Position numbers and translations under genes: made by a program | Assembly: GCA_902826025.1 (NCBI GenBank) | Contig: CADEDH010000016.1 | Span: forward strand, 52,423-103,606 | Direction of reading: 5' to 3' | DNA: 51,184 nt | From: an uncultured Actinomycetes bacterium | GTDB lineage: Bacteria; Actinomycetota; Acidimicrobiia; Acidimicrobiales; SZUA-35 | Notes under the pieces: model-generated | Seen by the model: only the letters and a program-made list of their open reading frames with translations | What the model was told of the DNA's origin: nothing | Database searches by the model: none | Shown: positions 1-51,184 of the stretch, one piece after another | How positions within the stretch are numbered: position 1 is the first letter of the stretch | Layout: each line of letters opens with the position of its first letter

Positions 1-20
1 CGGGGCCCCCACCCCGCCGG

Positions 21-35
21 GTCGCCTGCGGCGAC
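21..35 (-). terminator. Hairpin behind the Sir2 gene
   Basis: A perfect 6-bp stem (GTCGCC / GGCGAC) with a TGC loop begins directly after the stop codon of the minus-strand Sir2 gene. There is no T-run, as is usual for high-GC actinobacterial terminators. The role is inferred from position and symmetry only. Confidence 0.4.
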
Positions 36-866
36 TCAACAAATCGCAGGCAGCAGGTCGCTGAGCGAGCCCCGGACCACGACGTCGGCCAGATGGTCCA
101 TCTCGGTGGGGCTGCCGTTGACGATCACCACCGCCGCCCCCCGGGACTTGGCCACCGGCACCACGTTGGCGATCGGGTACACGGCGAGCGTGGTGCCCAC
201 GGCCAGCAGGAGGTCGCAGGTCTCGGCCGCCGCCTGGGCCCGGACCAGGTCGTCGTACACGAGGTCCTGGCCGAAGCTGATCGTGGCCGACTTGAGGATG
301 CCGCCGCAGGTGGGGCAAGGCGGGTCGTCGTCGCCCAGGCGCACCCGGTTGAGGGCCTCCTGCATGGGTACGGCGTAGTCGCACCCCGGGGCCATGCACA
401 CCACCTGGCGCAGCGTGCCGTGGATCTCCACGATCCGCTCCGGGTTCGCCCCCGCGGCATGGTGCAGGCCATCGACGTTCTGGGTGATCAGCAGGTGCAG
501 CTTGCGCCGGGTCTCCAGCCGGGTGAGGGCGAAGTGGCCCCGGTTCGGTTCGGCCGCCCACACCGGCGAGTCGAGCCGTTCCCGCCACGCCCGACGCCGC
601 ACCTCGGGATCGGCCATGTAGTTCTGCAGTGTGGCCCGCTTCTCGGCCTCGGGATTCTTCGTCCACACGCCCTGGGGGCCGCGGAAGTCGGGGATGCGGG
701 AGTCGGTGGAGATCCCGGCCCCGGTGAGCACAACCACCCGGGACGCCCGGGTGACGAGATCGGCCGCCCGGTCCACCGCCTCGTCCAGGCTGGCCGGACG
801 GCCGTCGACCCGGCTGTCCCGCTCCTGGTGCCCGTTGCCGTCGCTGGTCCCAGCCACTTCGCTCAC
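36..866 (-). CDS. Sir2-family NAD-dependent protein deacylase
   Basis: This 276-residue protein is a cytoplasmic sirtuin that removes acyl groups from lysines using NAD+. The NAD-binding GAGIS motif is at residues 49-53, followed by the DFRG loop (60-63), TQNVDGLH (128-135) and the catalytic histidine H149 in EIHG. Two cysteine pairs, C157/C162 and C184/C187, form a structural zinc site. The GTG start at 866 is chosen because sirtuin homology begins about 35 residues later; the open frame continues upstream to 1340 but there antisense to the next gene. The gene is divergent from the gene at 903. Whether it is a deacetylase or desuccinylase is not resolved. Confidence 0.93.
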   Translation of the reverse strand: MSEVAGTSDGNGHQERDSRVDGRPASLDEAVDRAADLVTRASRVVVLTGAGISTDSRIPDFRGPQGVWTKNPEAEKRATLQNYMADPEVRRRAWRERLDSPVWAAEPNRGHFALTRLETRRKLHLLITQNVDGLHHAAGANPERIVEIHGTLRQVVCMAPGCDYAVPMQEALNRVRLGDDDPPCPTCGGILKSATISFGQDLVYDDLVRAQAAAETCDLLLAVGTTLAVYPIANVVPVAKSRGAAVVIVNGSPTEMDHLADVVVRGSLSDLLPAIC

Positions 867-902
867 ACCGTCGAGGCTAGTTGCTGAGTTAGCCTCACCG
901 AA

Positions 903-1457
903 ATGACCGAGCCCCGCCCCTACTCCGACGCCGAGCTCACGCTGTCGGCCATCTCGGTCACGTTCCACCGGGCCCGGGCCGTGCAACAGGAGCTCACCGG
1001 GCCGCCCTCCTGGCCCCAGCCCGAGGCCGACCAGACCGAGGCCGAAGGGTACGGCGACGCCGACCTGGCCGAAGCGGTGGCGGGCGACGAGCCGGGCGGG
1101 CCGGCGGCGGTGGCCGAGGGCGGGGCACCCCCGCTCCCCCTCGACGACGACGAGGAGATCGACGAGGCCGATTTCCCCAACCCGTTCGTCACCGACGCCA
1201 ACTTCAGCCACTACCTCGACCGGGCCACCGCCCACCAGGGACGGGCCGCCGGCCTGCTCCGGGCCGTCCGCCGGCTGGCCCGGGGCGATCAGGCCCACTA
1301 CAACACCGCCGTCGTCAACGCCCTGCACCAGCTCGACCACCGGACCCGCTCCCAGCAGCGCACGATCACCCGCCTGGAGGCCGAGCTGGCCCGGGCCCGC
1401 CGGGCCCTGGCCGGCCTCGACGACACCCAGGACGCCTCGGAGGGTCCCCGCCCATGA
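903..1457 (+). CDS. Hypothetical acidic protein with C-terminal coiled coil
   Basis: This 184-residue soluble protein is not assigned to a family. Residues about 45-95 are acidic and Pro/Gly/Ala-rich and look disordered. The region FPNPFVTDANFSHYLDR (about 91-107) begins a more ordered part, and the C-terminus (about 135-175) is an Arg/Leu/Glu-rich helix likely to form a coiled coil. Its stop codon overlaps the start of the following glycosyltransferase by four bases (ATGA), so the two are translationally coupled. By context it may be an accessory or scaffold protein for glycan synthesis; that is inference only. Confidence 0.75.
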   Translation: MTEPRPYSDAELTLSAISVTFHRARAVQQELTGPPSWPQPEADQTEAEGYGDADLAEAVAGDEPGGPAAVAEGGAPPLPLDDDEEIDEADFPNPFVTDANFSHYLDRATAHQGRAAGLLRAVRRLARGDQAHYNTAVVNALHQLDHRTRSQQRTITRLEAELARARRALAGLDDTQDASEGPRP

Positions 1458-2671
1458 CCACCAGCCCGTCGATCGCCGTGGTGAAGCCCGACTTCGGAGC
1501 CCAGGGCGGCTTCGAGCGCCACCTCAACGGGATCGTGGCCGGGCTGCGGGAGCGGTCGTGGCGGGTGACCGTGGTGCAGATCGACGGCCGTACCCGGCCC
1601 CGGCGGCTGTGGGGCCTGCCGATCGACCCGGCCCAGCTGGCCAACCACGACGAGTACTTCATGCACATGGCGCTGGTGGAACGCACCCAGCAGCTCAACC
1701 TGCGCCACTTCGACGCCGTGCTCACCACCCAGCCCCCCACCTATCTGGTGCGCCACAGCCACAAGGTGGCGCTCTTCTACCACCAGCCCCGCCAGTTCTA
1801 CGACCTGGCCGTGCCCTTCATGGCCAGCGGCTTCGTCGACCCGGTGGTCCACCGGGCGGCCTGCCGGGCGGTGCGGACGCTGGAGCGGGAGGCGGTGCGG
1901 GACGTGCGCCTGTGGCTGGCCGGGTCGGCCGAGGTGGCGGCCCGGCTGGAGCGCTACTGGTCGATACCGCCCCACCTGATCGCCATCCACCGGGCGCCGC
2001 CAACCTCGGTGCCCGACGCCGCCCCCTGGCACCGGCCCGACGGGCCCATCGTGTGCGTGGGCCGCCAGGAGTGGCCCAAGCGCAGCGAGCTGCTGGTCCA
2101 GGCCATGCATCTCCTGGAGGTGAAGCGCACCGCCCACCTGGTGGGCGGAGGCAGCCGGCTGGAGTTCGTGCAGAGCTTCGACTCCGAGCTCCACCACGAC
2201 CCCGAGCGGGCCCGGGCCCCCTTCGACGACAAGGTGTGGCTCAACCGGGGCATCTTCACCAAGGGGTGGAAGCCCTACGGCGGGCCGCCCAGCGGCCGCA
2301 TCGTGTTCGAGGGCGACGTGAGCGACGAGCGGCGCGACCAGCTCTACGACGAGGCGGTGGCCGTGGTGGCCCCGGCCTACAAGGAGGACTACGGGCTCAC
2401 CGCGCTGGAGGCCATGGTCCGGGCCAAGCCCGTGATCGTGTGCCGCGACGGGGGCGGCCTCACCGAGATGGTGGTCGACGGCGAGACCGGCCTGGTGGTC
2501 GATCCCAATGCCCATGCCCTGGCCCGGGCGATCGACCGTCTGGTGCGGGACCCGGCCCGGGCGTCGCAGCTGGGGGAGGCGGCCCGCCGGGCCGTGATGG
2601 GCATCACGATGGACCAGGCCGTCCTCCAGGTGGAGCACGCCCTGCGGACGGTGCTCACGTCCCGCTGCTGA
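1454..2671 (+). CDS. GT4-type glycosyltransferase
   Basis: A 405-residue GT-B fold glycosyltransferase that would transfer a sugar from a nucleotide-sugar donor, probably in cell-surface glycan synthesis. The N-terminus has the acceptor-side pattern VVKPDFGAQGGFERHLNGIV (residues about 9-28), and the C-terminal donor domain carries EDYGLTALEAMVRAKPVI (about 314-331) and the TGLVVDP loop, typical of family GT4. No signal peptide or membrane segment is seen. It is coupled to the upstream coiled-coil gene and followed by a strong hairpin, so these two genes probably form a complete operon. Donor and acceptor cannot be inferred. Confidence 0.88.
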   Translation: MTTSPSIAVVKPDFGAQGGFERHLNGIVAGLRERSWRVTVVQIDGRTRPRRLWGLPIDPAQLANHDEYFMHMALVERTQQLNLRHFDAVLTTQPPTYLVRHSHKVALFYHQPRQFYDLAVPFMASGFVDPVVHRAACRAVRTLEREAVRDVRLWLAGSAEVAARLERYWSIPPHLIAIHRAPPTSVPDAAPWHRPDGPIVCVGRQEWPKRSELLVQAMHLLEVKRTAHLVGGGSRLEFVQSFDSELHHDPERARAPFDDKVWLNRGIFTKGWKPYGGPPSGRIVFEGDVSDERRDQLYDEAVAVVAPAYKEDYGLTALEAMVRAKPVIVCRDGGGLTEMVVDGETGLVVDPNAHALARAIDRLVRDPARASQLGEAARRAVMGITMDQAVLQVEHALRTVLTSRC

Positions 2672-2716
2672 CCTGGACACCGACACCGAGCACCACCTCG
2701 AGTGGCCCGCGCCCGC

Positions 2717-2742
2717 TGTAGCCGCCCGTTCGGGCGGCTACA
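2717..2742 (+). terminator. Strong terminator hairpin after glycosyltransferase
   Basis: A perfect 12-bp inverted repeat (TGTAGCCGCCCG / CGGGCGGCTACA) with only TT between the arms, about 45 bases after the glycosyltransferase stop. It separates that operon from the promoter just downstream. Confidence 0.7.
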
Positions 2743-2748
2743 AGGCGG

Positions 2749-2777
2749 TTGACAATCCGCCGTTAATTTCGTTTACT
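2749..2777 (+). promoter_or_regulatory. Sigma-70-type promoter candidate for the gene at 2825
   Basis: A perfect -35 box TTGACA (2749-2754) is followed by a 17-base spacer and TTTACT (2772-2777, 4 of 6 matches to TATAAT). It lies in an unusually AT-rich pocket for this genome and predicts a leader of about 40 bases ahead of the ATG at 2825. Confidence 0.6.
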
Positions 2778-2824
2778 TACGCTTGTTCCCGTCATTTGAC
2801 CCTTCAAGCCCCTAGGACGACCTC

Positions 2825-3520
2825 ATGGCCCACCCTCGCTCCCGGTCGCAGCCGAGCGCCGCCCAGCACACCGATCAGCACACGGCCGACGTGCACCCGT
2901 TCCCGGCTGGGCGCCAGCAACGCCGTCCGCACCGCCCCAAGGGCGGGGGCGTGCCCCGGGGCCCGGCTTCGCCCGGCCGGCGCCCCGGCACCAGCCGGCG
3001 CCAGTGGCCGGCACCGGTGCCGGCGCCCCGACTCCTGGTGACGCCGTTGCCCGATCCGGTCCTCGACGCCATGGGCCACGATCCCCGGTCGCCCTACGTC
3101 GAGCAGTTCTGGCTGTCGATCCTCGGGCCGTCGGCCCTCTTCCTCCTCCGGCGGCTGGCGGCAGCGCTGGAGCACGAGCCGGGCGGGTTCCAGCTCGATC
3201 CGGTTGAGTGGTCGGCCGAGCTGGGGCTGGGAAACAAGGGCGGGCCCCAGGCGCCGTTCTGGCGCAGTATGGACCGGGTCTGCCGGTTCGGCACAGCCGA
3301 GCGAAACGGCGAGCTGCTGGCGGTGCGCCGCCGCCTCGCTCCCCTGACCAACAACCAGGTCAACCGCCTGCCCGCCCATCTCCAGCCGATGCACCACCAG
3401 TGGCGTGCGGCCCAGCTGGAGCGGCCCCGCCGTCGCACCATCGCCCACTGGTCCGACCATTCCGGCCCAGCAGCGGGGAGGGAGCCCCTATCCGAGACGA
3501 ACCCCACCGACCCGGCCTGA
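2825..3520 (+). CDS. Hypothetical protein, basic Pro/Arg-rich N-terminus
   Basis: A 231-residue protein with two parts. Residues 1-70 are rich in Arg, Pro, Gln and His and look disordered. From LLVTPLPDPVLDAMGHDP (about 71) to about 200 it is globular, with a Leu-rich helix, a conserved-looking GLGNKGGPQAPFWRSMDR segment and RRRLAPLTNNQVNRLP. I do not recognise the family; the ordered part resembles conserved actinobacterial proteins of unknown function. It has its own promoter candidate and converges on the sugar transferase gene, ending 15 bases from it. Confidence 0.75.
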   Translation: MAHPRSRSQPSAAQHTDQHTADVHPFPAGRQQRRPHRPKGGGVPRGPASPGRRPGTSRRQWPAPVPAPRLLVTPLPDPVLDAMGHDPRSPYVEQFWLSILGPSALFLLRRLAAALEHEPGGFQLDPVEWSAELGLGNKGGPQAPFWRSMDRVCRFGTAERNGELLAVRRRLAPLTNNQVNRLPAHLQPMHHQWRAAQLERPRRRTIAHWSDHSGPAAGREPLSETNPTDPA

Positions 3521-3535
3521 CCGGGCCGGCAGCGG

Positions 3536-4960
3536 CTAGTAGGCGCCGCGGGAGGCGACGACGGCGGGAATCGTCTTGACCAGGATGGCGAGGTCCACCA
3601 CGAGCGACCAGTTGTCGACGTAGTACAGGTCGAGCCGGGTGTACTCCTCGAACGTGGTGGAGCTGCGGCCCGACACCTGCCACATGCCGGTGATCCCCGG
3701 CTTCACCCTCAGCCGGGCGTAGAGCTCGTCGCTCCATTCCGCCATCTCGCTGCGCAGCGCCGGCCGGGGGCCCACCAGGCTCATCTCGTTGCGTAGAACG
3801 TTCCACAGCTGGGGCAGCTCGTCGAGCGACGTTTTGCGGAGGAACGAGCCCACCCGGGTCACCCGGGGGTCACGCTTCATCTTGAACAGGGGGCCCGCCC
3901 CCTCGGACTGGGCCATGAGGTTGGCCAGCAGCTCCTCGGCGTTGGTCACCATCGTGCGGAACTTGAGGACCTTGAACGGCTCGCCGTCCTTGCCCACCCG
4001 CTCCTGTCGGAACAGCACCGGGCCCGGAGAATCGAGCCGCACGGCGAGGGCGATGGCGCCCAGCACCGGCGACAGCACCGCCAGCACCGCCCCCGCCACC
4101 AGCAGATCGAAGGCCCGCTTGGCTCCGGCCCGCCAGCCGTGACGGTGGCGGGGCTCGACGTAGACCACCGGTACCCGGCCGAGCGGCCGCACGGTGAGGC
4201 GGTCGGAGGCGATGTCGGCCAGGGTCGACGACAGCTCCACGTGGATGCCGGCCTCCACCAGGTCCCGGATCAGCCGGTTCGACGACCGCATGTCGATGGC
4301 GGTGGCGGCGATGATCACCCCGTTCGCCTCGAGCTGGCGGGCAGCGGTGAGCACCTGGGTGGTGAGATCCTGGGGATCGGCGGCCTGGGCCGGGTCGACC
4401 TGGGCCACGATGGCGTAGCCCAGTCGGGGGTCGTCGGCGAACATGGCGGCGAAGGTGGCGCTCTCGGCGTTGTCGCCGATCAGAAGCACCCGGCGGGCCA
4501 TCTGGCCCGATGCCCGGCGAGCCTGGAACCGGCGGCGCACCAGCTCCCGTTCGGCCACCAGCAGGCCGACGGTGGTGGCCAGCGACAACCCCAGCCACAG
4601 CCGATCGAGGCGGAGGTCGGCCAGGTAGGCCACCACGGCCACGGCGGCCGTGGTCCGCACGCCGGCGTCGATGATGCGCCGGATCTCGTCGGCCCGGCGG
4701 GTGATGACCCGGGCCCGGTAGAGCCGGGCCCGTACCAGCCACAGGGGATGGAGACCGAGCGCCAACACCACCCCCAGGGCCCCGTCGGCTCCCGGGCGGC
4801 GGATCAGACAGGCCAGGGCCATGCCCGCCGCCACCGCTGCCAGGTCGAAGGCCACCAACCGGGCCCGGGTCCGGGCCGGCTTCACTGGCCGGTGGGCGCC
4901 GGGCGCGCCGGGTGGGGCCGCCCCCGCCGTGGTCTGCGTCTCGGTCTCCGTCGCCGTCAC
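3536..4960 (-). CDS. Polyprenyl-phosphate sugar-1-phosphate transferase
   Basis: A 474-residue membrane enzyme of the bacterial sugar transferase family (WbaP/CpsE type). It would start surface-polysaccharide assembly by moving a sugar-1-phosphate from a nucleotide sugar to undecaprenyl phosphate. The N-terminal half has four or five hydrophobic segments and a Rossmann-like region around VLLIGDNAESATFAAM. The C-terminal catalytic part starts at RAFDLLVAGAVLAVLSPVLG and carries the family pattern DSPGPVLFRQERVG, KFRTM, TSLDELPQLWNVL and SLVGPRP, followed by KPGITGMWQVSGRS. It fits with the nearby GT4 enzyme, although the two are on opposite strands. Confidence 0.93.
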   Translation of the reverse strand: MTATETETQTTAGAAPPGAPGAHRPVKPARTRARLVAFDLAAVAAGMALACLIRRPGADGALGVVLALGLHPLWLVRARLYRARVITRRADEIRRIIDAGVRTTAAVAVVAYLADLRLDRLWLGLSLATTVGLLVAERELVRRRFQARRASGQMARRVLLIGDNAESATFAAMFADDPRLGYAIVAQVDPAQAADPQDLTTQVLTAARQLEANGVIIAATAIDMRSSNRLIRDLVEAGIHVELSSTLADIASDRLTVRPLGRVPVVYVEPRHRHGWRAGAKRAFDLLVAGAVLAVLSPVLGAIALAVRLDSPGPVLFRQERVGKDGEPFKVLKFRTMVTNAEELLANLMAQSEGAGPLFKMKRDPRVTRVGSFLRKTSLDELPQLWNVLRNEMSLVGPRPALRSEMAEWSDELYARLRVKPGITGMWQVSGRSSTTFEEYTRLDLYYVDNWSLVVDLAILVKTIPAVVASRGAY

Positions 4961-5133
4961 GATCCGGTCCTCGCCTGTGCCTCGCCCCCGGGCGGGCCCG
5001 CCCGGTTCGCTTCAGGCATCGGCGGCGCCGGGCCACCCCTTGAGCCGGCGCCCGAGCGGCGAAGCCGCCCGATGGGGTTGGGGCCCCGAAGCTCCCCGAA
5101 GGGAAGCCGTGATGGGGGAGCCCGAAGGGCGAC

Positions 5134-5149
5134 GGGGGCGCCAGCCCCC
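5134..5149 (-). terminator. Hairpin behind leucyl aminopeptidase
   Basis: A 6-bp GC stem (GGGGGC / GCCCCC) with a GCCA loop lies 7 bases beyond the pepA stop. The surrounding spacer 4961-5155 has four copies of CCGAAG and several short GC hairpins but no convincing gene. Confidence 0.45.
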
Positions 5150-5155
5150 GAAGAA

Positions 5156-6601
5156 CTAGGCCCAGTGGGCCAGGGTGTCTACCAGCAGGCGGACGCCGTA
5201 GCCGGTGGCCCCCTTGGTGAGGATCCCCTTCTCGGCCTCGGAGAAGGCGGCCATGCCAACATCGATGTGGGCCCAGGCGCCGTCGCCGGCGAACTCCTTG
5301 AGGAACAGGCCGGCCACCAGGGCCCCGCCGTAGGCCCCCGACCCGATGTTCTTCAGGTCGGCCACCGGCGAGTCGAGCTGGGAGCGGTACTCCTCGGGCA
5401 GCGGCAGGCGCCACACCGGCTCGCCGGTGCGGTCGCTGGCGGCGCCCAGGCGAGCGGCCAGATCGTCGTCGGTGGCCATCACCGCGGCATAGCTGCCGCC
5501 CAGGGCCACCGAGGCGGCGCCGGTGAGGGTGGCGATGTCGATGATGGCGTCGGGCTTGGTTTCGGCCGCCAGGCTCAGGGCGTCAGCCAGCACCAGTCGC
5601 CCCTCGGCATCGGTGTTCAGCACTTCCACCGTCTTGCCGTTGCGGGCCCGGAAGACGTCACCCGGGCGCTGGGCGTTCCCGCCGGTCATGTTGTCGGTGA
5701 GGGGGATCCAGCCGTCGACCGCCACCGGGGCGCCCACCGCTCCCAGCACGCTCATGGCCGCCAGCACGGCGGCCCCACCCGACATGTCGACCTTCATCGT
5801 CATCATCCCCGCCGCGGTCTTGAGCGACAGGCCACCGGAGTCGAACGTGATGCCCTTGCCCACCAGCGCCACCCGCCGCTCGGTCCGGCGGGCCGGCGTG
5901 TACTGGAGTCGCACGAGGCGGGCCGGGTTGACCGACCCCAGGTTCACGGCCACCAGCCCGCCCAGCTTCTCGCGGGCGATGCGGCGCTCGTCCCACACCG
6001 TGACCTTGAGCCCGGCCGCCGTGCCCACCTCGGTGGCCCGGCGGGCGAACGCATCGGGGGTGAGCGACCCACCCGGCTCGTTGGCCAGGTCCCGGGCGAG
6101 GCAGACGGCGTCGACCACGGCCGAGGCCCGGTCGACCAGGGCCTTGCCGCCCCGGCCCGGCACCACCACCGTGACCTTGTCGAGCTCGGTGTTGGTGGGC
6201 GTCTTGTACGCCGTGTAGCGGTACGTGGCCAGGCGGACGCCCTCCACCACGGCGGCCACGGCGTCGGCCCGCTGGGCGTCGGTGGCGTCCTCCCCCACCT
6301 CGGCCGCCAGCCGGGTGGCCACGGCGGCGTGACGGGAGACCGAACGGGCGTAGGCGGCGGCCGCCGTGCGGAGGGCGCCGGGGCCAACGTCGGCCCGGGG
6401 CCCGATGCCCACCAACAGCTCGAGCGGACCGCTGCCCTCGCCGGGAAGGGCCAGGACCTGGCCCGGCTTGCCTTCGAAACCCTGCAGCTGAGCGGCCCGC
6501 TTCAGCCCGGCGGGCAGGGCATCGAACTCGTCGGCGGCGACCGGGCGGTCGACGGCGGTGGCCGTGCGGGGGACGGAGGTGGCAGCAGCAACGGAGGGCA
6601 T
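5156..6601 (-). CDS. pepA: Leucyl aminopeptidase (M17)
   Basis: A 481-residue cytosolic M17 metallo-aminopeptidase that releases N-terminal amino acids from peptides and binds two metal ions. The family signature NTDAEGRLVLADAL starts at residue 329. Upstream are the metal/active-site segment LVGKGITFDSGGLSLK and KVDMSGGAAVL, and downstream DIATLTGAASVALG. Length and order match full-length M17 enzymes, with the N-terminal macro-like domain more diverged. The ATG at 6601 follows a weak purine-rich stretch. It is divergent from the TIR/beta-helix gene with only about 90 bases between them. Confidence 0.97.
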   Translation of the reverse strand: MPSVAAATSVPRTATAVDRPVAADEFDALPAGLKRAAQLQGFEGKPGQVLALPGEGSGPLELLVGIGPRADVGPGALRTAAAAYARSVSRHAAVATRLAAEVGEDATDAQRADAVAAVVEGVRLATYRYTAYKTPTNTELDKVTVVVPGRGGKALVDRASAVVDAVCLARDLANEPGGSLTPDAFARRATEVGTAAGLKVTVWDERRIAREKLGGLVAVNLGSVNPARLVRLQYTPARRTERRVALVGKGITFDSGGLSLKTAAGMMTMKVDMSGGAAVLAAMSVLGAVGAPVAVDGWIPLTDNMTGGNAQRPGDVFRARNGKTVEVLNTDAEGRLVLADALSLAAETKPDAIIDIATLTGAASVALGGSYAAVMATDDDLAARLGAASDRTGEPVWRLPLPEEYRSQLDSPVADLKNIGSGAYGGALVAGLFLKEFAGDGAWAHIDVGMAAFSEAEKGILTKGATGYGVRLLVDTLAHWA

Positions 6602-6693
6602 GGGGTCCGAGGTTAGTTGGCCGGGCGGCCCGCCCGTGCACCTGGTGAGGGGCCGACGGCGGCCGGGCGGCGCGCCATGCCATGATGCGGACG

Positions 6694-8007
6694 ATGAGCG
6701 CTGTCCTGCTGTGCCACGCCCCGGAGGATGACGAGGCCGAGGACGGCGCCATCTCCCGGTTCCGGGAGGCGCTGGAGGAGCGGGCCCGGTTCGTGACCGG
6801 ACGCCCGGAGCTGGAGATCGTGACCGACCGGACGTGGGTCTCGTGGAGCACCCGATGGCGTCAGGAGCTCGACGCCAGCCCCGACGAGTGCGGCCTACTC
6901 GTCGCCGTTCTCACCCCCCGCTGGTTCTCCCACGCCGGGTGCCGCCAGGAGCTCGAACGTTTCCGGCGGCGGGAGCAGGCGTCGGGCCGAACCGATCTCG
7001 TGGTGGGCGTCCACTGGTACCCGGCCGACCAGCTGGGTCAGGTCGGAACCACCCCGGCCGACGAGCTGGCAGTCGACCTCGCCGGGCGGGCGCCGGTCCC
7101 GTGGCACGAGCACCGCCACGAGCCGATCACGGGTCCGCCGGCAAAGCGCCACCTCGACGAGGTGGCCGAAAGGATCAAGGCCGCCCTCGGCCCGTCCCCC
7201 GCGGTGCGTACCCGGGTGGTCGATCCGATGCCGCTCCAGGGCGACCACACCACGATCACGGCCGCCATCCAGGCCGCCGTTCGGGGCGACCGCATCGCAG
7301 TTCGGCCCGGTGCCTACGACGAGACCCTCACCATCGACCGACCCGTAGAGATCGTGGGCGACGGCCCGGTCCACGACATCGTGGTACGGGCCCGGGGCGG
7401 CGATGCCGTGCTCCTCACCGCCCCCATCGCCCGGGTGGCCGGCCTCACCCTCCACCAGGCCGACACCGAGGGCGACTGGTACGGCGTCGACACCGGCACC
7501 GGCCGCCTGCTGGTCGAAGACTGCGTGATCACCAGCGACTCGCTGGCCTGTGTCAGCATCCGCAACGGCGCCGACCCGACCCTCCGGCGCAACTGGATCT
7601 CCGACGGCGCATCCGGTGGCGTCCTGGTGCACGAGGACGGGCTCGGCATCGTGGAGGACAACGAGATCACCGGGCACACCCTGGCCGGTGTGGAGATCAC
7701 CACCGGCGGCGACCCCATCGTGCGTCGCAACCGGATCACCGGCAACGCCCTGGGCGGGGTGTACGTGCACGACGGGGCCCTGGGCACGTTCGACGACAAC
7801 GAGATCACCGACAACGGCGACGCCGGGATCGACGTGGAGACCGGGGCCCACCCGCTCGTGCGCCGCAACCGGATCACGGGGAACCGGCGCCACGGGATCT
7901 GGATCCACGACGATGGCCGGATCACCCTCGAGGCCAACACGGTGCACGCCAACCGGCCGAAGGACGTCGAGATCGCCGACGACGCCGGCCCCGTCGACGA
8001 GCGCTGA
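6694..8007 (+). CDS. TIR-like domain fused to a right-handed beta-helix
   Basis: This 437-residue protein joins an N-terminal TIR/SEFIR-like domain (about 1-165) to a parallel beta-helix domain (about 180-425). The first part opens with MSAVLLCHAPEDDEA, like the beta-A strand of bacterial TIR domains, and contains CRQEL (83-87), where E86 aligns with the catalytic glutamate of TIR NADases. The second part has imperfect 23-residue rungs containing R-x-N-x-I-T/S-x-N, e.g. VRRNRITGN twice. No signal peptide or membrane segment is seen. The third in-frame ATG at 6694 is preferred because CATGAT lies 7 bases upstream and it begins exactly at the domain; 6682 is an alternative. Function is unknown; NAD cleavage or signalling triggered by the helix domain is speculation. 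Confidence 0.85.
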   Translation: MSAVLLCHAPEDDEAEDGAISRFREALEERARFVTGRPELEIVTDRTWVSWSTRWRQELDASPDECGLLVAVLTPRWFSHAGCRQELERFRRREQASGRTDLVVGVHWYPADQLGQVGTTPADELAVDLAGRAPVPWHEHRHEPITGPPAKRHLDEVAERIKAALGPSPAVRTRVVDPMPLQGDHTTITAAIQAAVRGDRIAVRPGAYDETLTIDRPVEIVGDGPVHDIVVRARGGDAVLLTAPIARVAGLTLHQADTEGDWYGVDTGTGRLLVEDCVITSDSLACVSIRNGADPTLRRNWISDGASGGVLVHEDGLGIVEDNEITGHTLAGVEITTGGDPIVRRNRITGNALGGVYVHDGALGTFDDNEITDNGDAGIDVETGAHPLVRRNRITGNRRHGIWIHDDGRITLEANTVHANRPKDVEIADDAGPVDER

Positions 8008-8036
8008 CGCCCCCCGGGGAGGAGGGGCAGGACGCG

Positions 8037-8942
8037 CTACGCCCCGGGAAGCTGCTGGCGCAGGGTGGCGGTGGGGGCGAACAGATCGCCCCGGTCCGCC
8101 ACCCGCTCCAGCACGTCGGCCGCCTCGAACGACAGGGCCTCGCCGTCGGCCCCGGCCGCCACCTCGTCCCACGACACCGGCGTCGACACCGTGGGCCGGG
8201 CCAGAGCCCGCAGGGAGTAGGCGGCGATCGTGGTCTTGTGCCGCGAGTTCTGCGACCAGTCGACGAACACCTTGCCCGCCCGCAGCGACTTCGTCATCTC
8301 CACCAGCACCCGGTCGGGCTGCTGGCGGGCCAGCAGCTGGCCGCAGGCCCGGGTGAAGTCGGCGGCCTGATCGTGGGTATGGGGGCAGTTGAGCGGCACG
8401 TACACCTGCAGCCCCTTCGACCCCGATGTCTTGGGGAACGCCTCCAACCCCACCGCGGCCAGGATCTCGTGCAGATCGAGGGCGACCTGGCAACACTCCC
8501 GCATCCCGGCCGGGGCTCCGGGGTCGAGATCGAACACGGCCATCGTCGGGCTCTCGATGTCGTCGGCCCGGGCCATGGGGGCGTGGAGCTCGATGGCGGC
8601 CAGGTTGGCCGTCCACACCAGCGCCGCCGCTTCGTCGAGGCGACAGTACGGAATGTCGCCGTCCCGGTCGCCGGGGCCGATCGACACCGGCACCCAGTCC
8701 GGCCGGGGCGACGGGCATCGCTTGTTGAAGAACGACTGACCGTCCACCCCGTTGGGCCACCGTCGCAGCGTCATGCACCGCCGAGCCACGTGGGAGACCA
8801 TCACCGGGGCGATCCGGGCGTAGTAGTCGATCACCTGGGCCTTGGTGAAGCCGATCTCGGGATAGAAGACCTTGCTCAGGTTGACCAGGCTCAGCGAGCG
8901 GTCACCGACCGCCACCGACACCCGCTGCTCGGAAGGCGCCAC
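8037..8942 (-). CDS. ligD: Stand-alone LigD-type polymerase domain (NHEJ)
   Basis: A 301-residue primase-polymerase of the LigD POL family, which adds or fills nucleotides at broken DNA ends during non-homologous end joining. Motifs seen are LSKVFYPEIGFTK (about 22-34), the metal-binding FDLDP (137-141), SGSKGLQVYVPL (173-184) and the third acidic site VFVDW (D228). There is no ligase or phosphoesterase domain in this polypeptide. The position usually held by His in SGSKGxH is Q179 here. GTG start. It lies 12 bases downstream of ku on the same strand, so the two are co-transcribed; the matching ligase must be encoded elsewhere. Confidence 0.93.
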   Translation of the reverse strand: MAPSEQRVSVAVGDRSLSLVNLSKVFYPEIGFTKAQVIDYYARIAPVMVSHVARRCMTLRRWPNGVDGQSFFNKRCPSPRPDWVPVSIGPGDRDGDIPYCRLDEAAALVWTANLAAIELHAPMARADDIESPTMAVFDLDPGAPAGMRECCQVALDLHEILAAVGLEAFPKTSGSKGLQVYVPLNCPHTHDQAADFTRACGQLLARQQPDRVLVEMTKSLRAGKVFVDWSQNSRHKTTIAAYSLRALARPTVSTPVSWDEVAAGADGEALSFEAADVLERVADRGDLFAPTATLRQQLPGA

Positions 8943-8954
8943 CGCGGGTGGCGC

Positions 8955-9974
8955 TCAGGCGGCCCGGGTCTTCTTGGCTGCGGTCTTGCCCTTGCCCCCG
9001 CTGCCCTTGCCCCCGGCACCGCCGGTCTTGCCGGCACCGTCGCCGGTACCGACCCGCTTCGACGCCCTGACCGGTGCCTCGTCGCCGGCCGCCACCGCCT
9101 TGGCCTTGGCCCGGCTCCGGGGCTTGGCGGCGGCCGCCTTCCCGTCGTCGGCCGCCTCAGCGGAGGGATCCCCGCTCCCGGCGTTGCGGCGGGCCTCCTT
9201 GGCTGCGTTGACGCTGGCCTCCAGGGCGGCCAGCAGGTCGATCACACCTTCGTCGGCGGCGGCCGGCACGGCCTCCACCGACGTGACCTCGCCGTTGGCC
9301 TTCGCCTCCAGCAGGTCGAGCACCTGCAAGCGGTAGCCGTCCTGGTAGCGCTCGGGCTCGAAGTCGCTCGACAGGGAGTCGATCAGCTGATCGGCCAGGG
9401 CCAACTCGGCCTCGGTGGCAGTGACGGCGGCCAGCTCTTCCAGACCCGGGATGTCGGCCGGGGCCACCACCTCGTCGGCGTAGACCATCGTCGACATCAT
9501 GAGGGCCCCGTCGACCGGACGGATGGCCACCAGGTACTGCTTGGTCCGCATCACGAAGGTGGCGATCGCCACCCGGTTGGACTCCTCCATGGCCCGGCAC
9601 AGCAGCACGTAGGACTTGCGGGCCAGCTCCTCGGGCACCAGGTAATACGGGGAGTCGTAGAAAACGGGGTCGATCTCGGAGCCGTCGACGAAATCGCTGA
9701 TGTCGATCATCCGGCTGGCCTTGGGCGACAACGCCGCCAATTCGTCGTCGGTGACGATCACGTAGCTGTCCTTGGCCACCTCGTAGCCCTTGACGATGCG
9801 GTCGTAGGGGACCTCTTCGCCTTCGGCGTTGACCCGCTTCTGGCGGATCCGGCTGTTGGTGGCCGAGTCGAGCTGGTTGAAGCTGACGTTCTTGTGGGTG
9901 ATGGCCGAGAACAGCTTCACCGGGATCGAGACGAGGCCGAAGCTGATCGCTCCGCTCCAGATGGCTCGTGGCAT
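8955..9974 (-). CDS. ku: Ku-type DNA end-binding protein
   Basis: A 339-residue bacterial Ku homolog. As a homodimer it would ring DNA ends and recruit LigD-type enzymes for end joining. The Ku core begins at the start codon, MPRAIWSGAISFGLVSIPVKL, and continues through YEVAKDSYVIVTDDEL and RTKQYLVAIRP. After about residue 255 comes a long Lys/Ala/Gly-rich basic tail, as in mycobacterial Ku, likely a DNA-binding extension. The ATG at 9974 has a good AGGAG site 6 bases upstream; the frame is open for 32 more codons but these are not Ku-like. First gene of a ku-ligD operon. Confidence 0.96.
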   Translation of the reverse strand: MPRAIWSGAISFGLVSIPVKLFSAITHKNVSFNQLDSATNSRIRQKRVNAEGEEVPYDRIVKGYEVAKDSYVIVTDDELAALSPKASRMIDISDFVDGSEIDPVFYDSPYYLVPEELARKSYVLLCRAMEESNRVAIATFVMRTKQYLVAIRPVDGALMMSTMVYADEVVAPADIPGLEELAAVTATEAELALADQLIDSLSSDFEPERYQDGYRLQVLDLLEAKANGEVTSVEAVPAAADEGVIDLLAALEASVNAAKEARRNAGSGDPSAEAADDGKAAAAKPRSRAKAKAVAAGDEAPVRASKRVGTGDGAGKTGGAGGKGSGGKGKTAAKKTRAA

Positions 9975-10109
9975 GGTGTCTCCTCGTCGGTGGGCGCCCG
10001 GTGGGACCGTCGCCGAAGCTACGGGCCCATCGGCAGTACCCGGAGGCCCGTGACCATCACACCGGACCACCAGACTACAAGGCGCTCCCCGGGCGGGGAA
10101 GAGCCAGGT

Positions 10110-10910
10110 TCACGCCAGGGTGGCCCGGGCCACCAGGTCGATGCCGAAGCCGGTGAGGATAGCCAGGTAAAGCAGGCCCGTGGCGGCCATGACGGCCGAG
10201 TACTGGCGCTCCTTGAGGGCGGCCAGCGTGGTGATCACGAGCCCGATCGTGGTGACCACGCAGGCCCCCCAGAACCAGCCGAGCATGCCGGCGTAGCCGT
10301 CGTCGATGGCGCCGGTCCACACCGAGGTCATGCCGGTGGGCACGAGGAACAGCACCGCTTCGGGCAGCCACAGGTACCCGGTCCAGCGCACCAGCTCCAC
10401 CAGCGGGGCCCGGGTGAGGCCGGGCTGCACCAGGTACCAGTGGCCGAGGAGCATCGAGTCGGTCACGGCGCCCATGAACGCCGCCCCCACCAGCATCCGC
10501 GCCACTGACAGCCAAGCCGGGTCGCCGGCGTGGACACCGGCCAGCACGAGGCCCACGGCGCCGACTGCCGGGGCGATCAGATCGAGGCGAGGGTCGGTGA
10601 CCGGCTCCCCTTCGCGGCTCCGCCCGTCGGGTCCGTCTCCCTGGGCCCGGGCCCGGTTGCGGTACGACACGGCGAACAGTCCGAGGGCCATCGCCGCCAC
10701 CACCAGTGCCGCCAGGTCCCGGGGGGCGTAGAAGTCGAAGCGGATGCCGAGGGCGAAGCCGGCCAGCGCCAGCAGCCCGAACGAGAGCCGCAGCAGCCAG
10801 ACGTAGCCCAGCCCGAGCAATCGGTGGCGGACGGTCACCCAGCCGAACAGCAGACCACCGGACGACCACTGCAGCAGCACCGAGGGCGCGTCGAGGCGGA
10901 TCACGGACAC
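10110..10910 (-). CDS. Conserved multi-pass membrane protein, unknown function
   Basis: A 266-residue integral membrane protein with about seven hydrophobic segments, a cytoplasmic-looking charged loop around residues 83-108 (YRNRARAQGDGPDGRSREGE), and a conserved-looking LLGHWYLVQPGL segment followed by a possible TM helix with LWLPEAVLFLVPTG. I do not recognise a named family and no catalytic motif is obvious; the GHWY segment suggests a possible heme or metal site but this is a guess. GTG start. It lies 21 bases downstream of the M24 peptidase gene and is probably co-transcribed with it. Confidence 0.8.
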   Translation of the reverse strand: MSVIRLDAPSVLLQWSSGGLLFGWVTVRHRLLGLGYVWLLRLSFGLLALAGFALGIRFDFYAPRDLAALVVAAMALGLFAVSYRNRARAQGDGPDGRSREGEPVTDPRLDLIAPAVGAVGLVLAGVHAGDPAWLSVARMLVGAAFMGAVTDSMLLGHWYLVQPGLTRAPLVELVRWTGYLWLPEAVLFLVPTGMTSVWTGAIDDGYAGMLGWFWGACVVTTIGLVITTLAALKERQYSAVMAATGLLYLAILTGFGIDLVARATLA

Positions 10911-10931
10911 AGGCTAGAGGTGACAGGCTGC

Positions 10932-12044
10932 CTAAACGTCGACCACGACCAGGTCGTGGTTGGCCTTGTTGAGGGCCAGCGGGCCCTGCTCGGTGGCCAC
11001 CACGATGTCTTCCAGCCGGGCGCCCCAGCGGTTCGGGATGTAGAACCCGGGCTCGATGGAGAAGGCGTTGCCCGGCTCGAGCGGGGCCCCGTTGCCCGAC
11101 ACCAGGTAGGGGTCCTCATGCTCCTCCACCCCGATGCCGTGGCCGAGGCGGTGGATGAAGTACTCGGCCAGACCGGCCTGGGACAGCCGGTCCCGGGCCA
11201 CCTTGTCCACCGCTTCGGCCGGGGTGCCCACCACGGCCGCCGCCACCGCCTGGGCCTGGGCCGCCTGGAGGGCGTCGTACGCCTCCTGGAACTCGGCCGG
11301 TACCGGGCCGGTGTGGACGCAGCGGGTGATGTCGGAGCAGTAGCCGGGCTCGCCGTGGGGCTCGGCTGTCACCCCGCCGAAGTCGCACAGCACCACCTCG
11401 CCCCGCTGGATCACCCGGTCCGAGGCGTGGTGGTGGGGGCTGGCGGCGTTGGGGCCAGAGGCCACGATGGCGAAGTTCACCCGCACGTGCCCCTCGGCCA
11501 GAATGCGGCGCGACAGCTCGGCCGACACCTCGGCCTCGGTTCGGCCCACCAGGGGGATCTCGCCGGCATGGAGGGCGGCCGCCACCCGATCGACCCCGTC
11601 GGCCGCCTTCTGCAGGCGCTCCACCTCCTCGGGTTCCTTGACCGCCCTGAGGGCGGCGGTGACACCGGTGGAGCGGACCCAGCGGGTGGCGTCCGACTTG
11701 GTGTGCTGCAGGTCGACGACGAAGCGGGCCCAGGTGTGGTCCCCAACGGCCAGGGTGCCGGCGGCCCCGGTGAGGTCGGCGACGATGGCGATCGGGTCTT
11801 CGGTCTCGCCCCATCCCCTGATCGTGAACAGGTCGCCCCGCTCCACCACCCGCGGCACCTCGAACCCGGGGATCACCAGGGTGGCCTGGCCCTGGGCCGG
11901 GACCACGAGCATGGTGAGCCGCTCCAGGGGCATCGCCTCGTAGCCGATGAGCCACGGCAGGTCGGGGCCGACCGACAACAGCAGGGCGTCGACCTGCTGG
12001 GCGGCCATGGCCTGGCGGACCCGGTCCATACGTCGTGCGAACAT
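10932..12044 (-). CDS. M24-family (Xaa-Pro type) metallopeptidase
   Basis: A 370-residue aminopeptidase-P/prolidase-like protein with an N-terminal creatinase-like domain (about 1-125) and a C-terminal pita-bread domain. The five metal ligands expected for M24 are visible: D in VVLCDFGG, D in YCSDITR, H in HRLGHGIGVEEHE, E in SIEPGFYIP and E in RLEDIVV. It would cleave X-Pro bonds in peptides in the cytosol. The ATG at 12044 (MFARRMDRVRQAM) is preferred over the upstream in-frame start at 12092 because M24 homology begins there. First of a two-gene unit with the membrane protein. Confidence 0.93.
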   Translation of the reverse strand: MFARRMDRVRQAMAAQQVDALLLSVGPDLPWLIGYEAMPLERLTMLVVPAQGQATLVIPGFEVPRVVERGDLFTIRGWGETEDPIAIVADLTGAAGTLAVGDHTWARFVVDLQHTKSDATRWVRSTGVTAALRAVKEPEEVERLQKAADGVDRVAAALHAGEIPLVGRTEAEVSAELSRRILAEGHVRVNFAIVASGPNAASPHHHASDRVIQRGEVVLCDFGGVTAEPHGEPGYCSDITRCVHTGPVPAEFQEAYDALQAAQAQAVAAAVVGTPAEAVDKVARDRLSQAGLAEYFIHRLGHGIGVEEHEDPYLVSGNGAPLEPGNAFSIEPGFYIPNRWGARLEDIVVATEQGPLALNKANHDLVVVDV

Positions 12045-12184
12045 GGGAGCAGGATACTCCCCCGCTCGGGCCTGGCTCGGACCGCGTGCCACCCGGGCCG
12101 ACGCCGTAGCCCTTCAAATCTGGCCCAGTGCGCCGATGGAGCACCTGGTGGGCCGAAGAGGGCCCGCGGCAAAGGCGGAAGATC

Positions 12185-12775
12185 GTGATCCAGGATGGAC
12201 AGCGAGCCGATCCTCTGATCGGGCTACGGGAGGCCATGGGCCGGGTGTGCCGGGAGCACGGGCTCGACCGGCGGGAGCTGATGGCCTACCAGCGGGCGGT
12301 ACACGCCCTGCGACGGGCCGGCCAGGCCCCGAGCCCCGACGAGTTCTGGGCCGCCACGGCCCAGCCCCGGGCCCGGCGCCTGCTCGATGCCGCCCGGTCC
12401 GTCATCGACGCCGAGCTGGCGCCGCTGGCCCGGTCGGGTGCGCTGGTGTCGGCCGGTGCGGTGGCCACCGCCCTGCCCTCGACGGTGGAGATCGACGAGT
12501 TGGGCCAGTGGTGGCAGCGCCGGCTCCGACGGGCCGCCACCCTACGGGCCCTGCCCGACGTGGCCGCCCGGCTGCCGGGCGCGGCCGAGCTCACGATCGC
12601 CCACCACGAGATGTGGCTGCTCGACCAGCCCCCGTGGAGCCATGGCGACCGGCTGCTGTCGGCCTTCGAGCTGGCCCACGCCGAGATCCGACGCCACGGT
12701 CGGGAACAGGTGTTGCGCTGGTGGCCGGTCCAACCGGGCCGACCGATGGCGACGCCCGAACTGCTCCCGGTCTGA
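12185..12775 (+). CDS. Hypothetical protein
   Basis: A protein of about 196 residues, rich in Arg, Ala, Leu and Trp, predicted mostly helical. It contains the segments MGRVCREHGLDRRELMAY, ARRLLDAARSVIDAELAPL and EIRRHGREQVLRWWP. I do not recognise a family. The frame is open from a GTG at 12128, but those 19 codons encode an unlikely Trp-rich stretch, so the GTG at 12185 with GGCGGAAG upstream is preferred; the start remains uncertain. No membrane or signal segments. It is divergent from the M24 peptidase gene and followed 41 bases later by a small membrane protein gene. Confidence 0.65.
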   Translation: MIQDGQRADPLIGLREAMGRVCREHGLDRRELMAYQRAVHALRRAGQAPSPDEFWAATAQPRARRLLDAARSVIDAELAPLARSGALVSAGAVATALPSTVEIDELGQWWQRRLRRAATLRALPDVAARLPGAAELTIAHHEMWLLDQPPWSHGDRLLSAFELAHAEIRRHGREQVLRWWPVQPGRPMATPELLPV

Positions 12776-12816
12776 GCCCGCCCCCGGCCCCGCTCGGGTT
12801 GGGGCATGCTGGGGGT

Positions 12817-13077
12817 GTGCAACCGGTCTCGGTCCCTCTCCTCCTGCTCGGCTACGCCCTGGCCCTGCCCATCGGGATGAAGCTGGGCAAGGTGATGGCC
12901 CAACAACACCGCCTGGCCCTGCTCGGCCATCAGGTCGGCATCCTGCTGGCCGTGGCCGGCTGGGCCGTGCGGGGCCGACCGGTGATGGTCGGGCTCCACC
13001 TGTTGTGGTTGGTGGGGGCCCGGATCTGGTTCGACCTGGCCGGCCGGCGTCAGCGGGGCGCCGTCTCCTCCGGCTGA
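12817..13077 (+). CDS. Small two- or three-helix membrane protein
   Basis: An 86-residue hydrophobic protein starting VQPVSVPLLLLGYALALPIG, with hydrophobic segments at about 5-20, 37-53 and 58-71 and a basic C-terminus (GRRQRGAVSSG). Function unknown. The GTG at 12817 is preferred: the hydrophobic protein begins exactly there and CATGCT lies 6 bases upstream, as expected for a leaderless start. The frame is open far upstream, but there it overlaps the previous gene out of frame. Its 3' end overlaps the convergent lipB-lipA gene by 28 bases. Confidence 0.6.
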   Translation: MQPVSVPLLLLGYALALPIGMKLGKVMAQQHRLALLGHQVGILLAVAGWAVRGRPVMVGLHLLWLVGARIWFDLAGRRQRGAVSSG

Positions 13078-14831
13078 CCGGCGGCGGCGGCAGCCGCCCC
13101 AGAAGCATGGTGGGACGAGCGGGTAAGGGGGCTCGCCTCCACGTGGGCGATGCCCAACTCCCGTTCCCCGAAGACCTTCAGCTCGGTCAACTCGTCGGGC
13201 GTCCACCACCGCTGGAGCGGAAGGTGACGGGCCGACGGCCGCAGGTACTGGCCGATGGTGACGATCCGGGTGCCCACGGCGGCCAGATCGGCCAGGGTGG
13301 CCTTGACCTCGGCGGTCTCCTCCCCCATCCCGACGATCAGGCCCGACTTCGTCACCAGCCCGGCCCGGGCGGCCCGAGCCAGCACGGTGAGGCTGCGGGC
13401 GTAGCCGGCCGAGGGCCGCACCGCCCGCTGGAGGCGGGCCACCGTCTCGATGTTGTGGTTGAGCACGTCGGGCCGCACGTCGCAGATACGGGCCAGGGCC
13501 TCGGACGATCCCTTGAGGTCGGAGATCAACACCTCCACACCGGTGGCCGGGCGGCGGCGGCGGACCGCATCCACCGTTCGGGCCACGAGATCGGCTCCGC
13601 CGTCGGGCAGGTCATCGCGGGCCACCATGGTGAGCACGGCATGGTCGAGGCCGAGGTGATCGATGGCCTCGGCCACCCGGTCGGGTTCGGTGGTATCGGG
13701 CGGGAGCGGCTTGGAGGTGTCGACGGCGCAGAAGCCGCAGGCCCGGGTGCAGCGCTCGCCCAGCAGCATGAACGTGGCCGTGCCCTCGTTCCAGCACTCG
13801 TAGATGTTGGGGCAGCCCGCCTCCTCGCACACCGTCACCAGGTCGAGCTGGCGGGACAGGCGTTTGAGCTCCCGGTATCCGGGGTCGGTCCGCACCTTGG
13901 CCTTCATCCAGGGCGGCTTGCGCTCGGCCAGGTCCATGCCGTCGCCCACCCCGGCCCGGTCGAGCCGGGTCCGCAGGCGCACCGGCACTCCGCCCCGGCT
14001 GCCGCCACCGGCCGGCTCGGAGCCGAGCACGGGGATGGAGGCCGACAGATCGGCGGCGCCGGAGGCGCCGGAGGAGAACACAGCGGGATCGGGGGCGGTG
14101 AGGCCAGGCCAGTCGTCGCCGGCGGCCAGTTCCACCGGCCGGCCGGGGGCGAGGAGGCGGGCGGCGTGCCGGGCCACCAGTTCGGCCACCTGGGCCACCG
14201 ACGCGGTGATCCCCTCGGCCGCCAGCGAGGTCACACCCTTATCGGTGATGCCGCAGGGCACGATGTGGTCGAACCAGCCCAGGTCGACGTCCACGTTGAG
14301 GGCGAAGCCGTGCATGGACCGTGACCGGGCCATTCGCACCCCGATGGCGGCCAGCTTGCGGGGCCGCCGGCCTGCCCCGTCCGACCTGGCGTCACCACCG
14401 GCGTCGAGCCACACCCCGGGATAGCCGGGCAGCCGCCCCGCCTCCAGGCCCAGCTCAGCCACGGCGTCGATCAGCACCTGCTCCACCGCGCGGACCCAGG
14501 CCCGGGTGTCGGCCAGGCCCCCGCCCCGCTCGCTGGGCACGGTCATCACCGGATAGCCGACCAGCTGGCCCGGCCCGTGGAAGGTGACGTCGCCGCCCCG
14601 GTTCACCCGGAGCAGCTCGGCGCCCACCGCCGCCGGATCGACCAGGACGTTGGCCTCGTCGGCCCGCACCCCGAGGGTGTAGACCGGCGGATGTTGGCAC
14701 AGCAGGAGATGATCGTGGACGCCAGCGAACAGGGCCTGCTGGAGATCCCAGGCCTCGGCGTAGGGCACGGTGCCGAGCCACCGCACCCGCAGTGGCCCGG
14801 CCCGTTCAGGCGAGCTCGGCCGCCCAGTCAC
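13050..14831 (-). CDS. Fused octanoyltransferase-lipoyl synthase (LipB-LipA)
   Basis: One uninterrupted 593-residue frame encodes both steps of lipoyl synthesis. Residues 1-230 are LipB: RGGDVTFHGPGQLV (78-91), catalytic K159 in RKLAAIGVR and C193 in VPCGI. It transfers octanoate from acyl carrier protein to the lipoyl domain. A Gly/Ser/Ala-rich linker spans about 235-280. Residues 281-593 are LipA, the radical-SAM sulfur-inserting enzyme: auxiliary-cluster cysteines C335, C340, C346, the CTRACGFC motif (361-368) and the C-terminal RSS (571-573). RSSHHA replaces the more usual RSSYHA. GTG start, overlapping the E2 gene by 26 bases; last gene of lpdA-E2-lipBA. Confidence 0.96.
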   Translation of the reverse strand: MTGRPSSPERAGPLRVRWLGTVPYAEAWDLQQALFAGVHDHLLLCQHPPVYTLGVRADEANVLVDPAAVGAELLRVNRGGDVTFHGPGQLVGYPVMTVPSERGGGLADTRAWVRAVEQVLIDAVAELGLEAGRLPGYPGVWLDAGGDARSDGAGRRPRKLAAIGVRMARSRSMHGFALNVDVDLGWFDHIVPCGITDKGVTSLAAEGITASVAQVAELVARHAARLLAPGRPVELAAGDDWPGLTAPDPAVFSSGASGAADLSASIPVLGSEPAGGGSRGGVPVRLRTRLDRAGVGDGMDLAERKPPWMKAKVRTDPGYRELKRLSRQLDLVTVCEEAGCPNIYECWNEGTATFMLLGERCTRACGFCAVDTSKPLPPDTTEPDRVAEAIDHLGLDHAVLTMVARDDLPDGGADLVARTVDAVRRRRPATGVEVLISDLKGSSEALARICDVRPDVLNHNIETVARLQRAVRPSAGYARSLTVLARAARAGLVTKSGLIVGMGEETAEVKATLADLAAVGTRIVTIGQYLRPSARHLPLQRWWTPDELTELKVFGERELGIAHVEASPLTRSSHHASGAAAAAAGQPEETAPR

Positions 14832-16368
14832 GGGTCTCGATGATCTCCTTCGTCCGGGCCAGGAAGGCGGCGGCGTAGGCCCCGTCGATGGCCCGGTGGT
14901 CCCAGGCCATGGCCAGGATCCCCACCGAGTGGATGGCGATCGACTCGTTGCCGAAGGCGTCTTCCACCACCACCGGCCGGCGCTTCACCCCGTCGGTGGA
15001 CAGGATCGCCACCTGGGGCTGGTTGATGATGGGGAACTGCATCATCGTGCCGTAGCTGCCGGCGTTGGTGAGGGTGAATGTGCCGCCCGACAGCTCGTCG
15101 GGCGAGAGCTGCTTGGCCCTGGCCCGGCTGGCCAGGTCGTGGACGTCGCGGGCGATCATCCGCATGCGCTTGCCGTCGGCGTCGCGCACCACCGGAGCCA
15201 GCAGGCCCTGGAAGTCGAGGTCGACAGCCACGGCCAGGCCCACGTAGTTGTGCACCACCAGCTCCCGGTCGCCAACCGAGGCGTTCAGGTGGGGGTACTC
15301 CCGCAGGGCGTCGATCGTGGCCCGGGAGATGAACGGCAGGTAGGTGAGGCTGAAGCCCTCCTGAGCCTTGAAGGCCGGCCCGTGGGCCTTGCGCACCTTC
15401 TCCACGTTCTCGTAGTCCACCTCGATGGCGGTCAGCGTGTGAGGGGCGACGGACTTCGACATCACCATGTGCTCGCCGGTGCGGAGCCGGATGTTCGACA
15501 GCGGCACCACGGCGTCCCGGGCACCAGCGTGCACCACCGGAGCGGCGTGGGCCGGGGTGGGGGCCGGGGCGGGGGCAGGAGCCGGGGCCGGCACGGGGGC
15601 GGCCGCCGCCGGAGCGACCGGCGCCGGCACCACCTCGGGAGCCGGGGCGGGGGCCGGAGTGGCGGCCGGGGCCTCGGGGGCAGGGGCCGGGGCGGCGGCA
15701 CCACCTTCGGCCCGGGGCCGGAGGTGGTTGGCCTCGATGAAGCGCTGTACGTCGTCACGGCTGATGCGGCCGCCGAGACCGGTGCCCACCACCTGGTTGG
15801 GATCGATCCCGTATTCGCCGATCAGGCGGCGGACGACCGGCGACAGCACCTTGCCGGAGGCAGCCGACGCCCCATCGGACCACTCGGTCTCCACCGCATC
15901 GTCGTCGGCGGCCGCCACCGTCGGCTGGGGCTCTGGAGCTGGGGCGGGAGCAGGAGCAGCCACCGGGGCCGGCGCCGGAGCGGGAGGAGGAGGAGGAGGA
16001 GGAGGGGCCGCCGCCGGAGCGGGAGCCATCTGGGCCGACGCCACCTCGGGCGCCGGCGGCGGGGCCGGGGCAGGCGGGGGTGGCGGTGCGGCCGCCGGAG
16101 CGGCGGCGGCCGGGGCCGGGGTCGGGGCGGCGGCACCGTCGCCGACCACCGCCAGCACCGTGCCCACCTCCACCGTGTCGCCCTCGGGGACCCGGATCTC
16201 CACCAGGGTGCCGGACACGGGGGAGGGCACCTCCGTGTCGACCTTGTCGGTCGACACCTCGTAGAGGACCTCGTCGACCGCAACAGCGTCGCCGACCTGC
16301 TTGAACCATCGGGTGATGGTTCCCTCGGTGACGGTCTCGCCCAGTTGCGGCATCGCTATGTCGGCCAC
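14806..16368 (-). CDS. Dihydrolipoamide acyltransferase (E2)
   Basis: The 520-residue core subunit of a 2-oxoacid dehydrogenase complex; it carries the lipoyl arm and transfers acyl groups to CoA. It has one N-terminal lipoyl domain (1-76; lipoylated K42 in TDKVDTE), a Pro/Ala-rich linker, a peripheral-subunit-binding domain (about 172-212, LSPVVRRLIGEYGIDP), a second Pro/Ala linker (about 222-283), and the catalytic domain ending in HRAIDG (H491, D495). The GTG at 16368 has AGGAG upstream and starts exactly at the lipoyl domain. Sequence style is SucB-like, but with aceE close by it may serve pyruvate dehydrogenase; substrate undecided. Confidence 0.94.
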   Translation of the reverse strand: MADIAMPQLGETVTEGTITRWFKQVGDAVAVDEVLYEVSTDKVDTEVPSPVSGTLVEIRVPEGDTVEVGTVLAVVGDGAAAPTPAPAAAAPAAAPPPPPAPAPPPAPEVASAQMAPAPAAAPPPPPPPPAPAPAPVAAPAPAPAPEPQPTVAAADDDAVETEWSDGASAASGKVLSPVVRRLIGEYGIDPNQVVGTGLGGRISRDDVQRFIEANHLRPRAEGGAAAPAPAPEAPAATPAPAPAPEVVPAPVAPAAAAPVPAPAPAPAPAPTPAHAAPVVHAGARDAVVPLSNIRLRTGEHMVMSKSVAPHTLTAIEVDYENVEKVRKAHGPAFKAQEGFSLTYLPFISRATIDALREYPHLNASVGDRELVVHNYVGLAVAVDLDFQGLLAPVVRDADGKRMRMIARDVHDLASRARAKQLSPDELSGGTFTLTNAGSYGTMMQFPIINQPQVAILSTDGVKRRPVVVEDAFGNESIAIHSVGILAMAWDHRAIDGAYAAAFLARTKEIIETRDWAAELA

Positions 16369-16438
16369 GTGGTTCGGCTCCTCGTTGTGTGTGGCGGGTC
16401 GGGGTACGGCGGCGTTCGGAAGTTCTGGCGGTGTCGGT

Positions 16439-17851
16439 TCAACCGTGCAGTGAGCGGCCGGTGAGCGCCAGAACGCTCTCACCGAAGAGCTCGCTCATGG
16501 TCGGATGGGGCTGGATGAACTGGGCCACCTCGCGCACGGTCGCTTCCCAGTTCACGGCGAGATAGGCCTGGCCCAGCTGCTCGGTGACCCAGGGCCCGAC
16601 CATGTGGACCCCCAGGATGCGCCCGCCCGTGCCGTCGGGCAGCTTCTCGGCGATGACCTTCACCAGACCCTCGGTCTCGCCAACGATCATGGCCCGGCTG
16701 TTGCCGGCGTAGCGGTGCTTCGACACCACCACGTCGTACCCGGCCTCCCGGGCCGAGGTCTCCGAGTGACCGGCGAACGCCACCTCGGGGTGGCAGTAGA
16801 TGCACCACGGCACCTTGTCGTAGGCGATCGGCACCGCGTCCTCGCCCAGGATGTCGGTGATGGCCAGCATGCCCTCGGCGAACCCGATGTGGGCCAGGGC
16901 CGGCGTGGCGATCAGATCGCCGACGGCCCACACCCCGGGGGCGGTGGTACGGCAGGTCTCGTCGACCACCACGAAACCCCGCTGGTTCACCTCCACCCCG
17001 GTGTTCTCCAGCCCCAGGGTCTCGGGGGCCGGGCGCCGGCCGACCGAGATCACCACGGTCTCCACCGTGATCGTCTCGCCCTCGCCGAAGCTGAGCGTCA
17101 CCCCGTCGGGCCCGGTCTGCTGGCCGGTGACGGCCACCCCGGTGCGGATGTCTATCCCCCGCTTCTTGAACGACCGCTCCACCACCCGGGTGGCGTCCTC
17201 GTCGCAACCGGGGAGGATCTTGGGGGCGTACTCGAGGATCGTGACCTTGGTGCCCAGGTCGCTCATCATCGAAGCGAACTCGCAGCCGATGGCGCCGCCA
17301 CCGATCACCACCGCCGTGGTGGGGAGGGCCGGGATCGACAGCAGCTCATCGGAGGTGACGATGCGGCGGTCGTCGACCGGGAAGCCATCGAGGGTGCGGG
17401 GCAGGGAACCGGCGGCCAGGATCACGGCATCGGCGGTCACCTCGACGTCGCCTGACGCCCCACCGCTGATCGACACGGTGCGATGGTCGGCTCCCAGGCG
17501 GCCGGTGCCCTCGTAGACCGTGACCTTGCGCCCCTTGAGCAGACCGGCCAGGCCTCCCACCAGCTGATCGATCACCGATTGCTTGCGGGTCATGGTGGCC
17601 GCCCAGTCGAGGCCCAGCTTCTGGGCGTGGACCCCGAACACCGCGGCGTTCTCCACCGTGCGGGCCACCGTGGCCGTCTCCAGCAGTTCCTTGGCCGGGA
17701 TGCAGCCGACATGGAGGCAGGTGCCGCCGAGCCGGGCCCGTTCCACCAGGGCGATGCGCAAGCCGGCCGAGGCGCCGTACAGCGCAGCGGCGTAGCCGCC
17801 CGGCCCTCCGCCGATCACCACCACGTCGAAGTGTTCATTGGCCACGGGCAA
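16439..17851 (-). CDS. lpdA: Dihydrolipoyl dehydrogenase (E3)
   Basis: A 470-residue FAD-dependent disulfide oxidoreductase that reoxidises the lipoyl arms of 2-oxoacid dehydrogenase complexes and makes NADH. The FAD-binding VVIGGGPGGYAAA is at 11-23, the redox pair C45/C50 is in GGTCLHVGCIPAKELL, the NAD site has VVIGGGAIGCEFASM, and the C-terminal catalytic dyad is H449/E454 in QPHPTMSE. Full length. First gene of lpdA-E2-lipBA, with 70 bases to the E2 gene and a 120-base leader downstream of a hairpin. Confidence 0.97.
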   Translation of the reverse strand: MPVANEHFDVVVIGGGPGGYAAALYGASAGLRIALVERARLGGTCLHVGCIPAKELLETATVARTVENAAVFGVHAQKLGLDWAATMTRKQSVIDQLVGGLAGLLKGRKVTVYEGTGRLGADHRTVSISGGASGDVEVTADAVILAAGSLPRTLDGFPVDDRRIVTSDELLSIPALPTTAVVIGGGAIGCEFASMMSDLGTKVTILEYAPKILPGCDEDATRVVERSFKKRGIDIRTGVAVTGQQTGPDGVTLSFGEGETITVETVVISVGRRPAPETLGLENTGVEVNQRGFVVVDETCRTTAPGVWAVGDLIATPALAHIGFAEGMLAITDILGEDAVPIAYDKVPWCIYCHPEVAFAGHSETSAREAGYDVVVSKHRYAGNSRAMIVGETEGLVKVIAEKLPDGTGGRILGVHMVGPWVTEQLGQAYLAVNWEATVREVAQFIQPHPTMSELFGESVLALTGRSLHG

Positions 17852-17933
17852 CCACCTGGGAAGACGCTGCGCTGCTGGCGAGCGGAAGCGGAGTGAGCGG
17901 GGGTTAGGGGGAAGTGCGGGTGAGCCTACCGGG

Positions 17934-17971
17934 GGTACCGGAAGGCCGCCCGGAGGAACCGGGACGGTACC
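17934..17971 (-). terminator. Two-tier hairpin directly behind the 28-codon ORF
   Basis: Outer arms GGTACCG (17934-17940) and CGGTACC (17965-17971) are perfectly complementary, and inside them CCCGG / CCGGG form a second stem. The structure abuts the TAG stop of the small minus-strand ORF at 17972 and lies upstream of lpdA, so it probably ends that short transcript. Confidence 0.6.
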
Positions 17972-18058
17972 CTAGAGAAGGAGCAGCTGGAGGGCGAAGG
18001 CACCGAGTATGGCCAGGCCACAGGCCAACGACAGTGCCAACAGCATCCGGGTGCTCAC
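17972..18058 (-). CDS. 28-residue single-helix membrane peptide
   Basis: A 28-codon frame, GTG start, encoding VSTRMLLALSLACG followed by LAILGAFALQLLLL and a TAG stop. After a four-residue polar N-terminus it is one continuous hydrophobic helix long enough to span the membrane. A strong two-tier hairpin starts immediately after the stop, which suggests a real short transcript. An internal ATG (codon 5) could also start it. Shine-Dalgarno complementarity is weak (TGGAACG). It is too short for ordinary gene finders; no function can be proposed beyond a small membrane protein. It lies in the 395-base spacer 17852-18246, which otherwise shows no gene. Confidence 0.45.
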   Translation of the reverse strand: MSTRMLLALSLACGLAILGAFALQLLLL

Positions 18059-18246
18059 CGTTCCAGCCTACGGGCAGGAGACGACCGTCAGGTTCACTGT
18101 TCCCGGCTGCGGCCGACCCGACACCTCCGGCTCGCCGCCGTCTACCGTGAGCTTGCAGGTGCAACCGCCAGCGCACCGGCGACGGAGTTACCGTCAGAGC
18201 CGGATATCGGAACCGACGGCGCCGTCGACACGGAGGTAACACCGAC

Positions 18247-19149
18247 ATGGATGTGGTCATCACCGGATCGAGCGGGCTCATCGGCCGGGCCCTGGTCCCC
18301 GCTCTCACCGCCGCCGGGCACCGGCCGATCCGGCTCGTACGCCGCGAGCCCCAGGCCGGGCGGGACGAGATCCGCTGGGATCCGGCCGCCGGCGACATCG
18401 ACGCCGCCTCGCTCGAAGGGGCCGACGCCGTGATCAACCTGGCCGGCGCCGGCATCGGCGACAAGCGGTGGAACGATGCCTACCGTCGCCTGCTGGTGAC
18501 GAGCCGCACCGACGGCACCCGCCTGCTCACCACCACGCTTGCTTCCCTCCAACGCCCGCCGGCCTGCCTGCTGTCGGGGTCGGCCATCGGCTGGTACGGA
18601 AACCGGGGCGACGAGGTGCTCACCGAGGCCAGCCCGGTGGGGCGGGGGTTCCTGCCCGATCTGTGCGCCGAATGGGAAGCGGCGGCCGCTCCCGCCGCCG
18701 AGGCCGGGATCCGCACCGCCTTCCTCCGCACCGGCATCGTGCTCACGGCCAAGGGCGGGGCGCTGGCCAAGCTGTTGCCCCTGTTCCGCTTCGGCGTGGG
18801 GGGCAAGATGGGCTCGGGGCGCCAACACATGTCGTGGATCACGCTGGCCGACGAGGTGGGCGCCATCGTCCACCTCCTGTCGAGCACCGACTCGGGCCCG
18901 GTCAACCTCACCGCCCCCAACCCGGTGACCAACGCCGAGCTCACCCGGGCCCTGGCCTCGGTGCTCCACCGCCCGGCGGTGGTGCCGGTGCCTGCGTTCG
19001 GCCCCAAGCTCCTGCTGGGGGCGGAGATGGCCCAGAACCTGCTGTTCGACAGCCAGCGGGTGCTGCCCGAGGTGCTGAAGACCAGCGGCTACGACTTCAC
19101 CCACGCCGAGATCGAGGCCGGTCTCCGCTGGGCCGTCTCCGACCGGTGA
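18247..19149 (+). CDS. SDR39U1/TIGR01777-type NAD(P)-dependent epimerase-like protein
   Basis: A 300-residue atypical short-chain dehydrogenase. The N-terminal Rossmann motif is VVITGSSGLIGRALV (3-17), followed by INLAGAGIGDKRW, the SGSAIGWYG active-region segment and EWE, and a C-terminal region containing QNLLFDSQRVLPEVLKTSGYDF, all typical of the TIGR01777/YfcH (SDR39U1) family. The physiological substrate of the family is unknown. It is followed 36 bases later by an SRPBCC protein on the same strand, so they probably form an operon. Confidence 0.92.
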   Translation: MDVVITGSSGLIGRALVPALTAAGHRPIRLVRREPQAGRDEIRWDPAAGDIDAASLEGADAVINLAGAGIGDKRWNDAYRRLLVTSRTDGTRLLTTTLASLQRPPACLLSGSAIGWYGNRGDEVLTEASPVGRGFLPDLCAEWEAAAAPAAEAGIRTAFLRTGIVLTAKGGALAKLLPLFRFGVGGKMGSGRQHMSWITLADEVGAIVHLLSSTDSGPVNLTAPNPVTNAELTRALASVLHRPAVVPVPAFGPKLLLGAEMAQNLLFDSQRVLPEVLKTSGYDFTHAEIEAGLRWAVSDR

Positions 19150-19185
19150 CTCCGGGCGAGGCCAGACGACAATGAGGAGAACACG

Positions 19186-19659
19186 ATGAGCAGCGCAGCC
19201 ACCGATGCCGGAACGAAGAAACGGGTGGTGTCGGCCAGCCGGGTGATCGCCGCCAGCCCCGAGGCCATCTTCGACCTCCTGGCCGATCCGAACCAGCACC
19301 ACGTGATCGACGGCTCGGACACGGTTCAGGCGGCCCGCTCCGGCAACCCGGCCCGGCTCAGCCTCGGGGCCCGATTCGGGATGGACATGAAGATGGGCGT
19401 CCCTTACAGGATCACCAACGAGGTGGTGGAGTTCGAGGACAACCGCCGCATCGCCTGGCGCCACTTCGGCCACCACATCTGGCGCTACGAGCTGGAGCCG
19501 GTGGACGGGGGCACGAAGGTGACCGAGTCGTTCGACTGGAGCCAGGCCCGCTTCCCCCCGGTCTACGAGTGGGTGGGCTACCCGGCCAAGCACGAGGGCA
19601 ACATGGCCCGCACCCTGGCCCGCCTCGACACCCACCTCACCGGCGGCTCCGAAGACTGA
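19186..19659 (+). CDS. SRPBCC-family (polyketide cyclase-like) protein
   Basis: A 157-residue small helix-grip (START/Bet v1-like) protein. The N-terminal strand VVSASRVIAASPEAIFDLLADPNQHHVIDG pattern begins near residue 10, with later strands EFEDNRRIAWRHFGHHIWRYELEPV and GGTKVTESFDW, typical of SRPBCC proteins that bind hydrophobic ligands. No catalytic residues can be assigned. It lies downstream of the SDR39U1-like gene, and converges with the RNase H gene with 25 bases between stops. Confidence 0.88.
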   Translation: MSSAATDAGTKKRVVSASRVIAASPEAIFDLLADPNQHHVIDGSDTVQAARSGNPARLSLGARFGMDMKMGVPYRITNEVVEFEDNRRIAWRHFGHHIWRYELEPVDGGTKVTESFDWSQARFPPVYEWVGYPAKHEGNMARTLARLDTHLTGGSED

Positions 19660-19684
19660 GGGAACCCTGCGGCGAACTCCCGGC

Positions 19685-20599
19685 TCAGATCGTGATGACG
19701 CCGAGGCCGGCTTCTTCGGCCTCGGCCGCCAGCTTCTCGTCGCCCACCACGATGGCCCCCACCGCCGATTCCCAGAGCCAGCGGTTGCGGGCCTGCACGG
19801 CCGACGAGGGCCGGGCCGGATCGCCGGCCAACGTGACCACCCAGTGGGCCTGGTGGATCCGAGCGTCGAACCGGGCCCGGTCGCCAGGGGACCAGGAAGC
19901 GGCAGGATCCTCGTACGGCAGGACCACGGCCACCGGCACGCCGGCCCGGGCCGCTGCCTCGGCCGCCGTCAGCTCGGCTCCCAGCCTCAGGCCCGACACC
20001 ACCACGTCGTAGCCCGGGTCGAGGCCCTCCACCGCTTCCACCAGTTCGGCTTCCTGGTCGGCGTCGAGGGTCCGGGCCCCGGTGACCACGATGGCCCGCT
20101 CGGCCGGCCACGGCGGCTCGGCGGCCGGGCCGGCGGCGCCGGAGCCCGGGGCGGCCGCCGCAGCCGCCGCCATCTCGTCTCGGTGGCGGTTGAGGGCCTC
20201 CACCGCCAGGCGGTCGGCCTCCTCGTTCAGGTCGTGGCCGGCGTGGCCCTTCACCCACTTGAACGTCACGTCGCCGTCCCGGGCCGTGACCAGGCCCACC
20301 AACGGCTCCCACAGGTCCCGGTTGGCCACCGGCTTGCGCTGACTGTTCACCCAGTTCCGGGCGATCCAACCCTCGTGCCAGCGGTCACGGAAGCAGTTGA
20401 CCACATAGGTGGAGTCGGAGTTGATCTCCAGAACACCATCGGGGTGGGCCTCCACGGCCCGCAGCACCGCGGTGAGCTCCATCCGCTGGTTGGTGGTGGC
20501 CGACTCGCCACCGGAATCATGCCGGCCGTCTTCGCCCACCCAGGCCCATCCCCCAGGGCCGGGATTGCCGGAACAGGCACCGTCGGTGAACACTCGCAT
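19685..20599 (-). CDS. Ribonuclease HI fused to a SLOG/DprA-like domain
   Basis: A 304-residue two-domain protein. Residues 1-140 are a complete RNase HI, which cuts the RNA of RNA-DNA hybrids: D6 in FTDGACSGNPGPGG, E41 in RMELTAV, D62 in NSDSTYVV, H119 in KGHAGH and D129 in NEEADRLA. An Ala/Pro-rich linker (about 143-166) leads to a Rossmann-like domain (about 168-304) with IVVTGARTLD, VVVSGLRLGAELTAAEAA, VPVAVVLPYEDPAASWSPGD and GAIVVGDEKLAAEAEEAGLG, resembling SLOG (DprA/LOG/YpsA-like) nucleotide-ligand domains. The SLOG call is by motif pattern only. The usual actinobacterial C-terminal phosphatase partner of RNase H is not what is seen here. Confidence 0.9.
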   Translation of the reverse strand: MRVFTDGACSGNPGPGGWAWVGEDGRHDSGGESATTNQRMELTAVLRAVEAHPDGVLEINSDSTYVVNCFRDRWHEGWIARNWVNSQRKPVANRDLWEPLVGLVTARDGDVTFKWVKGHAGHDLNEEADRLAVEALNRHRDEMAAAAAAAPGSGAAGPAAEPPWPAERAIVVTGARTLDADQEAELVEAVEGLDPGYDVVVSGLRLGAELTAAEAAARAGVPVAVVLPYEDPAASWSPGDRARFDARIHQAHWVVTLAGDPARPSSAVQARNRWLWESAVGAIVVGDEKLAAEAEEAGLGVITI

Positions 20600-20911
20600 C
20601 GCCCCCAGCTTGCCACGGGAACAACCTCGCCCCGCTCACGGTTGACTGGATCAGAGCTGGGTAGGTCAGGGTCGACCATTCCACCAGCTCATGGGGCATC
20701 CAACGACAATCAGGCGGGCCCCGGCCAGAGCGCCCGAGGGAGTGCGGATCCGGCCGGTTCAGCCGAACACGAGGGCTACGATGTGCCACTCAAGGCCGGA
20801 ACGGCCTCCAGGAGAGGCCTGCAACAGCCTCCTCCGGAGACACCGTTGGGGGGGCAATGAGGCCCGCCGGCACCCCGCCCACCACCGATACTCACAGGGA
20901 ACGCACCAGGT
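20600..20911 (+). promoter_or_regulatory. Intergenic region with candidate aceE promoter and leader
   Basis: This 312-base gap lies between divergent rnhA and aceE and holds no convincing gene. On the plus strand TACGAT (20777-20782) is a possible -10 box without a good -35, which would give aceE an mRNA leader of about 125 bases. The leader contains a small hairpin (GGCCTC / GAGGCC) within about 20805-20820 and a run of seven G. No known riboswitch was recognised. Confidence 0.3.
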
Positions 20912-23602
20912 ATGACGACCGACGGCTTTCTGAGCCAGCTCCCCGACATCGACCCGGAGGAAACGGCCGAGTGGCTCGAGTCGCTCGACCTGGTGGCCGA
21001 GGCCGAGGGCAAGACCCGGGCCCGCTACCTGCTGGGACGCCTCAACCAGCGGGGCCGCCAGCTCCAGTTGGGCAACGCCGAGGCGGTGAGCACTGACTAT
21101 GTGAACACCATCCCCACCGAGCAGCAGCCGTTCTTCCCCGGCAACGAGCAACTGGAACGCAAGATCCGGGCCTACATCCGGTGGAACGCGGCGGCCATGG
21201 TGATCCGGGCCAACAAGCGGGCCGACGGCATCGGCGGCCACCTGTCCACCTTCGCCTCGTCGGCCTCGCTGTACGAGGTGGGGTTCAACTGGTTCTTCCG
21301 GGGCAAGGAAGACGGCAACCCCGGTGACGCCGTCTACTTCCAGGGCCACGCCGCCCCCGGCGTCTACGCCCGGGCGTTCCTCGAAGGCCGGCTCGACGAA
21401 GCCGAGCTCGACAACTTCCGCTTCGAGGTGGGCGGCCAGGGCCTGTCGAGCTACCCCCATCCCCGGCTCATGCCCGAGTTCTGGGAGTACCCCACGGTCT
21501 CGATGGGCCTCGGCCCGATCAACTCCATCTATCACGCCCGCTTCCTCAAATACCTGAACGACCGCAAGCTCGACGACACCAGCGGCTCGCGGGTCTGGGC
21601 TTTCCTGGGCGACGGCGAGTGCGACGAACCCGAGACCCTGGGTTCGATCTCCCTGGCCAGCCGACACGGGCTCGACAACCTCACGTGGGTGGTCAACTGC
21701 AACCTGCAGCGCCTCGACGGGCCGGTGCGCGGGAACGGCAAGATCATCCAGGAGCTGGAGGCCGTGTTCCGCGGCGCCGGCTGGAACGTGATCAAGGTCG
21801 TGTGGGGCTCCCGCTGGGACGAGCTGCTGCAGCGCGACGTCGACGGGGTGCTGCTCAACAAGATGAACACCACGGTCGACGGCGCCTTCCAGCGCTACGC
21901 GGTGGAGAGCGGGGCGTACATCCGGGAGAAGTTCTTCGGGCCCGACCCTCGTCTGCGCCGCCTGGTGGAGCACCTCAGCGACGACGACCTGCGCAACCTG
22001 CCCCGGGGCGGACACGACTACCAGAAGCTGTTCGCCGCCTACTCCGCAGCGGTGGAGCACGCCGGCCAGCCCACCGTGATCCTGGCCAAGACCGTCAAGG
22101 GGTGGACGCTGGGCGAGGGCTTCGAGAGCCGCAACGCCACCCACCAGATCAAGAAGATGACCAAGCAGCAGGTGCTGGAGCTGCGCAACCGGCTCAACCT
22201 GATCGACGAGATCAAGGCCGACGACCTGGAGGAGGGGATCCCGCCGTACTACCGTCCGGCCAAGGACTCCGAGGAGTACCAGTACATGATGGGCCGGCGC
22301 CGGGCCCTCGACGGGCCGCTCCCCCACCGTGTGGTCCAGGTCCGCCGCCCGCTTCCCCAGCCCAGCGACGTGGTGTTCAAGGGCTTCCAGGAGGGATCGG
22401 GGGGCCGGGTCGTGTCCACCACCATGGTGTTCACCGGTCTGCTGCGGGAGCTGATGCGGGAGGAGGGCTTCGGCGAGCGGGTGGTGCCGATCGTGCCCGA
22501 CGAGGCCCGCACGTTCGGCATGGACTCCATGTTCCGGGAGTTCGAGATCTATGCCCCCTTCGGCCAGAAGTACGAGCCGGTGGACCACGAGCTGCTGCTG
22601 TCCTACACCGAGGACTCCGACGGCCAGATCCTGGAAGAGGGCATCACCGAAGCCGGGTCGCTGGCCAGCTGGATCGCGGCGGCCACCAGCTACGCCCACC
22701 GGGGCGTGCCCATGGTGCCGTTCTACACCTTCTACTCGATGTTCGGCTTCCAGCGGGTGGGCGACCTGATCTGGTCGGCGGCCGACTCCCGGGCCCGGGG
22801 TTTCCTCCTCGGCGCCACGGCCGGGCGCACCACGCTGGCCGGCGAGGGCCTCCAGCACCAGGACGGCCACAGCCTGCTCGCCGCCTCGGCCGTGCCCGCC
22901 TGCCAGGCCTACGACCCGGCCTTCGCCTATGAGTTGGCCGCCGTCATCCACGACGGCATCCGCCGTATGTACGTCGACGGCGAAGACATCTTCTACTACC
23001 TCACGATCTACAACGAGAACTACGACCAGCCGCCCCAGCCGGCCGGGTCGAGTGAGGGGATCCTGCAGGGTCTGTACAAGTGGGCCCCGGCCCCCGAGGG
23101 CCTGGCCAACCAGGCCACGATCCTGTTCTCCGGCCCATCTCAGGGGCCGGCCCGCCAGGCGGCCAAGGAGCTGGCCGAGCGCTGGGGCGTGGGGGCCGAG
23201 CTGTGGAGCGCCACCTCGTACAAGCGGCTGCGGGAAGACGGCCTGGAGGTCGAGCGGTGGAACCGGCTCAACCCGCTGGCCGAGCCCCGGGTGCCGCTGG
23301 CCACCCGGCTGCTGGCCGACGCTCCGGGCCCGATCGTGGCCGTGACCGATTTCGTACGGGCGGTGCCGGAGCTGATTGCCGGGTTCGTACCCAAGCGGTT
23401 CGTGGCCCTCGGCACCGACGGCTACGGCCGGTCCGACACGCGCGACGCCCTCCGCTCGTTCTTCGAGACCGACACGCCCAATATCGTCGTCACCGTGCTC
23501 CACGAGCTGTCCCAGGTCGGCCGGCTCGACCCGGCGGTGGTGGCCGAGGCCCTGGCCCACTACGGGATGGCCTCCAACCCCACGCCCCCCTGGCAGCGTT
23601 AG
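20912..23602 (+). CDS. aceE: Pyruvate dehydrogenase E1, homodimeric type
   Basis: A full-length 896-residue thiamine-diphosphate enzyme that decarboxylates pyruvate and acetylates the lipoyl arm of E2. Diagnostic segments are the N-terminal EWLESLDLVAEAEGKTRARYL pattern, STDYVNTIPTEQQPFFPGN, the substrate/cofactor region GGHLSTFASSASLYEVGFNW, the ThDP/Mg motif GDGECDEPE (233-241) to VVNCNLQRLDGPV, and later GRTTLAGEGLQHQDGHS. It lies about 3 kb from lpdA and E2 on the opposite strand. The ATG at 20912 fits family alignments. Two identical hairpins follow the stop. Confidence 0.97.
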   Translation: MTTDGFLSQLPDIDPEETAEWLESLDLVAEAEGKTRARYLLGRLNQRGRQLQLGNAEAVSTDYVNTIPTEQQPFFPGNEQLERKIRAYIRWNAAAMVIRANKRADGIGGHLSTFASSASLYEVGFNWFFRGKEDGNPGDAVYFQGHAAPGVYARAFLEGRLDEAELDNFRFEVGGQGLSSYPHPRLMPEFWEYPTVSMGLGPINSIYHARFLKYLNDRKLDDTSGSRVWAFLGDGECDEPETLGSISLASRHGLDNLTWVVNCNLQRLDGPVRGNGKIIQELEAVFRGAGWNVIKVVWGSRWDELLQRDVDGVLLNKMNTTVDGAFQRYAVESGAYIREKFFGPDPRLRRLVEHLSDDDLRNLPRGGHDYQKLFAAYSAAVEHAGQPTVILAKTVKGWTLGEGFESRNATHQIKKMTKQQVLELRNRLNLIDEIKADDLEEGIPPYYRPAKDSEEYQYMMGRRRALDGPLPHRVVQVRRPLPQPSDVVFKGFQEGSGGRVVSTTMVFTGLLRELMREEGFGERVVPIVPDEARTFGMDSMFREFEIYAPFGQKYEPVDHELLLSYTEDSDGQILEEGITEAGSLASWIAAATSYAHRGVPMVPFYTFYSMFGFQRVGDLIWSAADSRARGFLLGATAGRTTLAGEGLQHQDGHSLLAASAVPACQAYDPAFAYELAAVIHDGIRRMYVDGEDIFYYLTIYNENYDQPPQPAGSSEGILQGLYKWAPAPEGLANQATILFSGPSQGPARQAAKELAERWGVGAELWSATSYKRLREDGLEVERWNRLNPLAEPRVPLATRLLADAPGPIVAVTDFVRAVPELIAGFVPKRFVALGTDGYGRSDTRDALRSFFETDTPNIVVTVLHELSQVGRLDPAVVAEALAHYGMASNPTPPWQR

Positions 23603-23604
23603 AG

Positions 23605-23641
23605 GGAACCCTTCGGGTTCCTTGAACCCTTCGGGTTCCTT
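23605..23641. terminator. Duplicated hairpin between convergent genes
   Basis: An 18-base unit, GAACCCTTCGGGTTCCTT, occurs twice in tandem (23606-23623 and 23624-23641). Each copy forms a stem (GGAACCC / GGGTTCC in the first) with a TTC loop. The pair lies between the convergent stops of aceE and the hydrolase gene (4 bases beyond it), so it likely acts as a bidirectional terminator. Confidence 0.65.
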
Positions 23642-23645
23642 GAAC

Positions 23646-24554
23646 TCAGAGGTCTTGGCGGGCGCCTTCCTGGCGGGCCAACCAGCCCAGCAGCACGGCC
23701 ACGGCCCGAGGGTCGTGGCGCAGGAGGTGCCCGGCGCCCCGGATGAAGCGGAGCTCGGCCAAGCCGTGAGCGTCGGCCAGGGCCCGAGCGTCGAACTGGG
23801 GCACGGCGTCGTCTTCCAGACCGTGGAGCACGAGCAGGGGCCGCTCGGAGAACAGCTCGGCGGAAGCCACGGCCCGGATGCGGCGCAGCTCGGCCCGCCA
23901 CTCCTCAGCGTCCGATGGGAAGTCGGGGCTGTGGATGGCACCCACCCGCCGGGCGTGGGCCATCAGTCGATTGGGGTTGACGGCCCAGTCGTCGAAGTCG
24001 GCCGGAGATCCGGCCATGGCCATCCCGATGACCCGTTCATCGTCGGCCGCGGCCACCAGGGCCACTGCGCCCCCGGTGCCGAACCCGCACAGCCAGATGC
24101 CTTTGGGCCGCTGGGTCGTGGCCAGATGGTCGACAGCAGCCGACACGTCGTCGACCCACCCTTGCAGGCTGAAGTGGCCGGTTGACGTACCGCAGCCCCG
24201 GAACCGGATGCTGAGCGACACGAACCCCATCTGCTGGGCGGCCCGGTCGGCCAGCTCGGGGAGATCGGCCCCGATCCGATCGGCCCACACCTCGCCCGAG
24301 GGAAAGCTGTGGAGGAAGATCACGCCCGGGCGGGCGTCTCCACCGTCGCCCCGCTCCGGTTCGGCCAGGTGGGCCTCCAGCTCCACCCCATCGGTCGACG
24401 GGATCCGAAGGTTGCCGGTGGGGGCCGGCCCGGGTGGGGGCGGCAACGGCACGCCGGGAGGCACCGGCAGCGGTACCACGTTGTTGGCCGGCCTGGCCCC
24501 CGCCCGAGGCGGTGGCGGGACGGGCGGCGGGGTCGGGTCGCCGGGGGTGGTCAT
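23646..24554 (-). CDS. Alpha/beta-hydrolase-fold protein with degenerate nucleophile site
   Basis: A 302-residue protein with a Pro-rich, probably disordered N-terminus (1-45) and an alpha/beta hydrolase core. Oxyanion-side strand VIFLHSFPSGEVWADR (78-93) and the nucleophile elbow WLCGFGTGG (154-162) are clear, but the elbow reads G-F-G-T-G: residue 159, normally Ser, is Gly. The acid (D248/D249 in HGLEDDAVP) and His (H276 in GAGHLLRHDP) remain. It may be non-catalytic or use another residue. No signal peptide. It lies 13 bases downstream of the 77-residue protein gene on the same strand. Confidence 0.88.
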   Translation of the reverse strand: MTTPGDPTPPPVPPPPRAGARPANNVVPLPVPPGVPLPPPPGPAPTGNLRIPSTDGVELEAHLAEPERGDGGDARPGVIFLHSFPSGEVWADRIGADLPELADRAAQQMGFVSLSIRFRGCGTSTGHFSLQGWVDDVSAAVDHLATTQRPKGIWLCGFGTGGAVALVAAADDERVIGMAMAGSPADFDDWAVNPNRLMAHARRVGAIHSPDFPSDAEEWRAELRRIRAVASAELFSERPLLVLHGLEDDAVPQFDARALADAHGLAELRFIRGAGHLLRHDPRAVAVLLGWLARQEGARQDL

Positions 24555-24567
24555 CCCCCGTTACCGG

Positions 24568-24801
24568 TCAGGATGCAGCGGCCTGGCGGGCCGTCCCCGC
24601 CCGCTGGCCGCGGTAGAGCCGGTAGCCGCGGTTGCGGGCCTCGGCCAGGGTGTCGGGGGCGAAGCACAGGAAGGTGCCGGCCGCCATCAGCTCATCGATG
24701 AGGGCGGCGTCGCCGGCCCCGAGGGCGTCGACGTCGTACACCACCTGGGTGCGCTTGTCACCGACGTAGCGAACGTCTTCGAACTTTCCCGGGCGTTCCA
24801 T
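24568..24801 (-). CDS. Conserved small hypothetical protein
   Basis: A 77-residue protein starting MERPGKFEDVRYVGDKRTQV, with a central acidic helix (VDALGAGDAALIDELM) and a basic end rich in Arg, Ala and Gln. The segment GKFEDVRYVGDKRTQVVYD looks like a conserved actinobacterial family that I cannot name. The ATG at 24801 is preferred over the upstream in-frame start at 24921, which would run into the divergent gene. It is probably co-transcribed with the hydrolase-fold gene downstream. Confidence 0.7.
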   Translation of the reverse strand: MERPGKFEDVRYVGDKRTQVVYDVDALGAGDAALIDELMAAGTFLCFAPDTLAEARNRGYRLYRGQRAGTARQAAAS

Positions 24802-24919
24802 CGGCCCCGATCGTACCGGAAGGGAGGCGCGAACCGCTGGGCCCGACAGACCGTACTGGCGGGTGGCACCGGTCGCCATCACCCATCTCCCACTCGCCCG
24901 CCCGGAAGGGGCCCCCGGC

Positions 24920-26392
24920 ATGACCGTCTCTACGCATCACATCGTCCCCGCCCCTTCGCCAGGCTCCTGGAACCGCCACCTGAGGGCGACGCATCGTCCC
25001 GCCCCGGCCCCTCCAGTCCGACCGGCCGGGCCGGCCAGCGACCCTTACCGGGACCTGGCCCACCGAATGGTCGACCTGGTGGTCGATCGTCGGGACGGGC
25101 TGCGCCGGCAACCGGCCACCGGTTGCGAGGGCCGCTGGACCAATCTGCCGTCGATCCCCGACCGGCCGGTGGCCGATCCCGGCGCCCTGCTCGAACAACT
25201 GGCCGCCGACGGCCTGTCGGACGGGTTCCGGCTCGACCACCCCCGCTTCTTCGGCTATGTCCCCAATCCGGTCGATCCGGCCGCCCTGCTGGCCGACATG
25301 TTGATCTCCGGTTTCGGGAGCATGGCCGGTGTCGTGCGGGCCGCGCCCGGCGCTCACCGGATCGAGCGGGACGTGATCGAGTGGCTTCGTTGCGGTCTCG
25401 GATTGCCGGCTGGCACCGGCGGGCTGTTCGTGCCCGGAGGATCGATCGCCAACCTCACCGGTTTGGCCGCCGCCGTCCATGGTTGCGACCGGACGGCTGC
25501 GGTGGTGCTGGCCTCGGACCAGACCCATTCGTCGGTAGCCAAGGCCTGTGCCCTGCTCGGGGTCGGCTACCGCACCGTGGCCAGCTCGGCCACCGGCACG
25601 GTCGCGATCTCGGCGCTGGCCCGGGCGGTGGCGGCCGAGCGGGCGTCCCGGCCCCACGGAACGATCGTGCTGGTGGGCAACTACGGCACCACGTCGACCG
25701 GGGCGGTGGACGACCTGCCCGCCATGCGCCGCCTGGCCGACCGGTACGGACTGTGGCTCCACGTCGACGGAGCCTTCGGCCTGGCCGCCGCCCTGGCCGG
25801 CCCGGGGCTGCCGGTCGCCCCCGATTCGGCCGCGCTCGATGCCCACAAGTGGCTCTTCTGCCCCCTGGAGACGAGCATCGTGCTCGTGAGCGACCCCCGA
25901 ACGCTCCACCGGGCGTTCGGCGACGAGGCGTCGACTCCCTATCTGGCCGATGCCCGGGCCGACGCCCAGGTTGACGGGATCGACGCCGGGGAACTGGGTC
26001 CCCAGCTCAGCCGACAGGCCCGGGCCGTGCGACTGTGGGCCCTGCTGCAGATCCGGGGAGCCGATGGCGTACGAGCGGCTGTGGCCCGGGGGCTGGAGCT
26101 GGCCCAATGGGCCGAGCGCGAGATCGACCGGTCGGCTCACTGGGAGCTGGTCACCCCGGCCAGCCTCTGCGTGGTCACCTTCGCTCACCGGACCGGCGAC
26201 CAGGTAACCCGGTCGCTGCCGGCGGCGGCCGCGGCCGATGGCTACGCCAGTGTGTCGGGCACCACCGTGGCCGGCCGGCCGGCGCTGCGGCTGTGCACGA
26301 TCAACCCCGACACGACCCCCGAGGACGTGTCGACCACGCTCGGGCGGCTGGCCGGCCTGGCCGACGGACTGGCCTCGACGGCAGCGGCGTGA
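24920..26392 (+). CDS. PLP-dependent group II decarboxylase-like enzyme
   Basis: A 490-residue fold-type I PLP enzyme resembling aromatic-L-amino-acid/glutamate decarboxylases. After a Pro-rich N-terminus come HPRFFGYVPNPVDPAALLAD (substrate-side motif), VPGGSIANLTGLAAAVHG, DQTHSSVAKACALLGVGYR, the cofactor aspartate region LHVDGAFGLAAAL, and the PLP lysine K310 in DAHKWLF. It would decarboxylate or otherwise convert an amino acid; the substrate is not evident. The ATG at 24920 has GGAAGG upstream and is preferred over the one at 24863. Followed by a 13-bp stem terminator. Confidence 0.9.
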   Translation: MTVSTHHIVPAPSPGSWNRHLRATHRPAPAPPVRPAGPASDPYRDLAHRMVDLVVDRRDGLRRQPATGCEGRWTNLPSIPDRPVADPGALLEQLAADGLSDGFRLDHPRFFGYVPNPVDPAALLADMLISGFGSMAGVVRAAPGAHRIERDVIEWLRCGLGLPAGTGGLFVPGGSIANLTGLAAAVHGCDRTAAVVLASDQTHSSVAKACALLGVGYRTVASSATGTVAISALARAVAAERASRPHGTIVLVGNYGTTSTGAVDDLPAMRRLADRYGLWLHVDGAFGLAAALAGPGLPVAPDSAALDAHKWLFCPLETSIVLVSDPRTLHRAFGDEASTPYLADARADAQVDGIDAGELGPQLSRQARAVRLWALLQIRGADGVRAAVARGLELAQWAEREIDRSAHWELVTPASLCVVTFAHRTGDQVTRSLPAAAAADGYASVSGTTVAGRPALRLCTINPDTTPEDVSTTLGRLAGLADGLASTAAA

Positions 26393-26409
26393 CCGACGTG
26401 AGACGCGAA

Positions 26410-26440
26410 GACGGGAGGGGCCGGTTGGGCTCCTCCCGTC
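26410..26440. terminator. 13-bp stem terminator between convergent genes
   Basis: Bases 26410-26422 pair with 26428-26440 (GACGGGAGG / CCTCCCGTC extended by a G-U pair and three GC pairs) around a 5-base GGTTG loop, followed on the plus strand by TCCTCGTTTCT. It lies between the PLP enzyme gene and the small minus-strand ORF and can serve both. Confidence 0.7.
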
Positions 26441-26504
26441 TCCTCGTTTCTGCTGGAACCCGGATGATCGTTTGGCACTTCCGAGTTGGGACGCACTCGA
26501 CGAT

Positions 26505-26642
26505 TCATCCCGGGGGCGGACTGGTGGCAATTCGCCAGCGGTCCAGCTGTCCGGCTAGCGGCCAGCCACCTCCAAGGTCCCGAGATCTTGCGTGTTCAGT
26601 TTGGACCACCTCCTTCCTCTTGGTGGCCCCAGTGTTGCACAA
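26505..26642 (-). CDS. Candidate small protein with extended Shine-Dalgarno
   Basis: A 45-codon frame from a TTG at 26642 reads MCNTGATKRKEVVQTEHARS and then RDLGGGWPLAGQLDRWRIAT before SPPPG and stop. A GTG at 26609 would give 34 residues. The feature that draws attention is a 13-base match to the 16S anti-Shine-Dalgarno region inside it. Another frame over the same bases, from an ATG overlapping the stop of the upstream gene (TAAATG), gives 36 codons, so which frame is translated is unclear. It sits 23 bases after the 26666-27205 gene and before a strong terminator. No family recognised. Confidence 0.35.
   Translation of the reverse strand: MCNTGATKRKEVVQTEHARSRDLGGGWPLAGQLDRWRIATSPPPG
26603..26615 (-). 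promoter_or_regulatory. Extended Shine-Dalgarno sequence
   Basis: On the minus strand the sequence is AAGGAGGTGGTCC, which pairs over 13 bases with the 3' end of 16S rRNA (one A-to-G change gives a G-U pair). On the plus strand this reads as a near copy of the 16S 3' end itself. It is far stronger than any other ribosome site seen in the window. Confidence 0.55.
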
Positions 26643-26665
26643 CCGACACCGGCGCGGAAGACCAT

Positions 26666-27205
26666 TTACGCGTCCCGGTGGCGCATCCGGGGCTCGGGGA
26701 ACGGGAAGGCCCGGAGGATGCCATCCTCCACTCCGGCCGCCGGCGTGGACCGGGTATCGGTGCCCTGGCTCAGGGCCAGAAGGTAGGCCAGCACGATCCC
26801 ATGAACGCGCCGTTCCCCATCGTGGTCGACGATGGCCCGGGCGATGGGGGGCAGGGCCCGGTTGACGAGTTGGGCCAGCCCGTCGTCGCCCTTGGCCCCC
26901 AGGGCGTTGGCCCCGACCACCACGGCCTGCAGGGACCGGGCCGTCACCGGGGTGTCGATCCCGGCCACCCCCAGCTCGTCGCCGGCCGTGGGGTCCTCGG
27001 TGCACACCACCAGCGCCTGCTGGCAGGCGGCCAGCGCAGTGACGGCTGCCGTGTTCAGCATGGTCTGGTCGGTCATGCCGTCGAGCTGCTCGCCGACCAG
27101 GGCGGCGGCCAGCCACGGCAGGGCCCGCACGCTCTGGGTTGTCAGCTCGGCCGCCGCCGCGATCAGCTGAGCGGTCACGCCGCCGTCGTTGTCGTGTTCG
27201 CTCAT
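26666..27205 (-). CDS. Hypothetical Ala-rich helical protein
   Basis: A 179-residue soluble protein starting MSEHDNDGGVTAQLIAAAAE, rich in Ala, Val and Leu and predicted helical, with QTMLNTAAVTALAACQQALVV in the middle and a basic end (PFPEPRMRHRDA). No family recognised. The ATG at 27205 has GGGAG four bases upstream; the TTG at 27295 is less likely. It lies between the 171-residue membrane-anchored gene and the small ORF with the extended Shine-Dalgarno sequence, all on the minus strand. Confidence 0.65.
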   Translation of the reverse strand: MSEHDNDGGVTAQLIAAAAELTTQSVRALPWLAAALVGEQLDGMTDQTMLNTAAVTALAACQQALVVCTEDPTAGDELGVAGIDTPVTARSLQAVVVGANALGAKGDDGLAQLVNRALPPIARAIVDHDGERRVHGIVLAYLLALSQGTDTRSTPAAGVEDGILRAFPFPEPRMRHRDA

Positions 27206-27320
27206 GTCTCCCGCCGTGGGCCGACGACCGGGGCGCCGGTCGCCTGGGTTACGAACAACCAGGATCCCACGGCCCGGGCCGTGTGTCGTGAGCAAGAGTG
27301 GGGGCGGGCCTGGGTCGCCC

Positions 27321-27340
27321 GGCCCGGGGCCGCCCGGGCC
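27321..27340 (-). terminator. Hairpin behind the 27350 gene
   Basis: A perfect 8-bp stem (GGCCCGGG / CCCGGGCC) with a GCCG loop lies 9 bases beyond the minus-strand stop at 27350. A second, 16-base perfect palindrome is at 27268-27283 in the same spacer and could be an operator or part of the next gene's leader. Confidence 0.5.
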
Positions 27341-27349
27341 TTCGACCGA

Positions 27350-27865
27350 TCAGCCGTCGGTGGAGCGGCCGCCGCCGCCCTCTTCCAGCGCCGAGGGCTG
27401 GCGGGGGCTGTCGAGCAGGGGCAACTGGGCCAGGTCGGCCTCCACGTCAACCGGGTCGTCGATGTGGATGGCCCCCATCACCTGGAGGTAGGCCGAGTGA
27501 GCTTCGATCACGGCCTGGATCTGGTCGCGGGTGACGGCGAGGTCGGTCACGTCGGCCCGCTCGACCATGTAGTCGGCCGCATCGAGCTGCTCGAACACGA
27601 TCGGGCCGTCACTCGCCCCTTCCGGGGCCCAGTGGTAGGCCTGGATCCATTCCATGTGCAGGCGCAGGAGCCGACGGAGTTCGTCGTAGCTGAGCACCGA
27701 GGTGACGCTGACCGGCAGGGCCTCGGCGCAGAACTCGATGGCCTCTTCGGAGTCGATCACGATCTGGGCCGGCATGGCCGTGGTCTTGCCCACGGCCCAG
27801 CCCACGAACAGCAGTGCGACCACCACCACGACCACCACGGCGACGATGATCCCGACCAGCTCCAC
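27350..27865 (-). CDS. Hypothetical protein with N-terminal membrane anchor
   Basis: A 171-residue protein with one Val/Ile-rich transmembrane helix at its very start (MELVGIIVAVVVVVVVALLF, residues 1-25) and a soluble, acidic remainder that is probably alpha-helical: EAIEFCAEALPVSVTSVLSYDELRR pattern, LRLHMEWIQAYHW and QIQAVIEAHSAYLQVMG. The last 30 residues are Gly/Ser/Pro-rich. No signal-peptidase site is evident, so it is likely a single-pass anchored protein facing the cytoplasm. No known family assigned. Confidence 0.75.
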   Translation of the reverse strand: MELVGIIVAVVVVVVVALLFVGWAVGKTTAMPAQIVIDSEEAIEFCAEALPVSVTSVLSYDELRRLLRLHMEWIQAYHWAPEGASDGPIVFEQLDAADYMVERADVTDLAVTRDQIQAVIEAHSAYLQVMGAIHIDDPVDVEADLAQLPLLDSPRQPSALEEGGGGRSTDG

Positions 27866-27889
27866 GGTTCCAAGCTACTGGCGGGAAGA

Positions 27890-27925
27890 CCGGGGCCCCC
27901 GCACCAGCTGGTACGAGGGCCCCGG
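27890..27925 (-). terminator. Terminator hairpin behind the acyl-CoA dehydrogenase
   Basis: CCGGGGCCC (27890-27898) pairs with GGGCCCCGG (27917-27925), and the loop contains a further palindrome, ACCAGCTGGT (27903-27912). It lies in the 103-base gap between the acyl-CoA dehydrogenase stop and the next minus-strand gene. Confidence 0.55.
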
Positions 27926-27968
27926 TGGACCGCAGATCGGTTCAAACGCCGCAGTGGCGGCGCCGGCC

Positions 27969-29081
27969 TCAGAGGCCGATGCGCTGGGCCAGCAGCTCCC
28001 GGTGGTAGGCGGGATCGCCGAACAGCAGCTCGGAGCTCTTGGCCCGCTTGAAGTACAGGTGAGCCGGGTGCTCCCAGGTGAAGCCGATGCCACCGTGGAT
28101 CTGGATGTTCTCGGCTGCGGCATGGAAGTAGGCCTCGGAGCAGTAGGCCTTGGCCAGCGACGCCACCGAGGGCAGCTCGTCGTTCAGCTCGGCGGCGCAC
28201 CACATGCCGTAGTAGGCGGCCGACTTGGCCGACTCGACCTCGAGCAGCATGTCGGCGCACTTGTGCTTGATGGCCTGGAACGAGCCGATGGGCCGGCCGA
28301 ACTGCACCCGGTCCTTGGCGTACTGCACGGCCATCTCCAGCACGAACTGGGCCCCGCCCACCTGCTCGGCGGCCAGGGCGATGGCGCCGAGGTCGAGCAC
28401 GGTGCTCAGCGTGGCCCAGCCGGCGCCCTCGGCCCCCAGCAGCTTGGCCGGGGTGTTGGCGAAGGTGAGCTTGGCCTGCTTGCGGGTCTGGTCCATGGTG
28501 GACAGCGACTGGCGGGTGAGGCCGGCGGCATCGCCGGCCACGGTGAACAGGCTCACGCCACCGGCGGTGCGGGCGGCCACCACGATCAGGTTCGCCACGT
28601 GACCGTCGATCACGAACGACTTCGTGCCGTTGAGGGTGTAGTCGCTACCGGAGCCGGTGGCCTCCATGGTGATGCCCGACTCGTCCCACTTGCCGCTCTC
28701 CTCGGTGAAAGCGAGGGCGGCCATGGTCTGGCCCGAGGCGATGCCGGGGAGGTGCTCGGCCTTGGCCGCATCGTCACCGGAGTGGATGATGGCCTGGGAT
28801 GCCAGCACGCCCGACAGGAACGGGGCGCACAGCAGGCGGCGGCCCATCTCCTCCAGCACCACACCCAGCTCGACGAAGCTGTAGCCCTGGCCCCCGAACT
28901 CCTCGGGGATGGCCAGGGCCGGTAGCCCGAGCTGGTCCGACAGCTGGGCCCACACCGCCGGGTCGTACCCCTGCTCGGTTTCCATCTGCTCCCGCACGGC
29001 GGCCTCGGACGACTTGTCGTCGAGGAAGGAGCGGACGAACTGGCGGAGCTGTTCCTGCTCCTCGGTGAAGGCGAAGTTCAT
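27969..29081 (-). CDS. Acyl-CoA dehydrogenase family protein
   Basis: A 370-residue FAD enzyme that introduces a double bond next to the thioester of an acyl-CoA. The N-terminal helical domain begins MNFAFTEEQEQLRQFVRSFL, the middle strand domain includes ALAFTEESGKWDESGI, and the C-terminal helices include AVQYAKDRVQFGRPIGSFQA and IQIHGGIGFTWEHPAHLYF, all family hallmarks. It is slightly shorter than beta-oxidation enzymes and fits the set that acts on unusual substrates such as steroid side chains; substrate unknown. The ATG at 29081 has GAGGTG upstream. A 7-bp inverted repeat lies in the divergent promoter region. Confidence 0.93.
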   Translation of the reverse strand: MNFAFTEEQEQLRQFVRSFLDDKSSEAAVREQMETEQGYDPAVWAQLSDQLGLPALAIPEEFGGQGYSFVELGVVLEEMGRRLLCAPFLSGVLASQAIIHSGDDAAKAEHLPGIASGQTMAALAFTEESGKWDESGITMEATGSGSDYTLNGTKSFVIDGHVANLIVVAARTAGGVSLFTVAGDAAGLTRQSLSTMDQTRKQAKLTFANTPAKLLGAEGAGWATLSTVLDLGAIALAAEQVGGAQFVLEMAVQYAKDRVQFGRPIGSFQAIKHKCADMLLEVESAKSAAYYGMWCAAELNDELPSVASLAKAYCSEAYFHAAAENIQIHGGIGFTWEHPAHLYFKRAKSSELLFGDPAYHRELLAQRIGL

Positions 29082-29147
29082 GTGACACCTCGTTGTTGAG
29101 TTTCTGCCGGCGCTCAACGTAGACGGCGCCCACCGCCACGACAACTC

Positions 29148-29163
29148 CGCGTGTGTACACGCG
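29148..29163. promoter_or_regulatory. Inverted repeat, possible operator
   Basis: CGCGTGT-GT-ACACGCG is a perfect inverted repeat with 7-base arms in the 156-base spacer between the divergent acyl-CoA dehydrogenase and secreted-protein genes. A second repeat, CGGGTA-N4-TACCCG, lies at 29180-29195. The size and symmetry suit a TetR-like dimer; the regulator is not in this window as far as can be seen. Confidence 0.4.
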
Positions 29164-29237
29164 TGCTACAGACCGGTGTCGGGTAACGCTACCCGCCGGG
29201 CGGACGGCTTGTTCGACCGATGGTACGGTCCTGCGCC

Positions 29238-29924
29238 GTGGACCGGCGGCGACTGGTATGGGTAACGGTGTTCGTGACGGCGCTGACAGCCGTCATCGCG
29301 GTGGCCTGGACCCTGGCCGTCCCCAGCGGGAACACGGCGGCCTCGCCCCGGGGTGGGGCTCCGGAGGCCGATGCCGACGGGGAGACGTCCGACGGCAGCG
29401 CCCCGGCCGGCCCGTCGCTGACGGCCGATCCGGCCGACGACAGCGACGACGAGTCCACCACCACCTACGACAGCTACACCACCCTCGCCCGTACCCCTGA
29501 CACCGGGGACGAAGCCCCGGTACCCCTCGCCGCCACCAGCTCGCGCCCCAGCACCACGGTCACCAGCCGGCCCACCACCAGCCCCACCCCGACGCCACCG
29601 ACCACCCTCGACAGCTGCATCGATCCAGCCACCGGCAACACCGCCCGCTGCGTCACCACCACCGCCCCCGGCCCCGGCGCCACTCCCCCTGCCCCCTGCG
29701 ACGGGGGCGTCGGTCGCACCACGGTCCCGGGCTGCACCGGCGGCACCGGCGGCGTCACCACCACATCGGTCCAGATCGACCCGTGCGCCATCATGACCAC
29801 GTTCGGGTGCCCCGGCAGCATCACCACCGCCGCACCCACCGTGCCGCCGACCTTCCCCACCACCTCGCCGCCGATGACGTGCTACCCGGTGGCCTGCCCG
29901 GTCACCACCCGGGGCGCACCCTGA
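29238..29924 (+). CDS. Secreted or membrane-anchored Thr/Pro/Ser-rich protein
   Basis: A 228-residue protein with an N-terminal signal anchor (VDRRRLVWVTVFVTALTAVI) followed by a low-complexity exported region: Asp/Ser/Thr-rich about 30-90, then TTTVTS, TPTPPTT and GGVTTTS repeats. It contains seven cysteines in the C-terminal half (e.g. DSCIDPATGNTARC, CYPVACP), which could form disulfides. No enzyme motif is seen. The GTG at 29238 is preferred because TACGGT (29224-29229) lies 8 bases upstream; an ATG at 29220 is the alternative. Divergent from the acyl-CoA dehydrogenase. Confidence 0.65.
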   Translation: MDRRRLVWVTVFVTALTAVIAVAWTLAVPSGNTAASPRGGAPEADADGETSDGSAPAGPSLTADPADDSDDESTTTYDSYTTLARTPDTGDEAPVPLAATSSRPSTTVTSRPTTSPTPTPPTTLDSCIDPATGNTARCVTTTAPGPGATPPAPCDGGVGRTTVPGCTGGTGGVTTTSVQIDPCAIMTTFGCPGSITTAAPTVPPTFPTTSPPMTCYPVACPVTTRGAP

Positions 29925-29956
29925 CGGTTGTCGACCGACCCGCTGCCAGGCGGGCG

Positions 29957-29962
29957 TAGAGT
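29957..29962 (+). promoter_or_regulatory. -10 box for a leaderless toxin-antitoxin mRNA
   Basis: TAGAGT lies 8 bases upstream of the antitoxin ATG at 29971, the spacing expected when transcription begins at the start codon. No clear -35 is seen. Confidence 0.4.
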
Positions 29963-29970
29963 TGCCGCCG

Positions 29971-30288
29971 ATGGCCGACGACCTGCCCCCCACCGGTGCC
30001 GACGACGCGCTCACCACGATCGGTGTACGCGAGCTGCGCAACCAGGTTGCGTCCGTGCTGCGGCGGGCCGGGGCCGGCGAGCGGATGGTGGTCACCGTCG
30101 ACGGGCGCCCGGTGGCCCAGGTCGGCCCCCTCACCCCGGGCGGGAGCGGCGCCACGCTGTGGGATCTGGCGGCGGCGGGGTTGATCGAGCCCCCCCGGCG
30201 GCCCGATCGCCCGGCCGCGCCCGCCCCTCTGCCCCTCCCCGCCGATCTCAACGCCGACCGGCTGCTCGAGTCGTCCCGGGGCCGGTAG
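29971..30288 (+). CDS. Phd/YefM-type antitoxin
   Basis: A 105-residue antitoxin. The N-terminal DNA-binding part has the family pattern IGVRELRNQVASVLRRAGAG followed by ERMVVTVDGRPVAQVGPL, as in Phd/YefM and VapB-like type II antitoxins. The Pro-rich C-terminal tail (PPRRPDRPAAPAPLPLP, then NADRLLESSRGR) would wrap the toxin. The gene is followed after 7 bases by a PIN-domain toxin. It would repress its own promoter, a common property of the family. The ATG at 29971 fits a leaderless transcript better than the TTG at 29962. Confidence 0.85.
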   Translation: MADDLPPTGADDALTTIGVRELRNQVASVLRRAGAGERMVVTVDGRPVAQVGPLTPGGSGATLWDLAAAGLIEPPRRPDRPAAPAPLPLPADLNADRLLESSRGR

Positions 30289-30295
30289 GGCGGTC

Positions 30296-30724
30296 ATGGC
30301 TGATGCCGCCGGGCCGGTTCTGGCCATCGACTCCTCGGCGCTGATCCGGCGTTACGTCGCCGATCGTCAGCGTCCGCTGGTGATGACGGCCATGGCCGAG
30401 GCGGCGGTGTGGGCCGCCTCCGCCCTGGCCCGCAGCGAGGTGATGCTGGCCCTCCACCAGGGGGCCTCCAGTCGGGCCGGCCAGCAGGAGGCGTGGTCCG
30501 CCGTTCGCGACGACTGGGAGGCCCTGTGGGAGATCCCGGTGGACGGCCGGTGCCTGGCCCGGGCCACCGAGATCGGGGCCCGCTACGGCATCACGCTGGT
30601 CACGGCCATCCACCTGGCCGCCGCTGATCGCCTGCCCCGCCCGGTGCGGTTCCTCACCCTCGACCGCCGCCAGATCCCGGCCGCCGCCGACCTCGGCTTC
30701 GAGCTCGTCACACCCACCGCCTGA
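30296..30724 (+). CDS. PIN-domain (VapC-like) toxin with substituted acidic residue
   Basis: A 142-residue PIN-domain protein, normally an Mg-dependent RNase acting on tRNA or rRNA. D12 (AIDSSALIRRY), E48 (ALARSEVMLAL) and D123 (FLTLDRRQ) are present. The usual DAIHLA motif reads TAIHLAAA (103-110), so the third acidic residue is Thr. The pairing with the upstream antitoxin 7 bases away is standard for VapBC-like modules. The substitution raises the possibility of weakened or lost activity. Confidence 0.87.
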   Translation: MADAAGPVLAIDSSALIRRYVADRQRPLVMTAMAEAAVWAASALARSEVMLALHQGASSRAGQQEAWSAVRDDWEALWEIPVDGRCLARATEIGARYGITLVTAIHLAAADRLPRPVRFLTLDRRQIPAAADLGFELVTPTA

Positions 30725-30768
30725 CCGGGCCGCCTGATCCGGGCCGCCCGCCGACATCCGCCGCTGAT

Positions 30769-30890
30769 TCTGCGCGACGAAACCGCGCCCCGCACGCCGC
30801 GCCCCGCCCACGAACTGCGTCACGTTTTCGACGAGTTTCGGGGGTTTTCGCGACACAGAACGGCGATCGGGCGCGATTTCGTCGCGCAGA
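30769..30890. repeat. 14-base inverted repeat flanking an AT-richer spacer
   Basis: TCTGCGCGACGAAA (30769-30782) is repeated exactly in inverted form (TTTCGTCGCGCAGA, 30877-30890), 94 bases apart. The spacer between the arms includes GTTTTCGACGAGTTTCG and GGGGTTTTCGCGACA, which is AT-rich for this genome. The unit lies in the 206-base gap between the convergent PIN toxin and split-barrel genes and holds no convincing gene. Confidence 0.6.
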
Positions 30891-30930
30891 TCGGACACCG
30901 GGCGGCCGATGGCATCCGGGAAGGCGTCAC

Positions 30931-31353
30931 TCAGCCCAGGACCTCGGTGCGCCAGCGGTCGGGCACCAGGGTGACGAGGGCTTCGTCGTGGCCGGGGAAG
31001 GCATCGGCGTACCGGGCCCCGCCCTCGGCGCCGAGGTAGCGGGAGGCGATGTCGGTGATGGCGACGTGACGCTCCTCGGGCGACATGACACGCACCGACA
31101 CCGGGCCCTCAGCCGTAACATAGCGGTAGGGACGGGCCTCGTCCTGCACGCACAGCGACGCCCGGCCCCTGGCCCGCAGGAGGCGGGCCTTCAACGAGGC
31201 GTCGGCCATGGCGATCTCGAACGACCCGTCGCCCGCCCGGCGGTACCACACGGGGGCGCACAGCGGGCCGGCTCCCTCCCGCCCGATGGCCAGCACGGCC
31301 ACCCGGCGCTCGGCTAGAAAGGCGTCCCGTTCCTTCTCCGTCATCGTGCCCAT
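30931..31353 (-). CDS. PPOX-class split-barrel flavin/F420-binding protein
   Basis: A 140-residue split-barrel protein of the pyridoxamine-5'-phosphate oxidase-like superfamily, which binds FMN, F420 or heme. The N-terminal strand pattern FLAERRVAVLAIGREGAGPLC is followed by APVWYRRAGDGSFEI and RLLRARGRASLCVQDEARPY, which are typical. Actinobacterial members often reduce substrates with F420H2; the cofactor here is not proven. The start could also be the ATG three codons later. It lies upstream of RidA on a different spacing (about 60 bases), so an operon is uncertain. Confidence 0.87.
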   Translation of the reverse strand: MGTMTEKERDAFLAERRVAVLAIGREGAGPLCAPVWYRRAGDGSFEIAMADASLKARLLRARGRASLCVQDEARPYRYVTAEGPVSVRVMSPEERHVAITDIASRYLGAEGGARYADAFPGHDEALVTLVPDRWRTEVLG

Positions 31354-31414
31354 GTCTCGTCGTCTCCTTCGTTCGGTCGTTTCGCTTCTGCGGGTCGGGG
31401 TTCGGCGAGGCGGG

Positions 31415-31813
31415 TCAGCGGCGGGGCTCGAGCGCCGCCACCAGCTCCAGCTCGAGGATGCCGAACACCGGTGGCGCCGTCACGGTGGTGCGGCACGGGT
31501 AGGGCGGTTCGAACACCTCGAGGTACTCCTCGTTCCAGGCGGCGAAGTCGGCCGGGTCGGCCAGGTAGGCGTTCACCTTCACCACGTGGTCGAGCGACAG
31601 GCCGATGTCGGTGAGGATCGTGCGGTACAGCGCAAGCGTGTGCCTTGCGTGCTCCCGGATGCCGCCCGGGATCAACTCCCCGGTCTCGGTGTCGACCGCA
31701 GTGAGGCCCGACAGGAAGACCGTGTTGTCGACCTGGATGGCCGCGGCGTTGCGGATGTTGAGCCGTTCCATGGCTGCGGCCAGGCTCGGGGTGGTGGCAT
31801 GCACTCGGATCAT
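31415..31813 (-). CDS. RidA/YjgF-family protein
   Basis: A 132-residue RidA-type protein, a trimeric enzyme that hydrolyses reactive enamine/imine intermediates of PLP enzymes to ketoacids. Family features include FLSGLTAVDTETGELIPGGI, HVVKVNAYLADPADFAAWNE and the C-terminal catalytic Arg region PYPCRTTVTAPPVFGILELE. The usual RxxxQVxxLP is replaced here by CRTTVTAPPV, so it belongs to a less typical subgroup and may not deaminate the same substrates. It lies between the split-barrel gene and the scramblase-like gene, all on the minus strand. Confidence 0.88.
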   Translation of the reverse strand: MIRVHATTPSLAAAMERLNIRNAAAIQVDNTVFLSGLTAVDTETGELIPGGIREHARHTLALYRTILTDIGLSLDHVVKVNAYLADPADFAAWNEEYLEVFEPPYPCRTTVTAPPVFGILELELVAALEPRR

Positions 31814-31823
31814 GCCACCCGTT

Positions 31824-32666
31824 CTAGTTGAAGCCGCGGGAGTCCTGCTTGAGGGCGGTGTCGACGCAGAGGGCGGAGGCCACCACCATCGAGCGCAAGG
31901 GATCAGGCAGGGCCTGGTGGATCTGCACCACGTAGTTGTCGGCCGTGGTGAACAGGGTCTTGGCCAACCCCTCCCACGTCTTGGTGATCCGGGCCACCTC
32001 GTTGCCCCCGGCGTCCTGGATGGAGAAGTTCCAGGCCCGCCAGTTCTCGGCGTTGATCGACCCGATCCGCTGCCCGCCCACCATCAGGCCGAAGCGGATC
32101 TTGCCCACCATGTTCTCCTGCTGCACCAGGCCGATGATGGTGCCCTGGGCGTCGCGGATCTCGACCTTGGACTTCACGAGCTTGGCCGGCCGGGTGAGGG
32201 CCAGCTGCACGTTGCCGGCCATGTCGACCACCTGGTAGGAGTGGGTCATGAACTGGTCGAGCGAGGAGACCACCCGCACGACCTTCTTGATCATCGACTG
32301 GCCCACCTGACGGACGGCCCCGATCTGGTTGCCTTCCTGGTTGAAGATGGCGTACTCGGCCGAGATCTCGATCAGCTTGGCCTTCTGGTTCACCACCAGC
32401 ACCGGCTCGGTGAAGATCGTGCCTCCACCCCCGCCGGCCGTCGGTGCGACCCCGGCCCGGGCCTGCACCTGGTGCTGGATCTGCTGGGCCGAGTGGTTGA
32501 CCACGGGGACACCGGATCCGGGGCCGGCCACGGCGGGATCGGTGCCCTGCTGGCCGTGCGACGCCACCTGTTCGGTCCAGCGGGAGCCATCCCACCAGCG
32601 GTATTCGTGACGGCCGAAGGGATCGGGATGCCAACCGGATGGAGCTGCGCCACCGACATTCGTCAT
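31824..32666 (-). CDS. DUF2510 plus scramblase/LURP-one-like protein
   Basis: A 280-residue protein. Near the N-terminus the segment GWHPDPFGRHEYRWWDGSRW (about 12-31) is a DUF2510 domain, common in actinobacterial membrane-associated proteins. After a Gln/Gly-rich linker the main domain (about 85-270) resembles phospholipid scramblase/LURP-one-related proteins: TEPVLVVNQKAKLIEISAEY, DMAGNVQLALTRPAKLVKSK, GKIRFGLMVGGQRIGSI and TLFTTADNYVVQIH. Such proteins bind membranes or lipids; function in bacteria is not established. The ATG at 32666 is preferred to the one three codons upstream. Confidence 0.85.
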   Translation of the reverse strand: MTNVGGAAPSGWHPDPFGRHEYRWWDGSRWTEQVASHGQQGTDPAVAGPGSGVPVVNHSAQQIQHQVQARAGVAPTAGGGGGTIFTEPVLVVNQKAKLIEISAEYAIFNQEGNQIGAVRQVGQSMIKKVVRVVSSLDQFMTHSYQVVDMAGNVQLALTRPAKLVKSKVEIRDAQGTIIGLVQQENMVGKIRFGLMVGGQRIGSINAENWRAWNFSIQDAGGNEVARITKTWEGLAKTLFTTADNYVVQIHQALPDPLRSMVVASALCVDTALKQDSRGFN

Positions 32667-32757
32667 GGTGCCCACTGTATTCGGGCGCGGAGATGGCCCG
32701 GCGCCGGCCCCCCGACCGGCGCCGGGCCCGAGCTCGGGAACCCGGAGGGTCGTCCCC

Positions 32758-34686
32758 TCAGGCCTGGACCTTCTCCTCGGTCGACACGGGCTCGGTGACG
32801 TACTCGGCCAGGTCGGCCTGGCGGGTCCAGGCGAAGTAGTCGACGTTGCGGTACGGCGAGTTGACCACGATCCGGCCCCGGTCGTTGCGGTAGTAGGTGG
32901 TCATGCCGGGATGGGTCCACACCATGTTCTCGTGCTCGGCGTCCACCCGCTCGTTGTAGGCGTCGTGGACGTCCTGGCGGATCTCCACCGAACCGAGACC
33001 CTGTTCGGCCATCTGCTCGATCAGGCTCATGATGTAGTTGACCTGCATCTCCACCACGAAGATGAGGCTGCCGCCGTGGCCGGGCTGGAGGTTCGGCCCG
33101 TACAGGGTGAAGAAGTTGGGGAACTCGGGGATGACGGTGCCGATGTAGGCCTTGGCGTTGTCGTCTTCCCACACCTCACGCAGCGGTCGCCCCTCGCGGC
33201 CCACGGCGTCGAAGGTGGTGATGAAGCGGAGCACGTCGAACCCGGTGGCCAGCACCAGCACGTCGGCCTCGTAGCGCGACCCGTCGGCCGTCACCAGCGC
33301 ATCGGGCTCCACCTTCGTCACCCGCTCGGTGACCAGCTCCACCTTGGGATTGCGCAGCATCCGGTACCAGCCGTTGTCCATCAGCATCCGCTTGCCGAAC
33401 GGCGGGTAGGTGGGCAGCACCTTGTCGAACAGGTCCTGGCGGTCGCCCAGCTCGCTCTGGATGTACTTGGTGAAGTAGGCCCGGTGGGCGTCGTTCTGGG
33501 CGTTGAGCGAGCGCTCGGGGTGATCCCAGTTGGGGTCCTTGTGGAGGGCGGCGTAGGTGCGGTCGTTGAACGTCCAGCCCAGGCGGACCCGGTACCAGGC
33601 CTGGTAGATCGGCACTTCCCGGAACAGGAACCGCATCGGCTCGGGCACCGGCTTGCGGAACTGGTCGAACGGGGCGGCCCAGTGGTTCGACTTCTGGAAG
33701 ATCGTCAGGTGCTCGACCTTGTCCTGGATCTCGGGGCCGATCTGCATGCAGCTGGCCCCGTTGCCGATGATGGCCACCTTCTTGCCCGTGAGGTCGACAT
33801 CGTCGCGCCAGGCGGCGGTGTGGAACGAGGGACCGGCGAAGCTCTCGAGCCCTTCGATGTCGGGGAAGACGAGCGGGTTGAAGATGCCGGTGCCGCTGAT
33901 CACGATGTTGGCCTCGGTCTCCTCCACCGAGCCGTCGGGCAGGCGGAGGGTGACAGCCCACTTCTGTTCCCGGGGCTGGTAGCGGGCCGTCTCAACCGTG
34001 GTCTCGAAGCGGATGTGGGGCCGCAGGTTCAGGCGGTCGGCCACCGACTCCAGGTAGCCCCACAGCTCGTCGCGCAGGCAGAAGTACATCTTCCAGTCGT
34101 GCTGGGCGAAGGAGAACGAGTACAGGTGGTTCGGGGTGTCGACCCCGGCCCCCGGGTAGTGGTTCTCCAGCCACGTGCCGCCCACCGAGTGCTTCTTCTC
34201 GACGATCTCGAACGGCACCCCGGCGGCCTGGAGGTTGGCGCCGGCGGCGATGCCCGACACGCCGGCCCCGATCACCAGCACCTTGAAGCCTGCGGGCACG
34301 TTGATCTTCTTGCGCTCCAGCGGCTTGTGGCCGAGCTGAGCCTTGGTGAACTCGCCGTACTCCTCGGGCACGGTCTCGCCCATGCACCAGCTCAGCATGC
34401 GTACCAGCAGCGCCGGGTCGGGATCGGGGATGGCCACCGGGCGCCCGGCCTTCCAGGCGGTGATCGCCTCCAACGCCGACTCCCGCACCTCGGCCTGGCG
34501 CTCCTCGGGCAGACCGCCCGTGTCGTTGTCGCCCATGCCCTGCTGGCGTGTGACGCGGTAGGGGTCGTCGAGCCAGTGCATCTCGCCGGTGAGCTGGACC
34601 AGCGTCATGAGCAGTGTGGGGATGTTGGCCACGGCGACGGCCTCAGCCAGCAGCTCATCATCGGTTCGGGTTTCGACATCAGCCAT
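32758..34686 (-). CDS. Baeyer-Villiger-type flavin monooxygenase
   Basis: A 642-residue FAD- and NADPH-dependent monooxygenase. An N-terminal extension of about 130 residues precedes the FAD Rossmann motif VLVIGAGVSG (about 136-145), as in 4-hydroxyacetophenone monooxygenase-like enzymes. Further marks are SVGGTWLENHYPGAGVD, the Baeyer-Villiger fingerprint FxGxxxHxxxW in FAGPSFHTAAW (followed by Arg rather than the usual Pro/Asp), the second nucleotide motif VAIIGNGASCMQI and VLATGFDVLRF. It would turn ketones into esters or lactones; substrate unknown. The ATG at 34686 is preferred over the start at 34767. Confidence 0.93.
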   Translation of the reverse strand: MADVETRTDDELLAEAVAVANIPTLLMTLVQLTGEMHWLDDPYRVTRQQGMGDNDTGGLPEERQAEVRESALEAITAWKAGRPVAIPDPDPALLVRMLSWCMGETVPEEYGEFTKAQLGHKPLERKKINVPAGFKVLVIGAGVSGIAAGANLQAAGVPFEIVEKKHSVGGTWLENHYPGAGVDTPNHLYSFSFAQHDWKMYFCLRDELWGYLESVADRLNLRPHIRFETTVETARYQPREQKWAVTLRLPDGSVEETEANIVISGTGIFNPLVFPDIEGLESFAGPSFHTAAWRDDVDLTGKKVAIIGNGASCMQIGPEIQDKVEHLTIFQKSNHWAAPFDQFRKPVPEPMRFLFREVPIYQAWYRVRLGWTFNDRTYAALHKDPNWDHPERSLNAQNDAHRAYFTKYIQSELGDRQDLFDKVLPTYPPFGKRMLMDNGWYRMLRNPKVELVTERVTKVEPDALVTADGSRYEADVLVLATGFDVLRFITTFDAVGREGRPLREVWEDDNAKAYIGTVIPEFPNFFTLYGPNLQPGHGGSLIFVVEMQVNYIMSLIEQMAEQGLGSVEIRQDVHDAYNERVDAEHENMVWTHPGMTTYYRNDRGRIVVNSPYRNVDYFAWTRQADLAEYVTEPVSTEEKVQA

Positions 34687-34758
34687 GCCCGACCCTACCT
34701 CCGGGGTGTGACACCATCGAAGTTGAGCCGGCTCAGTTCGAGCCAGGCCAACTTCCCC

Positions 34759-34822
34759 GGCGATCACTCAGTACCTGGCGATCACTCAGTACTGGGCGAT
34801 CACTCAGTACCTGGCGATCACT
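34759..34822 (-). repeat. 18-base tandem repeat containing the stop codon of the 34804 gene
   Basis: Read on the minus strand, GTGATCGCC-AGG/CAG-TACTGA is repeated: it is the last five codons plus stop of the oxidoreductase gene (VIARY-stop), then two more copies (the middle one with CAG for AGG) and a final GTGATCGCC. Plus-strand units are 34759-34776, 34777-34794, 34795-34812 and a partial copy to 34822. Confidence 0.9.
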
Positions 34823-35856
34823 TTGCGGGCCAGGTCTTCGGTGATCCGATAGCGGGCCTTGTTGGGATAGATGAAGTTGACCCCGGTGATGCCGGCCGCC
34901 TCCAACGCCTTCAGCTGCTCGGTCACCTCGTCCGGCTGGCCGGCGATGCAGAAGTTGCGGACGATCTCGGGCGTGATGAACCGGGCCTCGTCCCGGTCGA
35001 GGTACACGTAGTGGCTCTGGTGCAGCTGCTGGTGGCTGCGTTCGGCGTCCCGGGTGGCGTGGAAGGCGAGGTACTCCTCCCAGATCGGCAGCACGTAGGC
35101 CGGCGGGTCGGCCCCGGTGTCGCGGTGGAGGTCGACCAGGTAGTGGACATTGGCCATGATGGCCGACCCGCAGTCGGCGATCACCCGGTCGGACTCGAGC
35201 GTCTCCCCCGGCTCCAACAGCACCAGGTTGCACAGGGCGACCACCTCGAAATTGTCGAGGCTCCGGCCCGACCGGGCCGCCCCCTTGGCCAGGTTGGCCG
35301 CCACCGAGGGCGGGGTACCGCCCCGGGGCAGGCTGGTGACGAGCCCGTCGCCGATCTCGCCGGCCAGGGCCTGGGCCATCGGCCCCAGGCCGCCCAGGTG
35401 GATGGGGATGGGGGCCTCCGCGTGGCCCAGCTGCGAGTTCTGGAACCGAACCAGCTGCGTCACCCCCTCAGCCGTGTAGGCCACCTCCTCCCCCGCCAGC
35501 AGGCCCTGCACCACCCGCACGTACTCCTTCATCCGGGCCACGCCCATCGGCTTCTGGCCCAGCGTCCGTACCGCCGTGTTCCCCGCCCCGATCCCGAGGA
35601 ACGTCCGGCCCGGGGCCAGCTTGTTGATGGTGGCGATGGCGTTGGCCAGCACCGGGGCCTGGCGCAGGGCGGGGATGGCCAGCCCGGTACCGAGCCGTAT
35701 CTTGCGGGTCTGCTGGGCCGCCAAGGCCAGCAGGGGGAACGGGTTCGACATGAGCAGCTGGCTGTCGGGAGCCCAGGCGAACGTGTAGCCCAGGTTCTCG
35801 GCGAAGGCGATGTAGCCCACGTCCTCGATGGCCCCTGCGGTCACTCCGAAGTCCAT
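34804..35856 (-). CDS. F420-type luciferase-like (LLM) oxidoreductase
   Basis: A 350-residue luciferase-like monooxygenase superfamily protein, probably F420-dependent as is common in actinobacteria. It starts MDFGVTAGAIEDVGYIAFAE and contains IRLGTGLAIPALRQAPVLAN, the LAPGRTFLGIGAGNTAVRTL strand-loop and an IHLGGLGPMAQALAGEIGDG segment, all typical TIM-barrel features. It lies upstream of the monooxygenase gene on the same strand, with the 18-base repeat between them. The ATG at 35856 is preferred to 35928, which would overlap the divergent gene. Confidence 0.9.
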   Translation of the reverse strand: MDFGVTAGAIEDVGYIAFAENLGYTFAWAPDSQLLMSNPFPLLALAAQQTRKIRLGTGLAIPALRQAPVLANAIATINKLAPGRTFLGIGAGNTAVRTLGQKPMGVARMKEYVRVVQGLLAGEEVAYTAEGVTQLVRFQNSQLGHAEAPIPIHLGGLGPMAQALAGEIGDGLVTSLPRGGTPPSVAANLAKGAARSGRSLDNFEVVALCNLVLLEPGETLESDRVIADCGSAIMANVHYLVDLHRDTGADPPAYVLPIWEEYLAFHATRDAERSHQQLHQSHYVYLDRDEARFITPEIVRNFCIAGQPDEVTEQLKALEAAGITGVNFIYPNKARYRITEDLARKVIARY

Positions 35857-35909
35857 GGCCGGGAACGCTAGTTGCTCCCCGGCGCCGTCGCCGGCTGGGC
35901 GCCCGTCAC

Positions 35910-35915
35910 TAGGGT
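35910..35915 (+). promoter_or_regulatory. -10 box for a leaderless mRNA
   Basis: TAGGGT is followed by 6 bases and the ATG at 35922. This is the same TANNNT-to-start spacing seen at the toxin-antitoxin and secreted-protein genes. Confidence 0.4.
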
Positions 35916-35921
35916 GACCCG

Positions 35922-37139
35922 ATGGCACAGCACGGGACGGGTCCGCGGGTGGTGGTGGTCGGCGGCGGCATCGCCGGGGTGAGCGCGGCCTACGCCCTGG
36001 CCCGGCACCCCTCGGCGCCGGCCGTCACCCTGATCGAAGCCGAGGGTCAGCTGGCCCACCACACCACCGGCCGCTCGGCCGCCCAGCTGATCGAGAACTA
36101 CGGCACCCATCCCCTGCGGGCGCTGACCAAGGCCAGCCTCCCCTACTTCCTGCATCCCCCGGAGGGCCTGGCCGACGGGCCGTTGCTGGAGCGACGCGGC
36201 GTGCTCAGCGTGGCCGATGATGCCCGCAGCGCCGAGTTCGACCAGCAACTGGCCGAGGGCATCGCCGTCAACCCCACCATCGCCGAGGTCCCGGTGGCCG
36301 AGGCGGTGGCCCTGTTCCCCGCCCTGCGGCCCGAGCCCATAGCCCGGGCGCTGTGGGAGCCCGAGTCCTACGCCATCGACGTGGCCGCCGTCCACCAGAG
36401 CTTCGTGCGCGGCCTCCGCCGGGCCGGCGGCACCGTCGCCCTCCACCACCGGGCGCTGCGGATCGAGCGCGCCGGCTCGGGCTGGCGGATCCGCACCGGT
36501 GCCGGCGGGGCGGCGGCGCCGGACCCGAGCGTGCCCGGCGACGGGGACGGCCCGGTGTTGGAGGCCGACGTGGTGATCAACGCCGCCGGGGCCTGGGGCG
36601 ATGACGTGGCCCGCCGGGCCGAGCTCACCCCGATCGGGCTCCGACCCCTGCGACGCACGGCGTTCATGGTGGCCAGCCGGTTCGAGGGCTCCGGGGCCTG
36701 GCCGCTGGTGGCCGACATCGAGCACCGCTGGTACGTGAAGCCCGACGGGGTGCAGTTCCTGTGCTCCCCGGCCGACGAGACGCCTTCGGCCCCATGCGAC
36801 GCCAAACCGGAGGAGGTCGACGTGGCCCGGGCCATCGATGCCATCAACGGAGCTACCACGATCGGGATCCGCTCAGTGGCCTCGTCGTGGGCCGGGCTGC
36901 GCACCTTCACCCCCGACCGCACGATGGCCATCGGACCCGACCCGTCCGAGCCCACCTTCCTATGGTGCGTGGGCCAGGGCGGCACCGGTATCCAGAGCTC
37001 CCCCGGAGCCGGTCAGCTCGTGGCCGACCTGGCCCTCGACGGCCGCCCCGGCCCCACCTTCGATCCGTCCGAGCTCGGCGGCCTCACCCTCGACCCCACC
37101 GCCTTCGGCCCGGCTCGCTTCCTACCGCCGGCGCCGTGA
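35922..37139 (+). CDS. FAD-dependent oxidoreductase (DAO/glycine-oxidase type)
   Basis: A 405-residue FAD enzyme of the D-amino-acid oxidase fold. The FAD-binding motif VVVVGGGIAGVSAAYALARH is at 10-29, an acidic residue ends the second strand (LIEAE, 38-42), TTGRSAAQL (48-56) contacts FAD, and the C-terminus has the WCVGQGGTGIQSSPGAGQL cofactor motif. It likely oxidises an amine or amino acid, producing hydrogen peroxide, or acts as a dehydrogenase; substrate not evident. Probably leaderless. Divergent from the LLM oxidoreductase with 65 bases between starts, and followed after 13 bases by ydcF-like gene. Confidence 0.92.
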   Translation: MAQHGTGPRVVVVGGGIAGVSAAYALARHPSAPAVTLIEAEGQLAHHTTGRSAAQLIENYGTHPLRALTKASLPYFLHPPEGLADGPLLERRGVLSVADDARSAEFDQQLAEGIAVNPTIAEVPVAEAVALFPALRPEPIARALWEPESYAIDVAAVHQSFVRGLRRAGGTVALHHRALRIERAGSGWRIRTGAGGAAAPDPSVPGDGDGPVLEADVVINAAGAWGDDVARRAELTPIGLRPLRRTAFMVASRFEGSGAWPLVADIEHRWYVKPDGVQFLCSPADETPSAPCDAKPEEVDVARAIDAINGATTIGIRSVASSWAGLRTFTPDRTMAIGPDPSEPTFLWCVGQGGTGIQSSPGAGQLVADLALDGRPGPTFDPSELGGLTLDPTAFGPARFLPPAP

Positions 37140-37152
37140 ACCGTCGGCTCCG

Positions 37153-37785
37153 ATGACGTGGCAGTGGCTTCCCCCGGGCCGCACGCGGCGCCGGGCGGTG
37201 CTCGGCGCGGCGGGGGCGATGCTGGCTTGGGCCGCGGCCACCGGCCAGCTGTTCGTGTGGCGCGACGACGCCGACCGCCCCTTGGCCCCGGCTGACGCCG
37301 TGGTGGTACTGGCCGGTGGCCGGTCGGAGCGGCTCGACCACGGTCTACGCCTCGCCGCCGAAGGGGTGGCTCCGGTGCTGGTCATCTCGAACGGCGCCGA
37401 ACCGACGTGGCCCGAGGCCAGGGCGGTGTGCCGGGGCGGGGCCGGGCCGGCCGGAGCGCCGACCGGAGTGCCGGCCGGAGCGCCCACCGGAGTAGAGGTG
37501 CTGTGCCCTCGCCCCGATCCCCAGCGCACGGCGGGCGAGGCGACGATGGTGGCCCGGCTGGCGGCCGAGCGGGGCTGGCGGCGGGTGGTGGTGGTCACGA
37601 GCGACTTCCACGCCCTGCGGTCCCGGCTGTGGTTCGAGCGGTGCGCCGCCGGGGCCTACGAGGTGGAGGTTGTGGGCGTCGACTCCCACTACAACCCGGC
37701 CCAGGTGTTGGGCCTGGCCATGCGGGAGCAGGTCGGCCTGCTGGCCGCCGTGACCGTCCAGCGGGGGTGTCCGCCGACGGCCTAG
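37153..37785 (+). CDS. YdcF/DUF218-family protein
   Basis: A 210-residue membrane-anchored protein of the SanA/ElyC/YdcF family, which is linked to envelope maintenance though its reaction is not defined. The N-terminal hydrophobic helix (AVLGAAGAMLAWAAATGQLF, 15-34) anchors the domain, followed by DAVVVLAGGRSERLDHGLRL, VLVISNGAEPTW and VVVVTSDFHALRSRLWF, with DSHYNP near the end. A short repeat-like insert (GAPTGVPAGAPTGVE) interrupts the core. It follows the FAD enzyme closely. Its stop overlaps the convergent homoserine kinase stop by four bases (CTAG). Confidence 0.88.
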   Translation: MTWQWLPPGRTRRRAVLGAAGAMLAWAAATGQLFVWRDDADRPLAPADAVVVLAGGRSERLDHGLRLAAEGVAPVLVISNGAEPTWPEARAVCRGGAGPAGAPTGVPAGAPTGVEVLCPRPDPQRTAGEATMVARLAAERGWRRVVVVTSDFHALRSRLWFERCAAGAYEVEVVGVDSHYNPAQVLGLAMREQVGLLAAVTVQRGCPPTA

Positions 37786-38615
37786 TCGACGACGACCGAG
37801 CCCGTGGTGTCGACGTCGAGGTGGAGCACCTTGCCGTTGACCGGCAGGCCGCTGGCCACCCGGTCGACGTGTTCGGCATCCACCACCACGGCCACCGCGG
37901 GACCGGACCCGCTGAGCCACGCCGCGGCCGCCCCCAGGTCGAGCGCGGCCTCGATGGCCAGGCGGGACGCAGGGCACCGGTCGAGCCGGGGCGGCTGGTG
38001 GAGCCGATCCTCGGTGGCCCGCCGCAGGAGGCTCATATCACCCTCGTAGAGTGCGGCCACCAGGAGGCCGAGTCGGCCCAGGTTGAACACGGCGTCGGCC
38101 CGGCTCACCATCGGCTCCAGGGCGAGTCGGGACTCGTCGGTGGGTGTCTCCATGTCGGGTACCCAGCACAGCACCCGGCCCGGCATGGTGGCCGCCAGCC
38201 GATGGCAGAGGTCGCCGGCGATCACGTGGACGCCACCGAACACCGAGGGGGCGGCATTGTCGCCGTGGCCCTCGATGGCGGCCACCACCGGGTAGGCCCG
38301 GCGCTGGGCCTCGGCCAGGTCCGCCCCCTGCTGCAACTCGGCCAGCACGGCGCCGGCGGCCCGGGCGGCGCCCGAGAAGCCGAGGCCCCGACCCGGCTCC
38401 AGGTCGAACCCGAACCACACAGGACCGGAGCCCCCCGCCCGTTCATAGGCGATCCGAGCGATGTGGTCGGGCCCGCAGGGTTCGCCCTCACCGGCATCGG
38501 AGACCCAGGCGTAGCGGGACAACGCCACCCCCAGCACGTCGAATCCGGGCCCGAGGTTGGCCGACGATCCAGGCGCACGCACACACGTCACGGATAGAGA
38601 GCGTAGAGCCCGCAC
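37782..38615 (-). CDS. thrB: Homoserine kinase (GHMP family)
   Basis: A 277-residue GHMP kinase that phosphorylates homoserine in threonine synthesis. Features are the N-terminal VTCVRAPGSSANLGPGFDVL, the ATP-binding loop GRGLGFSGAARAAGAVL (in typical ThrB GLGSSAA; here GLGFSGA) and the C-terminal AAAAWLSGSGPAVAVVVD motif. The protein is somewhat short compared with usual ThrB (about 300). thrC and hom are not nearby, so this is a stand-alone gene. GHMP homologs other than homoserine kinase cannot be excluded. Confidence 0.87.
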   Translation of the reverse strand: MRALRSLSVTCVRAPGSSANLGPGFDVLGVALSRYAWVSDAGEGEPCGPDHIARIAYERAGGSGPVWFGFDLEPGRGLGFSGAARAAGAVLAELQQGADLAEAQRRAYPVVAAIEGHGDNAAPSVFGGVHVIAGDLCHRLAATMPGRVLCWVPDMETPTDESRLALEPMVSRADAVFNLGRLGLLVAALYEGDMSLLRRATEDRLHQPPRLDRCPASRLAIEAALDLGAAAAWLSGSGPAVAVVVDAEHVDRVASGLPVNGKVLHLDVDTTGSVVVD

Positions 38616-38730
38616 CGGCTGATGACCGAAGGGGCGGCCGACGCCTTGCCGTGCCTCCTCCCCTAACGTCCGGAGCTCGTTCCAGGGGCATGAGCAGATC
38701 CACCTATCTAGTGGCTGTTGCTGCAGCGAC

Positions 38731-38745
38731 TACCTTCCCGCCATC
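38731..38745 (+). promoter_or_regulatory. -10 box followed by a possible ATC start codon
   Basis: TACCTT (38731-38736) is followed by CCCGCC and an ATC at 38743 that is in frame with the OmpA gene. The spacing matches other leaderless starts in the window. There is no canonical start codon in this frame until GTG 38872. Confidence 0.35.
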
Positions 38746-38871
38746 GGGCCTGGACCAGAGGATGGCGCCGTCGACGAGATCGACGATCTGATCGAGGAGC
38801 TCACCTCGGCCCCGTCCCCGCGCCCCCGGGCATCGCGCCGCGACGAGGCCGTCACCCCCTGGGGTCGCCTC

Positions 38872-39657
38872 GTGCTCCCCCTGGCTGCCGTCGGGGCGCT
38901 GGCCATCATCGGCCTCCTGGCCATCGCCGGGTACCGCGTGCTGGCTCCCCGCACCGAGTCGGCGGTGAGCAGGTCGGTCGCCACCGGCACCGCAGCGGGC
39001 ATCGGTGATCCGGCGCCGGGCGTGGCGTCCAGCGCCGCCTCGGCGCCCACCCCCACCACCCAGGCCGCCGTGGCCAGCGCCACCACCGCCGCCCTCACCC
39101 CGCCCTACGCCCCCGGCGAGGTGACCGCCGACAATCCCGATGGCGCCGTGCGCTACAGCGTGGTCAAGGGGGGCAAGCTGTACCTGAGAGGCTTCGTACC
39201 CACCCGGGAGGCGGCCGACATGATCGTGGCGATCAGCGGCAGCTTCATCGGCGGTCCGCAGAACGTGGTCGACGAGCAGTTCATCGATCCGTCGGTTCCG
39301 CTCGACGCCCCGACTGTGGTCTACGTGCGCGACGTCGTGCTGTTCGACCTGAACAGCACCGATCTCCGGCCCGAGTTCCTCCCCCTGATCGATTCGGCCA
39401 TGGTGTTCCTGCAGGCCAACCCGAACCAGACGATCACGGTGATCGGCCGGACCGACGCCACCGGATCGGCCCGGGTGAACGACCAGATCGGGTTGGCCCG
39501 GGCTCAGGCCATCATCGACCGCCTGGTGGGCCAGGGAGCCAACCCGGCTCAGCTCATCGCCCAGTCCCGGGGTGAGGCCGAGGCCACCCCGGCCACCGGC
39601 CCGGTGGCCGAAGACCGCTACGCCCAGATCGTGATCAACGGGGTGCTGGGCGGCTGA
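38872..39657 (+). CDS. OmpA/BON-domain envelope protein
   Basis: A membrane-anchored protein with one N-terminal hydrophobic helix (LAAVGALAIIGLLAIAGYRV), an Ala/Thr-rich linker, a BON-like domain (about 95-150, YSVVKGGKLYLRGFVPTREA) and a C-terminal OmpA domain (about 155-255) with peptidoglycan-contact residues in GRTDATGSARVNDQIGLARA. The order resembles mycobacterial ArfA/OmpATb. From the GTG at 38872 it has 261 residues, but the frame stays open upstream and codes for an acidic segment EDGAVDEIDDLIEELTS that looks real, so the true start is probably further upstream. Confidence 0.9.
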   Translation: MLPLAAVGALAIIGLLAIAGYRVLAPRTESAVSRSVATGTAAGIGDPAPGVASSAASAPTPTTQAAVASATTAALTPPYAPGEVTADNPDGAVRYSVVKGGKLYLRGFVPTREAADMIVAISGSFIGGPQNVVDEQFIDPSVPLDAPTVVYVRDVVLFDLNSTDLRPEFLPLIDSAMVFLQANPNQTITVIGRTDATGSARVNDQIGLARAQAIIDRLVGQGANPAQLIAQSRGEAEATPATGPVAEDRYAQIVINGVLGG

Positions 39658-39664
39658 GGTCGGC

Positions 39665-40612
39665 TCAGGGCCGGTACTCGACGCCGGGGAGCACGCACAG
39701 CATCTCGTACAGCAGGTTCGCCGCCAGCAGGCTGGTGTTGCCCGAGGTGTCGTAGATCGGGGCCACCTCCACCAGGTCGCACCCCACCAGGTCGAGGCCC
39801 CGGCAGGCCCTGATGATCTCCACCGCCTGGGGCACGGTGAGCCCGGCGATCTCGGGGGTGCCGGTGCCGGGGGCGAACGACGGGTCGATCCCGTCGATGT
39901 CGAAGCTGAGGTACACCGGGCCCCCGCCCACCTGGGCCGTGACCTCGGCCATCAGCGGCACCAGCGACCGGTGCCAGCACTCCTCCACCTGCACCACCCG
40001 GAAGCCCTGCTCCCGGGACCAGTCGAAGTCGTCGGCGGCGTAGCCGGTGCCCCGCACGCCGATCTGGGCCACCCGGGCACAGTCGAGGAGGCCCTCCTCC
40101 ACCGCCCGGCGGAACGGCGTGCCGTGGGCCACCCGCTCGCCGAACATCACGTCGTTGATGTCGGTGTGGGCGTCGACGTGGACGAGACCGACCGGCCCGT
40201 GCTTGGCCGCCACCGCCCGCAGGATGGGTAGCGCGATCGTGTGGTCGCCCCCCATCGTCACCGGCACCACGCCATGGGTCAGGAGATCCCGGTACCAGGT
40301 TTCGATGCGGGCCACCGAGTCGGTCAGGTTGTAGGGGTTGGTGGGCACATCGCCCACGTCGTCGATGCGCAGACTGTCGAACGGGGCCGCCCGGGTGGCC
40401 ATGTTGTACGGGCGGAGCAGCACCGACTCGGCCCGGATGCCCCGGGGCCCGAACCGGGCGCCGGGACGGTTGGACGTGCCGATGTCGAATGGCACGCCGA
40501 CCACGGCCACGTCGAGCTCGGCCGGCGGCGTGGCGGCGGGCAGGCGCATGAACGAGGCCAGCCCCCCGAAGCGGGGCATCTGGTTGCCGCCCAGGGGTTG
40601 GGGGTTGCTCAT
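39665..40612 (-). CDS. Ureohydrolase, guanidinobutyrase/agmatinase-like
   Basis: A 315-residue binuclear manganese ureohydrolase that removes urea from a guanidino compound. Metal ligands are H124 in GGDHT, D147/H149/D151 in DAHTD and D238/D240 in SFDIDGIDPSFAPGTGTPE. The segments HGTPFRRAVEEGLLD and GVRGTGYAADDFDW resemble guanidinobutyrase and guanidinopropionase more than arginase; agmatine is an alternative. The ATG at 40612 is preferred over 40705 because homology begins there. It is convergent with the OmpA gene and divergent from the next gene. Confidence 0.92.
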   Translation of the reverse strand: MSNPQPLGGNQMPRFGGLASFMRLPAATPPAELDVAVVGVPFDIGTSNRPGARFGPRGIRAESVLLRPYNMATRAAPFDSLRIDDVGDVPTNPYNLTDSVARIETWYRDLLTHGVVPVTMGGDHTIALPILRAVAAKHGPVGLVHVDAHTDINDVMFGERVAHGTPFRRAVEEGLLDCARVAQIGVRGTGYAADDFDWSREQGFRVVQVEECWHRSLVPLMAEVTAQVGGGPVYLSFDIDGIDPSFAPGTGTPEIAGLTVPQAVEIIRACRGLDLVGCDLVEVAPIYDTSGNTSLLAANLLYEMLCVLPGVEYRP

Positions 40613-40748
40613 CGCTCCACTGTAGGGGCGCCCGTTCGCCCCCCGCTGGCCCGGCCGGTAGGGTCGGGCGGCACGGCAGCGAACCGCCGGCGAACGCCCG
40701 GCCACGATCCCGCCGGGCCCGGCCCGGCCTGACTAGACGAGGTTGAGG

Positions 40749-41780
40749 ATGGAGATCGACATCATGACCGGGTCGGCCCGCTGGGCCGACACCGCCGAGC
40801 GGGCCCGCCAGGTCGAGGCCGCCGGCTTCTCCGGGATGCTGTTCACCGAGACCAGTGCCACCCCGTGGATGTGCATCACGGCCGCCGCCATGGCCGCCCC
40901 CAGCCTCACGTTCACCACCGGTATCGCCGTCGCCTTCCCCCGCTCGCCCATGGTGAGCGCCGCCATCGCCTGGGAACTGGCTGAGAACACCGGCGGTCGC
41001 TACCGGCTGGGCCTGGGCAGCCAGGTGAAGGCCCACATCGAGCGCCGCTACGGCATGCCGTTCGACCCGCCCGGCCCCCGACTCAAGGACTATGTGGAGG
41101 CGGTGCAGGCCTGCCTGCGGGCCTTCCGGGGTGAGGAGAAGCTCAACCATCAGGGCCCGTACTACCAGCTCAGCCTGCTGCCCGACGCCTGGCGGCCCCG
41201 CTCACACGAGTTCGGCGACATCAAGATCGACATCTCGGCCGTCGGCCCGTACATGACCCGGGCCGCCGGCGAGGTGGCCGACGGCATCCACGTCCACCCC
41301 TTCCACTCGATCCCCTACCTCCAGACCGTGCTCGGGCCGAAGGTGGCCGAGGGGGCGGCGAAGACCGGGCGGGACCCGAGCAACGTGGATCTGATCGTGC
41401 CGGTGTTCACCGTGGTGGGCGACACCCCCGAGGAACAGGCGTCGTTCAAGGAGCGGGCGAAGAGCCAGATCGCCTTCTACGGGTCGACCAGGAACTACGG
41501 GTTCCAGTTCGACATGCTGGGCTTCGAGGGCACGTCGGCCAAGCTCAACGAACGGCTCAAGGCGGGCGACGTGGCCGGCATGGCCGACCTCATCACCGAC
41601 GACATGCTGGAGCACTACGCGGTGACGGCCAGCTGGGCCGAGCTGGGCCCAAAGCTGGTGGAGCGGTACCAGGGCACGGCGGCCCGGGTGGTCCTGTACC
41701 AGGCCGAGGAGTCGCTGCGGAAGGATCCGTCGACCATCGACAAGTGGGCCAAGGTGGCCGAGGCCGTCCGCTCGGCCTGA
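40749..41780 (+). CDS. F420-type LLM oxidoreductase
   Basis: A 343-residue luciferase-like oxidoreductase, different from the one at 34804. It starts MEIDIMTGSARWADTAERARQVEAAGF pattern and contains FTETSATPWMCITAAAMAAP, GIAVAFPRSPMVSAAIAWEL, RYRLGLGSQVKAHIERRYG and a long C-terminal VPVFTVVGDTPEEQ region, typical of TIGR03617-like F420-dependent enzymes. Substrate unknown. The ATG at 40749 is chosen over the TTG at 40743. Confidence 0.9.
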   Translation: MEIDIMTGSARWADTAERARQVEAAGFSGMLFTETSATPWMCITAAAMAAPSLTFTTGIAVAFPRSPMVSAAIAWELAENTGGRYRLGLGSQVKAHIERRYGMPFDPPGPRLKDYVEAVQACLRAFRGEEKLNHQGPYYQLSLLPDAWRPRSHEFGDIKIDISAVGPYMTRAAGEVADGIHVHPFHSIPYLQTVLGPKVAEGAAKTGRDPSNVDLIVPVFTVVGDTPEEQASFKERAKSQIAFYGSTRNYGFQFDMLGFEGTSAKLNERLKAGDVAGMADLITDDMLEHYAVTASWAELGPKLVERYQGTAARVVLYQAEESLRKDPSTIDKWAKVAEAVRSA

Positions 41781-41833
41781 GCTCTCCCGATCTGATGTCC
41801 GGGGCCGTCGCCGCGACGGCCCCGGACGCGAGA

Positions 41834-42487
41834 TCACCAGCTGTTCCAGTGGACGTAGCGGTCGCGGGCCTTGCGGGCGCCGGGCTTGAAGTCGGTCCCC
41901 AGCGTGTGGGCCACCGGGATCAGGGCGATCTGCTGCACCCGGTCGTAGGGGATGCCGAGGATGTCGGCCACGTCGGCCTCCCGCTGGAGGTGCACGGTGG
42001 TCCAGCACGTGCCCAGGCCCCGGGCCCGGGCGGCCAGCATGAAGCTCCACGTGGCCTGCACGATCGAACCCCACTTGTTGGCCTGGGGCAGGATCGGTGC
42101 CCCCTCCAGGCGACCCTCGATACAGGGCACGAGGATGGCCGGCACCTCGGGGAAATGGTCGGCCAGATAGCGGGCCGAATCCATCATCTTCAGCCACGTG
42201 GCCCGGGCGGCGGCGTCGGGCTCGCTGTCGGCCGCCTTGGCGAGATAGGCGTCGGAGATCATGCCGTGCCATACCTCGGAGTAGACCTGGCCCACCCGAC
42301 GGCACACCTCCCGGTCATCGGAGACCACCAGGTGCCAGTCCTGGCGCAGTGAGGCGGTGGGCGCCTGGAGGGCGAGGTCGAGGCACTCGTCGAGCAGCTG
42401 GCGCTCCACGGGGCGGGTCAGGTCGAGCCGTTTGCGGACGGCACGGGTGGTCGACAGCAGCTCGTCGGGAGTCAGGGGCAGCACCAT
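41834..42487 (-). CDS. Nitroreductase-family protein
   Basis: A 217-residue FMN-dependent nitroreductase-fold protein using NAD(P)H. Features are the N-terminal RAVRKRLDLTRPVERQLLDE pattern with ALQAPTASLRQDWHLVVSDD, a central helical region (IVQATWSFMLAARARGLGTC) and the C-terminal DVADILGIPYDRVQQIALIP, all characteristic. It probably reduces nitro compounds, quinones or enones. It converges with the LLM gene at 40749 and is divergent from the CoA transferase, with a large inverted repeat in the intervening spacer. Confidence 0.9.
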   Translation of the reverse strand: MVLPLTPDELLSTTRAVRKRLDLTRPVERQLLDECLDLALQAPTASLRQDWHLVVSDDREVCRRVGQVYSEVWHGMISDAYLAKAADSEPDAAARATWLKMMDSARYLADHFPEVPAILVPCIEGRLEGAPILPQANKWGSIVQATWSFMLAARARGLGTCWTTVHLQREADVADILGIPYDRVQQIALIPVAHTLGTDFKPGARKARDRYVHWNSW

Positions 42488-42515
42488 GGCCGCACGCTAA
42501 CTCTTGCCGCCTCCC

Positions 42516-42576
42516 CGGGCCGAACTTCGTCACCTTGTGCCGGCGCTGGCGGCACAAGGTGACACGGTTCGGCCCG
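42516..42576. repeat. Large interrupted inverted repeat between divergent genes
   Basis: GTCACCTTGTGCCG (42529-42542) and CGGCACAAGGTGAC (42550-42563) form a perfect 14-bp stem with a 7-base loop. Outside it, after three mismatched bases on each side, CGGGCCGAAC (42516-42525) pairs with GTTCGGCCCG (42567-42576). It lies between the divergent nitroreductase and CoA transferase genes. Confidence 0.8.
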
Positions 42577-42609
42577 ATGCCACGAAATGCTGCGTGCCAG
42601 ACTCGGGGC

Positions 42610-44007
42610 ATGGACCCCACCGCCATCGACGCCGAGCTCGACCGGATCTGGAGCCTGGCGCCGGGCGACGACATCCGCCCACCCCTCTCCCTGGCGCCCG
42701 CTCCGTTCACCCTGGCCTCCGCCTTCCCGGTCGACACCATCGCCACGGTCTCGGTGGCCGCCGCCACCCTGGCCGCCGCTGCCCTGGGGTCCGCCTCCGC
42801 CGGGGCCGAACCGGTACCGCTCGACGGGGGCGGGGCGCTGGCCTCGTGCACCGGATGGCTCCGGCGAAACGGGGAGCCCATCCCGGTGTGGGCCGACCTG
42901 TCGGGCCTCTACCGGTGCCGGGACGGCCGAGCGGTCCAGATCCACGCCAACTTCCCCCACCACGCCGCCGGGGTGGCGGCCCGCCTCGGGGTGCCGGAGG
43001 AACGGGAGGCGGTGGCGGCCGCCATCGCCCGATGGGACGCCTTCGAGCTGGAACGGGCCCTGATCGGCGACGGGATGATCGGCGGCGCCTACCGCACGCT
43101 CAGCGAGTGGGCCGCCCATCCCCACGCCGCCGCCACCGCCGGGCTGCCCCTGCTCGATGTGGAGCGGCTCGGCGACGCCGACCCCATCCGGCCGGTGGCC
43201 CCCGAGGGGGCGGCGGGCGACGGGCGGGCCCTGGCCGGGGTCCGGGTGCTCGACTGCACCCGGGTGCTGGCCGGCCCGGTGTGCGGCCAGACCCTCGCCG
43301 CCCACGGGGCCGACGTGCTGCGGGTGGGGGCGGCCCACCTCCCGTTCATCCCCATGGGAGTCATGAGCACGGGGTTCGGCAAGCGCAACGCCTACGTCGA
43401 CCTCGACGCAGTCGAGGGGCGGGCCACGTTCGCCGCCCTGGCCGCCGATGCCCATGTGCTGGTCGACGCCTACCGGCCCGGTTCGCTGGCCGCCCGGGGC
43501 TTCGGGCCATCCGAGCTGGCCCGGCAGCGGCCGGGGATCGTGGTCGTCGAGATCTGTGCCTTCGACTGGGTTGGCCCCTGGGCCGGACGCCGGGGCTACG
43601 ACTCGATCATCCAGACCACCTCCGGCCTCGCCCTGGCCGGGGCCGACGCCGCCCGCGCCGGCGGAGTCGACGTGCCCGACGGCCAACCGGTGCACCTCCC
43701 GGTCCAGGCCCTCGACTACGCCACCGGCTACCTGGCCGCCTTCGCCGCCCAGCGCCTGGTGGCCCACCAGCGCCGGGAAGGCGGCTCGTGGCGGGCCCGG
43801 CTGTCGCTCCTGCGCACCCGCAACTGGCTCACCTCGCTGGGCGGGCCGACACCGTTCACCCCGGCCGCCGGGCTCCCCGACCTGTCGCCCTGGGTCCACA
43901 CCGTCGATGGTCCCTTCGGCCACATCGAGGCCCCCCTCCCCGTCGCCGGCCGCTGGGACACGCCGCCCGCCCCGCTCGGCACGAGCCCCGCCGTCTGGCT
44001 GTCCTGA
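42610..44007 (+). CDS. Family III (CaiB/BaiF) CoA transferase
   Basis: A 465-residue protein of the formyl-CoA/CaiB type, which transfers CoA between carboxylic acids. The first 200 residues match a degenerate N-terminal CoA transferase half (SCTGWLRRNGEPIPVWADLS), and a second half starts at GVRVLDCTRVLAGPVCGQTLA with GKRNAYVDLD, VLVDAYRPGSLAARGFGPSE and YDSIIQTTSGLALA, the usual family segments. It thus looks like two family III halves joined in one chain. The acids used are unknown. The ATG at 42610 is preferred to the long open frame upstream. Downstream 106 bases is the sigma factor gene. Confidence 0.88.
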   Translation: MDPTAIDAELDRIWSLAPGDDIRPPLSLAPAPFTLASAFPVDTIATVSVAAATLAAAALGSASAGAEPVPLDGGGALASCTGWLRRNGEPIPVWADLSGLYRCRDGRAVQIHANFPHHAAGVAARLGVPEEREAVAAAIARWDAFELERALIGDGMIGGAYRTLSEWAAHPHAAATAGLPLLDVERLGDADPIRPVAPEGAAGDGRALAGVRVLDCTRVLAGPVCGQTLAAHGADVLRVGAAHLPFIPMGVMSTGFGKRNAYVDLDAVEGRATFAALAADAHVLVDAYRPGSLAARGFGPSELARQRPGIVVVEICAFDWVGPWAGRRGYDSIIQTTSGLALAGADAARAGGVDVPDGQPVHLPVQALDYATGYLAAFAAQRLVAHQRREGGSWRARLSLLRTRNWLTSLGGPTPFTPAAGLPDLSPWVHTVDGPFGHIEAPLPVAGRWDTPPAPLGTSPAVWLS

Positions 44008-44113
44008 CCTGCCTGCTGCCCCGCCCGCCCAACCTGGATGGTCACCGGCGGCGTCGTCAACGAAAGTTGGCGGGACGAGTGGACAGAACGGAGCGCTGCG
44101 GGGTGTAAGGATC

Positions 44114-44677
44114 ATGGCCGTGCGCCCTCAGGTGTCGTCGAAACCGGACCAGGACGGGAACCCGACCGTGGCGCACCCGTTCGAGGCGTTCTACGCCGTC
44201 CAGTTCGCCCGGCTGGCCACGATCGCGGCGGCCGTCTCGGGTGATGCCGCCACCGGGGAGGACCTGGCCCAGGAGGCGCTGGAGCGGGCCCGGAGCCGGT
44301 GGGCCACCGTGGCCGGCTACGACGATCCCGGGGCGTGGGCGTGCCGGGTGACGGTGAACCTGGCCCTGAACCGGCGCCGCCGACTGGCGACCGAGGCCCG
44401 GGCCCTGCTCCGCCTCGGCCCGGCCCGAGACCCCGGCGTCGAGCCGGCGCTCCACGGCGACCCTGCCGTGTGGCGGGCCGTGGCGGCCCTGCCTCCCCGC
44501 CAACGGGCCGCCGTGGCCCTCTTCTACCTGGAGGACCGCCCGGTGAGCGAGATCGCCGAGGTCCTCGGCGTGAGCCTCTCCACCGCCACCTCCACCCTCC
44601 ACCAGGCCCGCCAACGGCTGGCCCGGGCCCTGGCCGGCACCAGGCCGACCGACGACGAAAGGACCGGTGGGCGGTGA
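44114..44677 (+). CDS. ECF-type sigma-70 factor
   Basis: A 187-residue extracytoplasmic-function sigma factor. Region 2 includes FARLATIAAAVSGDAATGED and WATVAGYDDPGAWACRVTVN; region 4 has the helix-turn-helix LPPRQRAAVALFYLEDRPVS followed by EIAEVLGVSLSTATSTLHQA. There is no C-terminal extension. It overlaps the next gene by four bases (GTGA), so the membrane protein downstream is made in step with it and could be its regulator. The ATG at 44114 has TGTAAG only 4 bases upstream; TGGACA lies 18 bases further up, so the promoter assignment is weak. Confidence 0.92.
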   Translation: MAVRPQVSSKPDQDGNPTVAHPFEAFYAVQFARLATIAAAVSGDAATGEDLAQEALERARSRWATVAGYDDPGAWACRVTVNLALNRRRRLATEARALLRLGPARDPGVEPALHGDPAVWRAVAALPPRQRAAVALFYLEDRPVSEIAEVLGVSLSTATSTLHQARQRLARALAGTRPTDDERTGGR

Positions 44678-46083
44678 ACGACGAGGATCTCGATCATCGA
44701 CTGGGAACCACCCTGGCCGCCCACCGAGACGCCACCGAAGCCCGGCGCGCCGCTGGCCTGGTGGCGGCGCCGGTGCCCCCGCTGTCGGGTCGCCCGGCGG
44801 AGGGCCGCCGCCCCTGGGCTCCGCCCGGCTCGCGGCCGTGGCTGTTCGCCGGCATGGCGGCGGCGGCGGTGGTCGTCGCAGTGCTGGCCGGCATCGCCGC
44901 CCTCCGGGGCGGCCCGTTGGAGGACGGGCAGCGGATCGATGCCGCCGCCACCACCCTTCCGCCCGACGTACCGTCGGACTCCACCACCACCAGCACCCTC
45001 GGCACCGGTGGGTCGCCCACCACCTCGGTCGTCAGCCCCGGGCCCGACCGGTCGGCCGCCCTGTGGTTCCGCAATCACTACGAAGGCCTGGCCGACGACG
45101 CGGGCACGATCTACCGGCAGCGGGCCGAGGTCGACTACAGCGGCCCGATGGTGCGGACGTCGGACGGCGGGATCTACGTCGTCCAGGACCAGCGGCTGTT
45201 CCTGCTGGCGCCGGGCCAGGTGGAGCCTGAGCCGGTGGAGGTGGACGGCCCCGTCGGCTACGTCGTGGACCTCGACAGCGACGGTCAGGTGGTCTGGCTC
45301 GACGGGCAGAACACGCTCCGCCGACTCGACGGTGGCCCAGCCGCCAGTGGCCCAGCCGCCAGTGGCCCGGCGGCGGACCGGACGGCGGCCAACGGCTGGA
45401 CGGCTCGTCTGCAGCCGGCGCCCGACCCGGCCACCGGGCTGGTGGAGCACGCGACCGACCCGGCAGAGCTCGAGATCCTCGATCCCTCAGGCACCGTGGC
45501 CCGCACCTTCACCGTCGGCGGTGCCAGCGCATCGGACGTCAAGCTGGAAGACTTCGACGGCCGGCGGGTCATCGTGTCCCGGGCCCCGGCGGAACCGGCG
45601 GGCAGCCCGTGGCAGATGCTGCTGATCGATCTGGCCTGTGATCCGGTTTGCGTCCGCACCTCGATCGGCGTGGGCGACACCGTGCTCAACGGGCCCGACA
45701 TCGCCGGTGACCCGCCGCTCGCCACCCCGGCCGATGGCGCCCGGCCTTCGGCCCCGTTCCCACTCGATCTGTGCCCCACCGAGGGCTCGCCCGCGCCCGA
45801 TCCTCCGGCCGGGCTCTCCGCACTGGCCGGCGAGACCTACCGTGCCCTCGCTCTCGGCTTGACCACCTGCGACCCGTTCACCTTCCAGGCGGCGACCGCC
45901 GACGCCACCGTGGATTGGTCGTTGCTGCAGGCTGCGCTGTCGTCGCCGCCGGTCCAGACGTCGACCGACGGGCAGCCGGCGCAGACGGCGTGGACCTTCA
46001 CCGATCCGGCATCGGAGCGTTGGCTGAGCATCGACGCCTCCGGCGTGTGGACGAGCTACCAGGCCACCGGCGCCGGCGGCTGA
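44674..46083 (+). CDS. Membrane protein coupled to the ECF sigma factor
   Basis: A 469-residue single-pass membrane protein, GTG start overlapping the sigma gene stop. The first about 55 residues are cytoplasmic (NDEDLDHRLGTTLAAHRDAT), followed by one helix (WLFAGMAAAAVVVAVLAGIA, about 56-76), a Thr/Ser-rich stretch (TTSTLGTGGSPTTS) and a large extracytoplasmic domain, which contains a small repeat (GPAASGPAASGPAA) and four Cys in two places (CDPVC, then a single pair near the end). The position fits an anti-sigma factor, but no zinc anti-sigma HxxxCxxC motif is visible in the N-terminus, so that role is inference. Confidence 0.75.
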   Translation: MNDEDLDHRLGTTLAAHRDATEARRAAGLVAAPVPPLSGRPAEGRRPWAPPGSRPWLFAGMAAAAVVVAVLAGIAALRGGPLEDGQRIDAAATTLPPDVPSDSTTTSTLGTGGSPTTSVVSPGPDRSAALWFRNHYEGLADDAGTIYRQRAEVDYSGPMVRTSDGGIYVVQDQRLFLLAPGQVEPEPVEVDGPVGYVVDLDSDGQVVWLDGQNTLRRLDGGPAASGPAASGPAADRTAANGWTARLQPAPDPATGLVEHATDPAELEILDPSGTVARTFTVGGASASDVKLEDFDGRRVIVSRAPAEPAGSPWQMLLIDLACDPVCVRTSIGVGDTVLNGPDIAGDPPLATPADGARPSAPFPLDLCPTEGSPAPDPPAGLSALAGETYRALALGLTTCDPFTFQAATADATVDWSLLQAALSSPPVQTSTDGQPAQTAWTFTDPASERWLSIDASGVWTSYQATGAGG

Positions 46084-46111
46084 CCCCGCCCGGCCCGGGG
46101 AGCGGGGCGGG

Positions 46112-46879
46112 TCAGGGCTCGAGCAGCAGGTCCTGTAGCGACGTGCGCATGGCGGAGTCGACGCCGATGCCGTCGAGCCAGGGGCCCAGACCGTCGGGGC
46201 CGCCGATGGTGTCGAGGGCGCCGAGCACCCAGGCCCGGTCCGCTCCCGCCATCCGGTCGAGCGTGGCCGCCGGCATACCGCTCATGTGGGGGTAGCGGGT
46301 CTCCATGTCGACCCGGATGTGATCGTAGGCCTCCCGGCTGCGCTCGAACTCGGCCAGCGCCGTCTCCAGCTCGACCCCCAGGATCAGATGGAGGACCACG
46401 CCCAGCAGCCCGGTGCGGTCCTTGCCCGACGTGCAGTGGAACACCAGCGGCAGCCGGCCGGGCTCGGCCATCAGGCGGAGGGCACCGACGAACATGGGCC
46501 CGGCGTGGGCGAACAACATGGGCAGGATGAGGGCCATCGGGTCCTCCGAGGCCATCACCCGGGCCATGGCCCGCTCCCGGGCCGGATCGGCGACGCCGAG
46601 GGGTGGGCCGACGCTGGAGGCCACATGGAACCAATCGATGCCCGTGCCTTCATGAGCGAAGCGACCACTGGTGACGACCTCGCCCTCGGAGCGGATGTCG
46701 ACCACGGTGCGGATCCCGAGCCCGGTCACGGCGGCCAACCCGGCCTCGGTGAGCGAGTCGAGCGACGCCGAGCGGAACACCAGGCCGGGCCGCACCCGGC
46801 GCCCGTCGGCGGCGGCCACGCCGCCGACGTCGCGGAAGTTGTGGGTGCCGTCGACTTCCACGCTCGCGGGGCGGGTCAC
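46112..46879 (-). CDS. Tyrosine phosphatase (PtpB/DSP-like)
   Basis: A 255-residue phosphatase. The catalytic signature HCTSGKDRTG is at 148-157 (nucleophile C149, R155), and the N-terminal THNFRDVGG (12-20) and VFRSASLDSL segments are typical of the PtpB/Y_phosphatase3 family, which removes phosphate from phosphotyrosine and phosphoinositides. It has no signal peptide. GTG start. It follows the acetoacetyl-CoA synthetase gene by 21 bases on the same strand, so both may share a transcript; there is no obvious functional link. Confidence 0.9.
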   Translation of the reverse strand: MTRPASVEVDGTHNFRDVGGVAAADGRRVRPGLVFRSASLDSLTEAGLAAVTGLGIRTVVDIRSEGEVVTSGRFAHEGTGIDWFHVASSVGPPLGVADPARERAMARVMASEDPMALILPMLFAHAGPMFVGALRLMAEPGRLPLVFHCTSGKDRTGLLGVVLHLILGVELETALAEFERSREAYDHIRVDMETRYPHMSGMPAATLDRMAGADRAWVLGALDTIGGPDGLGPWLDGIGVDSAMRTSLQDLLLEP

Positions 46880-46900
46880 GTGCGATCTCCTCGGAACAGC

Positions 46901-48898
46901 TCAGGCCAGCTCGGCCCGGGCAGCGTAGTGGGCCAGGGCCTCGGGGTTGGCCAACGCCTCCAGGTTCTTGACCGGCCGCCCGTGCACCACCTCGGTGACG
47001 GCGAGCTCCACGATCTTGCCCGACCGGGTGCGGGGGATGTCGGGCACCTCGGCGATCACGGCCGGCACGTGGCGGGGGGAGCACTTGGCCCGCAGATCGG
47101 CCCGGATCCGGGCCCGGAGGTCGTCGTCCAGCACCGCCCCGGCGCCCAGGCGGACGAACAGCACGATACGGGTGTCGCCCTCCCACTGCTGGCCGATGGC
47201 TATGGCCTCGGCCACCTCGTCGAGCTGCTCCACCACCCGGTAGATCTCAGCCGTGCCGATCCGCACCCCCGAGGCGTTGAGGGTGGCGTCGGACCGGCCG
47301 TAGATGATCATCCCGCCCCTGGGCGTCCACGAGGCGTAATCGCCGTGGGCCCATACCCCACCGAAGCGCTCGAAGTAGGCGGCCCGGTACCGGCTGCCGT
47401 CGGGATCGCCCCAGAACTCGAGTGGCATCGACGGGAAGGGCAGGGTGCAGGCCAGTTCGCCCTTCACGTCGGGCCCCAGGGGTCGGCCCTCGTCGTCGAG
47501 CACCTCGATGGCCATGCCCAGGCCCCGGGTCTGGATCTCGCCGGCGTACACCGGGCCGGTGGGGTCGCCCAGCACCAGGCAGCCGCACAGGTCGGTGCCG
47601 CCTGAGATCGAAGCCAGGTGCACGTCGGCCTTCACCGCTTCGTAGATCCAGGCGAAGCCCTCGTGGCTGAGGGGCGAGCCGGTGGAGCAGATCGACCGCA
47701 GCGACCGGTAGGCCCACCGGTCGGCCGGCCGGGTGCCCGATTTCAGCACGCTGTCGATGTACTTGGCCGACACCCCGAGCAGGGTCACGTCGAGCTCCTC
47801 GGCCACCCCGAACAGAGCGGCTGGCTCGGGCACCCCCGGGTTGCCGTCGTAGAGCACGATCGTGGCCCCGCAGGCCAGCGCCGACACGAGCCAGTTCCAC
47901 ATCATCCACCCGCAGGTGGTGAAGTACAGGACCCGGTCGCCGGCCCGGATGTCGCAGTGGAGCCGTTGCTCGCTCAGGTGCTTGAGCAGCACGCCGCCGG
48001 CCCGGTGCACGATGCACTTCGGCTTCCCCGTGGTGCCCGACGAGTACAGGATGTACAGGGGGTGGTCGAACGGCAGGGGGCGGAACGTCAGCTCGGCCCC
48101 GGCGTGGCGGGCCAGGGCGTCGCTCCACCGCTCCAGGCCCCCGGCGGTGCCCGGCCCCTCGGCCCGGGCCAGGTCGGGCGCATCGCTCAGGCAGCCCACC
48201 ACCACGGTGCTGGTCAGGCTCGGGAGCTGGGCCCGGATCTCGGCCAGCCGGTCCAGACAGTCGAACGCCTTCCCCCCGTACCGGTAGCCGTCGGCCGCCA
48301 CCAGCACGGTCGGCTCGATCTGGCCGAAGCGGTCGACCACACCGTCGACCCCGAAATCGGCCGACGTGGAGCTGAACACGGCCCCGATGGAGGCGGCGGC
48401 GAGGAACGTCACCACGGTCTCGGGCACGTGCGGCATCCAGGCCGCCACCCGATCGCCGGGGCCCACCCCGGCCTCGGTCAGTACGGCGGCCATGGCCGCC
48501 ACGTCGGCCCGCAGCTGGCGCCACGTGATCCGGCGCCGTGAACCGTCCTCCTGACCGGCGATGATCGCCACCTCATCCGCCCCCGGCCGGTCGGCCAGCA
48601 GGTTCTGGGCGAAGTTCAGCTCGGCGCCCAGGCAGAAGCGGGCTTCCCACAGCTCGGCCCCCGGCCGGTACCCCTCGGTCCCCGGGGTGCCGATCACCCC
48701 GCACCAGTCCCACAGGGCCGACCAGAATCGGCCCGGCTCGTCGACCGACCACCGCCACAGCTCGGCCAGCCCGCCGGCACCGTCGGTGCTGGGCTGCAGC
48801 ACAGCGTGACGGAACCGTTCGAGCTGGGTGGCGGCCACCCGCTCGGGGCTCGGGCGCCACAGGGGGACGACGGCTGGCGTGGTCTCGGCACCGCTCAT
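46901..48898 (-). CDS. Acetoacetate-CoA ligase
   Basis: A 665-residue adenylate-forming enzyme that activates acetoacetate to acetoacetyl-CoA. Full length and organisation match the AACS family: ATP-binding YSSGTTGKPK motif, N-terminal PLWRPSPERVAATQLERFR, AFVFSSTSADFG-like region AVFSSTSADFGVDGVV, FTTCGWMMWNWLVSALACGA, the C-terminal GRSDATLNASGVRIGTAEIY and RTRSGKIVELAVTEVVHGRP (acylatable Lys region). It can draw on ketone bodies or PHB turnover. First gene of a pair with the phosphatase. Confidence 0.95.
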   Translation of the reverse strand: MSGAETTPAVVPLWRPSPERVAATQLERFRHAVLQPSTDGAGGLAELWRWSVDEPGRFWSALWDWCGVIGTPGTEGYRPGAELWEARFCLGAELNFAQNLLADRPGADEVAIIAGQEDGSRRRITWRQLRADVAAMAAVLTEAGVGPGDRVAAWMPHVPETVVTFLAAASIGAVFSSTSADFGVDGVVDRFGQIEPTVLVAADGYRYGGKAFDCLDRLAEIRAQLPSLTSTVVVGCLSDAPDLARAEGPGTAGGLERWSDALARHAGAELTFRPLPFDHPLYILYSSGTTGKPKCIVHRAGGVLLKHLSEQRLHCDIRAGDRVLYFTTCGWMMWNWLVSALACGATIVLYDGNPGVPEPAALFGVAEELDVTLLGVSAKYIDSVLKSGTRPADRWAYRSLRSICSTGSPLSHEGFAWIYEAVKADVHLASISGGTDLCGCLVLGDPTGPVYAGEIQTRGLGMAIEVLDDEGRPLGPDVKGELACTLPFPSMPLEFWGDPDGSRYRAAYFERFGGVWAHGDYASWTPRGGMIIYGRSDATLNASGVRIGTAEIYRVVEQLDEVAEAIAIGQQWEGDTRIVLFVRLGAGAVLDDDLRARIRADLRAKCSPRHVPAVIAEVPDIPRTRSGKIVELAVTEVVHGRPVKNLEALANPEALAHYAARAELA

Positions 48899-49077
48899 GG
48901 GCGCCCAGGCTAGCCAGCGGGAGCGAGGGGCAGAAGTGCCGGTCGTGGCGGGGGCGAGGGCGGTAACCTGGGCCGATCAGCCGACGAAACGCAGCCAGCG
49001 CCGGGCGACGAGCGGGCCATCGATCGGGCCCCCGCCGCCGATCGCCTGCGGCCCGCAGGGGCCCCGGGCGCTCACTG

Positions 49078-50208
49078 ATGCTGGCCACGCCCCTGGTGGC
49101 GGCCGTGCTCGCCCTGTTCGCTCTGGCGGCCGGCAATGACCTGTCGGACCTGCGGGTCGACGCCGGCGGTGCCGGCTCGGGTTCCGGTTCTCCGGCCACA
49201 GCCACCACGGCCACCATCGCCCCCGACGACGCCGAGGCCGGCGGCTCGCCGCCGGGCACCGGCACCGGGGCGGGCTCGACGCCGGTCGGTACCGGCAGCG
49301 GCGGCGCCGGGGTCCCCGGGGCCGGCGACCCCGAGCCGGGCCAGCCCGGCGTAGGCGGCCTGGCCCCGGGAGGTGGCATCGTCACCGCGTCCACCGAGGC
49401 CGGCTCGGGCGCCGGTGTTCTCGGCTCGACCACCACCGCCTCAGGCGGACTCAGCGGGATCCCGGTCGACACCGGGCTCGATGCCACTGGCACCACGCTG
49501 GACGCCGCCACCGACGCTTCGGCGGCGGCCGACGGTCAACCCGACGCCACGCTGGGCCAGGACGGGTCGGATGGCTCCACGGCACCCGCTGTCAGCACCA
49601 CCAGCGCGGCGTCGGCCAGGCCGGCGGAGGCCGGCGAATCGACCAACAGCACCACCGCCGCCACCCGGCGGGGCGGTGGCGGTTCGGGGAGCGGTCTGGC
49701 CGCCACCCTGCGCCTGGTGGCCCTCATCGTCGCCTTTGGCGCCTCGGCCGCCGGCGTGGCCTGGTTGACCGCCTCGCTGGTGCGGGCCGTCCTCACCGGC
49801 CGCCGCCAGCGTCGCCCCGACGACGAAGACGATGACGACAGCGATCTCGCAGCCCTGGTGGTGATCGACCACGCCTCCGCCGGCTGGACGCTCGAACAGC
49901 TTCGGCGCCGGCTGGAGGCCGAGCCTGATCCCCGCCTGGCCATCCGGGAGGCGTACTCCGTTGTGGAGTCGGGCTTCGGCATCGGGGGCGGGCTGGCCCG
50001 GCGCCGCACCGAGACGGCCCTGCAGTATCTGGAACGCACGCTGGGCATGATCGAGGGCGGCACCAAGCCACTACGGGTCCTGACCGGACTGTTCCTCCTG
50101 GCCCGGTTCTCCAACCGACCCATGAACGAGCCCATGCGGCGGGCCGCCATCGACGCCGTGGTGGAGCTGCAGGCCCGCTTCCGGGCGGCCGAGGAGATGG
50201 CGGCGTGA
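49078..50208 (+). CDS. Membrane protein with C-terminal DUF4129 domain
   Basis: A 376-residue protein with an N-terminal hydrophobic helix (MLATPLVAAVLALFALAAGN), then about 190 exported residues extremely rich in Gly, Ser, Thr and Ala, a second helix (LRLVALIVAFGASAAGVAWL, about 212-231), an Asp-rich charged strip (DDEDDDDSDL) and a cytoplasmic DUF4129 domain (about 285-370: AIREAYSVVESGFGIGGGLA, LTGLFLLARFSNRPMNEPMR). DUF4129 proteins usually sit with MoxR ATPase and transglutaminase-like genes, as here. Coupled by GTGA to the next gene. Confidence 0.85.
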   Translation: MLATPLVAAVLALFALAAGNDLSDLRVDAGGAGSGSGSPATATTATIAPDDAEAGGSPPGTGTGAGSTPVGTGSGGAGVPGAGDPEPGQPGVGGLAPGGGIVTASTEAGSGAGVLGSTTTASGGLSGIPVDTGLDATGTTLDAATDASAAADGQPDATLGQDGSDGSTAPAVSTTSAASARPAEAGESTNSTTAATRRGGGGSGSGLAATLRLVALIVAFGASAAGVAWLTASLVRAVLTGRRQRRPDDEDDDDSDLAALVVIDHASAGWTLEQLRRRLEAEPDPRLAIREAYSVVESGFGIGGGLARRRTETALQYLERTLGMIEGGTKPLRVLTGLFLLARFSNRPMNEPMRRAAIDAVVELQARFRAAEEMAA

Positions 50209-50711
50209 CCCCGGTGGCGATCGCCGTCGCCGTGGCCGCCGCGGTGGCGGTAGGGGCCGTGATCTGGGTGGCCTACATCCTGTTCGACATCGGCTCCGAC
50301 GGCCTCGGCGCCGGCCCCTGGTCCCGGCCCGACGTGAACCAGGTCCACAGCCGCCTCCCGGCCGACTTCGTCGGGCTGTGGTCGCTGTTCGGTTCCCGCT
50401 CGATCAACGCCCTCGCCGGGTCGCGGGAGTCGGCCGTACGCCGCCTCGACCGGCTCGAAGCCCACCTGCGAGGCATCCCCTACGACGCCGACGCCGCTCC
50501 CGCCGCCAGTCCGGAGCCAGCCTCGTTCGACGACGGCTGGCTCGAATCCCGCGTCGAACAGCTGGAGCGCCTCGCCGGGCTCCAACCGTCACCCGTCCCC
50601 ACCCCCTACCCTGGTGAGCCGGCCCCCGGGCCCGGCCGCTCCGCCGCCCGCCACCAGCCCGGCGACGGGCCCCTGCCACCCCCCCACCAACCCGCCCGAG
50701 GACAGCGATGA
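50205..50711 (+). CDS. Membrane-anchored hypothetical protein in DUF4129-MoxR operon
   Basis: A 168-residue protein with an N-terminal transmembrane helix (IAVAVAAAVAVGAVIWVAYI, about 5-25), a globular middle (VHSRLPADFVGLWSLFGSRS followed by an Arg-rich helix) and a Pro-rich C-terminus. No known family identified. GTG start. It overlaps the gene before it by GTGA and the MoxR gene after it by ATGA, so three genes are translated in series. Confidence 0.75.
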   Translation: MTPVAIAVAVAAAVAVGAVIWVAYILFDIGSDGLGAGPWSRPDVNQVHSRLPADFVGLWSLFGSRSINALAGSRESAVRRLDRLEAHLRGIPYDADAAPAASPEPASFDDGWLESRVEQLERLAGLQPSPVPTPYPGEPAPGPGRSAARHQPGDGPLPPPHQPARGQR

Positions 50712-51184
50712 ACGACCGCAACCTGCCCCCGCGCCCGCCCGGCTCGGGCCCGCTCACCGCCACCGCCGGGGCCACCCGCGCTCCCCAGCCCCAGCCGACC
50801 CGGGCCTCGGCGGAGACCCAGACCGACCAGTTCTCGGTCGACACCGTGGTGCGCTGGAGCCAGGCCGTGATCCGGGAACTGGAGCGGGCCGTGCTGGGCA
50901 AGCGGGAGGTGCTGCACCTGGTGCTCACCGGGGTACTGGCCGACGGCCACATCCTGCTGGAAGACGTGCCCGGCCTGGCCAAGACGCTGATCGCCCGGTC
51001 CATGGCCACCGTCACCGGCCTCGACTTCTCCCGGGTGCAGTTCACCCCCGACCTGGTGCCGGGCGACATCACCGGTTCCACGGTGCTCGACCTCCAGACC
51101 CGCCAGCCCCTGTTCCGGCCGGGCCCGATCTTCGCCAACCTGGTGCTGGGCGATGAGATCAACCGGGCCCCTCCCAAGACCCAG
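50708..51184 (+). CDS. MoxR-family AAA+ ATPase, truncated by window end
   Basis: The first 159 residues of a MoxR (AAA_3) ATPase. After a disordered Pro-rich N-terminus (about 1-40) the domain starts at VVRWSQAVIRELERAVLGKR, with the Walker A-like HILLEDVPGLAKTLIARSMA, then FSRVQFTPDLVPGDITGS and the Walker B segment LVLGDEINRAPPKTQ. MoxR ATPases act as chaperones for metal insertion or complex maturation, with partners usually encoded nearby (DUF58, DUF4129, von Willebrand proteins). The rest of the gene lies beyond the window. Confidence 0.95.
   Translation, partial: MNDRNLPPRPPGSGPLTATAGATRAPQPQPTRASAETQTDQFSVDTVVRWSQAVIRELERAVLGKREVLHLVLTGVLADGHILLEDVPGLAKTLIARSMATVTGLDFSRVQFTPDLVPGDITGSTVLDLQTRQPLFRPGPIFANLVLGDEINRAPPKTQ

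What the first reader, a model, noticed from the sequence alone, without database searches (positions are those of the whole stretch)
6694..8007. TIR-like domain joined to a beta-helix domain
The first 165 residues resemble TIR/SEFIR domains, including a CRQEL segment with a candidate catalytic Glu (E86), while the last 250 form regular 23-residue beta-helix rungs. Bacterial TIR proteins often act in NAD-based defence or signalling. A beta-helix could bind a carbohydrate, protein or another copy. No other defence gene is recognised nearby, but the adjacent ku-ligD pair is on the other strand 30 bases downstream.
Basis: partly seen in the sequence, partly recalled or inferred. Interest (0 to 1): 0.6.

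Follow-up and report, generated by a model that had tools for sequence, protein, structure and literature searches.

The report
TIR domain fused to beta-helix repeats
This bacterial gene joins an immune-type enzyme domain (TIR) to a rod of regular repeats (a beta-helix) in one protein; the same combination occurs in two bacterial phyla, so it looks like a little-described single-gene sensor, probably for defence, although its activity has not been tested.

Summary
Window 6694-8007 (+) encodes 437 aa: an N-terminal TIR domain (1-165) and a C-terminal right-handed beta-helix (about 173-427). The TIR call is weak by direct Pfam match (22.4 bits, cut-off 28), but relatives pass the cut-off and all 50 listed structural matches of the predicted domain are TIR domains (Z 13.3 to 10.5). 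Rungs are 23 aa; the true repeat unit is 46 aa (alternating RRN/EDN rungs). The fusion is not a one-off: full-length relatives (37% identity over both domains) occur in a Blastocatellia MAG and in Frankia, and their beta-helices form one supported clade. E86 is invariant in 21 of 21 TIR domains and aligns with the catalytic-Glu motif of NAD-cleaving TIRs. However, this copy alone has lost the box-1 Ser-Tyr (now Cys-His) and the BB-loop Gly, so its activity is uncertain. The ku-ligD link is not supported: in a same-genus genome pepA and ligD lie about 100 bp apart with no TIR gene. No partner gene is shared between phyla. Best reading: an orphan single-gene receptor, beta-helix as sensor or scaffold and TIR as effector. 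New variant of a known kind.

The parts
6682..8007 (+). TIR-beta-helix gene (437 aa from ATG 6694; 441 aa from ATG 6682)
   Evidence: full-length relatives L124 and L126
6694..7188 (+). TIR domain, residues 1-165
   Evidence: AF2 model of residues 1-170, pLDDT 82, pTM 0.81; all 50 listed structural matches are TIR; profile from 21 relatives hits PDB TIR domains
6949..6951 (+). codon of E86, predicted catalytic Glu in CRQEL
   Evidence: invariant in 21 of 21 TIR domains; aligns with the SKWCLMEL Glu of flax L6 and with AT1G72930 and Cat1
6712..6717 (+). codons of C7-H8, where all 20 relatives have Ser-Tyr (box 1); S52 (6847-6849) likewise replaces the BB-loop Gly of 19 of 20
7210..7974 (+). right-handed beta-helix, residues about 173-427
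   Evidence: PF13229; strands of the model; VIA-align Z up to 27.0 over 172-437
7486..7968 (+). seven regular 23-aa rungs (46-aa double-rung repeat, RRN and EDN alternating)
5156..6601 (-). context: leucyl aminopeptidase (Peptidase_M17), divergent
8037..8942 (-). context: LigD primase-polymerase domain protein, convergent
8955..10070 (-). context: Ku

Best explanation
A cytoplasmic single-gene receptor-effector. The C-terminal beta-helix is the sensing or scaffolding part: it binds a ligand (a phage-derived or stress-linked protein, glycan or polymer) or other copies of itself, and so brings N-terminal TIR domains together. Assembled TIR domains then cleave NAD or make an ADP-ribose-type signal through E86, harming or warning the infected cell. 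Shown here: the two domains, their joint conservation across phyla, conservation of E86, the lack of any shared partner gene. Inferred: ligand sensing by the helix, assembly-driven activation, NAD cleavage, and the defence role.
For: Same architecture in Acidimicrobiia-like hosts (window), Blastocatellia (L124) and Frankiales (L126, L162). Beta-helices of the TIR fusions are one clade, support 97/97, window beside the Blastocatellia copy, which points to transfer between phyla. E86 and C83 invariant in 21 of 21 and aligned with the catalytic-Glu motif of plant and bacterial TIRs (that L6 needs this Glu is from memory). The same TIR type is fused to a NACHT-associated NA-iREase3 domain (L163), an NLR-like setting, and to a CobT-type vWA domain (L125); TIR domains as exchangeable effectors of such conflict systems: PMC7159879. 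The beta-helix is itself swapped onto kinases, AAA ATPases and an unnamed helical domain, as expected of a sensor or scaffold. Patchy occurrence and an empty site in the same genus fit a gained accessory gene. No shared neighbours between phyla.
Against: No recognised defence gene stands next to it in the window or in the relatives looked at; PADLOC finds nothing in the window protein and only weak partial TIR matches in relatives. This copy alone lost box-1 Ser-Tyr, the BB-loop Gly and other near-invariant residues and has a long branch, so its TIR may be inactive. The TIR domains of the beta-helix proteins are not one clade (AU p 0.009), so the domain pairing may have been reshuffled. Nothing identifies a ligand.
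Confidence: 0.5

Rival explanations
1. A TIR scaffold without NAD cleavage: the TIR domain of this copy has lost catalysis and only mediates TIR-TIR contacts, with the beta-helix as a protein-binding rod.
For: Window alone differs at L5, C7, H8, V43, S52, H80 and G105, positions that 18-20 of 20 relatives share; long end branch 1.75; BB-loop region poorly predicted (pLDDT 54-72).
Against: D12, D45, C83, R84 and E86 are kept; the reading frame is intact with normal codon bias.
Confidence: 0.25
2. A signalling or housekeeping regulator (cell envelope, stress or cell cycle), not defence; the TIR domain makes a regulatory NAD-derived signal.
For: Chromosomal setting among housekeeping genes, composition like the neighbours; kin of the beta-helix sits on kinases and on AAA proteins, one of them in a type VII secretion locus; a TIR relative is joined to DivIVA-like repeats (L164).
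Against: Very patchy: no full-length match in the other 38 genomes of the family, including one of the same genus, unlike a core regulator.
Confidence: 0.2
3. A carbohydrate-active or carbohydrate-binding beta-helix enzyme (AlgE, pectin methylesterase, NosD-like) with a TIR appendage.
For: Best solved structures for the helix are AlgE-type epimerases, lyases and pectin methylesterases.
Against: No signal peptide ahead of the TIR domain, so cytoplasmic; rungs are strictly regular without inserted loops; sequence similarity to those enzymes is limited to the repeat (E about 1e-5), and a shared fold shows no function.
Confidence: 0.05

Closest known systems
TIR_2 (PF13676) bacterial TIR domain proteins such as AbTir, BtTir, TcpB
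   Same: fold, and conserved Glu in the alpha-C motif
   Different: C-terminal beta-helix; box-1 Ser-Tyr and BB-loop Gly lost in this copy
Plant TIR-NLR receptors and actinobacterial TIR-TPR proteins (N-terminal TIR, C-terminal repeats; Group 6 in PMC7075850)
   Same: N-terminal TIR followed by a C-terminal repeat domain
   Different: no NTPase in between; beta-helix in place of LRR or TPR; box sequences differ from the Group 6 consensus
FxsC, TIR-like protein of FxSxx peptide systems (NF040588)
   Same: nearest named model for this TIR type: 29 bits in the window, 65 bits in L126
   Different: far below the 130-bit cut-off; no FxsB radical-SAM protein over cut-off in the genome; different C-terminus
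Beta-helix-AAA (CbxX-like) proteins of Streptomyces and beta-helix-kinases of Blastocatellia
   Same: homologous beta-helix cap and rungs
   Different: another effector part in place of TIR

Membership tests
TIR domain superfamily | TIR fold | tested here: met
   all 50 listed structural matches are TIR domains, Z 13.3 to 10.5
Pfam TIR_2 (PF13676) | score over the curated cut-off | tested here: not met
   22.4 bits against 28 for this copy; relatives L124, L126, L036 pass with 45-54 bits
NAD-cleaving TIR | catalytic Glu in the alpha-C motif | tested here: met
   E86 in 21 of 21, aligned with L6, AT1G72930, Cat1
NAD-cleaving TIR | box-1 Ser-Tyr and BB-loop Gly as in the rest of this subfamily | tested here: not met
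   C7-H8 and S52 in the window copy
NAD-cleaving TIR | measured NAD cleavage | not testable with these tools
   needs a biochemical assay
Right-handed beta-helix (PF13229) | Pfam over cut-off and 22-23-aa rung periodicity | tested here: met
   116.7 bits against 25.9; period 23/46
FxsC | NF040588 over its cut-off and FxsB in the genome | tested here: not met
   29.3 bits against 130; best FxsB-like match 30.9 bits against 370
Known anti-phage system in PADLOC 2.0 | match to a PADLOC model | tested here: not met
   no family at E 1 or less for the window protein
Ku-LigD repair module | conserved linkage with ku and ligD | tested here: not met
   pepA-ligD-ku present without the gene in the same genus and family; relatives elsewhere lie by other genes

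The most novel reading that the evidence does not exclude
A cross-phylum, single-gene immune receptor family in which a beta-helix of variable repeat number senses a phage or cell-damage ligand directly and drives TIR assembly and NAD loss: a TIR-NLR-like receptor without an NTPase.
Probability: 0.3. Interest if true: 0.8.

Novelty: new variant of a known kind. Interest (0 to 1): 0.52.

Why it matters
If right, it adds a beta-helix to the repeat folds that arm TIR effectors, in a one-gene form that can be expressed and tested at once. No paper found in the searched library describes it. The modularity (the same TIR type on NACHT-associated, vWA and beta-helix proteins; the same helix type on TIR, kinase and AAA proteins) makes the helix a candidate general sensor or scaffold module in bacteria.

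Tried and rejected
Functional tie to ku-ligD: rejected. FxsC membership: rejected. SEFIR: no hit. PADLOC systems: none for the window protein; relatives only weak partial TIR matches. Phage origin: no match in the phage collection for the window protein or the Frankia homologue. Plasmids: beta-helix matches only, no record covering 80% of the query. Single origin of the TIR domains of the four fusions: rejected at AU p 0.009, with long-branch caution. L004 (G005), a classic TIR_2 plus beta-helix, is a separate case with a distant TIR and a distant helix. Promoter and terminator scans found nothing. The paper library is open-access only, so absence of reports there is weak evidence.

Full report
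What is there. Window 6694-8007 (+) is an open frame of 437 codons, with codon-position composition like its neighbours. It lies between pepA (5156-6601, divergent) and a LigD primase-polymerase gene and ku (8037-10070, convergent). It is a single gene on its strand.

N-terminal domain. Directly, it matches TIR_2 only at 22.4 bits, below the cut-off, and the FxsC N-terminus model at 29 bits. Six relatives from the same class (G150 twice, G143, G061, G113, G654) gave a usable family; several score over the TIR_2 cut-off. AlphaFold2 on residues 1-170 with nine sequences gave pLDDT 82 and pTM 0.81, with a weak BB-loop region. VIA-align against Foldseek's candidates listed 50 PDB entries, all TIR domains: SPARTA Z 13.3 (rmsd 3.0, 137 aligned), Cat1 13.1, RUN1 12.1, AbTir 11.6, SARM1 10.8. 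Foldseek's own best E is 1.1e-3.

C-terminal domain. PF13229 at 1e-33; the full-length model (pLDDT 82) aligns over residues 172-437 to AlgE-type and other beta-helices at Z up to 27. Residues 265-425 are seven 23-aa rungs; self-similarity is highest at 46 (mean 1.83, 0 of 2000 shuffles), because RRN and EDN rungs alternate. The same two-rung unit is seen in the Frankia and Blastocatellia relatives, in different numbers. There is no signal peptide ahead of the TIR domain, so the protein should be cytoplasmic (sequence).

The fusion is real and spread across phyla. A scan of 84,980 species genomes with three close TIR domains found six loci; two, a Blastocatellia MAG (L124) and Frankia sp. (L126), carry TIR plus beta-helix in one frame, and Protofrankia (L128, L131) carries the same parts in two frames around an undetermined base. 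A further copy lies in G1085 of the same order as Frankia. Window and L124 share 37% identity over both domains, window and L126 also 37%. In a tree of the helix cap and first rungs, the five TIR-fused helices form one clade (97/97), with the window beside the Blastocatellia copy (93/88). The TIR domains do not form one clade (AU p 0.009), so TIR parts have been exchanged, or lent to other architectures.

Catalytic signs. In 21 TIR domains of this type D12, D45, C83 and E86 are invariant. A profile of them aligns E86 to the Glu of SKWCLMEL in flax L6, and to the matching Glu of AT1G72930 and Cat1. From memory, that Glu is needed for NAD cleavage by L6. Against this, the window protein alone carries C7-H8 for Ser-Tyr, S52 for Gly, and L5, V43, H80 and G105 at positions otherwise 90-100% conserved. 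It is the most derived member, and its activity cannot be taken for granted.

Context. Of 39 genomes of the family, only the window's has the fusion. Same-genus G570 has ligD and pepA about 100 bp apart with nothing between, close to the 80 plus 29 bp that flank the gene here. In G107, G581, G571 and G573 the same junction holds a predicted secreted repeat protein instead. The junction is thus a variable slot, and ku-ligD is a bystander. Neighbours in Blastocatellia (a penicillin-binding protein, an esterase-like protein, a sulfurtransferase-like protein) and Frankia (TypA-like, NUDIX-like, YchF-like), named by reading the sequence, share nothing with the window.

Module sharing. The TIR type also heads proteins with a NACHT-associated NA-iREase3 domain, a CobT-type vWA domain, DivIVA-like repeats or coiled coils, and follows an AAA_14-DUF4143 part in one. 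The beta-helix type is carried by Ser/Thr kinases, by AAA (CbxX-like) proteins, one of them in a type VII secretion locus, and by proteins with an unnamed helical N-domain in at least eight Blastocatellia genomes. In NLR-like and ternary conflict systems TIR and other effector parts are exchanged in this way (PMC7159879), which is the main ground for a defence reading. TIR with C-terminal TPR repeats is known in actinobacteria (PMC7075850).

Judgement. Shown: domains, cross-phylum family, conserved Glu, absence of shared partners, empty site. Inferred: sensing by the helix, assembly, NAD cleavage, defence. I put the receptor-effector reading at 0.5 and rate it a new variant of a known kind.

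Noticed in passing
window 6602-8036; G107, G581, G571, G573 (loci L088-L091): The pepA-ligD junction is a variable slot in this family: empty, TIR-beta-helix, or a 640-875 aa predicted secreted repeat protein (70% to 43% alike among genomes).
   Followed up: partly
L138-L149 (Blastocatellia genomes G935, G936, G941, G943, G947, G968, G1034, G1037): A close relative of this beta-helix is fused to an N-terminal helical domain (MNDxPRQKLREIVxxHG...RRCExLLRDYCGxxRREI) with no Pfam match.
   Followed up: partly
L163 (G1091:C1 near 6043236, minus strand): The same TIR type heads a 2043-codon open frame that holds a NACHT-associated inactive REase domain (NA-iREase3), apparently an NLR-like system.
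   Followed up: no
L004 1393-3780 (G005): A separate, classic TIR_2 plus long beta-helix protein of 795 aa in another family of the same order.
   Followed up: partly
L065 4980-8291 (Streptomyces chartreusis plasmid NZ_CP108842.1): Beta-helix plus two AAA domains (CbxX-like) next to an S8 peptidase and eccCa of a type VII secretion locus.
   Followed up: no
L126 2974-3570 and L185 6424-6894: In two Frankiales genomes a MutT-like NUDIX gene lies next to the TIR-beta-helix gene; probably plain synteny, but NUDIX enzymes can act on ADP-ribose.
   Followed up: no
window 1454-2671: Glycosyltransferase with a marginal match to GT4-conflict (26.7 bits, cut-off 26), about 4 kb from the TIR gene; more likely an ordinary family-4 enzyme.
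   Followed up: no
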